Shown: piece by piece, positions 1 to 45,117 of the stretch
Numbering within the stretch: position 1 is the stretch's first letter
Layout of the letters: the number at the start of each line of letters is the position of its first letter
Assembly (NCBI GenBank): GCA_022821845.1
Contig: JAJECT010000006.1
Span: 1-45,117 of the forward strand
Direction: 5' to 3'
DNA from: Rhodothermales bacterium
GTDB lineage: Bacteria > Bacteroidota > Rhodothermia > Rhodothermales > VXPQ01
Length of the DNA stretch: 45,117 bases
Notes under the pieces: generated by a model
What the model was told of the DNA's origin: nothing
Seen by the model: the letters and a program-made list of their open reading frames with translations, nothing else
Database searches by the model: none
Made by a program: the position numbers and the translations under genes

Positions 1-1
1 C

Positions 2-145
2 GACAGTTCCAAACAGCGAGGAGAATACCTGCCCCAGTGGCTGCACCGATACAATTGGCATCGGCCGCACGCCAGCCTCAAATACCAAACCCCCATCGAG
101 TCCCTCAAATTGCCAATGAATAATGTAGTGGGTTTACACACCTAA
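2..145 (+). CDS. IS481-family transposase, C-terminal end only
   Basis: An open frame runs in from the left edge and stops at TAA (143-145). Its last 47 residues contain YLPQWLHRYNWHRPHASL followed by NNVVGLHT. This is the characteristic C-terminal end of IS481-type DDE transposases (WLhrYNwhRPHsal...NNvlGlHt). The DDE catalytic residues and the start lie outside the window, so I cannot tell whether the element is intact. The right terminal inverted repeat should fall just after the stop, in the short space before the dioxygenase gene, but I could not define it without the other end. The element marks the left side of an accessory region in which several genes are truncated. Confidence 0.8.
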   Translation, partial: DSSKQRGEYLPQWLHRYNWHRPHASLKYQTPIESLKLPMNNVVGLHT

Positions 146-163
146 CAACCTGTACGAAACACC

Positions 164-1111
164 ATGCGGGAAACCATGAAAGGCCCGGATCACGAGGGCA
201 ATCAGGCGCTTAGCGGCCTCCAGCTCAAGGATATCGAAAAGAAACTTCCCCTCCGGACGCTTTCCGAAGAAGACTGGGAGCGCTGGACCACCTGGGGCTA
301 TGTGATCGTGCATGACGCGATTCCCCCCGACCATATCGAACGCCTGAAGGCTTTTTTGTGGGAATTTCAGGAGATGAATCCCAACGACCCGTCCACGTGG
401 AACGCAACGGACCGGCGAGCGCACGGCATGGCGGAACTCAACAATGCGGGCATGGTGGAGGCGTACAATCACCAGCTCCTGTGGGATACCCGGCAAACGC
501 AGCGGGTATACGACGCCTACGTGGATATCTGGGACCGGGAGGATTTGTGGGTCACCATCGACCGGGCGAACCTGAACACGCCGAACCGGGACGCGCGCAA
601 ATTCGGGGGCTTCATTCACTGGGATGTGGACACGTCGCAGCGTCCGCTGCCCGTAAATGTGCAGGGCGTACTATCCCTCGTGGATACGGACGACGAGGTC
701 GGCGGCCTGCAATGCGTGCCGGAACTCTTTCGCACTTTTGACGAGTGGGTCAAGACGCAGCCTGCGGACCGGGATCCGTTTCGCCCGGACACGACCGGTT
801 TCGAGGTAAAGTTCATCCCGCTGCGCGCGGGCGACCTGATTATCTGGAATTCGCTGCAAGCCCACGGCATCCGTCCAAACACCTCGAAAGACCGGGTGCG
901 CATGGCGCAATACGTTTCCATGTACCCGGCCAGCGAGGACAACGAGGCGCTGCGGCAGCAACGCATCCGGTCATGGCGCGAATGCGAAGCGCCCAGGGGC
1001 GTCGCCTTCCCGGGCGATCCACGCGAACTGGAAAAGAAGGTGTACGGGAAGGCCAATCTGAACGATCTCGGCAAACGCCTGCTGGGGCTGGAACGCTGGA
1101 ACGGGGCGTAG
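164..1111 (+). CDS. Phytanoyl-CoA dioxygenase (PhyH) family protein
   Basis: A 315-residue protein of the Fe(II)/2-oxoglutarate-dependent PhyH family, whose members hydroxylate small substrates in the cytoplasm. The N-terminal part has the usual 'GYVIVHDAIPPDHIERLK' opening (about residues 46-65). The metal triad is visible as HWD (about residue 155) and a distal histidine in 'WNSLQAHGIRPNTSKDRVRMAQY', whose arginine would bind 2-oxoglutarate. The length fits the family. The ATG at 164 is followed by a second in-frame ATG at 176, so the true start could be 12 bases later. It sits between an IS481 tail and a broken toxin gene, so it may have arrived with mobile DNA. The substrate cannot be predicted; PhyH proteins act in many secondary pathways. 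Confidence 0.85.
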   Translation: MRETMKGPDHEGNQALSGLQLKDIEKKLPLRTLSEEDWERWTTWGYVIVHDAIPPDHIERLKAFLWEFQEMNPNDPSTWNATDRRAHGMAELNNAGMVEAYNHQLLWDTRQTQRVYDAYVDIWDREDLWVTIDRANLNTPNRDARKFGGFIHWDVDTSQRPLPVNVQGVLSLVDTDDEVGGLQCVPELFRTFDEWVKTQPADRDPFRPDTTGFEVKFIPLRAGDLIIWNSLQAHGIRPNTSKDRVRMAQYVSMYPASEDNEALRQQRIRSWRECEAPRGVAFPGDPRELEKKVYGKANLNDLGKRLLGLERWNGA

Positions 1112-1145
1112 GGGACGCGGCGAGACGAAGATGGAGGATATGTAG

Positions 1146-1235
1146 CTACGTTCGCATTGCAAGGGCATTGAGGGAATCTTCCTCATGCACAACCCATTTG
1201 ATGGCAATGCTGGCGTCAATAACAAAGCGATTCAC
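1146..1235 (-). pseudogene. Truncated PIN-domain (VapC/FitB-type) toxin remnant
   Basis: A GTG at 1233-1235 overlaps the stop codon of the upstream antitoxin (GTGA arrangement) and opens a 29-residue frame that begins NRFVIDASIAIKWVVHEED and then meets TAG at 1146. This is the first beta strand and catalytic aspartate of a PIN ribonuclease, with the 'aiKWvv.EE' that follows it in many VapC proteins. PIN toxins are about 130 residues, so roughly four fifths, including the other acidic residues, are missing. The dioxygenase gene begins its 3' end only 34 bases further on, so the break probably reflects a rearrangement at this point. The remnant cannot be an active nuclease. Confidence 0.75.
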
Positions 1236-1471
1236 CGTTCCTCCCGACCTTCACGCTGGAGCGCCTCTGACGGGGTCTGCGAACGCACCCGCGTCATGGC
1301 GCGCAGTCGAGCCGCTAATTCGTCAAATGCAGGTTCCGCTTCCGCCGAAAGCGCTTGCCTCAAAATTTCACGATGCTCCGCTTCCGCCGAACGCCCGTGT
1401 CGGGCCGCACGGCGTTTCAGCCGAATAACCAGGCTCTCGTCCAGATTACGGACTTGCAAGTTTTTGGGCAT
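1232..1471 (-). CDS. FitA/VapB-type ribbon-helix-helix antitoxin
   Basis: A 79-residue protein starting MPKNLQVRNLDESLVIRLKR, the ribbon-helix-helix DNA-binding fold of FitA-like (Arc/MetJ-type) antitoxins: one beta strand, then helices containing 'AARHGRSAEAEHREILRQAL'. The C-terminal tail would wrap the cognate PIN toxin. The start is supported by a clear GGAGG five bases upstream (1477-1481 on the complement). Its stop overlaps the start of the toxin remnant, the usual coupling of such operons. The gene is intact although the toxin is not, so it is an orphan antitoxin that might still repress its own promoter or act on related toxins. Confidence 0.85.
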   Translation of the reverse strand: MPKNLQVRNLDESLVIRLKRRAARHGRSAEAEHREILRQALSAEAEPAFDELAARLRAMTRVRSQTPSEALQREGREER

Positions 1472-1486
1472 CGCAACCTCCAGGGA

Positions 1487-1524
1487 TATGACATATATGA
1501 CAGCATATAATGCATCTATGTCAA
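1487..1524 (-). promoter_or_regulatory. Probable promoter and operator of the antitoxin gene
   Basis: On the minus strand TTGACA (1519-1524) is a perfect -35 hexamer. About 17 bases downstream are two direct copies of TGTCATA (1487-1493 and 1496-1502, 9 bp apart) covering the -10 region. Short direct repeats over the -10 box are a typical operator layout for ribbon-helix-helix autorepressors. The -10 box itself is not clear-cut. The assignment as an operator is inferred. Confidence 0.45.
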
Positions 1525-1647
1525 GAAGGTTCTATGGAATACAGAACTGTACACTCTTAGCAAGCCCGCCGCCCGGCCCGGAAGGAAAGGACTGGGTTGC
1601 GCTGGTGCGAGTGCAAGAAGGCGAGTAGGCAATGCAGCCTTGTCGCG

Positions 1648-2239
1648 TCAGGCGCTTGCCCGGAAGGAAGAATCCTCACAGGCCGGGTCGAGGCGGAAGG
1701 TCACTCTAACGTGCGTCGGCTCTGCAACGATCTCGGGCTCGGTCCCATTGAATTCGCGCATGGCGCGGCGCATCACCGGCCACCCCCTGCCCCGTTGCTC
1801 CATGAACCCTTTTACCATCATATAATTCGCCAGCAGTTCGTTCCGCGACCTTGGATGCGCCCCGGCGCGCACGCTCTCTACGCTCACATGATTCGGTAAT
1901 CCGCCAGGACTGGTCACATCGACGCGACCGGAGAAAACCTCAAGCAGAATTTTCGAACCAGTAATCGCATAGTCCCGATGCGCCACTGCATTGACCAATG
2001 CTTCTCGGAGCGCCTCGGGCGGCATAAGGTAGCGATCCTTGCGGAGCATCTCTTCATACGTCTCGAAACGCCCCAGACCCTTGAACCATCCAACCCCTTT
2101 CCTTACCTGCTCTTCGAGCGTTATTTGCGAAAGCGCATATCGCCTTGCCAACCGCCGACAGGTCGCCAAGCCCGCGTTTGAACTCGGTTTGCCGGGTTTC
2201 GCCGGTCTCAATGCGTTTTAGAATCTTGGACCAATTCAT
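1648..2239 (-). pseudogene. AlbA_2 / Schlafen-like putative DNA-binding protein, internally deleted
   Basis: Two pieces of one gene family lie in different frames. The first (ATG at 2237-2239) starts MNWSKILKRIETGETRQTEFK and runs to 'AICAFAN', the N-terminal AlbA_2 motif (E-x-E/tEfK...ia.AFaN). At that point the frame changes, and the second piece begins near 'QITLEEQVRKGVGWF' and contains 'MPPEALREALVNAVAHRDY', 'VDVTSPGGLP' and 'RSRNELLANYM', the C-terminal GHKL-like half of COG2865 proteins. Intact members are about 400-480 residues; here the two parts together give about 195, so some 200 residues are lost in between and the halves are out of frame. The gene is therefore non-functional unless the C-terminal piece is made alone from an internal start. 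Such proteins occur in mobile and defence regions. Confidence 0.75.
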
Positions 2240-2768
2240 GTGGGACCTGCCGCATTGCTTCGTCGTTCCTTGCCAGCGCACCCCTCGCAAGATTCTGTGC
2301 TTCGCGGACTTCATTCAGCGTATCTCCTCTTAGAATACGCCACAGGAGGCTGCGCGTCAAGGGCCCGCATGCCCCGCAACGCCGGCCAAATTTCGAAGCG
2401 CCCATTTTGCGAACGCCCGGCTTGTTCGCGCGCCAAGGCAGCCCGCGCTACCGCGGGCGTCCCGGAAGACATGGTCGGCGAAAGAAAGCAGCGAGACCGT
2501 AGGCTGCAAGGCAGATTCCATCTTGGTCAGGCCCGTCGTTACAATGTCTTCGCAGGAACGGCGAGCGGCGCGGCGGGCGAAGATTCCCCGGCTCTCGACC
2601 GGTGCGCCCCATAATCTGCCCCGGATAAATTTTTTTTGAAAAAACGCTTGCATTTTTTGAAAATTCATTTATATTCTATTGCATACGGCGTAGACTACCA
2701 AGGATGAACAGCTCGCCTGCGACTGGCTACGCCATCGAGTAAACGTAAACAAGAAGGGAGGGAAGGGC
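2240..2768. other. Intergenic stretch with a dispersed repeat and AT-rich tract
   Basis: No gene is recognisable in these 529 bases; open frames on both strands match nothing I know. The left part holds a 31-base element (2294-2324) that recurs on the opposite strand near 32600. It is followed by GCGTAT...ATACGC, a small inverted repeat ending near 2340. From about 2628 to 2695 the sequence becomes strongly A/T-rich and probably carries the promoter of the secreted-protein gene at 2769, but no consensus boxes are clear. Confidence 0.5.
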
Positions 2769-3779
2769 ATGAAACGCTTCGCCGCCGCACTGATCGCTAT
2801 GCTGTTCACCGCGCCCACGCAGGCGCAGACGACGTGGGAGTATTACTCTACGGAGGATGCCGTCTGGACGGAAACAGCGGAAGATACAGCCACCGTGTAC
2901 CTCGTTCGTGGCGTGAACGATTACGAGGACGGATCCGGGGAATCAGGGGAGGGCAGTAATACGCTATGCGAGGACATAGCAGTAGGGCTTGGCCTGGTTG
3001 ACGATCCCGGAAAATGGCGGAACGTTGATCGCAAGAACGGCCCCCCGTCCAACTGGCCCGCTTCGATTATGCGGGTTCCTGCTTCCAGTGGGATGAAGTC
3101 GTCGGGGACGCTGTCTGGCGTTAACTTCCATAAATGCTGGGATGACCATGAATGGATTTTCGTAACGGAAAGACACAGCGAGGTTGGATCCCGCGGGACG
3201 CTCAGGATTCAGCGTGGCAGCGGCAACCCCTTGATTGTGTTTGTCCGCGTCGTTGGATCGCGGGACGACCTCCCCTCGACAGACCCGATTATCGTAACGA
3301 ACAATCCCAGGGTCAAATATCCGGATATTTGCGAGGATCGGCCAATCAATTCGGAGCATTTGCAAAACTGTCGAGCAAGATGGCCGCACCTTGTTAATGA
3401 CGTCCCGCACGAATTAGGGGAAGTTGCTAACGGACCATCCGAGGTCGAACTCGAAGAGAACACAGGAATCAGGTTCGAGGACGAGGCGTCCGTATCGGCA
3501 GAACGGGAAACGCCCGAAACATTCGCGCTGGAGCAGAACTACCCGAATCCGTTCAATCCGTCCACGACCATTGCGTTCGCGCTGGACAAGACACAATATG
3601 TCCTGCTTTCGGTGCACGACCTGCTGGGTCAGGAAGTGCGGGTGCTGCTGGACGGCGTACAACCTGCGGGTCGTTACCATGTCCCGTTCGACGCCGGCAA
3701 CCTCGCCAGCGGCACGTACGTGTATGTTATCCAGACGGAAGAACAGGTCGTCGCCAAAACGATGTCGCTGTTGAAGTAG
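2769..3779 (+). CDS. Secreted protein with type IX secretion sorting domain
   Basis: A 336-residue protein with a signal peptide (MKRFAAALIAMLFTAPTQAQ) and a C-terminal type A T9SS sorting domain (about residues 253-336) beginning 'FALEQNYPNPFNPSTTIAF' and ending in 'SGTYVYVIQTEEQVVAKTMSL' and a final lysine. It should cross the inner membrane by Sec and the outer membrane by the type IX system, to be released or anchored at the surface. The central 230 residues, with several cysteines (for example near 'NTLCED', 'HKCWDD', 'PDICED', 'QNCRAR'), match no family I recognise. The start is well supported: GGAGG at 2757-2761, seven bases before ATG. It stands alone, and a run of ten G follows its stop codon (3785-3794). 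Confidence 0.8.
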   Translation: MKRFAAALIAMLFTAPTQAQTTWEYYSTEDAVWTETAEDTATVYLVRGVNDYEDGSGESGEGSNTLCEDIAVGLGLVDDPGKWRNVDRKNGPPSNWPASIMRVPASSGMKSSGTLSGVNFHKCWDDHEWIFVTERHSEVGSRGTLRIQRGSGNPLIVFVRVVGSRDDLPSTDPIIVTNNPRVKYPDICEDRPINSEHLQNCRARWPHLVNDVPHELGEVANGPSEVELEENTGIRFEDEASVSAERETPETFALEQNYPNPFNPSTTIAFALDKTQYVLLSVHDLLGQEVRVLLDGVQPAGRYHVPFDAGNLASGTYVYVIQTEEQVVAKTMSLLK

Positions 3780-3817
3780 GCGCCGGGGGGGGGGTATGCG
3801 CTCCCCTGACGCGTCTA

Positions 3818-4048
3818 CTACCCCCTCGGCGGAAACGGGTCGTTACCGTACGAAAAGCGATCCCGGATACGTCCATCCCGGCGATGGATAAACAATTCGC
3901 TACCCTGATTCCGGGCAATCTCCCGGGCAGCGGCAGCTGCCTCGCGTTGCGTGGGATGAACTGAGGAGGCGCTACGGCTGCCAGCGCCTCGGACAGCCCA
4001 TCCCCGGTCGTGTGGAACAACATGTTGATTACGTTTACGTTTCGGCAT
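3818..4048 (-). CDS. DUF2188 domain protein
   Basis: A 76-residue protein, MPKRKRNQHVVPHDRGWAVR and onward, with the features of DUF2188: 'HVVP...GWAVRGAGSRSASSVHPTQREAAAAAREIARNQGSELFIHRRDGRIRDRFSYGNDP'. The family is short, cytoplasmic and of unknown function, often found on plasmids and in accessory regions. An upstream in-frame ATG at 4082-4084 would add 12 residues, but the family begins near the chosen ATG. It is divergent from the XRE-protease gene, and the region between them (4049-4175) probably holds both promoters. Confidence 0.75.
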   Translation of the reverse strand: MPKRKRNQHVVPHDRGWAVRGAGSRSASSVHPTQREAAAAAREIARNQGSELFIHRRDGRIRDRFSYGNDPFPPRG

Positions 4049-4175
4049 ATCCGCCCCCTGCTTAGCTGTTTTCCAGAGAACCATTCCCTTTAATAAACGT
4101 TGATCAGGTCGCTTTGATCCGGTTTATATTTATGAGCTATTTTTTAAAAACGTAAACCTCAAGATCGAAAATCAC

Positions 4176-5270
4176 ATGTTTGGAGACCGCCTGAAACTTG
4201 CCAGAAAAAAGGCCGGCTACTCGCTGCAGGGGTTGTCTGACGCCTTGAATAATCGAGTCAGCGCCCAAGCCCTCGGTAAATACGAGCGCGGCGAAATGAC
4301 GCCGAGTTCCAGCGTACTGATCAGCTTGGCCAAAGCACTGGACGTATCCCTGCACTACCTCCTGAGCGAGCAGGTTCAAAAACTTGACGAGGTGGAATTT
4401 CGCAAAACGACCGGCACATCGGCCCGCGACAGAGCACGGGTATCTGCTGAAGTCATCGACCGTTTGCAACGCTATTTGTCGGTTGAGGAAATCCTGGGGC
4501 TCGATAGCGGGGCATGGCATACCCTGAAATCAGCGAATCGCTTTCTGGGCGAAGAAAATGAGGCCGAGGTCATTGCCGAAGACATACGTAGGGCGTGGCG
4601 GCTCGGTATCGATCCCATCCCGAATATGACCGCCTTGCTCGAAGATCATGGAATCAAGGTCCTCGTAATCGATTTGCCGGAACGCGTATCAGGATTGACC
4701 TGTCTGGTCCACAGGCAACGCCATAAAAAGAAAGCCCCTGTGATTGTTGTAAACCGGAAACTTACGCTTGAGCGGCGACGATTTACGCTTGCCCACGAAC
4801 TCGCGCACCGCCTGATCGACGCCAGTTCTCCGGTAAATCACGAAAAAGCATCAAATATTTTTGCAGGAGCCTTCCTCGTTCCACGGGATCATCTGATCAG
4901 AGAAGCCGGAAGAATCCGACACGCCGTCGGCTACCGGGAATTGATCCATCTCAAGCGGATGTACCGCGTCAGCGCGGCCATGCTGCTCGTACGTTTCAGG
5001 CAGACCGGGGTGATCGATCAATCGGCGCTCGCCTATGCGTTCCAGACCTTTGCGCGGGGGTGGCGCTCCAGCGAACCCGAGCCGCTTGAGGCAAGCGGCG
5101 TAGAAGGGCTGTACGAAGCGCCGCGCCGGTTTGAACGGCTTTGTTATCGGGCGCTGGCCGAAGATTTTATATCGCCGAGCAAGGCAGGCGAGTTACTCCG
5201 CCAGCCTCTCGACAAGATTGAGCAGGGGTTAAGAGGGCCTGTCGGGACCGATGCGACATATTGTGATTGA
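4176..5270 (+). CDS. XRE-type regulator with ImmA/IrrE metallopeptidase domain
   Basis: A 364-residue two-domain protein. Residues 4-65 are an XRE helix-turn-helix ('RLKLARKKAGYSLQGLSDAL', 'GKYERGEMTPSSSVLISLAKALDV'). Residues about 135-260 are an ImmA/IrrE (COG2856) zinc protease domain with HELAH at 207-211 and the third-ligand region 'NHEKASNIFAGAFLVPRD'. In ICEBs1 (ImmA) and Deinococcus (IrrE/PprI) such proteases cleave a repressor in response to damage. Here repressor and protease are one polypeptide, as in many phage and toxin-antitoxin regulators. Its last 20 bases overlap the start of a PIN-domain gene, so the two are translationally coupled, and this protein is likely the antitoxin or regulator of that partner. 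No Shine-Dalgarno precedes the ATG. Confidence 0.88.
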   Translation: MFGDRLKLARKKAGYSLQGLSDALNNRVSAQALGKYERGEMTPSSSVLISLAKALDVSLHYLLSEQVQKLDEVEFRKTTGTSARDRARVSAEVIDRLQRYLSVEEILGLDSGAWHTLKSANRFLGEENEAEVIAEDIRRAWRLGIDPIPNMTALLEDHGIKVLVIDLPERVSGLTCLVHRQRHKKKAPVIVVNRKLTLERRRFTLAHELAHRLIDASSPVNHEKASNIFAGAFLVPRDHLIREAGRIRHAVGYRELIHLKRMYRVSAAMLLVRFRQTGVIDQSALAYAFQTFARGWRSSEPEPLEASGVEGLYEAPRRFERLCYRALAEDFISPSKAGELLRQPLDKIEQGLRGPVGTDATYCD

Positions 5271-5766
5271 CACATCCTGCATGATCGACTTGAGAAAAGC
5301 AGCGCTTATGGATGCTGCCCTGGCGCTTCCCTACGCGTTTGTAACGCCGGACACGCTGTTCGAGAACGAATGGCTGTCTCCTCCAGACGAAAAATTTCTA
5401 TGTAGCGGGAAGTTGAACGTACGCGAACTGCCAGGGGCCGATGTAAAACGCGCGGCGGCGTATCTCAACCGGCATAGAACCCTCAAAATCAATGACTGCT
5501 TCCTGCTCGCGATGGCAGAGCGTCTCAAGGAGAGTATCCTGCTCACCGGAGATCAGGCTTTAAGGGCCGTCGCCGAGCGCAATGGAATCGAGGTTCATGG
5601 CGTTTTATGGGTCATTGACATCCTGCAATCGCAGGAAATCGTACCTCTGCGCAAACTATGCGATGCGTTACGCCTGTTTCATGACGATCCCCGGGTGTTT
5701 CTGCCGACCGATGAAATTCTGCGACGCATAAAGCGCATGGAAAAACTGCTGGAACCTCCAAATTAA
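5251..5766 (+). CDS. PIN-domain-like putative ribonuclease (toxin partner)
   Basis: A 171-residue protein beginning MRHIVIDTSCMIDLRK. The opening IDTS with D7, the acidic pair E38/E40, D82 in 'KINDCFLLAMAE' and D101 in 'ILLTGDQALRAVAE' fit the four acidic positions of PIN-fold Mg-dependent RNases. The last 50 residues ('VPLRKLCDALRLFHDD...LPTDEILRRIKRMEKL') form a helical tail seen in DUF3368-like PIN proteins. It starts inside the 3' end of the XRE-protease gene (20-base overlap), which suggests a toxin-antitoxin or effector-regulator pair. RNase activity is inferred from the fold; the target is unknown. PIN toxins usually pair with small antitoxins, so a metalloprotease partner is unusual. 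Confidence 0.75.
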   Translation: MRHIVIDTSCMIDLRKAALMDAALALPYAFVTPDTLFENEWLSPPDEKFLCSGKLNVRELPGADVKRAAAYLNRHRTLKINDCFLLAMAERLKESILLTGDQALRAVAERNGIEVHGVLWVIDILQSQEIVPLRKLCDALRLFHDDPRVFLPTDEILRRIKRMEKLLEPPN

Positions 5767-5788
5767 CGGAGACCCTTGACGTAGTCCC

Positions 5789-5805
5789 CGGAAAATCCGT
5801 TTTTT
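5789..5805 (+). terminator. Weak terminator-like hairpin after the PIN gene
   Basis: A CGGA-AAA-TCCG hairpin followed directly by six T lies in the 73-base gap between two convergent genes. The stem is only four base pairs, so its efficiency is doubtful. Confidence 0.3.
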
Positions 5806-5839
5806 GAGGCAGTCCGGTAGCGAAGAGCGCTTGTTTTGA

Positions 5840-7579
5840 TCAGGTCTGTCCATTCGTCGGACAAGAGCCTGCCTCGACCATTGCACAGCCAGCACTTGTC
5901 CCAACGACCACCAGAAGGGACTTCGCCCGGCTCATGCCCACATAGAGCAATTCCTGGCTTTGCTCCCAATCGATACCGTCGATTCCCCACAAAATAACGA
6001 CGGGGGCTTCCAGACCCTTGAAACGCTTGACCGTGTCCATTAGCACCGTGTGATCACTGCGAACGCCTTCTACAAGCCATTTTGCCGGTTTCGGCAATGG
6101 CAGGCAGTGCAGAGCAGCATAGTAGCTCCCTTTGCTAACCGCATCCAAAATGAGAACGATTATGTCGCGGGAAGATACGCCTTGACAAACAATGAGATCA
6201 ACGATCCGGGCGTTAATTTTCCTGGCTTGCGCAACCCTGCTGGGAGCGCAATCAAATTGGACCTCCGCGCCTTCGTTATCGGGCGGAGAAACCGGTACGC
6301 CCCGGTAGTGCTTGTATGCAGCCGTATGAATCGGCACAGTGTTTCGACAATTCGTGGTCAGCAAAAAAGACTCCCCTTTAATCGGAAATGTGCTGGCTCG
6401 CGCATAAATATTCTGGTTGTTGTCATAGAAGACGTAAAGCGGGCTTTGGTCGTAATCGGCGAGAAGGAGTTCCAACGCAACCCAGAAATCCTCCCGGAAG
6501 TCCTGCCCCTCGTCGCAGATGATCGCCTCATACCGCTCTGGAAAAATATCGAGCGAGTACGTGAGCGCATTCGGTAGTTGCACGTCATACAGGTCCTTGC
6601 CTGGGTAGGTGGCCTTGGCCTCCGCCAACAAGTCACGACCCAACTCGCGGTCCGCTCTTTTAACTTGGCGATGGCAGAGTTGATGAAAGTTCATCACGTC
6701 TATATTGCTGGTGCCAAAACACAGGTGCGCCAAATGATCGGCCAGCTGCCTGTTATAGCAAGTGAACAGCGTCCGAAATCCCTCGTCGGCAAGACATCGC
6801 GCCTTCTCAAGCGCCAAGACCGTCTTTCCGGTCCCCGCTCCACCGCACACAGCCACGCGCCGATGAGAGCGCACGAAGTCGAGCACCCGCATTTGCTCCT
6901 GTGTCAACGCAAGCCTACGCGCTTCCTGCTCAACCAGCCGCGTACCAACCAACGGGACCACCTCGAATGATCGTGCAAACAATTCGCGGATCACCTCGAC
7001 GCCCTGGCGGCCCAGCGGTGTAACGTTGCGCGCATTCGCGCCCCAATAGGCGAAAACCGAATCGATCCAGCCCCGGGGATCCTCGAGATCCCTGGCAGTA
7101 CCAACCAATACTGCCGGCAAATCTGGCCTCCTAAGCGCATCAGCGGCCCCGATATCTGGAAAGAAGACCGCGTGTCCTCGAAGTACGTTGCCCGGCGCCA
7201 ATCTCCTCCAACGGAAATAATCGTCAAGTTTGGACCGAATAGAATACTTCGCTCTCATGGCTTGGTCGGCCGGGTTACTGATTTCGTGCCTCTGACGATG
7301 CCGGTCTATCGAGAACCACTGACCGGTAGCTGCCTCGAAACCCACACCACCGCCCTTGACCTCCACACATAGATAGCCATGGTTCGGATGGCATATCAGG
7401 AAATCGGTCTCTCCATCCCGCGCCCGTCCTTGCTCCCTTCGCAGGATCCATCCGACCTGAAAGAGAACCACATAGTCGTCGGGCAGGTTGTCCCTAAGCG
7501 ACCTGTAGACCTTCGCTTCGCCCCGTGAGGGCAGCTCATGCAACTGGACATCGGTGAGATCAGGAATTATCGTCGCCAT
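5840..7579 (-). CDS. NERD-domain nuclease / UvrD-like helicase fusion
   Basis: A 579-residue protein. Residues about 18-125 form a NERD domain, a restriction-endonuclease-like fold: E21 in 'SRGEAKVYRSL', D59 in 'GETDFLICHP' and 'CVEVKGG' (E73, K75). From about residue 220 an SF1 UvrD/Rep-type helicase follows: Q motif 'LTQEQMRVLDF', Walker A GGAGTGKT (246-253), Walker B DEGQD (356-360), 'TTNCRN', and motif VI 'ELLYVGMSRAK' near the end. It lacks the C-terminal Tudor module found in PcrA/UvrD. Its ATG lies 20 bases inside the 3' end of the large ATPase gene, so the two are co-translated. A nuclease-helicase tied to an Hsp90-like ATPase suggests ATP-driven recognition and cutting of foreign DNA. 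That role is inferred. Confidence 0.88.
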   Translation of the reverse strand: MATIIPDLTDVQLHELPSRGEAKVYRSLRDNLPDDYVVLFQVGWILRREQGRARDGETDFLICHPNHGYLCVEVKGGGVGFEAATGQWFSIDRHRQRHEISNPADQAMRAKYSIRSKLDDYFRWRRLAPGNVLRGHAVFFPDIGAADALRRPDLPAVLVGTARDLEDPRGWIDSVFAYWGANARNVTPLGRQGVEVIRELFARSFEVVPLVGTRLVEQEARRLALTQEQMRVLDFVRSHRRVAVCGGAGTGKTVLALEKARCLADEGFRTLFTCYNRQLADHLAHLCFGTSNIDVMNFHQLCHRQVKRADRELGRDLLAEAKATYPGKDLYDVQLPNALTYSLDIFPERYEAIICDEGQDFREDFWVALELLLADYDQSPLYVFYDNNQNIYARASTFPIKGESFLLTTNCRNTVPIHTAAYKHYRGVPVSPPDNEGAEVQFDCAPSRVAQARKINARIVDLIVCQGVSSRDIIVLILDAVSKGSYYAALHCLPLPKPAKWLVEGVRSDHTVLMDTVKRFKGLEAPVVILWGIDGIDWEQSQELLYVGMSRAKSLLVVVGTSAGCAMVEAGSCPTNGQT

Positions 7580-10500
7580 CGTCGTCTTGCAGAATATGCA
7601 TCTGGTGCAGGTTCAACGGCACGTTCGGGATGTCTTGATTCTTGCCGTCGAATCGGATGGTCAGCAGCTTTGTGCTACCACGTACATCGACATCAACGAT
7701 CTTGCCTGTCCCCATGACCTGGTGCTGAATGCGTACGCCCGGAATAAACTGCTTTGTCGGATCAGCCATCTCATCGGTCGCAGCTTCGCGCCAATTGCCA
7801 TCGAACATAAACGAGGTGACCTGCATCGCAGGGTTTCGGATGGGGTGAATGCAAACATGATCAGGATTTGAAACATTCTCAACCACATACAGCCAGTACC
7901 GGTCCCCGCAATCTTGGGCATTGCTAAACTGCGTTCTTGACAGCCCGACGCCAGTCTGGTTCCATTCGCCCATTATACCCTTGACTTCAATGATCCGATC
8001 CTCGCCCGTCAAAGGATCGTGGCTGGTAATGTCATACCCGGGATTCGTCTGGGCCATCTGCTTGGCAATTCGCCCGCGCTCTTTCTCGTAGGTACAAACC
8101 GCAGCGCGCGCAACGAACTCGACAGCAAGGTTGTGCTCCGATGGCCCCATTGACTCTTGGCCGCCTTCCGAAGATTCCTCTTGTACGCGTCTAACGTATG
8201 AAAGCAGACGCCGGTCCCACTGCTCCTTGTATTTCGGACGCTTCTTGCGCCTCGGATTCTCTTTTGTTTGCAGAAATTGCCCACCCGGAACCGAAACGTC
8301 CTTCCTTTGAATAGGTGTGACCTCGGAACCCTGTGTGCCTTGATTCTCCTCGTGCGACGAGTCACGGGGACCAACGTCCGGTGCCTCTGCTTCCAATTCG
8401 CCATCCTCAACCGTCGCGACGGGCTCATCCATTTGCCTTTCGTCTATTTGCTCTGCACTGGCACCCAACTCACCGAGTTCCTGCGAGGCTAAGTCGCCCG
8501 CATCTACGACCGGACGACCTTCGTCAAGTTGCGGCATGCCGGTATCGGTCAAATAGTCGTGCGCTCCTTCCGTTGTCTTTTCCATCAGGAGACCGGCTAG
8601 CGCTGTCAGTTTCGATATTTCGCTTCCGGTGGCCTCGGGTATCCACTGATGAAATATTGCATTCAGGATATGCGCCCAATTTCGGTTGTCGACAGGCCTG
8701 CGGATCGTGAGTAAACCTTCCTCAATCTCGTAGAAAGCTGGAGCCGGGACTGGCGGAGCGGATACGAAATCGTCTGTCAACTGGATGGATGCCTTGATGT
8801 GAACGGCATCGTAGCTGACTGCCTTCAGAACCGAGAGAGCGGTACAGACCCTGTTCCTGACCGTGGCTTGCTCGTCGTGCAGCAGTCGCGCAAAAACATC
8901 CTTTCGCTTCACCAACTTCTCGGCCAGCTCGGTTTCGTCCCGTTCCTCTCCGTGGACGTACTCAAGCGACACACTTGCACTTTCACTGAGCTTCTTGACC
9001 CCCAACTCCGTCGCCAGCGAGTCAACCCCGGCGGGTAACTTGCACAGCGCCCGGTCGAGTTCCCCGCCGAAGAAGTTGGCATACCACTCGCTGTCGTAGA
9101 GCAGGACCTCGTCTGGAAGGGTCGCCATGTCTGCCAAATTAAGGATGGCCGGTGCCTTACCGAGGCGTTGGAGCTCGACCGTGCCGCACTCCCCCTGTTC
9201 GTACGCCGTCGCCACCGCGTCGAGGCAGGTGTCATAGATGACTCGGTCAGCATCGACGACTGGCGCGAACCGTTTGAAGTGGTCCTCCGCGATGTCGATC
9301 AGTATAGCGACGTAGTCGGAACACTCCGGCGCATCCTTAACGCCGATAGCTTTGAACAACGGCGCGAAGGGCTTCATGCTATCGGGAACCCTGAAGGCGT
9401 ACTCGCCAAGCTGCTGCGCGCCCCAATAGACTTGGTTGGTCCGGACAAATTCGCCTTTGTTCTCGACGTAGATACACTGGGTGTCCTTGAGTTTCGCAAC
9501 CAGCGGGTCCGATACCCGCGCAGGTTCATTCAGTACTTGGTAGGTAAACTTGTGCGGCCCAATCCCTCGCTCCATGCAGTGTTTCAGGTGGTCGATCACG
9601 AGTTGCGTCGAAGGATTAATCTTAATTCCCAAGTCTCTCAACATTTCGGTCTTAAGGCGCTTCGTATCCCGGAATTTCAGTATCTTCGCTTGGGAACGGA
9701 AAGCGTCGGCTTGGAACGGCGCATACAGCGAATCCGGCGAATGCCAATTCAATGGGTCGCCGTCCACCGGAAGACAGTCTGTGCTGCGGAGGTCGGTGAT
9801 AGCCTCTTGGAACGCTGCTTTCTCTTTCCACGCCTCGTAGTTTTGACAAAGTTCGTAGAAAGCCTCGCTACTTGCCCGTTTCGCGTCATCGGTCGGCGGA
9901 GATCCGTCGGCAATGTCTAGAATTCTATCAACGAGGTGCCGGGGAGTAGCCGACTGAAGAATTCCGATTCCGTCAACGAAGTTGTGAACAGAATTGACAT
10001 CCGGTAGCCGGTTCTCATCCAGCCATAGATGCGCTGCATCGCCGAGCACCTGCACCAGCGCCTCTGATCGGCGATAGGTTTCGTCGGGTCGAGACCAGCC
10101 ACCGTCCTGGGTGGGGATAATCGGAAGAGATCCCAATATTTGGCGGGGACCGTCTTCGTCTATCAGTACCGAGTGCTTCGCGAGTTCAGTGATCAGACCC
10201 TGGTACTTCGTCGAATCTATAGGGCCTTGTTCGTCGAAAAAATTTGGGAGCATTTTTTCCACATAAGCATCGACTGTCTGCGTTTTGATACCGAGTTTCG
10301 TCGAGACGAATTCCCGGGCACGATCAGACAGGACTGATGTGTCGAGTAGGTTCGCCTGTCCAGTGGGGTCGATGAAGTCACCGGGAAGGAGTGCTTCGGT
10401 GGCTTTGACCAAACCGCTACCTGAACGCCAGATCGGCAGATCGGCCAAGGTTTTGTACACCCCAGGATTCGCGGTGCCATAATCATCTAACTCGGGAAAC

Positions 10501-12299
10501 AAACCGTAAAAATCACCCAACGCCTCCGATCCGGTACCAATGACATCTTCGGCAGGCTCCGAGGTAATCCTTGAGCCAATGTGGGAAACCACCTTGGCGA
10601 GATTCAAGGTCTGAACCTGTCCGCCAAGCTTCGGAAACTCAAGAAAATCGCGCGACGCAAGCGTGAGGCCCGGCAATAGCGCCGCAATCCGGTCCACCAT
10701 TGACTTTTTTGGCGCGGCATAAGCCCTGTCAATCGTAACAAGGCACAGGTCTTCCGTAACCACGAAAGGCAATGACTCCAAGCGCCGAGCCAGCTGATAA
10801 GGCACGGTGTTCGACTCCGGGAGCAGATCATTAACAAGGCGCCACAGAGGCTTATAGAAGATTTTCACTCTGCCTTCGTCCACTCGTGTCACCTGCCCAC
10901 CCCGTGCAGAAAGCACCGAACTCAGTAAATCGACCGTGCGCTTAAGCGTGAGAATCTTCGCCCCCAACTGTCCCATCACTACTTGGAACGGACGTAGTTT
11001 CTCAGACGCGAGTCTTCCACCGGCATATAGCAGCGCATCCGCCTGCTCTGTAGTCAGTGGATTGGGCGGAAGAAAAACCGCACCCGCTTGCTGAATACTG
11101 CCATCCTGGACCTGAACTATACACGCCTCCGTTGCTGTAGCTTTTGTGCATTCCCAGAAGTGCTTGTAACACCGAGGCGCTGACGGTTCGGATATCAAAT
11201 CAAAGGCCTTGCTCAGAGTTTTCCAAAACTGGCCAGGCCCGAGCATATCCAACAGCCCTTCGGGGTCACGAGCGATTTTTTCTGCCGCTGTTTTTATCAA
11301 CATCTCATTCCACGCCTGCTCATGTTGATCCCCATCAAAGATGACCTCCTTGCGGTTCGGTGCCGGAAAGAAATCCGCGTTAATGTGCAAGGGCAGCCCG
11401 GAAGATTGTTTGGTCGGCAGGAATGCATAGAGCAGTCCGTCGGAAAGAAGTTCGGGTTCGATACGCAGCCCGACACCTATCTCAGTGCTGCGCTTGAGCC
11501 CCGCCAGGCGGGAATACGTCTTGCAAAGCTGCTCGGCATTCTTCGCCGCGTCGGCGCGAAGGATATGCCATTTTTCAATCTCGCCGCTTGGGCGAAAGCG
11601 GACGCTCAGGCTGGGCTCGTCGCTCCGGTCTAAATCGCAGGCCAGCAGCAAGGCCCCGTGTCTCCATACCTCCGCACTGCGCACATGCCGAAGAAAGAGT
11701 AGGCTCTGTCGCAAGACACGTTTTAAGTCGGTGGCGACCTGGTCAATGTGGAACACTTCGATATGGGATACGCCCAGCTGCACACGCGCTCGCGTATCCG
11801 GCTTCCGAGCCCATGGCAGAAAAAATGTCGTCCCGGCAGGTTCGTCTGATAATTCTTCAATGGACCATTCCCCCTCTTCAGGGATAAGAGTCAACTTGAT
11901 GCCTGAAGAGCGAATCTCTGGACGATCCGTTATCTGGTAGGCCGAGAGAAACCCGATGCCGAAACGCCCGATATTTTCGTTCTGCAGCAGTTTTCCGCCA
12001 CTGCCCACATCTATGATGCGGTGGTAATCGCAAATTGCATTACCACCTTGTTTCGCTTGGAAGACACACGGCTTGGCGTTCAGGTCGCCACAGTAGCTGA
12101 ATTTACCGCTATTGTGTACTACGAGGCCGTCGTCAGTAATGTCGAAAACGATCTTCTGCGCTTTTGCGTCGTCGGCGTTCTGGACCAGTTCCAGCGCCAT
12201 CACGTCATAGCCCTGAAGACCAGCCAGGTGGCTGCGAATATTTCCGAGAAGATTTGCTGTATATGAACCGCGCTGCTGGCCCTGAACAGATTGATGCAT
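7560..12299 (-). CDS. Giant Hsp90/sacsin-type ATPase with DUF3883 and Tudor-like C-terminus
   Basis: A 1579-residue protein. The N-terminus is a GHKL (Hsp90/sacsin) ATPase: 'ALELVQNADDA' (residues 35-45, Mg-binding N box), 'ITDDGLVVHNSGK' (G1), 'NENIGRFGIGFLSAYQITDRP' (about 107-127) and 'AGTTFFLPW' (G3). The middle 1100 residues have no domain I can name and resemble the long linker arms of sacsin-like proteins. Residues about 1380-1480 are a DUF3883 domain ('NPGYDITSHDP...RIIEVKG', PD-(D/E)xK-like, residues 1419-1441). Residues about 1519-1565 ('PGVRIQHQVMGTGKIVDVD...LTIRFDG') resemble the Tudor domain at the end of UvrD/PcrA. The ATG at 12299 starts the conserved block; an in-frame ATG at 12362 is possible. 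It lies 92 bases after a reductase gene and overlaps the helicase gene. Confidence 0.88.
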   Translation of the reverse strand: MHQSVQGQQRGSYTANLLGNIRSHLAGLQGYDVMALELVQNADDAKAQKIVFDITDDGLVVHNSGKFSYCGDLNAKPCVFQAKQGGNAICDYHRIIDVGSGGKLLQNENIGRFGIGFLSAYQITDRPEIRSSGIKLTLIPEEGEWSIEELSDEPAGTTFFLPWARKPDTRARVQLGVSHIEVFHIDQVATDLKRVLRQSLLFLRHVRSAEVWRHGALLLACDLDRSDEPSLSVRFRPSGEIEKWHILRADAAKNAEQLCKTYSRLAGLKRSTEIGVGLRIEPELLSDGLLYAFLPTKQSSGLPLHINADFFPAPNRKEVIFDGDQHEQAWNEMLIKTAAEKIARDPEGLLDMLGPGQFWKTLSKAFDLISEPSAPRCYKHFWECTKATATEACIVQVQDGSIQQAGAVFLPPNPLTTEQADALLYAGGRLASEKLRPFQVVMGQLGAKILTLKRTVDLLSSVLSARGGQVTRVDEGRVKIFYKPLWRLVNDLLPESNTVPYQLARRLESLPFVVTEDLCLVTIDRAYAAPKKSMVDRIAALLPGLTLASRDFLEFPKLGGQVQTLNLAKVVSHIGSRITSEPAEDVIGTGSEALGDFYGLFPELDDYGTANPGVYKTLADLPIWRSGSGLVKATEALLPGDFIDPTGQANLLDTSVLSDRAREFVSTKLGIKTQTVDAYVEKMLPNFFDEQGPIDSTKYQGLITELAKHSVLIDEDGPRQILGSLPIIPTQDGGWSRPDETYRRSEALVQVLGDAAHLWLDENRLPDVNSVHNFVDGIGILQSATPRHLVDRILDIADGSPPTDDAKRASSEAFYELCQNYEAWKEKAAFQEAITDLRSTDCLPVDGDPLNWHSPDSLYAPFQADAFRSQAKILKFRDTKRLKTEMLRDLGIKINPSTQLVIDHLKHCMERGIGPHKFTYQVLNEPARVSDPLVAKLKDTQCIYVENKGEFVRTNQVYWGAQQLGEYAFRVPDSMKPFAPLFKAIGVKDAPECSDYVAILIDIAEDHFKRFAPVVDADRVIYDTCLDAVATAYEQGECGTVELQRLGKAPAILNLADMATLPDEVLLYDSEWYANFFGGELDRALCKLPAGVDSLATELGVKKLSESASVSLEYVHGEERDETELAEKLVKRKDVFARLLHDEQATVRNRVCTALSVLKAVSYDAVHIKASIQLTDDFVSAPPVPAPAFYEIEEGLLTIRRPVDNRNWAHILNAIFHQWIPEATGSEISKLTALAGLLMEKTTEGAHDYLTDTGMPQLDEGRPVVDAGDLASQELGELGASAEQIDERQMDEPVATVEDGELEAEAPDVGPRDSSHEENQGTQGSEVTPIQRKDVSVPGGQFLQTKENPRRKKRPKYKEQWDRRLLSYVRRVQEESSEGGQESMGPSEHNLAVEFVARAAVCTYEKERGRIAKQMAQTNPGYDITSHDPLTGEDRIIEVKGIMGEWNQTGVGLSRTQFSNAQDCGDRYWLYVVENVSNPDHVCIHPIRNPAMQVTSFMFDGNWREAATDEMADPTKQFIPGVRIQHQVMGTGKIVDVDVRGSTKLLTIRFDGKNQDIPNVPLNLHQMHILQDDDGDDNS

Positions 12300-12391
12300 T
12301 CCTGCTTGTGGAAAATCAAGTGTTAGTAAGCTGACTGTACAAATTTGATATTTCCTTGACATCCAGCAACGCCGAGCGCAGCCAGCGCGCC

Positions 12392-13453
12392 TTACTTCTC
12401 CCCAAAGGTTCCGCTGTCGATTAACTGCTGAAAGAATTCCGTCATGGATTCTTGCAGCGGGCGATACGTGATGCCGAGCGCCTCTTTGCTTTTGGCGTTG
12501 TCGGCTATCCAGGGATGACCGATGCTCCGGGACACCATCTTGCGCGTCATGTCCTTGTTGACCATGGGCGCCACAAGCCAGACCAGCCATTTGGACATGG
12601 TCCGCCGCGGAATCGGGTAGTCCGCTCCATATTTGTCGATCAGCGTTCGGGCCAGTTCCGGGAAGGTCGTATTGTGGCCCGATACGATGTGGCGCCCCTC
12701 GGCGTCCGGCAGCCAGGCGGCGGCAAGATGGGCCTCGGCCACGTCGCGCACATCGACCGCGCCAATGCGGAAATCCGGTACGCCCGCCTTCATCGCGCCA
12801 TTCCCGAACTGACGAATCAGATCGAAGCTCGCGGACGTGGCATGGGGGTTGATCCCCGGGCCAAGCACCAGCGAGGGGTTGACGACGACAAGCCGCCACC
12901 GATCCTGCGCCCCGGCGATCTTCCAGGCTTCTCGTTCGGCTACCGTTTTCGAGAAAGCGTACGGCTGATGCTCCAGACTGGAGGTCGTATTCCATATTTC
13001 CTCCGTGAACATGCCGTCCGGCGTATCTTTCAAATCGATATTGTCGCCATAGATCGCGACGCAACTGCTGGTTAGCACGACGCGCTGCACGCTTGGCGTA
13101 CGATTCGCTTCTTCCAGCACGTTGCGGGTGCCGAGCAGGGCCGGATCGATCAGTTCCTTTTGCGGGTCCGTAACCCCGGTCCGAAAAGGCGAAGCAGTAT
13201 GAAAAACGACCGAACACCCGGCCATGGCGTCCGCGTAGGACCCTTCCTGAAGCAAATCCGCCTTGAAGTAGCGAATAGAACCCGGCGCATGTTCTGCAAT
13301 TCCGTTCAGGTATTGCAGTTTTTCCGGGTTGTCCGGGTCCCGAACGGGCGCATGCACGGTAACGCCTGCTTCAAGGAGTTTCTTAACGATCCAGCCAGCC
13401 ACATATCCGGTAGCGCCGGTAACCATAACCGGGGAAGACGAGTCAATTTGCAT
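12392..13453 (-). CDS. NAD(P)-dependent epimerase/reductase (dihydroflavonol-4-reductase-like SDR)
   Basis: A 353-residue extended short-chain dehydrogenase. The N-terminal Rossmann motif is VTGATGYVAGW (about residues 10-20), the catalytic pair is YAFSK (about 165-169), and 'VLTSSCVAIYGDN' carries the active-site serine strand. It resembles plant-type dihydroflavonol/anthocyanidin reductases and bacterial aldehyde reductases that reduce a ketone or aldehyde with NADPH. The substrate is not predictable. It lies directly upstream of the giant ATPase gene on the same strand, so a promoter here could also drive the ATPase-helicase pair, although functionally it looks like the last chromosomal gene before the island. 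Confidence 0.85.
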   Translation of the reverse strand: MQIDSSSPVMVTGATGYVAGWIVKKLLEAGVTVHAPVRDPDNPEKLQYLNGIAEHAPGSIRYFKADLLQEGSYADAMAGCSVVFHTASPFRTGVTDPQKELIDPALLGTRNVLEEANRTPSVQRVVLTSSCVAIYGDNIDLKDTPDGMFTEEIWNTTSSLEHQPYAFSKTVAEREAWKIAGAQDRWRLVVVNPSLVLGPGINPHATSASFDLIRQFGNGAMKAGVPDFRIGAVDVRDVAEAHLAAAWLPDAEGRHIVSGHNTTFPELARTLIDKYGADYPIPRRTMSKWLVWLVAPMVNKDMTRKMVSRSIGHPWIADNAKSKEALGITYRPLQESMTEFFQQLIDSGTFGEK

Positions 13454-13684
13454 GGAACGTTGGAAAAGGGTTGTAGATTACGGGAAATTGAAACGCAATA
13501 TAACGCACGCCCTACAGAAGTGCGGCTCCATGTATCGCTTGAAAGCCACAGGGGTTGCAAAACAGGGGCGGCGGGCACTCGGCCTTGCATGTCATTTTGT
13601 CATGCTTTTTGCTTCGGCACAAGATTTGATAAATAGCCGGGCAACACCCTCGCAACCCATTCACCACACTTCTGGAGACAGATC

Positions 13685-14149
13685 ATGAACAACCTGGTTC
13701 GTTTCACCCCGATCAGCCGGCTGCATGACATCGACCGGCTCTTTCACAACTTTTTCCCCGCAAGGGACCATGGAGATTGCTGCGCCGAGGCGGACTGCTA
13801 TCTCCCGAACGGGAACGCGGCGACCTGGTCCCCGCGCGTGGATATTGCGGAGTCCGAGGAGGAATACGCGCTGCATGCGGACGCCCCCGGCATGACCCGG
13901 GACGCCTTCGACATCCACTGGCAGGAGAACGTGCTCACCGTGCGCGGCGAGCGGGAAATTTCTGCCTTGGGCGAGCACGAGAAATCGGTGCGCGCCGACC
14001 GGGTCCGCGGCAAGTTCGCCTTCTCGTACCGCCTGCCGAAAGCGACCAGCGACGGCGGACGCATTGCGGCCTCCTACAAGGCGGGCGTACTGACCATCCG
14101 CATTCCGAAGGAGGAAACCAGCCGCCCGCACCGCATCGCGGTGAAGTAG
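13685..14149 (+). CDS. Hsp20 / alpha-crystallin family small heat-shock protein
   Basis: A 154-residue protein with the alpha-crystallin domain at about residues 48-140: 'WSPRVDIAESEEEYALHADAPGM', 'DIHWQENVLTVRGERE', 'GKFAFSYRLPKATSDGGRIAASYKAGVLTIRIPK', then a short tail. The 'GVLTIRIPK' strand is the signature of the family. Small heat-shock proteins hold unfolding proteins in the cytoplasm until ATP-dependent chaperones refold them. A GGAG lies upstream of the ATG and a strong terminator follows, so the gene is probably transcribed alone. I saw no CIRCE element upstream, so HrcA control is not indicated. Confidence 0.93.
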   Translation: MNNLVRFTPISRLHDIDRLFHNFFPARDHGDCCAEADCYLPNGNAATWSPRVDIAESEEEYALHADAPGMTRDAFDIHWQENVLTVRGEREISALGEHEKSVRADRVRGKFAFSYRLPKATSDGGRIAASYKAGVLTIRIPKEETSRPHRIAVK

Positions 14150-14201
14150 CCGATGCGCGAACGCGCGCCGGCCCGGCCCTTGTCAACCCAAGCCATGCGG
14201 A

Positions 14202-14236
14202 AGCCCGCGCGGGACGCCCCCGCGCGGGCTTTTTCT
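14202..14236 (+). terminator. Rho-independent terminator of the hsp20 gene
   Basis: A perfect 12-bp GC-rich stem (AGCCCGCGCGGG, 14202-14213, with its complement 14219-14230) has a five-base loop and is followed by a T-rich run (TTTTCTT). The T run exists only on the plus strand, so it serves the hsp20 gene and not the convergent DUF4249 gene. Confidence 0.9.
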
Positions 14237-14257
14237 TGCATAGCGCGGGAGGCGGCG

Positions 14258-15166
14258 CTACCGATCCGGGTTGGGCAGCACCCTGAACCGTATGGACGCG
14301 CTGGCGAAACTGCCGAACAATCCGCGCCCCCCTTCCACGTGGTCGATGACATTGGGAATCTCGCCCGGAGACAACGTCGAGCCGCCCTGGTCTCCCTGCT
14401 GCACTGCATTCGAACGCACGAAATCGAATACATTATCGTCTATCGCCTGAATGCGCATCTCGTTGAGGCCATAAAAGGTCAACCCGATCCACGGATACCG
14501 GATGTGCATCCCGCCGCTCGGCGTCCGGTCGAAATTCGCGCCGTTCAGCGGCGGCGACACGTTCTCGCGAAGCGTCAGCAAATCTTCTCCGCTGGCGTCG
14601 TAGAACGGGGTCGTATTCGCCGTATCGGGTTCGAGGGCGATCGTGGTAATCAGGAAAATGCTCTGGCGGCCGGGATAAAAGGGTTCCGTAATCTCGAACA
14701 GGGGCGCTTCGCCCGTATCGTACACGAAGGTTCTCACTTCCGTATCCACAAAACGGAACAGGGCGGGCACCGTCGTTTCGGACGTGACCGTTCCGGCGCC
14801 GGGCGCGTCCACGACAAGGCGGTACGTCCGAAGCGGCAATACGTCCACTGCCTCCCGCGTACGGTAGCGCCCGGAAGCCGGTTCGGGGGCGAACAGCGCC
14901 CAGGACGTTTCGACGTCGCCCTTGGCGCCAAGGAGTTCTATCCGCACCGAAGCGCCCGACACAGCTTGCACGGCGGGGTCGTAGGCCTCGTTGACCGGGA
15001 GCGTCCGGCTCACGGTAACGTAGCCGATCGGCTTGCCGGCTTCGAGATAGCCCTCTACCACGATCTCTTCCTCGAAGTCGGGCGGACCGACCGCATCGCA
15101 GCCGGACCATACCCCCGCGAGGACGGCCGCCGCAAGCACCGATATCCATGCAAAAATGGGGCGCAT
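14258..15166 (-). CDS. DUF4249 lipoprotein partner of the TonB receptor
   Basis: A protein of about 302 residues. The start MRPIFAWISVLAAAVLAGVW leads into a lipobox-like 'WSGCDAVG', so it is probably an outer-membrane lipoprotein. The body begins with 'EEEIVVEGYLEAGKPIGYVTVSRTLPV', typical of DUF4249, which has an Ig-like fold in FCB bacteria. Its ATG begins one base after the stop of the TonB receptor gene, a stop-start coupling (TGAcATG) that strongly indicates joint expression. DUF4249 proteins are regularly encoded after receptors of this kind and are thought to form an outer-membrane uptake complex with them, like SusD with SusC, but the substrate is unknown. Longer upstream extensions of the frame lie inside the receptor gene and were rejected. 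Confidence 0.85.
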   Translation of the reverse strand: MRPIFAWISVLAAAVLAGVWSGCDAVGPPDFEEEIVVEGYLEAGKPIGYVTVSRTLPVNEAYDPAVQAVSGASVRIELLGAKGDVETSWALFAPEPASGRYRTREAVDVLPLRTYRLVVDAPGAGTVTSETTVPALFRFVDTEVRTFVYDTGEAPLFEITEPFYPGRQSIFLITTIALEPDTANTTPFYDASGEDLLTLRENVSPPLNGANFDRTPSGGMHIRYPWIGLTFYGLNEMRIQAIDDNVFDFVRSNAVQQGDQGGSTLSPGEIPNVIDHVEGGRGLFGSFASASIRFRVLPNPDR

Positions 15167-15167
15167 G

Positions 15168-17456
15168 TCAGAAATCGAAGGTGAGCGAAAGGTTCGGAAG
15201 CGGCACGGGAATCTGCGGAATTTCGGTGCGTTCGACGCCCGGCTCCCCGTCGAAATCGAAGAAATAAAACCAGATATTGCGCCGGTTGTATGCGTTGAGC
15301 ACCTGCGCCTGGAGTTCGAAATCCGCCCCGAACAGTCTGGTGCGCCAGGAAACGCCGACGTCCAGCCGGTGGTAGGCGGGCAGACGGCGATTGTTGTATT
15401 CCGTGACCAGCACATTGGACCAGTCCGAATCGAACGGCGAATTAACGAGCCGGTATTGGCCTAAAGGTTCGGTGTAGGCCTGCCCGGTCGCATAGACCCA
15501 GACGGCGCTGGCCCGCCAGGCAGGCGATAGTTCCACGTTGGCCACGGCTTTGACGTCCAGCGTCCGGTCGTATTTGGGCGGATAGAACCGGGAATCGTTG
15601 ACGATGGGAAACCGGCGCTCGGTCCGGCTCAGCGTACCCGCCACAAATCCGCTCACGCGGCCCTCGGCGCGCTGCACCGTCGTTTCAAAGCCATAGGCGC
15701 GGCCGTCCCCGATCCGAAACAACTCGTCGTAGTCCAGCCCCCCGACGTCCTGTATGAACGGATCCCATTCGAAGAGATTCTCCATCGTGCGGTAATAGGC
15801 CTCCACATCCAGATTGAAGCCGAGCGGCGAGGCGTGCTTCATGCCGACGACGGCCTGGTTGCCGTACGAAGGACGCACCCCCTCTCCGGTGGTCAGCCAG
15901 GTGTCGAATCCCGAAAAAATCTCGCTGGTTATGAGCGTAAGGAACTGGTAGTACCGCCCGTAGGCAGCCTGAAGCCGCAACGCCGGGGTCGGTTCGTACT
16001 CGAACGACAAGCGGGGCGACGCCCGGAAAAACCCGCCCTCCTCGAAATAATTGCCCCGCACGCCGCCTTCAATGGTCACGCGGGGCGCCGGGCGCCAACG
16101 GGTCTGGGCGTACGCCGAGGCGTACACGCTCCGGGTAAGCCAGTCTATCGCCGTTTCCTCGTTGAAATCCGTGCGAAAACGCAAGGACATAAATCCTGAC
16201 CAGAAGCCGGCCTTCGCCGACATATTCCCGCCCGGAATGTATTCGAAATCGCCCTTGACGGAAAGGTCGTCCACCGTATTTTCGTTCTCTATGGGCGTAG
16301 CCGCCAGGTTAATCACGGGCCTGCTGAAATACTGCGATCCCGTGAACGTAAAGTTGGAAAAGAGCTCCTGCGAAAAGAGATGGGTCCAGTTCACGCTCAA
16401 CGTCCTGTTGCCGTACCGGATATTCGCAAGCGCGTCCTCCACGATTTCGATGTCGAGTACATCTTGCCCGGCGTAGAACGCAAGCGAAACGAAGTCCCTG
16501 TTCGACACATCGAAATTGAACTTTCCATTCACGTCCAGAAAGTAAAATGCGTCCGGAATGCCCTCCGTGTCGGCCTCGCGCAAAAAGTACAATATCGGCT
16601 CGACGGTGGACCGCCGCATCGCCAGCATATAGGAACCCCGGCTCCACGGCCCCTCGACGATCGCCCGCGAAGAAAGCAGGCCAAGGCTGAGGCTGGCGTC
16701 GAATTCCCGGCGGTTGCCGTCCCGGTTGTAGATATCGAGCACCGACCCCAAGCGGCCCCCGTACTCGGCGGGAAATCCGCCCTTGTAGAGCCGCACGTCC
16801 TTGATGGCGTCCGGATTGAACGTAGAAAACACGCCGAAGAAATGGGACGGGTTGTAGATGGTGGTGCGGTCCAGCAAAATAAGCGTCTGGTCCGGCCCGC
16901 CGCCCCGGATGTACAGGCCGCTCGAATAATCCGAAGACGCCTTCACGCCGGGCAACAGTTGCAGGGACCGGAATACGTCCGGCTGCAAGAGCGCCGGAAG
17001 CGACTTGATGAGTTGCGTCTGAAGTTGCTGAACGCCGACCTTCCGGGCCTCGTACAGTTCCTCCCGCTCCCCGGTGACCGTGATTTCCTCGATGTCTTGC
17101 TCTTCCGGAAGCAGTTCGATATCCAGCCTGCGCTGCTCGCCCGGCGCCAGTTCGACTTCCACGCGTTCCGTACGATAGCCGATGTAGGACACGACAATGG
17201 CGCGGGCGCCGGGCGGAATGCCCGTCACCGCGTAGTATCCCGAATTGTTCGTGGCTGCGCCGATCAGGGTATCCTCCACCCGCACATTCGCCAGGAGCAG
17301 GGTTTCCCCGGAGGTACTGTCGCGGACATAACCGCTGAGCGAGGCGGTTTCTCGCGAGGCGTCCTGGGCAAATGCCGCGCCTGCAATCGCTACGAACAGG
17401 AACGCCGACAGGAGACAGCAGGCAATACGCATCGACAAGAGCCGCCCAAACGGCAT
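15168..17456 (-). CDS. TonB-dependent receptor with carboxypeptidase-regulatory-like domain
   Basis: An outer-membrane receptor of about 762 residues. A signal peptide (MRIACCLLSAFLFVAIAGAAFAQ) is followed by a carboxypeptidase-D-regulatory-like domain ('LSGYVRDSTSGETLLLANVRVED...GYYAVTGIPPGARAIVVSYIGY'), a plug domain ('LPALLQPDVFRSLQLLPGVKASSDYSSGLYIRGG...VFSTFNPDAIKDVRLYKGGFPAEYGGRLGSVLDI') and a beta-barrel ending in an aromatic residue (LTFDF). This architecture is typical of Bacteroidota-type TonB receptors for sugars, peptides or siderophores. The start is uncertain: ATG at 17456 or at 17432, neither with a Shine-Dalgarno; an ATG at 17588 would add 44 residues with no signal-peptide character. 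It is coupled to the DUF4249 gene. Confidence 0.88.
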   Translation of the reverse strand: MPFGRLLSMRIACCLLSAFLFVAIAGAAFAQDASRETASLSGYVRDSTSGETLLLANVRVEDTLIGAATNNSGYYAVTGIPPGARAIVVSYIGYRTERVEVELAPGEQRRLDIELLPEEQDIEEITVTGEREELYEARKVGVQQLQTQLIKSLPALLQPDVFRSLQLLPGVKASSDYSSGLYIRGGGPDQTLILLDRTTIYNPSHFFGVFSTFNPDAIKDVRLYKGGFPAEYGGRLGSVLDIYNRDGNRREFDASLSLGLLSSRAIVEGPWSRGSYMLAMRRSTVEPILYFLREADTEGIPDAFYFLDVNGKFNFDVSNRDFVSLAFYAGQDVLDIEIVEDALANIRYGNRTLSVNWTHLFSQELFSNFTFTGSQYFSRPVINLAATPIENENTVDDLSVKGDFEYIPGGNMSAKAGFWSGFMSLRFRTDFNEETAIDWLTRSVYASAYAQTRWRPAPRVTIEGGVRGNYFEEGGFFRASPRLSFEYEPTPALRLQAAYGRYYQFLTLITSEIFSGFDTWLTTGEGVRPSYGNQAVVGMKHASPLGFNLDVEAYYRTMENLFEWDPFIQDVGGLDYDELFRIGDGRAYGFETTVQRAEGRVSGFVAGTLSRTERRFPIVNDSRFYPPKYDRTLDVKAVANVELSPAWRASAVWVYATGQAYTEPLGQYRLVNSPFDSDWSNVLVTEYNNRRLPAYHRLDVGVSWRTRLFGADFELQAQVLNAYNRRNIWFYFFDFDGEPGVERTEIPQIPVPLPNLSLTFDF

Positions 17457-17635
17457 GAGGGGAAGGTACAGACCCTTTATTTTCGCCCGGCGGCGGAAAA
17501 GGTTCCGGGGGATTGAGGCGGCGGGTGGCGGCAAAGGCCGTTGCACCAGAGAAAGATATTGTGAATTTCGACGGGTTGATGGTGACAAAACAAGGTCCCG
17601 ATGTCATGCCCTGATTCCCGCCAGAATTCGTCCGG

Positions 17636-18511
17636 TCAAAGCCGAATCATCTCTGCCTTATACAATTGCGGAACAAGCGCAACATGCTGTTTAATACATC
17701 CCGGAAGCAAGAACATACGAGGATCACGACTAAAATCAAACAGTCGATACAGTGCATATTGCGAATCTCTTGTCTCCGAAAAAGCAACTTCGTTCTGCGT
17801 AATTAAAAAGGGTTGATACATACCGCTATTGGTGGTTTTAACCTCGATAAAAAGTTCATTATCGGTTGGACCGTCAAACGAGCGTATGTCATACCCTGCG
17901 CCATCGCCACGCTCCTTGCTTGTCCATTCTACCGCAGAAATTAAATCGGCGCGCCCCAAACGTTTTAGGCGAAACTTCTCATATTCCAATATAAATTTTT
18001 CTCCTTGTTCGCCGAGTTGCCTGTTACGCGCTTCTCGCGCGGCGTAGTCAATACGGCGTGGTCTGGCAGTATATTCTGAAGCAGGCTCCGATATGATTTC
18101 TTTACTTGGATATATAATTTTTTTTTCTGGAGGCTCAACAAGAACCTCTTCAAAAGATGACTCGTCAAATAATTTTCCCCTTTCTTGATTCAGTTTATTC
18201 TCTTGGTTAATCAGATTATTCCCTTCTGCGACCAGGCTGTCTACTACTACTTTCCGTAACAGTCTTTGATAATTTTTTGCAGGGCGATAACCTCGAATAT
18301 AAATATAGCCTTCTTCCAATAATATCGCAGATATATTTTGATGTTTAAATTCTATAGATTTTTTAGACCTGTTTTGCAACTGCTTTTGCAGAACTCGACG
18401 ATGCTGTGATTTATTGAATGATTCGCCACGACATTCTTGCGACAACATATCGATATAGTCGGCAACGATTGCTTCGCATTCCGCCCTGCTCCATGGATCG
18501 CTTCTGGACAT
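17636..18511 (-). CDS. DUF3883 restriction-like protein with N-terminal winged-helix-like domain
   Basis: A 291-residue protein. Residues about 7-85 ('WSRAECEAIVADYIDMLSQE', 'FKHQNISAILLEEGYIYIRGYRPAKNYQ') form a domain often placed before nuclease domains in HNH and DUF3883 proteins. Residues about 160-285 are DUF3883: 'LGEQGEKFILEYE', 'GAGYDIRSFD' and 'LFIEVKTTNSG', giving the D...ExK layout of a PD-(D/E)xK nuclease-like fold. The gene is visibly richer in A/T than the TonB receptor and gyrA genes on either side, with homopolymer tracts near 18118 and 18360, so it was probably acquired by transfer. It has no obvious partner; a solitary modification-dependent or restriction-like role is inferred. 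Confidence 0.8.
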   Translation of the reverse strand: MSRSDPWSRAECEAIVADYIDMLSQECRGESFNKSQHRRVLQKQLQNRSKKSIEFKHQNISAILLEEGYIYIRGYRPAKNYQRLLRKVVVDSLVAEGNNLINQENKLNQERGKLFDESSFEEVLVEPPEKKIIYPSKEIISEPASEYTARPRRIDYAAREARNRQLGEQGEKFILEYEKFRLKRLGRADLISAVEWTSKERGDGAGYDIRSFDGPTDNELFIEVKTTNSGMYQPFLITQNEVAFSETRDSQYALYRLFDFSRDPRMFLLPGCIKQHVALVPQLYKAEMIRL

Positions 18512-18912
18512 AAGAAATAGATTTTACCGGGAATGTAAAGGCGTTAATGCAAGAATGCAAGGAGCACAGCGACAGGGCTTGTGCGTATTGGACAAAATGC
18601 CCTGCATGGCGCCTGCTTTCCCTAAATGATACGCCACCCGATGCTTTCTGTCAAGCAAAATCCGACCGGATTAGGCCTTGGCGGGGGCTTGCATTGTTGC
18701 TCCGGCAGCGTCCTCAGCCCCCTCTCCCCCACCCCCTTCACCAAATTTTCCCGTAATTCTTTGCCTTTTAACGACTTGCGGACGCGCTGAAAAATCCCGA
18801 AACGTTGCGTGGAAGCGGAAAATTCCGTACTTTGTCAGGATATGGCCTTTTTCGGAGACCCTCCGGCGGGGCCGCACCATTTTCAGGCGTTTTCAATCCT
18901 TACGCAAGCTGC
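18512..18912. other. Intergenic region between the DUF3883 gene and gyrA
   Basis: No gene is recognisable in these 401 bases, and no tRNA cloverleaf is visible. The left edge is AT-rich and contains the promoter region of the divergent DUF3883 gene. The centre is C-rich without repeats. The right part holds the probable gyrA promoter. Confidence 0.5.
18805..18834 (+). promoter_or_regulatory. Possible Bacteroidota-type promoter of gyrA
   Basis: TTG (18805-18807) and TACTTTG (18828-18834) are separated by 20 bases, close to the FCB housekeeping consensus of TTTG and TAnnTTTG, with one base fewer in the -7 box. They lie about 80 bases upstream of the gyrA ATG. Position and similarity are suggestive only. 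Confidence 0.35.
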
Positions 18913-21498
18913 ATGGAACCGAACGATTCGCGGATCATCCCGATCAACATCGAGGAGGAAATGAAGTCTTCCTACATCGATTATTCGATGTCGGTGATTG
19001 TAAGCCGGGCGTTGCCGGACATCCGCGACGGGTTGAAGCCCGTGCATCGGCGCGTACTGTACGGCATGAGCGACCTGGGCCTGACCGCCGGCGCCGGTTA
19101 CAAGAAGAGCGCGCGCGTGGTCGGGGAAGTGCTTGGGAAGTACCACCCGCACGGAGACGGCTCGGTGTACGACACCATGGTGCGCATGGCCCAGGGGTTC
19201 TCCATGCGCTCCCCGCTGGTGGACGGACAAGGGAATTTCGGGTCGATCGACGGGGACGCCGCCGCCGCCATGCGGTACACGGAGGCCCGCATGACGCGCA
19301 TCGCAGAGGAAATGCTGCGCGACATCCAGAAAGAAACCGTCGATTTTCAGGAGAATTTCGATGGATCGCTCGAAGAACCTTCCATCCTTCCGGCGGCGAT
19401 CCCCAACCTGCTCCTGAACGGCTCGGACGGCATCGCCGTGGGCATGGCCACGAAAATCCCGCCGCACAACCTGAAGGAAACGATCGACGCCGTCATCGCC
19501 TGGATCGACAACCCCGGTATCGACGTCGAGGGCCTGATGAAACACCTGCCGGCGCCCGACTTCCCCACGGGAGGCATTATCTATGGCTACGCCGGCGTCA
19601 AGGAGGCGTACGAGACGGGCCGCGGGCGCATTGTGATGCGCGCCCGGATGCGCGAGGAAGAAATCCGGGCGGGGCGCACCGCGCTCGTCATTACGGAAAT
19701 CCCCTATCAGGTCAACAAGAGTTCGCTGCTCGAAAAAATCGCGCACCACGTCAAGGAAAAGCGCATCGAGGGCATCAGCGACCTGCGCGACGAATCCGAC
19801 CGGGACGGCCTGCGCATCGTCGTCGAGATAAAGAACGACGCCATGCCGCTGGTGGTGCAGAACCAGTTGTACAAATACACGCAGTGCCAGCAGTCCTTTG
19901 GCGTGAATATGGTGGCGCTGGTGAACGGCCGCCCGAAAACCATCACGCTGCAAGACGCCGTCCGCCACTATGTGGAGCACCGGCACGAAATCGTGGAGCG
20001 GCGCACCCGGTTCGATCTCAGCAAGGCGCAGGAACGGGCGCACATCCTCGAAGGCCTGACCATCGCGCTGGACCACCTCGATCAGGTCATTACGATCATT
20101 CGTCATTCGGACGACGCCGACGCGGCCCGCGACAACCTCATGCGCGGCGTCTACCCCGAGCAATTGACGACGGCGCAACTCGAACGCCTGGGCCTGCCCC
20201 CGGCGGACGGCGCCATGTTTTCGCTTACGCAAGCCCAGGCCGACGCCATTCTTGCGCTGCGGCTGAGCCGGCTGACAGGCCTCGAACGGCAAAAAATCGA
20301 ACGGGAGTACCGGGAAGTCCTCGAGGAAATAACCCGCCTCGAAACCATCCTCGCCGAACGCGCGCGGCGGATGCAGATCATCAAGGACGAATTGCTCGAT
20401 ATCCGGGCGAAATACGCCGACGAGCGCCGCACGGAAATAGACTATATGGGCGGGGGCGATTTCGAGATGGAGGACATGATCGAAGACGAACAGGTCGTGG
20501 TCACCATTTCGCACCAGGCGCTGATCAAACGGACTTCCCTCGCCGAATACCGCCAGCAGGGACGGGGCGGCGTCGGCATGAAGGGGACCGGAAAGCGGGA
20601 AGAGGACTATGTGGAGCACATGTTCGTCTCGTCCACGCACGACTATCTGCTGTATTTCACCGATCACGGCCAGTGCTACGCGCTGCGCGTCTACGAAATA
20701 CCGGAAGGATCGCGCACGGCGAGAGGAAGGTCTATCCGCAACCTGATACAGATCGACCACGAGGACCGGGTGCGGGCCGTCCTTGCGGTGTCGAAAGCGG
20801 AATTCGAGGACGAGGCGTTCCGCAAAACGCATTACGTCATAATGGCCACCCGCAAGGGACTGGTCAAGAAAACGGCGCTGGAAGCATTCAGGCGCCCCTT
20901 GCGGTCGGGCATCATCGCGATATCCATCGTGGAAGGAGACGAGCTGATTGAGGCGCGGCTGACGAACGGGAACGCCGATGTGTTTCTGGCCTCGTCGGGC
21001 GGCAAAGCCATCCGCTTCGACGAACAGGAAGCGCGGGCCATGGGACGCGACACGCGCGGCGTACGGGGCATTGCGCTGCGCGAGGGAGAGCATGCGATCG
21101 GGATGGTTGCGACGGAAAACGGGGAGCGCGAAATTCTCGCCATCAGCGCGAACGGCTTCGGAAAACGCAGCCGCATGGAGGATTACTCGCCCCAGGGACG
21201 AGGCGGCATGGGCCGCATCACGCTCAAAACGACGGAGCGGGTGGGACCGCTTGTAACCATTCGGGACGTGGCGAGCGACGACGACCTGATGATCATTACC
21301 CAGAACGGCTTGATGATTCGCATGAACGTAGGCGACATTTCGGTGCAGGGCCGGAATACGCAGGGCGTCCGCCTCATTAACCTGAAGGAAGGAGACGCTA
21401 TCGCCGACGTAACCCGCCTTATGGTGGACGAAAACGAGAAGGAAGAAACGGAGGACGACGCGTCTACAAGCCCATCCGGCGCAACACCCCATCTATAA
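18913..21498 (+). CDS. gyrA: DNA gyrase subunit A
   Basis: An 861-residue gyrase A subunit, which cuts and rejoins DNA to introduce negative supercoils with GyrB. The breakage-reunion domain begins '[31 protein letters not shown]'. The catalytic tyrosine is Y122 in '[10 protein letters not shown]', with numbering equal to E. coli. The C-terminal domain has a GyrA box (QGRGGVG, about residue 548), which separates it from ParC/GrlA, and six-blade repeats such as 'ARGRSIRNL', '[13 protein letters not shown]' and '[13 protein letters not shown]'. In the quinolone region the sequence is [10 protein letters not shown]: residue 83 is Gly, not Ser, and D87 is kept. The ATG at 18913 fits the family start; a longer frame from 18805 was rejected. 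Its 3' end overlaps the convergent aminotransferase gene by 35 bases. Confidence 0.97.
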
Positions 21499-22795
21499 GG
21501 TCTATCCCCTCGTCCAGTTCGTCCGGCGAGACGACGAGCGGCGGGCGGAAACGCACGGACGAAACGCCGCAACCCAGGATGACCAGGCCCGCCGCATAGC
21601 ACTGTTCGAGGAACGCGGCGCGGCGTTCCGGGTCGGGCAGATCGAAAGCGCACATAAGGCCGCGCCCCCGCACATTTTCGACGCAGGCGTGCGCGGCGGC
21701 CAGTTCGCGCAGGCGCATAAGCAAATGCGCGCCCCGCTCGCCCGCCTTGCGCACGATACCCTCTTCCTCCATGACTTCAAGTATCCGGTCGAAGCGCACC
21801 ATGTCCGCAAGGTTGCCGCCCCAGGTCGAGTTGATGCGGCCCGGCAACTGAAATACGTGGTCGGGAACCTCGTCCATCTTCGGACCGGCCAGCACGCCGC
21901 ACACCTGGGTCTTTTTCCCGAAGGCGATAATGTCCGGGCGTACGCCCAGCGCCTGGTGCGCCCAGAATCGTCCGGTGACGCCCACGCCGGTCTGCACTTC
22001 GTCGAAAATGAACAGGGCGTCGTGTTCGTGCGCCAGTTCCTTCAGGCGAACGAAAAATTCCGGGCGAAAATGATTGTCCCCTCCTTCCCCCTGAATCGGC
22101 TCCGCGATGACGCAAGCAATGTCGCGTTCGCGCGTCCTGAAATGCGCTTTGGCCTGTTCGAGGGCGGCGGCTTCGGCCCGCTCCACTTCTTCCAGATGCG
22201 CGGCCAGCGGATGCCTGATCTTCGGGTTCGGGATGCGGGGCCAGTCGAAAACAGGGAAATGCCGGGTCTTGTGCGGATCGGTGTTCGTAAGCGAAAGCGT
22301 ATAGCCGGAACGCCCGTGAAACGCCTGCCGAAGATGGAGGACGCGCCCGCCGGTTTCGCTCGGGCGTCCCCGTGCCTGGTTTTTTCGGACCTTCCAGTCG
22401 AACGCCGCCTTCAGGGCATTCTCTACGGCGAGGGCGCCCCCGGAAATAAAGAATGCGTAGGGCAAATAGTCGGGGATCGCCACGCGACCGAAAGTCCGTG
22501 CGAACCGCGCCATATGCCCGGTGGCGATATCGGAGTTGGTGACCTTGTGGAGCGCCGCTTCCAGCAAGCGTTCCCGAAAATCGGCGTGCTCCGCAAGCCC
22601 CGGGTGGTTCATGCCCAGAACGCTGGTGGCGAAAAAACCGAAGAAATCAAGATAGTCCCTGCCGGTCGCCGCGTCGCGAAGATGGACGCCCTGACTGCGG
22701 CGCATGTCCAGCGCCATGGGGTGCATGCCGCGCACCAGCACATGCTCTGACAGCATGCGGCGGACGTCTCCCGGAGATACAGCGTTCGAAGTCAT
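21464..22795 (-). CDS. lat: L-lysine 6-aminotransferase
   Basis: A 443-residue class-III PLP aminotransferase. It moves the epsilon-amino group of lysine to 2-oxoglutarate, giving 2-aminoadipate semialdehyde (1-piperideine-6-carboxylate), the first step of one lysine degradation route. Visible features are '[23 protein letters not shown]' (PLP phosphate site), '[14 protein letters not shown]', the E-P-I-Q-G-E-G-G loop, '[11 protein letters not shown]' (PLP aspartate) and '[12 protein letters not shown]', which holds the Schiff-base lysine and is typical of the lysine 6-aminotransferase subfamily rather than ornithine or GABA enzymes. Its last 35 bases are antisense to the end of gyrA. Lysine synthesis genes occur 6-10 kb away, so the cell both makes and degrades lysine. 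Confidence 0.88.
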
Positions 22796-23030
22796 AAGCG
22801 CCCTTCAAGGTTCAATGTTCATGGATCATGGCGGCATGCGAAGCGTTGCGAAAAAGCCTGTTCCGGCTTCATGGTTTCTTCCCGACATACCATCGCGGCA
22901 AAGGATTCCGGGGGATCCGATCCGCCGCTTATCCGTATTCTGTATCGAATGTTTTTTACGAAGTTTGTTCCGCAAAATCCCTCGCTGGCGTACGCAGTAC
23001 GGCCTTTTTCCGCGTTAGCCTTTTCGCTTT

Positions 23031-24032
23031 ATGTCCCGCCCGTCTTCAGAAAAGCCCCGGCGCCCCGGCGACATCCGGCTCGAACGGGTGAAAAAAGAAC
23101 CCCTCTTCTCTTCGGGCGACGGCGATCCAGGCATGTTCGAACTCCCGGTCGTATCGCAACCGGACGTCGCCAATACCCGGGGGCGGCGCCCGGACTGGCT
23201 TCGCGTCAAACTTCCGTACGGACCCACCTATCGAAACGTAGCCCGCATCATCGAGGAGCACGACCTGCACACGGTCTGCCAGAGCGCGCGGTGTCCCAAT
23301 ATGGGAGAATGCTGGAGCGCAGGTACGGCCACCTTCATGATTCTGGGGAACGTATGCACCCGGTCCTGCGGTTTTTGCGCCGTGATGACCGGGCGGCCGC
23401 CGGAAGGACTGGACTGGGACGAACCGGACCGCGTGGCCGAGGCGGCCCGCCTCATGGAGTTGACCCATGCCGTGGTAACCAGCGTAAACCGCGACGAACG
23501 CAAGGACGGAGGCGCCCCCATCTTCGCGGAAACGATCCGCAAGATCCGCGAAGCGCGCAAAGGCTGCACCGTCGAAGTGCTGATCCCCGATTTCCGGGGG
23601 GATCGGGAGGCGTTGCAGCAGGTAATCGACGCGCGCCCGGACATCATGAACCACAATGTGGAAACGGTCCCGCGCCTCTACCGCCGCGTCCGCCCGCAAG
23701 CCAGCTACAAGCAGTCGCTGGAGGTCCTTCGCCTTTCGAAGGAGGCCGGATTGCGCACGAAAAGCGGCATCATGGTCGGGTTGGGCGAAAAGGAGGCCGA
23801 GGTGCTGGAACTCATGGACGATTTCGTGGCGAACGGCGTGGACGTCATGACCATCGGGCAATACCTGCAACCTGCGCGCATGCACTTGCCCGTCGAGAAG
23901 TTCGTGCATCCGGATACGTTCGCATACTACAAGAGGGTCGGCGAAGCCAAGGGAATCGACCATGTCGAGAGCGGCCCCCTCGTACGGTCGTCCTACCACG
24001 CCGAACGGCACGTAGCGCCCGATCCCGCCTGA
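23031..24032 (+). CDS. lipA: Lipoyl synthase
   Basis: A 333-residue radical-SAM enzyme that inserts two sulfurs into octanoyl groups on the E2 and H proteins of pyruvate and glycine-cleavage complexes. The auxiliary cluster cysteines are C83, C88 and C94 ('[13 protein letters not shown]'). The radical-SAM cluster is C109, C113 and C116 ('[10 protein letters not shown]'). Other family blocks are '[14 protein letters not shown]'-like '[10 protein letters not shown]', '[11 protein letters not shown]', '[21 protein letters not shown]' and the C-terminal '[10 protein letters not shown]' whose serine binds the auxiliary cluster. The N-terminal 50 residues before the core are longer than in many LipA proteins, so an internal start (for example the methionine at about residue 35) is possible. 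Ndk follows 87 bases downstream. Confidence 0.96.
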
Positions 24033-24119
24033 AGCAGGCGCACGGGCGGCGCCCCGAGCGTTGCGCCCGGAATTTTCACCCGACTCGTCCTTTTACATAC
24101 CCCTTCGTACAGAATAATT

Positions 24120-24545
24120 ATGGAGCGTACGCTTGCCATTCTGAAACCCGATTGCGTCCGCAAGGCGCTGGTCGGGGAAGTCATTCGCCGCATTCAGGAA
24201 GCCGGATTCGTCCTGCGCGCCTTGCGGATGCAGCGCCTCACCCGAAAGGAAGCCGAAGGGTTTTACGCCGTACACCAGGGACGCCCGTTCTTCGACGAAC
24301 TGACCGCGTTCATGTCGAGCGGACCCTGCGTCCCCATGGTGCTGGAAAAAGAAAACGCCGTGGAAGATTTCCGCGCCTTGATCGGAGCCACCGACCCCGC
24401 GGAGGCGGCGGAGGGCACGATACGGCGCGCTTTTGCGGACGACAAGGGCCAAAACATCGTTCACGGATCTGATTCTGTCGCCAATGCAGCCATCGAAGCC
24501 GCCTATTTTTTCTGCGCGCGCGAACTGGCGCCCGCGAGGGACTGA
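24120..24545 (+). CDS. ndk: Nucleoside diphosphate kinase
   Basis: A 141-residue enzyme that passes the gamma phosphate of ATP to other nucleoside diphosphates via a phosphohistidine. The N-terminus '[14 protein letters not shown]', the segment '[22 protein letters not shown]' and the active site 'QNIVHGSDS' (H115) are all present and the length is normal. It ends four bases before the TTG start of namZ, so the two probably share a transcript. Confidence 0.96.
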
Positions 24546-24549
24546 CGTC

Positions 24550-25833
24550 TTGCGCCCTGCGCTCCTCGCCGCGCTCCTGTTGTGCTCGGCGTGCAGCCAG
24601 ACCCCCGAACGGCCCGCGGCGGACGCGGCGCCCTGCGAAGCGCTCCCCTGCGTCCCGGTCAAGACAGGCGCTGCGGCGCTTGCGGAGCGCGGGTTCGACC
24701 TGCTCGACGGAAAACGCGTCGGGCTGGTCGTAAACCATACCGCCCGCGTCGATACCGCCCACCTGATAGACCTTGTTTTCGCCGCGCCCAACGTGGAACT
24801 CACGGCGCTCTTCGGCCCCGAACATGGCCTGCGCGGCCTGGCGGACGCGGGCGAAAAAGTCACCGACGGACAGGACGAACGGACGGGCGTCCCCGTGTAC
24901 AGCCTCTACGGGGAAACGCGCAAACCGACCCCGGACATGTTGCGCGGAATCGACGCGCTGGTATTCGACATTCAGGACATCGGGGCGCGGTTCTACACCT
25001 ACATTTCCACGATGGGCCTGGCCATGCAGGCCGCGGCGGAGCAGGGTATCCCCTTCGTGGCGCTGGATCGTCCCAACCCGCTGGGAGGAAACTACGTTTC
25101 GGGCTTTATGCTCGAACCCGAACATGCGTCCTTCGTAGGGCAATACCCCATCCCCATGGCGCACGGCATGACCGTGGGCGAACTGGCCCGCATGATCCGG
25201 GACCATTCCATGATGGAAGGCCTGGAGAACCTGGACCTGCATGTGGTGGAGGTGGAGGGGTGGCGGCGCGATATGCTCTGGCCCCAAACCGGACTTCCCT
25301 GGATTCCGCCCAGCCCCAACATCCCGGATTTCGAAACCGCGCTCGTCTATCCCGGCGCCGTCTTTTTCGAGGCCACGGCAGCCAGCGAAGGGCGAGGCAC
25401 CCGGCAGCCTTTCGTACACGTCGGGGCGCCCTGGCTGGACGGACAGGCGGCGGCCGATTCGCTCAACGCGCGGGGCCTGCCGGGCGTACGGTTCGAAGCC
25501 GCCTCCTTCGCCCCGGCAAGCATACCGGGCATGGCGTCCCGCCCGAAACTGGAGGGACAACCCCTCGAAGGCATTCGCCATGTCCTGACCGACGCGCAAG
25601 CATTCCAGCCGGTAGAAACCGGCATCCATGTGCTCGACGTATTCTGGCGGCAGGCGGCGGCGATGCAGGAGGAATTCGTAAACCGTCCCGCCGCGCTGGC
25701 CCGGCTCGCCGGGACCGGGCGCCTGCTCGACCTGTTGCAAGAGGGCGCGTCGCCGGAAACCATTGCCGCGTCGTGGGAACGCGAAGCGGCGGCCTTCCGC
25801 GAAGCGCGGGCCGCTTCGCTGATCTATCCGTGA
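24550..25833 (+). CDS. namZ: Exo-beta-N-acetylmuramidase (DUF1343, NamZ-like) lipoprotein
   Basis: A 427-residue protein of the DUF1343 family, in which NamZ releases terminal N-acetylmuramic acid from peptidoglycan fragments (GH171). A TTG start at 24550 gives the signal MRPALLAALLLCSACSQ, a lipoprotein-like leader, so it should sit in the periplasm on a membrane. Family blocks are 'KRVGLVVNHTARV', 'LFGPEHGLRG', 'VYSLYGETRKPTPDML', 'DALVFDIQDIGARFYTYISTM', 'VALDRPNPLGG' and 'PSPNIP'. In-frame codons before the TTG lie inside ndk and were rejected. With dacB downstream it suggests a small peptidoglycan turnover group. The TTG start is inferred from the leader. Confidence 0.85.
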   Translation: MRPALLAALLLCSACSQTPERPAADAAPCEALPCVPVKTGAAALAERGFDLLDGKRVGLVVNHTARVDTAHLIDLVFAAPNVELTALFGPEHGLRGLADAGEKVTDGQDERTGVPVYSLYGETRKPTPDMLRGIDALVFDIQDIGARFYTYISTMGLAMQAAAEQGIPFVALDRPNPLGGNYVSGFMLEPEHASFVGQYPIPMAHGMTVGELARMIRDHSMMEGLENLDLHVVEVEGWRRDMLWPQTGLPWIPPSPNIPDFETALVYPGAVFFEATAASEGRGTRQPFVHVGAPWLDGQAAADSLNARGLPGVRFEAASFAPASIPGMASRPKLEGQPLEGIRHVLTDAQAFQPVETGIHVLDVFWRQAAAMQEEFVNRPAALARLAGTGRLLDLLQEGASPETIAASWEREAAAFREARAASLIYP

Positions 25834-25865
25834 AACGGCGCAGCAAGCGGCTTCGCAGGAAAAGC

Positions 25866-26153
25866 CTACGGAACCATCGGGCGGGATTTTTTCGGCGCGT
25901 CTTCCTCGGCGGCGGGCCGAACGAGAATCGCCCAGATGATCTCCAGGTAACCGCCCAGAATAATCAGCGGGGCTACGTACAGGGAAATGAATCCGTCCAC
26001 CTCGTTTTCGATGCGCATCATGGCGTATCCCAACGCCACCATCGCTATGCCCAGAAGAAGCAACACGTAATTTTTTCGACGAAACACCATGCGCGTACCG
26101 CGGCGCTGCTTGCGGGCCTGCGGCGTGCGACGTCGTCCGGAAGGTCTTGCCAT
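25866..26153 (-). CDS. DUF3098 small membrane protein
   Basis: A 95-residue protein, MARPSGRRRTPQARKQRR followed by 'FRRKNYVLLLLGIAMVALGYAMM' and 'LYVAPLIILGGYLEIIWAILV'. The two hydrophobic helices around a short loop and the basic N-terminus fit DUF3098, a family of unknown function common in Bacteroidota and relatives. It lies in the gap between namZ and dacB on the opposite strand. The frame stays open far upstream, antisense to dacB, but the ATG at 26153 matches the family and the rest is a shadow. Confidence 0.75.
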   Translation of the reverse strand: MARPSGRRRTPQARKQRRGTRMVFRRKNYVLLLLGIAMVALGYAMMRIENEVDGFISLYVAPLIILGGYLEIIWAILVRPAAEEDAPKKSRPMVP

Positions 26154-26294
26154 GGATCCGAGAGAAAACAGGAGGCGTATCGAAAGATAGCGCCAAAAAT
26201 ACTTGAGGATACTCCGATTAAAGCGAACCCGACGGACGTATTCAGGTTCCATCCCCTTCCGGTCCCCTACCCCGCAGCCCCATACCGAAACAAG

Positions 26295-27737
26295 GTGCCC
26301 GCTCCGAAACGCTTCCTTGCCCTCCCGCTTGCTGCGCTCGCCGCGCTTGCCTTCGCGACCGCCCCTGCAGGCCCGCCCGCCAACCTTGCCGACCGCCTCG
26401 ACGCCATCCTCTCGAATAACGCGCTCTGGGGCGTATACGTACAGCATGTCGAAACCGGCGAAACCTGGTACGAGCGCAACGCCTCGAACGCTTTTCTGCC
26501 CGCCTCCAATCAAAAGATTTTTACGACCGCCGCGGCGCTTGACGCCCTCGGCAGCGAGTACCGGTATCGGACGGCGCTGTATTTCGACGGGCAGGTGGAA
26601 GGCAGCGCGCTGAAAGGCAATCTTGTGCTGCGCGGGTCGGGCGACCCCACGTTCGGGAGCGAACTGGTTCCTGGCGAGGATCCGCTCAGACAATGGGCGC
26701 AGGACCTGGCAGGCATGGGCGTAACGCGCATCGAAGGGCGTATCGTGGGCGACGACAACGTCTTCGACGACCGTTCGTACGCGGAGGGATGGGATATCGA
26801 ATTCATTACCGCAAGCGCCAGCCGCGAGGTGGGCGTAAGCATCAGCGGCCTGGCCTGGAACGACAATGTGGTGCTGGTCCGGATTCGGGCAAGCGCGCCG
26901 GGACGCCCCCCCCGGATCACGATGGAACCGGATGGATTTCTGGATTTCCAGAACCGGATGGTCACGGCCAATCGGCGGCGGGGCATCGCCATAACCACCC
27001 GGCGGGATTTCCGCAACGAACGCATTACCCTGCAAGGCAGCCTCCCCCGCGCATATCGCGGCTCCATCGGCGTTCCGGCGACGAATCCGACGCTCCTCGC
27101 CGCCACGGTCCTGACGAAATACCTGCGCGAACGAGGCGTAGAAGTGCAAGGGGAACCCGCAGACATAGACGACCTGGTCAATTTCCGGTACGACCGGGAG
27201 CAGCCCTTGTTTGCGCGCGTATCGCCCCCCTTGCTGGACATTTTGCATATCGTCAACAAGAAGAGCAACAATTTCTACGCAGAGCAAGTGTTTCGGACCT
27301 ATGCGCCCGGCGGCTCCGCGGAAGGGGCCGAAAACCGCATCAAACAATTGCTCGCCGAGGCCGGCGCCCCAACCAGCGGCATCGCCGCGCGCGACGGATC
27401 GGGATTGTCGCGCAAGAACATGATTACCCCCCGCGCCATGGGGCATCTATTGGCCTGGATGTACGATCACGAAGAACGCGACGCGTTCCTGGGCTCGCTT
27501 GCCCGGGGCGGCGAACGCGGATCCACGCTTCGCTACCGGCTGAACCGGACGCCGGTGCGGGCCAAAACGGGCTCCCTTCAGTTTGTGCGCGCGCTGAGCG
27601 GCTACGTTACCACACAAGACGGACAAACGCTGGCCTTCGCGATCTTCGCCAACAACTGCACCGGATCGACCTACCGCATCACGCAAACGATCGATCGCCT
27701 CGTGATGGAACTGGCGGCCTCTTCTTCTTTGTCTTAA
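26295..27737 (+). CDS. dacB: D-alanyl-D-alanine carboxypeptidase/endopeptidase (PBP4 family)
   Basis: A 480-residue peptidase S13 (PBP4/DacB). It trims the terminal D-Ala and cleaves cross-links in the periplasm. The active-site motifs are S71-x-x-K74 ('ASNQKIFTTAAAL'), SNN at about residue 324 ('NKKSNNFYAEQ') and KTG at about 423 ('RAKTGSL'). Between the first two is the long insertion typical of the family. A GTG start at 26295 gives a signal peptide (MPAPKRFLALPLAALAALAF). The frame is open far upstream, but there it only shadows namZ. It is followed 13 bases later by a MreD-like gene. Confidence 0.92.
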   Translation: MPAPKRFLALPLAALAALAFATAPAGPPANLADRLDAILSNNALWGVYVQHVETGETWYERNASNAFLPASNQKIFTTAAALDALGSEYRYRTALYFDGQVEGSALKGNLVLRGSGDPTFGSELVPGEDPLRQWAQDLAGMGVTRIEGRIVGDDNVFDDRSYAEGWDIEFITASASREVGVSISGLAWNDNVVLVRIRASAPGRPPRITMEPDGFLDFQNRMVTANRRRGIAITTRRDFRNERITLQGSLPRAYRGSIGVPATNPTLLAATVLTKYLRERGVEVQGEPADIDDLVNFRYDREQPLFARVSPPLLDILHIVNKKSNNFYAEQVFRTYAPGGSAEGAENRIKQLLAEAGAPTSGIAARDGSGLSRKNMITPRAMGHLLAWMYDHEERDAFLGSLARGGERGSTLRYRLNRTPVRAKTGSLQFVRALSGYVTTQDGQTLAFAIFANNCTGSTYRITQTIDRLVMELAASSSLS

Positions 27738-27750
27738 GGCCGGCGCCCTT

Positions 27751-28227
27751 ATGTCTCCATCGCATTACCGCATACTCGTCGGCGCGCTGATCGTCGCTGC
27801 GCAATGGCTGGTCCTGGGGCGGCTCCAGCTCTGGAATTCCTGGCCGGACGCAGTGCTGCTCTACGTGGCCTGGACGGGCCTGAAACTGGGGCGACGGCAA
27901 GGCGCCCTGACCGGATTCGCAAGCGGTTTCGCGATGGACGCCCTGTATGGAACATGGGGCATTCAGATGTTCGCGAAAACGACGACGGGCTTCCTCATGG
28001 GCCTGTTCCAGTCCACCGAGCGGCAAATTCTCCCGATGATTCCTTCGTTCATCCTTGGCGGCAGCCTTGCCGTAGCCTTGCTGCACAACGGCCTGTTCGC
28101 CGTATTTACCGCCCTGAGCGCCGGCACGAAGAATATATCCATCGTAACCGGCGTATGGCTTGGATCCTCGATCTACACCGCCGCCCTCGCCGGTCTGGCG
28201 ATGCTCTTCGCAAAAAGAACGCGCTGA
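27751..28227 (+). CDS. mreD: MreD-like rod-shape-determining membrane protein
   Basis: A 158-residue protein with four to five hydrophobic segments. The pattern 'WPDAVLLYVAWTGLKLGRRQGALTGFASGFAMDALYGTWGIQMFAKTTTGFLMG' is that of MreD, the small inner-membrane partner of MreB and MreC in wall elongation. It is 13 bases after dacB, which fits a wall-synthesis group. MreB and MreC are not adjacent here, which is unusual, so an MreD-like paralogue is possible. Confidence 0.65.
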   Translation: MSPSHYRILVGALIVAAQWLVLGRLQLWNSWPDAVLLYVAWTGLKLGRRQGALTGFASGFAMDALYGTWGIQMFAKTTTGFLMGLFQSTERQILPMIPSFILGGSLAVALLHNGLFAVFTALSAGTKNISIVTGVWLGSSIYTAALAGLAMLFAKRTR

Positions 28228-28258
28228 GGCGCCGGACGAAGCGGTCCTGATCGGCGCG

Positions 28259-29146
28259 CTACAGGTGGGGACGAAACGCCTCGACCACGCGAGGGCGCGT
28301 CTCGTCCGTAATCTCGACCAGCGGCAAGCGCAGGCGGCCCGCCATCCGCCCCATTTCCGCCAGCATGGCCTTGACGGGAATCGGGTTCGTCTCGTAGAAA
28401 CAGGCCCGCATCGCGGCGAGCAAATGGAAATGTCCCTGGCGCGCCTCCTCGAAACGGCCCGCCAGCGCAGCGCGGGCGAAGGCCGAAAACGCCGCGGGCA
28501 ACACATTGGCCACCACCGAAATCACGCCATGCCCGCCCAGGGCGACCAGCGGCAACGTCATTTCGTCGTCGCCGGAATACACCGCCAAATGATCGGGACG
28601 GCCCGCGAGCAAGTCGCCTATTTGCGCAATGCTTCCCGAGGCTTCCTTGACGCCCGCCACCGAGGGAACCTCCTGCGCCAGCGCCAGCATGGTTTCCGGA
28701 AGAATATTGAAACTGGTGCGGCCCGGCACGTTGTACAGCACGATGGGGCAATCCGCGGCGGCGGCGATAGCCTGTACGTGGGCCTTGAAGCCTGCTTGCG
28801 TCGGCTTGTTGTAATACGGCCCCACCACAAGCAAGCCGGCGGCGCCGGCGGCCTGCGCCTGCTTCGAAAACACGATGCTTTCGCTTGTGGAATTGTTGCC
28901 CGTCCCCACAATGACGGGTACGCGCCCCGCCACATGCGCTATGGCGTCAGACACCAGCCGCTCGCGCTCGGCGGGCCAGATCGTGGCGTTCTCGCCCGTC
29001 GTGCCCAGTACGACCAGCGCTTCCACGCCCTCTGCAATCTGCCAGTCCACGTGCCGACGAAACGCCTCGTAATCGATGCGGTCTCCATCCGGAGTAAACG
29101 GCGTTACGAGCGCGACGCCCGTGCCGGTAAAAAGAAAATCGCTCAT
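28259..29146 (-). CDS. dapA: 4-hydroxy-tetrahydrodipicolinate synthase
   Basis: A 295-residue class I aldolase that condenses pyruvate with aspartate semialdehyde in the diaminopimelate/lysine pathway. The Schiff-base lysine is K167 in 'AGVKEASGS', with T49-T50 ('LGTTGE') and Y138 ('LYNVPGR') completing the catalytic triad. The ATG at 29146 (MSDFLFTGTGVALVTPF) fits the family; the frame is open 20 codons further upstream but those would overlap dapB. It is the last gene of thrA-dapB-dapA, 44 bases after dapB. Confidence 0.95.
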   Translation of the reverse strand: MSDFLFTGTGVALVTPFTPDGDRIDYEAFRRHVDWQIAEGVEALVVLGTTGENATIWPAERERLVSDAIAHVAGRVPVIVGTGNNSTSESIVFSKQAQAAGAAGLLVVGPYYNKPTQAGFKAHVQAIAAAADCPIVLYNVPGRTSFNILPETMLALAQEVPSVAGVKEASGSIAQIGDLLAGRPDHLAVYSGDDEMTLPLVALGGHGVISVVANVLPAAFSAFARAALAGRFEEARQGHFHLLAAMRACFYETNPIPVKAMLAEMGRMAGRLRLPLVEITDETRPRVVEAFRPHL

Positions 29147-29190
29147 GCCTGTATCAGGATCCGATGATTCGGTAAGAAAATCCGGGCGCA

Positions 29191-29949
29191 TTACGCGCCC
29201 AGCCACTCGTCAAGGAGATCTTCGAGGGTGAAGAAACCTTTTCGGCCCGGCAGCCATTCGGCGGCCCGCACCGCGCCGAAGGCAAAGCCTCGCCGGTTTT
29301 TCGCCTCGTGCGAAAACGTCAGGTTGTCGAACGGGCTGTCGAGGGATATGTCGTGCTTGCCAACCACTTCGCCCAGCCGGGACGAGGTTACGTGCAACGC
29401 CTCCGGGGCGATGCGCCCGTGTTGCGTTTCCGGGGCCATATGCCGCTTCCTGTCGATCCCCTCCAGGATCAGGTCGCCCAGCATAAGCGCCGTGCCGGAA
29501 GGGCTGTCCGCCTTGCCGACATGGTGCGTTTCGCGCACCGCGACGTCGTATTCCGGCAACGCGTTCAAAAGCGGCAGGACGGCGCGGACGGCGCGCGCAA
29601 GCAACGCCACGCCGATAGAGAAGTTCGGCGCATAGAGGAGGGCGCCGTCGCGCTCGGCAACCAGCGCTTTTACCGCATCGAGGCGGTCGTACCAGCCCGT
29701 CGTGCCGATTACGGCGGGAATGCCCCAGCGAGCGTACCGTTCGATGTTTCCCGGCGCCGCGTCGGGAAGCGTAAAGTCGATGACCGCCTCCGCGCCGCGC
29801 AGCGCGGCGGGCCGCTCCGCCGAATCGGGCAGAGCCGGGTATCGGTCGATGCGCGCGTCGAACCGGGCCGCGATCTCGTGTCCGCGCTCCGCGGCGAGCC
29901 GGCTTACCGCCTCGCCCATCCGTCCCATTCCAGTCAATGCGATGCGCAT
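29191..29949 (-). CDS. dapB: 4-hydroxy-tetrahydrodipicolinate reductase
   Basis: A 252-residue NAD(P)H-dependent reductase, the step after DapA. The nucleotide site is GMGRMG (residues 7-12). The active-site block 'THHVGKADSPSGTA' (H142, H143, K146) and 'APNFSIGV' are present. It starts four bases after the thrA stop and precedes dapA, so the three genes form an operon that channels aspartate semialdehyde toward lysine and diaminopimelate. Confidence 0.95.
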   Translation of the reverse strand: MRIALTGMGRMGEAVSRLAAERGHEIAARFDARIDRYPALPDSAERPAALRGAEAVIDFTLPDAAPGNIERYARWGIPAVIGTTGWYDRLDAVKALVAERDGALLYAPNFSIGVALLARAVRAVLPLLNALPEYDVAVRETHHVGKADSPSGTALMLGDLILEGIDRKRHMAPETQHGRIAPEALHVTSSRLGEVVGKHDISLDSPFDNLTFSHEAKNRRGFAFGAVRAAEWLPGRKGFFTLEDLLDEWLGA

Positions 29950-29953
29950 GGCG

Positions 29954-32422
29954 TCAGGCCCCCAGTTCGGCTGCCTTGATAAGATCGGCCAGGATGCCGG
30001 CGGCAGTCACCTGCGGACCCGCGCCGGGACCCTGCACCACCAGCGGATTGTCAAGGTATCGTTCCGTGGTGTACACCACCATGTTGTTGCTGCCGTCGAG
30101 CCGGGCAAAAGGCGAACCCTGCTCGATGCGCCGCGTTTGCACGCTCAGCCGGCCCTCCTCCATGCGGCCTATGTACTGCAAGCGTTGCCCTGCGGCGGCC
30201 GCTTCCTCCATCCGTTCTCGCCATGCGTCGTCCAGTTCGGGAAGGCGCTCCATGAATTCGGCGAGCGGAATGGCGCGCAAGGCGGGCGGCACCAGCGAAT
30301 CGACCGAAATATCGCTGCGCTCGACGCGAAGCCCCGCCTCCCGGGCCAGAATAAGAATCTTGCGGGCCACGTCTTCCCCTTGCAAGTCTTCCCTCGGATC
30401 TGGCTCGGTGTATCCTTTCTGGCGGGCGGCGCGCACCGCTTCCGAAAACTTCATGCCCGTCGCCATGCCGTAGAAAATATACGCCAGCGTCCCCGAAAAC
30501 ACGCCTTCGATGCGGATCACCTGGTCGCCGCTCCGAATCAGGTCCTGCAACGTGGAAAGGACCGGAAGCCCCGCCCCTACCGTCGTTTCGTAGAGATACG
30601 GAACCTGCCGCCGATGCGCCGTACTCAGAAGTTCTTCGTAGAACGCCTGATCTTGCGTATTGGCGCGCTTGTTGGGCGTGATGATCGATATGGAGCGAGA
30701 CAAGAGGTCCGGATACTTCGCCGCCACTTCCTCGGAAGCCGTGGCGTCGATCACCATCATCCGGTGCAGCCGCCCTTCCCGGAGCTGGTCCATCACGGCG
30801 TCGATGCCCCCCTCTTCGCCCTGTTCGAGCGCGTTAAGCGCCTCGGCAAAGGGAATGCCGCCCAGGTTCCAGGCCATTTTTCGGGTATTCGCCAGACCCA
30901 CAAGGTGGATATTCAGCCGAAGGGTATGCAAAAGCGTTTCTTGCTGATCCTCCAGCATTTTGAGCAGCGCCCGCCCCACGACGCCCGCCCCGATAAGAAA
31001 AACGTGCACCCGGTGCCGCAACAGAGCGAACTCGTCGTGAAGCACATGCACGGCGTGCTTGCCTTCCGCATCGGAGACCACCGCGGAAATGTTCGTTTCC
31101 GAGGCGCCCTGCGCAATAGCCAGCACATTGACGCCATCCCGCCCCAGCGTAGAGAACATGCGTCCGGCCAGGCCCGGGCGCTGGCGCATGTTGTCCCCCA
31201 CAACGGACACGATGGCGCATTGTCCGATGGAAAACACGCGCGCCACGTCGCCCCGGACCAGTTCAAGTTCGAATTCTTCCCGAATGAGGCGCGTGGAAAT
31301 TTCGGCGTTGTCCGACGAAACCACCGCGCACAGGCTCTGCTCCGAAGAAGCCTGCGCAATCAAAAACACATTGATGTTGCGGGCGGCCAGCGCCGTGAGC
31401 GCGCGGGCGGAAATGCCGGGTATCCCCACAAGCCCGGTTCCTTCCAGCATCACCACCGCCACGTCCCGAATCGTGGTAATGGCTTTGACATGCCCCTCCA
31501 TCGTCGTGGTGTCCTCTGAAATCAGGGTGCCCGGCGCCGATGGATTCAGCGTATTCCGGATGCAAAGCGGAATATTCCGGGCAAGCAAGGGGCGCATCGT
31601 GCGGGAATGCAATACTTCCGCCCCGAAATAGGCCAACTCCGACGCTTCCCGATAACTAAGGCGGGGCAGCGCGAACGCTTCGGGCGCCAGCCGGGGGTCG
31701 GCGGACAGCACCCCGTCCACATCGGTCCAGATCGTAACCCGCTCCGCTCCAAGCGCGCCCGCGATGATCGTGGCCGTATAATCGCTCCCCGAACGGCCCA
31801 GCGTGGTCGATACCTTGCGCAGCGTGGACCCGATATATCCGGTCGCGACGAAAATATCCTCCTTGTCCGCGGAGGCGAAGCGGGCGCGGACCCGTTCGTC
31901 CGTCTCGTCGAACAGCACGTTGGCCTCGCCGAACGAAGCATCCGTGCAAATGAATTCCCGGGCGTCTACGGCTTCCGCCCCCTGCCCCGCCGCGCGAAAG
32001 GCAGCCGCCACGATGGGCGCGGAAAGTTGCTCGCCAATGCCAAGCACCGCGTCGCGGGCCCGGTCCGTACATTCCCGCAGGAGGTACACCCCGTCGAGCA
32101 GTTCGGTAAGTTCCAGCATCCTGGCGTCCACGACGCCCCGCAAGGCGTCCCGGTCCGCGTCGCTCGCCACCGCATCCGCAACGGCAAGGTGCCGCGCGCC
32201 AAGATCCTGAAGTATCTCGCCATGGTTGCCTGCGCGCGCAAGCGCCAGTTCGATGGCTTCGAGCAGCGTGTCCGTCACGCCGCCCAGCGCCGATACGACG
32301 ACGATGCGAAGCCCGTCGCAGTCCTCCTCCAGCACGAGGTTGGCCACCTGCCGAATGCGCTCCGCCGTCGCCACGGAGGTGCCGCCAAACTTGTGTACGT
32401 AAACGGGGCGCTGAGAGGGCAT
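29954..32422 (-). CDS. thrA: Bifunctional aspartate kinase / homoserine dehydrogenase
   Basis: An 822-residue fusion. The N-terminal aspartate kinase has KFGGTSV (residues 11-17) and 'GRSGSDYTATIIAGAL'. The middle holds two ACT-type segments ('TTIRDVAVVMLEGTGLVGIPGISARALTALAARNINVFLIAQASSE' and 'CAIVSVVGDNMRQRPGLAGRMF') that usually bind threonine for feedback control. The C-terminal homoserine dehydrogenase has 'FLIGAGVVGRAL', 'ITPNKRANT' and 'VFSGTLAYIF'. It supplies aspartyl phosphate and homoserine for threonine, methionine and, through the kinase, for dapA/dapB just downstream. The ATG at 32422 begins the family sequence; a TTG at 32440 would add six residues. Confidence 0.95.
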   Translation of the reverse strand: MPSQRPVYVHKFGGTSVATAERIRQVANLVLEEDCDGLRIVVVSALGGVTDTLLEAIELALARAGNHGEILQDLGARHLAVADAVASDADRDALRGVVDARMLELTELLDGVYLLRECTDRARDAVLGIGEQLSAPIVAAAFRAAGQGAEAVDAREFICTDASFGEANVLFDETDERVRARFASADKEDIFVATGYIGSTLRKVSTTLGRSGSDYTATIIAGALGAERVTIWTDVDGVLSADPRLAPEAFALPRLSYREASELAYFGAEVLHSRTMRPLLARNIPLCIRNTLNPSAPGTLISEDTTTMEGHVKAITTIRDVAVVMLEGTGLVGIPGISARALTALAARNINVFLIAQASSEQSLCAVVSSDNAEISTRLIREEFELELVRGDVARVFSIGQCAIVSVVGDNMRQRPGLAGRMFSTLGRDGVNVLAIAQGASETNISAVVSDAEGKHAVHVLHDEFALLRHRVHVFLIGAGVVGRALLKMLEDQQETLLHTLRLNIHLVGLANTRKMAWNLGGIPFAEALNALEQGEEGGIDAVMDQLREGRLHRMMVIDATASEEVAAKYPDLLSRSISIITPNKRANTQDQAFYEELLSTAHRRQVPYLYETTVGAGLPVLSTLQDLIRSGDQVIRIEGVFSGTLAYIFYGMATGMKFSEAVRAARQKGYTEPDPREDLQGEDVARKILILAREAGLRVERSDISVDSLVPPALRAIPLAEFMERLPELDDAWRERMEEAAAAGQRLQYIGRMEEGRLSVQTRRIEQGSPFARLDGSNNMVVYTTERYLDNPLVVQGPGAGPQVTAAGILADLIKAAELGA

Positions 32423-32531
32423 GGGAGGATGCAAAGTCAATGGGGATGGCTGCGCCAGTCGGTCGAACCCGAACGCCGGGAAACCGTTTCGACGACGCGT
32501 CGTCCCGGCGCGGATATTCGTTCCCGGAAAT

Positions 32532-32629
32532 CAGCGTATTCTGAAGGATATTCCGGTAAGATACGCCGGAAGAAGAAGACGCGGAACGATTAATGAAAGG
32601 ATACGCTGATTAAATCCACGAAGCGCAGA
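32532..32629. repeat. Repeat cluster upstream of thrA (CAGCGTAT family)
   Basis: This part of the 253-base gap between thrA and the sulfatase holds CAGCGTAT at 32532, ATACGC near 32571-32576 (an inverted partner of the first), and a 30-base block at 32600-32629. The complement of that block matches 2294-2324 at about 26 of 31 positions. The thrA promoter must lie in or near this cluster, but no clear boxes are seen. Confidence 0.5.
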
Positions 32630-32675
32630 GGCTGCTTAAAGATTCGCTATGCAGGCGCGGCCTGTCCCATGCGGG

Positions 32676-34451
32676 TCACTCGGCGCGATGCGTGACTTCG
32701 ACCTGGTGCGGGCCGCGGACCAGATCCGGTTCTTCCAGAGAAACCTCAAGCCGGATCGGGCCGGGAGGGAGCCGGACGCCTTCGAACCGCGCAACGCCTT
32801 CGCCGGCGGCGACCTCGGCCGAATACGCCCTGTCCCCCGCCTGGAGCCGTGCCGCGAGCGGATGCTCGGAAGGATCGAACCGCGCCAGCAGGTCATAAGC
32901 GCCTTCGCCCCGCACGTCCAGTAGCCAGAACCCCTGCGCGTTGCGGCGCCATCCCCCCTGTACGGTGCGCCAGTCCTGCCGGGTAAGCACCGTGGGATTT
33001 TCATGGGGCGCGCCGATGCGAATGCGCGGGGGCGCATAGTTGTCGGGCCGGACGCTGCTTACGTCGTCGAACCAGGCGTCGTAGTGGGCTTTCAGGGTCT
33101 CCACGACATCGGGACGCGCGTCGCTCAGGTCCGCAAGGGCGTACGGATCCTCCAGCATATCGTACAATTCGAAGGCGGGCTCCCCTTCCGGAAGCGCTTC
33201 CAGCCCGAAACCGCTGTTGTTCACCAGTTTCCAGCGCGGGGTGCGCACGGAAACATGGTGATACCGGGCCGGCGCATTGCCCCGGTGCGATTGCAGGACA
33301 AGCATGCGGTCCCCCTGGTCCACCGTTTCGCCCAGCAACGCGGGCAACAGGCTTTCTCCGTCGATCATGCGATCGTCCGGCGCCGCCACGCCCGCCGCGT
33401 CCAGTATCGTGGGCATCAGGTCGATATGCGCCGAAATGTGGTTGTCGAGGCGTCCGGGCGCAAATCGCGCAGGCCACCGCGCCAGAAGCGGCGAACGAAT
33501 GCCCCCTTCGTACACCTCCCCTTTCATGCCTTTCATGCCCGCCACGTACCGGCGCGTGTTTGGTCCGTTATCCACCATGAACAGGACCAGCGTGTTCTCC
33601 GCGAGGCCCGCCTCGTCGAGCCAGGCCGCAAGGCGCCCTACGTTGTCGTCGATGTTGTCGATCATGGCGAAGATGCGGGCCAGGCGATCCGGGTCGTTCT
33701 CTTCGGGGAGCGGGTGGCCCGTCTCTTGCGGGAAGCCTGCGGGGTCCAGGTCCTCGGCGGCGTAGTAGGCGTACAGATCTTCCGGGACGTCGTGGTACGG
33801 AGAATGGGGGGCGTTCGCGGAAATGTAGGCAAAGAAGGGCCGCCCCCGGGCGTGTTCGCTTTCTATCCACCGCCGGGCCTCGTCAAAGTAAATATCGGTG
33901 CAATACCCGGTCATTTGCTCCAGTTCGCCATTGCGCAGCAATATCGGGTTGGTGTAGGCCCCTTCCGCGCCGGGCGGATCCGAGGGCTGCCCGATGCCCC
34001 CGCCCCGGTGCACAAGCGCCTCCTCGAACCCCTGATCTTGCGGACGCATGGGATAATTGTCCCCAAGGTGCCATTTCCCGAAAATGCCCGTCGCGTACCC
34101 TGCTTCTTGCAGCGCTTCCGCCACGGTGATTTCGTCCGGCTCCATCATGGCCCGGCCCACCCAGGTATCGACGACGCGGGTCCGGTAGTTATACCGGCCT
34201 GTCATGAGCGACGCCCGCGTAGGGGCGCACACCGGACTGACATAAAACGGATTGACCTGCATGCTCTCCGAAGCCAGTTCGTCGAGGTGGGGCGTCCGCA
34301 GAATCGGATTGCCCGTAAATCCGAAATCTCCGTACCCCTGATCGTCCGTAATGACGAGCACGATATTCGGGGGCGCCGGGGTATCCGGGGACGAGCCGCC
34401 GCATCCTGCGAAAAGAAGCAGCGAAAGAAAAAACAGGGAGGAAGCGCGCAT
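32676..34451 (-). CDS. Sulfatase (arylsulfatase family), lipoprotein
   Basis: A 591-residue type I sulfatase. MRASSLFFLSLLLFAGCGG is a lipoprotein signal with lipobox FAGC, so the enzyme sits on a membrane facing the periplasm or outside. The formylglycine site is C75-A-P-T-R ('CAPTRASLMTGR'). Metal-binding D36-D37 ('VITDDQGYGD'), 'GKWHLGDNYP' and 'MVDNGPNTRRY' (an Asn in place of the more common His in the DxGxx block) are present. The last 100 residues form an extra domain after the catalytic core. It removes sulfate esters, probably from algal or mucin-like polysaccharides. It follows a second sulfatase on the same strand, separated by a 187-base repeat region. No formylglycine-generating enzyme is in the window. 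Confidence 0.9.
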   Translation of the reverse strand: MRASSLFFLSLLLFAGCGGSSPDTPAPPNIVLVITDDQGYGDFGFTGNPILRTPHLDELASESMQVNPFYVSPVCAPTRASLMTGRYNYRTRVVDTWVGRAMMEPDEITVAEALQEAGYATGIFGKWHLGDNYPMRPQDQGFEEALVHRGGGIGQPSDPPGAEGAYTNPILLRNGELEQMTGYCTDIYFDEARRWIESEHARGRPFFAYISANAPHSPYHDVPEDLYAYYAAEDLDPAGFPQETGHPLPEENDPDRLARIFAMIDNIDDNVGRLAAWLDEAGLAENTLVLFMVDNGPNTRRYVAGMKGMKGEVYEGGIRSPLLARWPARFAPGRLDNHISAHIDLMPTILDAAGVAAPDDRMIDGESLLPALLGETVDQGDRMLVLQSHRGNAPARYHHVSVRTPRWKLVNNSGFGLEALPEGEPAFELYDMLEDPYALADLSDARPDVVETLKAHYDAWFDDVSSVRPDNYAPPRIRIGAPHENPTVLTRQDWRTVQGGWRRNAQGFWLLDVRGEGAYDLLARFDPSEHPLAARLQAGDRAYSAEVAAGEGVARFEGVRLPPGPIRLEVSLEEPDLVRGPHQVEVTHRAE

Positions 34452-34455
34452 CGTA

Positions 34456-34645
34456 CGGAAGGTTCGGGTGAATCGGGGAAAAGGACAGGAAGCAGGGATA
34501 TTTATAAAAAGAAAGGAAAATAAATAAAAGAAAGAAAAATGATAAAAAGCAGGGAAAATATTTTTATGTAGGGAAAATGTTGCATAGTAAAGAAATTTTA
34601 TAAAATAAGGGAAAATGACGTAAAGTCGGAAAAAATCTTCATTGC
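34456..34645. repeat. Ten imperfect 19-bp tandem repeats between two sulfatase genes
   Basis: Starting at 34456 and repeating every 19 bases (34475, 34494, 34513, 34532, 34551, 34570, 34589, 34608, 34627) the sequence shows a unit opening with AGGGAAAAT or a variant (AGGGATATT, AAGGAAAAT, AAGAAAAAT, AAAGAAATT, CGGAAAAAA) followed by a looser A/T-rich half. The exact copies AGGGAAAAT are at 34551, 34570 and 34608. Seen on the coding strand it is ATTTTCCCT. The array fills nearly the whole intergenic space and is much more A/T-rich than its surroundings. It could hold regulator sites or be neutral repeat expansion. Confidence 0.75.
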
Positions 34646-36279
34646 CTTAACCGCATCGCAAGGGGCAGCGCCGGATCGTCGATCTCGGTCATGCGCTCCA
34701 CGATGCGGGCGTCGAGATACCGAAGAGCCGCGCGAACCTCCGGCGTATCCTCGGCAATGAGGTTTACGCTTTCGGCGGGGTCGTCCGCCAGGTTGAACAA
34801 TTCGTCGCGGCGGGCGTCGAGCAGGTCGCGAACCAGTTTCCACCGGGGCGTTCGCCAGGCGCGCATGTGGGTCCAGGACTGATGATGCGTGGAATACGCC
34901 GCGTACAATTCCGTGGGCCAGTCCGGCGGGGCGTCGCCTCGCAACAGCGGCGCGAAACTGCGGCCCCGGAGCGGCGTCCCGGCGGGCACGTCGGCCCCGC
35001 CCGTTTCGGCAAGCGTGGGATACCAGTCGAGATTGCTTACGATGGACTCCACCACCGTGCCGGGCGCTACCACGCCGGGCCAGCGCACCAGCAGCGGAAC
35101 CTTCAGCGAATTGTCGTACATGTTCGGACGCTGTCCCTGCGGCACGTTGTACGTCCCCTGCGGCGGATCGGTCAGAAGCCAGTGTCCGTTCCCCTTGTGC
35201 CACATCCCGTTGTGTCCCATGTTGTAGCCATGGTCGGACGTAAAAACGACCATCGTGTTCTCCGCAAGGCCCAGTTCGTCGAGCGCGTCCAGAATACGGC
35301 CCAGGTTCCGGTCGATGCTGGCCACCGCCGCAAGATATTCGGGCATATACCGGCGCAGCCGTTCCGTATCCATCAAGGGATACCCGGGATTGGGCAGGAC
35401 CGGATCGATGCCTTCGTACGGCGCCCAGTCTTCCTCCGGCAAGGGCAGCCAGGCGGCATGGGGCGCCCGGTAGTGCAGCGACAGCAGAAACGGCTCCTCC
35501 CGATGCGCCCGCAGAAACGCGATAGCCCGATCCGTGAAAATATCCTGGGGAAACCCCTCGTACACCGCCGCCAAGCCGCGGTCTTCGAGCGTAGCGTCTC
35601 GCGGAGGAATGCCCCCGGCGCGAAATCCAAAGAAATAGTCGTACCCCATCGTAAGGGGATGGTGCCGATCCCGGGTTCCAAGATGCCACTTTCCTATCAA
35701 GCCGGTCGCATACCCTTCCTGATTCAGCAAATCGACCCAGGTGAGCAACCCCGAATCCAGCCCGTGATCCACCTCGCGCTGCGGATGAATCCAGTCTCGT
35801 ATTCCCACCTCCGAGCCATAGCGGCCCGTCATGAGTTCGGCCCGGGACGGACTGCATACGGGCGTCGCCACGAATGCGTTGCTAAAAAAAGCGCCCTCCG
35901 CCGCAAGGCGATGCATATGGGGCGTACGCAGGTCCGGATGCCCTGCGCCCAGCACGGCGAAATCCCCGGGCGCGTCTTGCAAGGCGGCCCCCATGGATTC
36001 CGCAAGCGGATGGCCTTCCGCGCCCAGCGCCCACGGGGCCTGATCGTCGGTCAGGATAAAAAGAATGTTGGGTTTCTGCGGCGCGTCGACCCCGGACGCA
36101 TCCTGCCCCGCCGCCGGATACGCCGGCGCAACGATGGCCGCGACGGTCCATGCCCGCCATGCCAGCCAGGCCGCGCGGCGACGAAGCGCGGCGAAAACCA
36201 CCTGCACCGCACAACGCGCAGTCCGGCGCCCGTAGCGTACGGGGAACAGGCGGAAAAACAGGTTTTGCGCGTGGGTCAT
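34639..36279 (-). CDS. Sulfatase (second family member)
   Basis: A sulfatase of about 546 residues if begun at ATG 36279 (MTHAQNLFFRLFPV...), or 573 from ATG 36360. The catalytic core starts 'KPNILFILTDDQAPWALG', with formylglycine site C-S-P-S-R ('PVCSPSRAELMTGR'), 'GLIGKWHLGTRDRHHP' and 'FTSDHGYNMGHNGMWHKG' carrying the metal and substrate residues. The hydrophobic stretch 'AWTVAAIVAPAYPAAGQ' about 50 residues after the start looks like a signal peptide whose real start may lie further in than the annotated ATG. It differs clearly from its downstream neighbour (35% or less by eye), so the two probably remove different sulfate groups from one polysaccharide. Confidence 0.88.
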   Translation of the reverse strand: MTHAQNLFFRLFPVRYGRRTARCAVQVVFAALRRRAAWLAWRAWTVAAIVAPAYPAAGQDASGVDAPQKPNILFILTDDQAPWALGAEGHPLAESMGAALQDAPGDFAVLGAGHPDLRTPHMHRLAAEGAFFSNAFVATPVCSPSRAELMTGRYGSEVGIRDWIHPQREVDHGLDSGLLTWVDLLNQEGYATGLIGKWHLGTRDRHHPLTMGYDYFFGFRAGGIPPRDATLEDRGLAAVYEGFPQDIFTDRAIAFLRAHREEPFLLSLHYRAPHAAWLPLPEEDWAPYEGIDPVLPNPGYPLMDTERLRRYMPEYLAAVASIDRNLGRILDALDELGLAENTMVVFTSDHGYNMGHNGMWHKGNGHWLLTDPPQGTYNVPQGQRPNMYDNSLKVPLLVRWPGVVAPGTVVESIVSNLDWYPTLAETGGADVPAGTPLRGRSFAPLLRGDAPPDWPTELYAAYSTHHQSWTHMRAWRTPRWKLVRDLLDARRDELFNLADDPAESVNLIAEDTPEVRAALRYLDARIVERMTEIDDPALPLAMRLRQ

Positions 36280-36383
36280 GCGATCTTTCAGACTGGAGCG
36301 TCCGGCCTCCCGACGCTTTTCGGGCAAGGGCAAGCACGCCGAAAAGAATACCGAATGCAACGCATTTCTGCAAACGATGCCGC

Positions 36384-38669
36384 CTACAGACGATACGTAT
36401 AATTGAGTTTGAGCGAAGCGCCTTGCGAAATCGTGACCAGATGGCGGTCGTCGAAGAGGCCGGCGCCCCTGTTTTCCCAGTTGTGGCGATACACAAGGAA
36501 AATGTTCGATCCCGGGCGGACGATCCAGCGCAGCCGCGCAAAAACGCCCACCCGTTCGCTCACGTCGTCATACTGAATTTGCACGATGGCGGACACGTCG
36601 GGGGTCGGGTCCCATTCGGTTTCAAGTTCGTACACATTCGCAGAGAAGGCGCCCCGCGGCAGGTCCACGTCGTTGTACCCGACGCTGGCGCCGATGCTGA
36701 CGCCGGCATTCGGACGAAACGTCGCGCGGACGTCCACCTCCGTGCTGGAGCCATCCCAGAATCCTCCCCACTCCACGCCGCCATATACGGAAATCTTCCG
36801 CCTGCCCGCCGTATATCCGCCCACGGAATACCGCTGCACCGTATACCCGCCCGGGAAAATATCCACTCCGTCGCTAACCTCGAACATATTGTATAGTTCT
36901 TCGAAGCGCCGCGTAAGCTCGACGGACACGTTGTCGCCGCTTTCGAACGCGATTCCGAGCAGTTCCATCTCCCATTCCCGCTCTTCGGGAACGCCTGTGT
37001 CCATAGCGACCAGGTGCCGGTATTGCAGCCCGAACCCCAGCTGCCGTACCTGCTTGATCCAGGCGGGCCGGGGCTGCCAATTGATGCGCGGCTCGACGCG
37101 GCGGAAGTTGTTGCGCTGCACGAAACCGACCTGCGGATCGTAATCGGCGCCGAATTCCCGATAGGAAACGTGCCCGGACCAGATATCGTTCGGAAAATTG
37201 AGGCGGAGGCCGCGCGCAGACAGGTCGTTCAGCGATTTGTCCGCCTCCGGATCGACATTGGAATTCGCTACGGCGAAGAGTTCGACTTCGGCATTCTTGT
37301 CCCCCAGAAAATGACGGGTCGCCAGTTGCATGTCCACGCCGAACGTATGGCCGGTTTCCGGGGCGAAGCCCATCGCGTCTTCCGACGTGGCGCGGCGCGT
37401 ATAGATGGCCCCGATGGTGGACTGCTCGAAAACGGGATGCCGGACGCGGGCGACGGTAAACTGCTCGGAAGGAATCGCCACGTCCTCCCCGTCGTCCTTG
37501 TACTGATCGTCCCCGACTCCTACCTGAAAGAATCCCACATCGGTGCGGCCCACCTGTCCCGTCATGCGAACGCCGTACTGGATAGGCACGGGCTTCCCGG
37601 CCACCAAGCCAATGTTGCGCGAAAAGAACGGCGTGGGATTGCTGCGCGGGGCGAAAGAAAAAATGCCGGCGCCTTCCAGAAAGAATCCGCGCTGCTCGGG
37701 GAAACGAAGCGGGAAGCGCGTCAGGTTCACGCGCCGCTGATCCGACTCGACCTCGGCGAAATCGGTGTTGAACGAGAGCGAGGCGCGGAGACTGGGCGTT
37801 ACGCTGTAATTCAGGTCCAGGCTCACGTCCCCGGGATACGTTACGGGATCGTCGTCCGCAGGCGTATTGCGCCAGCTCCCGATGGCCGACGGAACCGCCT
37901 CCAGCCCGATGCCCTGAGACATGCCCTCGAGGCCCGTCAGTTTGCCTGCGAAAATCGGACGCAGCAAGCCTTCGTTGCGGCGCCACCCTCTCCAGAGTAT
38001 CTCTTCGTTGTCGCGGCGGATCGTACGCTGGAAGTTAATCCCCCATTCGTCCGATCCCGGATCGAAATTCAGCGTCCGAAAGGGTATGCTTACTTCCAGC
38101 GACCACCCGTCGGGGCGGCGCGCCGTGCGTACGTCCCAAATGCCGTTCCAGGCGCGGCCTCCGCTCCGAAAAAACGACGTGCTGCCGCCCACGAGCAGCG
38201 CGTCTCCCCGCATCCCGTTCGGATTCGTCTCGAAAAAATACCCGGTGCGGCCATCCTGGAACGTGTCCAGAATCCACATGAACCGGTCGTCGGTATACAA
38301 CAAGGCGTCGCGGCGTTTCTGATAGGCGATGACGCCTTCCGGGTCGTCGTACAGGATCGCGCCAATGTACAGTTTGTCCTCGTCGTAGGCGATGCGTATT
38401 TCCGTGCGCCGGGAGGGACGCGCTCCTTCGACCGGCTCCTGTTGCGTAAAATCGTCGATAGGAAGGGCCTGGCTCCAGGCTTCCTCTGCGATGCGCCCGT
38501 CCAGGTCGATCCGGTCGTCGTCGGCAAGCCGATGCGCCTGGATCGCAGGAGGCGAATCGTCTGCGGACGCCTGGCCGAACGCCAACCCCGGCAACGCCGC
38601 AAGGACGCACCCAAGCAGCAAGCGAAAGGGGGAAAAGGACTTCAGTGCGCGATGCGGGGGACCTGTCAA
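36384..38669 (-). CDS. DUF5916 outer-membrane protein with CBM9-like N-terminal domain
   Basis: A protein of about 761 residues. After a signal peptide ('KSFSPFRLLLGCVLAALPGLAFGQ') comes a CBM9-like beta-sandwich ('DDRIDLDGRIAEEAWSQALPIDDF', 'TEIRIAYDEDKLYIGAILYDD', 'PDGWSLEVSIPFRTLNF'). Then a DUF5916 beta-barrel-like region ('VTPSLRASLSFNTDFAEVESDQRRVNLTRFPLRFPEQRGFFLEGAGIF', 'LVAGKPVPIQYGVRMTGQVG') runs to 'SLKLNYTYRL'. The family is widespread in FCB bacteria, of unknown function, and often near sugar-degrading or peptidase genes. The start is uncertain: no ATG precedes the signal peptide within the gap to the upstream gene, so TTG at 38669 or CTG at 38645 is likely. Confidence 0.78.
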   Translation of the reverse strand: MTGPPHRALKSFSPFRLLLGCVLAALPGLAFGQASADDSPPAIQAHRLADDDRIDLDGRIAEEAWSQALPIDDFTQQEPVEGARPSRRTEIRIAYDEDKLYIGAILYDDPEGVIAYQKRRDALLYTDDRFMWILDTFQDGRTGYFFETNPNGMRGDALLVGGSTSFFRSGGRAWNGIWDVRTARRPDGWSLEVSIPFRTLNFDPGSDEWGINFQRTIRRDNEEILWRGWRRNEGLLRPIFAGKLTGLEGMSQGIGLEAVPSAIGSWRNTPADDDPVTYPGDVSLDLNYSVTPSLRASLSFNTDFAEVESDQRRVNLTRFPLRFPEQRGFFLEGAGIFSFAPRSNPTPFFSRNIGLVAGKPVPIQYGVRMTGQVGRTDVGFFQVGVGDDQYKDDGEDVAIPSEQFTVARVRHPVFEQSTIGAIYTRRATSEDAMGFAPETGHTFGVDMQLATRHFLGDKNAEVELFAVANSNVDPEADKSLNDLSARGLRLNFPNDIWSGHVSYREFGADYDPQVGFVQRNNFRRVEPRINWQPRPAWIKQVRQLGFGLQYRHLVAMDTGVPEEREWEMELLGIAFESGDNVSVELTRRFEELYNMFEVSDGVDIFPGGYTVQRYSVGGYTAGRRKISVYGGVEWGGFWDGSSTEVDVRATFRPNAGVSIGASVGYNDVDLPRGAFSANVYELETEWDPTPDVSAIVQIQYDDVSERVGVFARLRWIVRPGSNIFLVYRHNWENRGAGLFDDRHLVTISQGASLKLNYTYRL

Positions 38670-38740
38670 AACGGAGACGCGGGGTGTGTCGAGCGTTGGG
38701 CAACCCCTGAAAGATACTGTTCTTGCGTCTTGCGTTTTCG

Positions 38741-39493
38741 CTATTCCTCGTACGCCGGGGCCTCTTTGCGCGCCAATCCATAGGCCGTGGCGACCGCCCA
38801 TGTCTGGAGTTCCTTGTATCGTTTGCGGACCTGCGCCTGCAAGAAAATATTGACCGGCCACAGGAGCAGGCGTACGCACATGGCCAGCATCGTCGAAACG
38901 ACCGCAATGCCCAGCCCCACCAGGTCCGAGGAGGCATGGCGACTGCCGCTCGTGAAGAGGACGAATATCCCCCAAAGCGTCCCAAGCAAACCGAGGCTAA
39001 GCGCAATGTAGACCACGGCCGTAATGTACCGGTCTACCTCTTTGTAGTTATCGTGGTCGAATCCGATGTAACGCAAGGCGTAATCAAGCATCGTCTGCGG
39101 CGACCCGCCTCGCCCCTGCTCCTCGAGCAAGCGTTCGCCTGCAAGACGATAGGGATTGTTCGGACTCGCCGAATCAAGCGCCGCCTGCAGAGCCCGCGCC
39201 GACAGGCCGGCGGTCTTTAACCGCAATAACGCCTTGCTGCCTCTCCATTGACGAAAATAACGGACATAGGCCGAACACAAAAAGAACAGGCCTATCAGGA
39301 AAGCCGCGCCAAGCGGGTACTCGAAACCCTGCGCATAGCCGAACAAGTCCCATATCGAGGTGGCGAGAAAACTGCTCCCTATATCCTGCGAGGGCGTAGC
39401 GAGCGTAGTATCCGCGACCTGGGAGGAAACTAATTGTATCATCGTGTTGGTAGTAAGAACGAGATGAAAAAAGATAGCGAGACCGGCAAGCAA
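38741..39493 (-). CDS. MotA/TolQ/ExbB-like proton channel family protein
   Basis: A protein of 250 residues from a TTG at 39493, or 233 from ATG at 39442. It has an N-terminal hydrophobic segment, a second near 'YPLGAAFLIGLFFLCSAYVRYF', a cytoplasmic part, and a C-terminal pair of helices ('YITAVVYIALSLGLLGTLWGIFVLF' and 'DLVGLGIAVVSTMLAMCVRLLLWPVNIFLQ') with the G-L-L-G-T-xxG motif of the MotA/TolQ/ExbB family. These proteins use the proton gradient to energise an outer-membrane or motor process, normally with a TolR/ExbD or MotB partner, which is absent here. It lies 31 bases after the usher-like gene on the same strand, so the two may be co-transcribed. Confidence 0.7.
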   Translation of the reverse strand: MLAGLAIFFHLVLTTNTMIQLVSSQVADTTLATPSQDIGSSFLATSIWDLFGYAQGFEYPLGAAFLIGLFFLCSAYVRYFRQWRGSKALLRLKTAGLSARALQAALDSASPNNPYRLAGERLLEEQGRGGSPQTMLDYALRYIGFDHDNYKEVDRYITAVVYIALSLGLLGTLWGIFVLFTSGSRHASSDLVGLGIAVVSTMLAMCVRLLLWPVNIFLQAQVRKRYKELQTWAVATAYGLARKEAPAYEE

Positions 39494-39524
39494 GGTACGG
39501 AAAAAACAGACGCCCGGTTCGGTC

Positions 39525-42041
39525 TCAAGGCTTCACAAGCAGATTCCGAACCGCCTCTTCCCCTACTTCGACCTCCCGGGTAAAGGCCTGCAGGTCTTCT
39601 CGACCAAGCAGGTCCCTGAGCTCAAGGCGATACGCGCCGGGCGGCAAAAGAACCGAGAATAAAGCGTCCTGGGATACTTCGGCGCTCATCACTTCTTCGC
39701 CGCCCTGGAAAAACACCACGCCGGCCTGCGTGGGCGAACTCAGCGGCAAATCCTCGATGACGCCCTGCACGATGGTGTTCCTGTGCACGGGAATATCGAC
39801 GCGCTTCGTCGATCCGGGATCCGATATGAAACTGAATGTCGTGCCCGTAGGCAGATGCAGCGTCGGATCGGACAGGGACATCGGGTCGATAACGACTTGG
39901 TACGCCGTACTGGGCGCCAGGAAGTCGGCGCGCACGACGGTTGAGTCCACGCGCTGGACGCGGGCTTTCACGACCTTGATGTCAAGGTCTTCCACCAGGG
40001 CTTCTTCCGGACCCCTGCGCCCGTCCCGGTCTGTATCGTAGTATGCTTGCAGAAGCGCGCTGCTGCGCATATGCGCCTGACGGCTGAAACGCAGGGGACG
40101 CCCCAGTTCCATCGAGCCATAGAAGCTCTGCCGGTGATAATAGGAGCCCGATTCCACCGACGAGTGGTTGTTGACGCTTACCCACGGGGCGTCGAAACGC
40201 AGGGTAATGGAAAATTCCGTGTTTCCGCGCGCGATATCATAGCCGCCGCGCAAGCCGATGGACACTTTTTTGTAGTACGCGTACAGCGTAGCCCCTCCAA
40301 AGTCGAATTGCTCCTGCAACCCCCCGTCGGCCTGCAAGCCAAAGCGGCCGCGCAGGCTCCTGCGGGAAACCGCCCGCGTCAGCGTAGCCCGCCAGTTCAC
40401 GCCAATCGACTCGGAGGTCATGTCCGTTTGATTCTGCGTAGCGCCAACCGTAACGAGCGCGCTCATCTTGCCCGGCAAGGGCAAGGTCATGGAACCGCTT
40501 GCATTCAGATTTTCGCTGCCAAGAAACGTTTGGACCTGAGAAGCATTGAGAAAAAGGCTCATGCGCCGGACGCCAAAACCGATCTGGCCCTGAAACCGCC
40601 GCTTGTAGAGCGAAAGCAACGCGTCGTCTGAAAATTCGGCTTCCGTTTGCAGGGTCAGCCGCCCGAGAGACATGCGCATGGAGCCCCGCGCCGCCTTCAG
40701 GGGCAAGGCGACTTCGGCGCCTGTAGTCAAAAAGCCCCACTGGTTCCGCGTCAGGCCGACCATTGCGGTCGTGGTCGAATCCAGGCGTATGACGGCGGCC
40801 TTCGCGGATAAACGCTGGCTGAGGCCGTAGCGAATTTGCCCGAAGCCGAAGATGGTTTCGTCGTAACTGTCTCGCCCGGCCTGCGCATCGTACCAAAACG
40901 CTCCGGGAGGCAACAATTCCTCTCCGATGAAAAGATGGCGCGTCAAGGTGGTGGGAGCGCCTCCGCCGGGAGGAACGATTTCGAGCTGCGCCTGCGACGA
41001 GCCGTAATAGGCCGGAATGCGCAATTCGTAACGCCCTTGCGCGTCTGCCCGTACGCGATCCGCAAGCACCCCGCCCACCGAAGCCGCAATGACGGCGTCC
41101 GGCTCGGCGATCCCGCGTATGACCGCCTCCCGCTGGATGTCCCGCAACGAAAGCGGGACGTTGCTCAGCCGAAAGCCGTCGAAGGTCGTGCGAAGCGGCC
41201 ATTCGTACATGTTCATGCGTCCGACCTCCATGCGTTTAAGCAGGGAAGAATTCGGGAAATCGAGCAAATAATTCAGCGAGCGGAACCGCGTCGTCGTTTC
41301 CCCTTGCGCCATGGAGAGAAATCCTTCGGCGGCAAGGCGCCCGCCCAATGCATTCGAATGGACCCGGAATCCTCCATTGTAATCGGGAGAATTCAAGGAT
41401 CGGTCGCTGCGCGTCAGGCGATAGTTGACGTGCGTGTTTCCAAGCAAGCGGCGGGTGCGGCCGTAGAGCATCGGGCCGCGCGCATGACCGCCGGAAGGGG
41501 CTGCCCTGGCAGCGACAGGGCCCGCCAGCGACGCCATGGCCGTGGAAAGCCTGATGTGCAGGGTCGATGTATCGAAATCCATGGCGCCGGGCGTAAAAAT
41601 CGCCTGTATGCCCTCCAGCGAAATATAATAGACGCCTTCGCTTGCAAAAAAGTCTTCGGGGTCCAGATCCAAAGGCTCCATCGTATCCTGCAATACGCGG
41701 CCCGTTGCAAAATCGACGGTAAAAAGGCGCCCTGGATCGCTGGCTTCGATCATCGAATCCCGCTCGGCGACGTCGAAACCGAGGCGTTCGAAAAAGTCTG
41801 AGATATCGAGATAGTATTTACCAACGCCGGCGTCCCACCAGGCCAGGACAAAGCCCGAAGCATGCAGGGCGCCCGGCGCGCTCACCGTCCAGGGGGTTTC
41901 CTGCAAGAACCGAACCGGCCGTTCTGCGACCGGCTCTTGCGCCATCGCCGGAGGGCAGTACGCCGCGGCAAGCAGCAACAACAGACAAAATACCCGACCA
42001 GGCCAGATATGCTTCGATACAACCGGTAACCAACTCATCAT
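39525..42041 (-). CDS. Outer-membrane usher-like protein
   Basis: An 838-residue secreted protein with a signal peptide ending AMAQEP (about residue 35). An N-terminal domain ('KYYLDISDFFERLGFDV', 'GVYYISLEGIQAIFTPGAMDFDTSTLHIRLS') resembles the usher periplasmic domain that accepts chaperone-subunit complexes. The centre reads as an usher barrel with plug: 'NYLLDFPNSSLLKRMEVGRMNMYEWPLRTTFDGFRLSNVP', 'IRGIAEPDAVIAASVGGVLADRVRADAQGRYELRIPAYYGSSQAQLEIVPPGG', then 'FGFGQIRYGLSQRLSAKAAVIRLDSTTTAMVG'. The tail has Ig/CarboxypepD-like folds ('YYDTDRDGRRGPEEALVEDLDIKV'). The gene follows a chaperone-bearing protein, the usual chaperone-usher order. The match is by pattern, since sequence identity to proteobacterial ushers is low, so a related but distinct porin is the alternative. 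Confidence 0.65.
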   Translation of the reverse strand: MMSWLPVVSKHIWPGRVFCLLLLLAAAYCPPAMAQEPVAERPVRFLQETPWTVSAPGALHASGFVLAWWDAGVGKYYLDISDFFERLGFDVAERDSMIEASDPGRLFTVDFATGRVLQDTMEPLDLDPEDFFASEGVYYISLEGIQAIFTPGAMDFDTSTLHIRLSTAMASLAGPVAARAAPSGGHARGPMLYGRTRRLLGNTHVNYRLTRSDRSLNSPDYNGGFRVHSNALGGRLAAEGFLSMAQGETTTRFRSLNYLLDFPNSSLLKRMEVGRMNMYEWPLRTTFDGFRLSNVPLSLRDIQREAVIRGIAEPDAVIAASVGGVLADRVRADAQGRYELRIPAYYGSSQAQLEIVPPGGGAPTTLTRHLFIGEELLPPGAFWYDAQAGRDSYDETIFGFGQIRYGLSQRLSAKAAVIRLDSTTTAMVGLTRNQWGFLTTGAEVALPLKAARGSMRMSLGRLTLQTEAEFSDDALLSLYKRRFQGQIGFGVRRMSLFLNASQVQTFLGSENLNASGSMTLPLPGKMSALVTVGATQNQTDMTSESIGVNWRATLTRAVSRRSLRGRFGLQADGGLQEQFDFGGATLYAYYKKVSIGLRGGYDIARGNTEFSITLRFDAPWVSVNNHSSVESGSYYHRQSFYGSMELGRPLRFSRQAHMRSSALLQAYYDTDRDGRRGPEEALVEDLDIKVVKARVQRVDSTVVRADFLAPSTAYQVVIDPMSLSDPTLHLPTGTTFSFISDPGSTKRVDIPVHRNTIVQGVIEDLPLSSPTQAGVVFFQGGEEVMSAEVSQDALFSVLLPPGAYRLELRDLLGREDLQAFTREVEVGEEAVRNLLVKP

Positions 42042-42513
42042 GGGATACTTTACAAACGTTGCCGAATTCGTTGCGCGTGCTTTTCTTGCGGCGGCCTCTG
42101 TATGATACGCTGATTACATTTTTTCTGTTTCTTGCGGACGCACCCCGGCGTAACCGACGCATTCGTCCATTACGCAGTCCGCAACGCTTCTGGAAACGCC
42201 CGCATACCCCCGTACCCTCATGCGCCGGGTTAAGATCCGTACGCGCAACCCCCGTCGAGCGGCGTTATGGTTCCTGTAGCCATCCCGGACTCCGTATTTC
42301 CTGAAGATACGACCAGAAGACATGCGTAACAAACTTTTCAAGGCCCACAGAATTGCAAGCGGGACCTGTGGCGCGCCTTTTCGCGAATACATAAAGGGCG
42401 CGGCAGGCGATAGGCTTGCATGCGTTTTCGGGGCCCGATGTTTCGCGAAAAGGCGTGCCACAGGCCCCGAAGCAAGCATTGCCTTAATTATTTAGCCTCT
42501 AAATTTCGGTGCC
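42042..42513. other. Intergenic region between chaperone-fusion and usher-like genes
   Basis: No gene is recognisable in these 472 bases. Near 42104-42116 there is another GATACGCTGATTA copy, the core of the repeat seen near 2312 and 32600. A long inverted repeat occupies 42361-42468. The usher promoter may lie at 42042-42150, which is T-rich on one strand, but no boxes are clear. Confidence 0.5.
42361..42468. repeat. 27-bp imperfect inverted repeat with 54-bp loop
   Basis: The left arm (42361-42387) begins GGGACCTGTGG and ends TTCGCGAA. The right arm (42442-42468) is its complement with two mismatches, beginning TTCGCGAA and ending CACAGGCCCC. The 54 bases between them are GC-rich. A further CCCACAG at 42343-42349 could compete by pairing with the left arm. 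There is no T run on either side, so this is not a simple terminator. It may be a small mobile element, a regulatory hairpin or a 3'-end processing signal between two co-oriented genes. Confidence 0.75.
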
Positions 42514-45117
42514 TTAGTTTTTAAGGGGGACCGCTGCGCCTATGTCTCCTTCGCCTCTGGGCGGCGCGGTCCATGGAATGGATACCGGCTCGCTTGCCTC
42601 GCCCGACCCGGAGGGCGCGAAACGCAAAAACACCGCCTTGCCTTCTGGTATTCTACTGAAGGGTATGCGAACCCGGCTGCGCGTGTAGACGAGCGTCCGG
42701 CGGCGGCCCAGCTCCCGGCCGTCCGCGTCGTACGCCACTGCCTCGCCTGCAAAAGGAACGCCGCCTGTCTCGACCAAAAACGTCGCCGAAGGGGAAGCCC
42801 CCGCCTTAGCGAACAACAGTTCCGCGCTTGGGTGCGCTGCGTCCTCCGACGGCGCATACATCCCCGGAACCCGCATCGTAACGCGGGCCGTCCTCGGCTC
42901 CGAAATCGGCTCCGGCAACTGATCCGCGCGAATATACTGACGAGGCGCCGACGTAATCTCGATAAACGCCGCGTAGCCGCCGCTCATCTCCGCAAGCGCC
43001 TCCTCCCGTATTCCGTACCGAACGACCCCCTGTTCGCCCGGCTTCAGAATCAATGTCTGCGGATGTATTTCCAGCGCCTCCGACAAATCGCCCAAACGGG
43101 CGCTATCCCGGTCTTCCACCACCGCGTCGCGACCGTCTTCCGTCGCCTCCGTATACCCGAAACGAGCCGACGCCGACACCTCCAGCGGAATAAGCGAAAG
43201 ATTCGACAACTCGAACGCGCCGGAAGGCTTATCCCGCGTCAAATACGCGAGATTCGGGTAAATGCTTACCGTTTGCTCTTCCGTCAGGTCCATGGGAATC
43301 TCGCGCACCGAGCCGAGGCGCACCCCGCTCGCGCCCGCCAGAATCACCTGCCCCGCCGGAACGACATCCACCTCTGCCTCTATCGAATGCGTCTCCTCGC
43401 CCGCGACCGTACGCAGCGCCACGTCTATATTCCCCGAATAGCGACCCGGCGGCGCATCCGTCAGGTCCAGTTCGCCCCCGAAAAGCAACAAGCGGCAATC
43501 CGACTCCGAAAGGCGCGCCTCCGTACGCAAACCTCCTATCGATTGCGAAAAAATCTGCTCGCACGATTCCGCCATAGACCAGGTCGGCCTAAGCGCGAGC
43601 GGCGGCGCGGCCCCGTCCCCCTCGTGGCGTAGCGTGACGGGCGTAACCAGTTCGATGGACAACGCCAAGTCGCCGTTTTCGTCCAGCGACAGGTCGCCGT
43701 CCGCTGAAAGCGTCAGGCGGCCCGCATGGTACGGACCCGACACGCTCGTCGAGATGCGGTCCGTAAGCGGATCCAGAGATACCTGCGTATTCGACGACTG
43801 CGCGCCGAAGCGCAAGCGCGAAACGCCCACCCGCATCCCCAGCGCCGACGGATCGACAGAAAAGGCGGCGGGTTCGGGCGCGCCTGCAACAGGGTTCGGC
43901 TCAGGCGCAACAGGGTCGGAGTCGGGATCGGGCGAAACGGGATCGGGCGAAACGGGATCGGGATCGGGCGTCTCTTCCATCCTGCCCAGCACCGTAACGG
44001 TCACTTCCGCAGTGGCGGATTCCGCATGCTCGGCGGAGACAGCAAGCAGGTACTCGTACGTCTCGTCCGCGCCTACCGAATCCGGGACGGCAAACACGGG
44101 CGAAGCGACGTCCGCCGCGCTCAAGAGGTCCGTGTCCGCCGTCGCCCCGCGCGGCGTCCAGGCGTACTCGTAATCCGAACCTTCGGGCGCGCCCGAAGCC
44201 GAGCAATTCAGCGCAATATCCTCCGAGCCCTCGTACGCCGCATACGGATTGCCCGGACACGTCAGCGCCAACGTCCCCTTGTCGAGCACCATTACCGTAA
44301 TTTCCGCCGTGGCGGATTCCGTATGCTCGGCGGAGACGGTCAAAAGGTACTCGTAGGTCTCGTCCGCATCCACATTATCCGGCACGGCGAACGTCGGAGA
44401 AGCGATATCCGCCGCGCTCAAGAGGTCCGTATCCCCCGTAGCCCCGCGATCCGTCCAGGCGTATTCGTAATCCGAACCTTCGGGCGCCCCCGAAGCCGAG
44501 CAATTCAGCGCAAGGTCTTCCGATCCCTCGTACGCCGCATACGGATTGCCCGGACACGTCAGCGCCAACACGCCCTTATCGAGTACCGTTACCGTTATTT
44601 CCGCCGTCGCGGATTCCGCATGCTCGGCGGAGACGGTCAAAAGGTATTCATAGGTCTCGTCCATATCCACATTATCCGGCACGGCGAACACGGGAGAAGC
44701 CACGTCCGCCGCACTCAACAGGTCCGTGTCCGCCGTCGCCCCGCGAGCCGTCCAGGCGTATTCGTAGTCCGAACCATCGGGGGCGCCCGACGCCGAGCAA
44801 TTCAGCGCAAGGTCTTCCGAGCCCTCGTACGCCGAATACGGATTGCCCGGACAGACCAGCGCCAACGCCCCCTTGTCGAGTACCGTTACCGTGATTTCCG
44901 CCGTCGCGGATTCCGCGTGCTCGGCGGAGACGGTCAGCAAGTATTCGTACCGCGTCGTTTGCGGAATGTCGTCCGGCACGGCGAACACGGGCGAAGCCAC
45001 GTCCGCCGCGCTCAAGAGGTCCGTATCCGCCGTCGAACCCCGGCCTTCCCAGGCATATTCGTAGTCCGAACCCGCAGGCGCGCCCGAAGCCATGCAGTCC
45101 AGCGTAATATCCTCCGA
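42514..45117 (-). CDS. Ig-repeat adhesin fused to DUF4402-like and PapD-like chaperone domains (5' end missing)
   Basis: At least 867 residues; the frame continues through the right edge of the window. It opens with 99-residue Ig-like repeats ('CPGNPYAAYEGSEDLALNCSASG', 'TFAVPDNVDADETYEYLLTVSAEH'), each holding two cysteines that probably form the Ig disulfide, and each ending in 'TAEITVTVLDKG'. A proline/aspartate-rich linker ('TPDPDPVSPDPVSPDP') follows. A DUF4402-like domain (pilin-like) ends in 'LLLFGGELDLTDAPPGRYSGNIDVAL'. Next is a fold like a fimbrial chaperone ('VSIYPNLAYLTRDKPSGAFELSNLSLIPLEVSASARFGY', 'LEIHPQTLILKPGEQGVVRYGI'). A beta-rich tail ends it. In known systems these parts are separate genes. 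The product is likely exported and works with the usher-like protein. Confidence 0.65.
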   Translation of the reverse strand, partial: SEDITLDCMASGAPAGSDYEYAWEGRGSTADTDLLSAADVASPVFAVPDDIPQTTRYEYLLTVSAEHAESATAEITVTVLDKGALALVCPGNPYSAYEGSEDLALNCSASGAPDGSDYEYAWTARGATADTDLLSAADVASPVFAVPDNVDMDETYEYLLTVSAEHAESATAEITVTVLDKGVLALTCPGNPYAAYEGSEDLALNCSASGAPEGSDYEYAWTDRGATGDTDLLSAADIASPTFAVPDNVDADETYEYLLTVSAEHTESATAEITVMVLDKGTLALTCPGNPYAAYEGSEDIALNCSASGAPEGSDYEYAWTPRGATADTDLLSAADVASPVFAVPDSVGADETYEYLLAVSAEHAESATAEVTVTVLGRMEETPDPDPVSPDPVSPDPDSDPVAPEPNPVAGAPEPAAFSVDPSALGMRVGVSRLRFGAQSSNTQVSLDPLTDRISTSVSGPYHAGRLTLSADGDLSLDENGDLALSIELVTPVTLRHEGDGAAPPLALRPTWSMAESCEQIFSQSIGGLRTEARLSESDCRLLLFGGELDLTDAPPGRYSGNIDVALRTVAGEETHSIEAEVDVVPAGQVILAGASGVRLGSVREIPMDLTEEQTVSIYPNLAYLTRDKPSGAFELSNLSLIPLEVSASARFGYTEATEDGRDAVVEDRDSARLGDLSEALEIHPQTLILKPGEQGVVRYGIREEALAEMSGGYAAFIEITSAPRQYIRADQLPEPISEPRTARVTMRVPGMYAPSEDAAHPSAELLFAKAGASPSATFLVETGGVPFAGEAVAYDADGRELGRRRTLVYTRSRVRIPFSRIPEGKAVFLRFAPSGSGEASEPVSIPWTAPPRGEGDIGAAVPLKN
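43987..45117 (-). repeat. 297-bp (99-codon) tandem repeats inside the adhesin gene
   Basis: Units at 43987-44283, 44284-44580, 44581-44877 and 44878 to the window end repeat every 297 bp; the equivalent GTAxTCGTA site falls at 44164, 44461, 44758 and 45055. Copies differ by scattered substitutions, mostly synonymous, such as TDRG/TARG/TPRG at the same place. More copies probably lie beyond the window. Such in-frame arrays can change copy number by recombination and alter adhesin length. Confidence 0.92.

Follow-up and report, generated by a model that had tools for sequence, protein, structure and literature searches.

Tiamat is listed as a single-gene defense system, and to our knowledge the mechanism of its protein, TmtA, is unexplained. 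Among related systems, defense by VcSduA, a Shedu protein with a GHKL ATPase, requires both its GHKL and its PD-(D/E)XK activities (PMC12137116), and Gabija, a nuclease-helicase pair that acts in phage defense, has been reported not to act abortively in P. aeruginosa (PMC12407980). NERD nucleases occur in TALON systems according to the YprA paper (PMC12458937), and those of Pgl/BREX and Dnd systems are proposed to serve as suicidal effectors kept in reserve (PMC12839542, PMC10853773); none of these accounts, in the passages on NERD, pairs it with a GHKL ATPase. The locus described here joins tmtA to a gene for a NERD-UvrD helicase. The two genes make up a conserved, co-inherited, mobile and probably virus-fighting pair that recurs in many unrelated bacteria, and the reading preferred here, with a probability of about 0.6, is that they form a horizontally moved two-gene unit of anti-phage defense: a Tiamat variant that encodes a helicase-nuclease alongside TmtA. 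A two-gene unit is supported by the conserved adjacency and fixed overlap of the genes, their co-inheritance, the intact active-site motifs, the defense-island setting and the presence or absence of the pair between sister species.

The window, that is, the whole 45,117-nt stretch of DNA that was analyzed, comes from contig JAJECT010000006.1 of a Rhodothermales bacterium, and all coordinates are positions within it. Both genes lie on the minus strand: tmtA (7560-12299; ATG at 12299) encodes 1579 residues comprising a GHKL (sacsin/Hsp90-type) ATPase, a long middle region, a DUF3883 nuclease and a Tudor domain, and the helicase gene (5840-7579; ATG start) encodes 579 residues comprising a NERD nuclease and a UvrD-like SF1 helicase. 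The 3′ end of tmtA and the 5′ end of the helicase gene share 20 nt (7560-7579, minus strand), and this overlap is not a product of chance because exactly the same 20 nt are shared in 18 of 20 GTDB relatives. In most relatives a purine-rich, Shine-Dalgarno-like stretch (GGAAGA/GAGGA-like) lies within the tmtA 3′ end, ahead of the helicase ATG, which suggests that translation of the two genes is coupled. Promoter and terminator scans gave matches no more numerous than those in shuffled sequence.

The ATPase is a full-length TmtA (PADLOC PDLC03969, 1867.5 bits, residues 6-1568). An earlier, sequence-only reading of this DNA, which had correctly placed both open reading frames and their 20 shared nucleotides, had taken the protein to be something other than Tiamat, and in this respect it is superseded. 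A PDLC03969-type match was found for all 20 members of the TmtA alignment; the remaining PADLOC TmtA models match in parts only, and the window protein therefore represents one specific TmtA clade. Its Bergerat ATP-binding fold (residues 33-133; 11901-12203, minus strand) is recognized by the Pfam family for the sacsin-type Hsp90 ATPase (SACS, E 1.3e-17; 64.9 bits vs. a cut-off of 32.8), has an N-box (ELVQNADDA) and a G2 motif (IGRFGIGF) that are kept in the 20 relatives, and by sequence profile is nearest, among solved structures, to sacsin (5v44-5v47, E 2e-12 to 2e-11). The middle region (residues 380-1260; 8520-11162, minus strand) is predicted to consist of helices and beta-hairpins in an AF2 model of residues 380-1579 (mean pLDDT 76.9); Foldseek gave no match to it at E<=0.001, the structural match list for this model being taken up by the nuclease and Tudor domains, and no new fold is claimed for it. 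Seven internal repeats, suspected in the middle region from a recurring helix/hairpin pattern, were rejected, as profile-profile comparison never gave more than 58% (two units) and in most cases gave less than 10%.

The C-terminal part of TmtA holds a nuclease domain (residues 1384-1512; 7764-8150, minus strand) in which Pfam NOV_C, equivalent to DUF3883, matches residues 1394-1479 (3.2e-17; 62.8 bits vs. a cut-off of 22.1). As modeled, this domain adopts a PD-(D/E)XK fold; the structures closest to it are those of the SPARDA nuclease subunit (VIA Z 11.4, rmsd 3.2, 120 residues) and the Holliday junction resolvase Hjc (VIA Z 10.2, rmsd 2.8, 108 residues), and D1423 and E1438xK1440 are invariant in TmtA relatives. 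The sequence-only reading had described a GHKL ATPase ending in DUF3883; Pfam confirms both domains, but DUF3883 is not the last, since it is followed at residues ~1517-1570 (7590-7751, minus strand) by a domain that resembles the C-terminal Tudor of UvrD/PcrA. The model of this domain matches 9dqs, 5dma and 7egs (VIA Z 7.2, 7.1 and 6.8, over 53-54 residues), the last being the UvrD C-terminal domain solved with an RNA polymerase lobe; the sequence profile independently reaches 9dqs, 7egs and 6yi2 (E 0.009-0.022), and the Pfam match falls under its cut-off (14.8 vs. 23.9 bits). A Z near 7 is modest by itself, and the assignment is backed by the agreement of sequence and fold. The Tudor was found in TmtAs of the window clade, in a Sphingomonas TmtA and in a Microvirga TmtA; it was undetected in the other TmtAs compared, including one of another clade that is paired with a helicase. 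As the Microvirga TmtA has no helicase at its locus and the paired TmtA of the other clade has no detected Tudor, the domain is not strictly tied to the pair. A second, small DUF3883 protein is encoded elsewhere in the window (17639-18511, minus strand; 291 aa; NOV_C 8.9e-21), at the same place as in congeners, next to gyrA at 18805.

The helicase was correctly recognized by the sequence-only reading as a NERD-nuclease/UvrD protein: the NERD domain (residues 19-118; 7226-7525, minus strand) scores 38.6 bits vs. a Pfam cut-off of 22.1, and UvrD_C_2, AAA_19 and UvrD-helicase all exceed theirs. The nuclease residues E21, D59, E73xK75 and Q106 are invariant across 21 homologues with identity as low as 26%, and the SF1A core (residues 225-560; 5900-6907, minus strand) has intact motifs Q, I, Ia and II-VI, of which I-VI are kept in the 21 homologues. 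The pair thus has intact motifs in its two nucleases and its helicase as well as two intact ATPase sites, in agreement with the two nucleases and two ATPases proposed by that reading. The AF2 model of the helicase (mean pLDDT 86) finds SLFN11, UvrD and PcrA as its best Foldseek matches, and the protein stops right after motif VI, with no Tudor of its own seen. A blastn search of E. coli genomes returned no similar helicase DNA. The same genome encodes a second, diverged NERD-helicase (G000:C29:124479-125954; L068 8345-9994, minus strand) outside any TmtA context, adjoining a sodium:solute symporter gene.

Conservation of the pair was followed in a scan with one genome per GTDB species, which identified 20 TmtA relatives (52-65% identity), mostly from Gamma- and Betaproteobacteria, with two from Geobacteraceae and one from a Phycisphaerae MAG. 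The same helicase lies directly downstream of tmtA in all 20; the exact overlap is departed from only in L013 (8 nt) and in L007, where the match begins two residues into the gene. The same pair occurs on two viral contigs, a Sphingomonas plasmid carries a more divergent one (TmtA 30% and helicase 47% identical, genes 2 nt apart), and on a viral contig a TmtA of a different PADLOC clade (PDLC03965, 502.6 bits; SACS 8e-64) has a 41%-identical helicase behind it. Viral contigs searched with other pairs as queries yielded no further family members, and tblastn of phage records yielded no TmtA. The flanks of the 20 loci were also examined for a conserved third gene, and none is common to all.

The two genes are not equally well preserved. 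At 17 of the 20 loci tmtA is a single open frame, and the helicase is full length at 13; elsewhere it is cut by an assembly gap (L014), lies near a contig end (L007) or, at five loci, is broken by stops and a deletion (L010), by a frameshift/deletion (L012, L025), by an internal deletion (L022) or by a transposase-like insertion (L024). A broken helicase stands beside an open tmtA in four relatives (L010, L022, L024, L025), and the converse, a disturbed tmtA with an intact helicase, occurs at two MAG loci (L015, L017). Given the gene lengths, four breaks of six in the helicase correspond to a P of about 0.05 for loci that were selected through tmtA, which is a hint only that breaks lean to helicase loss. 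The dN/dS of tmtA is about 0.11, in pairs with a broken helicase as well, a ratio that cannot date a break. The four relatives with an open tmtA imply that the helicase is dispensable at times, and, as far as gene integrity can tell, TmtA may work alone as well as in the pair. These breaks, the low dN/dS beside them, the occurrence of related TmtAs without a helicase and the standing of Tiamat as a single-gene system would all suit a Tiamat that acts alone, with the helicase as a semi-independent passenger that serves as an accessory, broadening its range or backing it up. Such a passenger is nonetheless unlikely: the breaks may be recent, and the adjacency at every locus, the 18 fixed overlaps and two features of the phylogenies, a single clade of TmtA-linked helicases and a helicase that evolves more slowly than TmtA, point to a selected unit.

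Of 32 NERD-UvrD helicases placed in a tree, the 18 that are TmtA-linked form this clade (support 100/99), which is sister to helicases that follow DrmA-DrmB. Protein distance matrices of TmtA and helicase correlate closely (r = 0.957, 66 pairs), with TmtA evolving ~1.6 times faster. The TmtA tree, in which several branches are long and the deep joins unsure, requires at least three changes of the paired state; the Microvirga TmtA is sister to the paired Sphingomonas TmtA and has no helicase at its locus, and the TmtA loci L005, L006 and L038 also lack one. The pair therefore characterizes one large TmtA clade and is not universal in the TmtA family. The helicase-less TmtA-like genes of L038, L039 and L006 stand among other large genes: that of L038 adjoins a type III methyltransferase, L039 has a similar gene layout, and that of L006 adjoins a class I methyltransferase and a specificity subunit.

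Within the phylum sample, tmtA was found in 1 of 395 genomes, the sole carrier being the window's own; with relatives that are mostly Proteobacteria, the distribution therefore fits a horizontal gain of tmtA and the helicase. In a congener (G301; about 91-96% identity), window positions 3790 and 12371 are only 3 nt apart, so that a segment of 8.6 kb (3791-12370) is absent from this sister species, and other congeners carry unrelated genes at the insertion site. The G+C content of the segment is 0.52-0.57, vs. about 0.58-0.65 for most of the window beyond 14 kb. Nearer the window's start, a short stretch (2238-2324) has dozens of copies across the genomes of the genus (about 85% identity), and a 140-base sequence at 1-145, with near-identical copies at the ends of several contigs and at other places in its own genome and a sister species, is probably a mobile-element end.

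The segment also holds a second pair of genes, which the coordinates of the sequence-only reading had omitted. Overlapping on the plus strand (4176-5766), these encode an HTH and ImmA/IrrE (M78) protein that is RmrA-like or spr1629-antitoxin-like (4176-5270; Pfam and PADLOC, with NCBIfam below its cut-off) and a PIN-domain protein that is a likely toxin (5251-5766; Pfam PIN, 30.1 bits), and they resemble a toxin-antitoxin pair. Their presence in the same insertion, together with an ImmA/IrrE gene beside the Microvirga TmtA and an RmrA-like protein in the vicinity of one other pair, could mean that all four genes function as a cassette with the HTH-ImmA protein as its regulator. This is very unlikely: in another congener (G395) an HTH-ImmA and PIN pair (85% identical) adjoins the same epimerase gene at the same site in the absence of tmtA and helicase, and the 20 loci share no third gene; therefore, the HTH-ImmA and PIN genes are more likely island neighbors.

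Among the genes around the 20 pairs are matches to PADLOC models for MADS (mad2, mad5), type I R-M, BREX BrxC, DpdF, DpdH, Shango SngC, PsyrT, Gabija GajA/GajB, type III methyltransferase and RmrA. These neighborhoods are defense islands, as judged from the many strong matches to dedicated defense proteins in the pairs' own flanks. A UvrD/PcrA-type helicase and a Tudor domain might be expected of a DNA-repair or housekeeping pair, but such a role is extremely improbable for genes with a patchy distribution, defense-island neighbors, presence and absence between sister species, and copies on a plasmid and on viral contigs. The coupled pair and the defense island that the sequence-only reading had anticipated are thus both upheld, with mobility at the species level in addition. 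That reading would have yielded to finding the genes apart and in core positions or matching a named system: they are neither apart nor core, one of them does belong to a named system, and the pair itself matches none found.

If the pair is a two-gene Tiamat, translational coupling would allow TmtA and the helicase to be made in balance, and the two may form a complex whose target would be DNA. The sacsin/Hsp90-type ATPase of TmtA could act as an ATP-gated clamp or switch that restrains the nucleases until an infection cue arrives, for which candidates are DNA with altered ends, an intermediate of replication or of transcription, or a phage protein; the SF1A helicase would then unwind the DNA and translocate along it, and the two PD-(D/E)XK nucleases, DUF3883 on TmtA and NERD on the helicase, would cut it. 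The UvrD-type Tudor, which in UvrD/PcrA is on the helicase itself and here is on TmtA, may anchor the complex on RNA polymerase or on the helicase. Without its partner, TmtA would probably retain some activity. Parallels for this scheme are VcSduA, in which GHKL is needed together with the PD-(D/E)XK nuclease, and Hachiman and Gabija, in which a nuclease and a helicase serve phage defense. A more specific version is improbable: in it, TmtA would have taken over from UvrD/PcrA-type helicases the Tudor that docks to RNA polymerase, the GHKL clamp would thereby bring the complex to transcribed phage DNA, and the NERD-UvrD protein, a plug-in effector also used by DrmA-DrmB systems, would be set free there to unwind the DNA and cut it. 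The nucleases might also turn on the host chromosome or RNA upon infection and stop the cell. The suicidal role proposed for NERD nucleases of Pgl/BREX and Dnd systems (PMC12839542, PMC10853773) and a helicase core closest to human Schlafen 11/14 lend such abortive infection a minority chance; against it, a nuclease-fused helicase suits the degradation of long DNA, and the comparable Gabija pair is reported to be non-abortive in P. aeruginosa (PMC12407980).

The helicase partner, the fixed overlap and the UvrD-type Tudor are concrete handles on how Tiamat acts. Were only the ATPase annotated, the second gene would be missed, and assays of tmtA from this clade that leave out its helicase may underestimate or misinterpret what tmtA does. 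No two-gene model was found that matches the pair, and no account of TmtA or Tiamat together with NERD, UvrD or a helicase was found in the open literature searched, which covers few subscription papers and not the one that first described Tiamat.

VcSduA, like TmtA, carries an N-terminal GHKL ATPase and a C-terminal PD-(D/E)XK nuclease in a single protein; its nuclease is DUF4263, with no helicase partner reported, whereas that of TmtA is DUF3883, and Pfam finds no DUF4263 here. Hachiman (HamA-HamB) is likewise a two-gene nuclease-helicase system, in which the helicase is reported to restrain the nuclease; however, HamB is an SF2 (Ski2-like) helicase and HamA belongs to another nuclease family, neither of them found here among the PADLOC matches listed. 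Gabija (GajA-GajB) shares the two-gene arrangement of an ATPase-nuclease and a UvrD-like helicase, and the helicase here weakly matches GajB profiles, but GajA is an OLD/TOPRIM ATPase-nuclease and TmtA has no GajA match in PADLOC. GajB is not known to contain anything equivalent to the NERD domain.

The NERD-UvrD helicases already in PADLOC have the same domain order (RTasNERD-Hel PDLC03813, 206.6 bits; C3a187, 103.3 bits), but the TmtA-linked helicases form their own clade, and, unlike the DRT-associated type, have no reverse transcriptase among the neighboring genes scanned here. The helicases of the sister clade, 26-36% identical, lie directly behind DrmB-like genes in DrmA-DrmB (DISARM-like) loci, where the partner is a YprA-type helicase with a DUF1998 protein instead of a GHKL ATPase. 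DrmA and DrmB accompany these sister helicases only, the neighbors in the window being HTH-ImmA, PIN and epimerase genes. Related NERD-UvrD helicases behind DrmA and DrmB/DUF1998-like genes constitute a recurring DISARM-like operon (L041, L042, L044, L031, L032), and L047 and L069 were judged by gene layout to be DrmA-DrmB-helicase operons as well. That members of one helicase subfamily follow either TmtA or DrmA-DrmB, large partners unrelated to each other, suggests an effector that bacterial immunity can reuse. Tiamat (TmtA, PDLC03969) itself is matched by the whole ATPase protein, with its N-terminal sacsin-type ATPase and DUF3883 near the C-terminus; it differs here in that a NERD-UvrD helicase follows with a fixed overlap and that TmtA carries a UvrD-type Tudor, which is undetected in the more distant TmtAs compared. 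Absence from the literature is not proof of novelty; TmtA and Tiamat are known, and the NERD-UvrD helicase locked to TmtA is rated as new.
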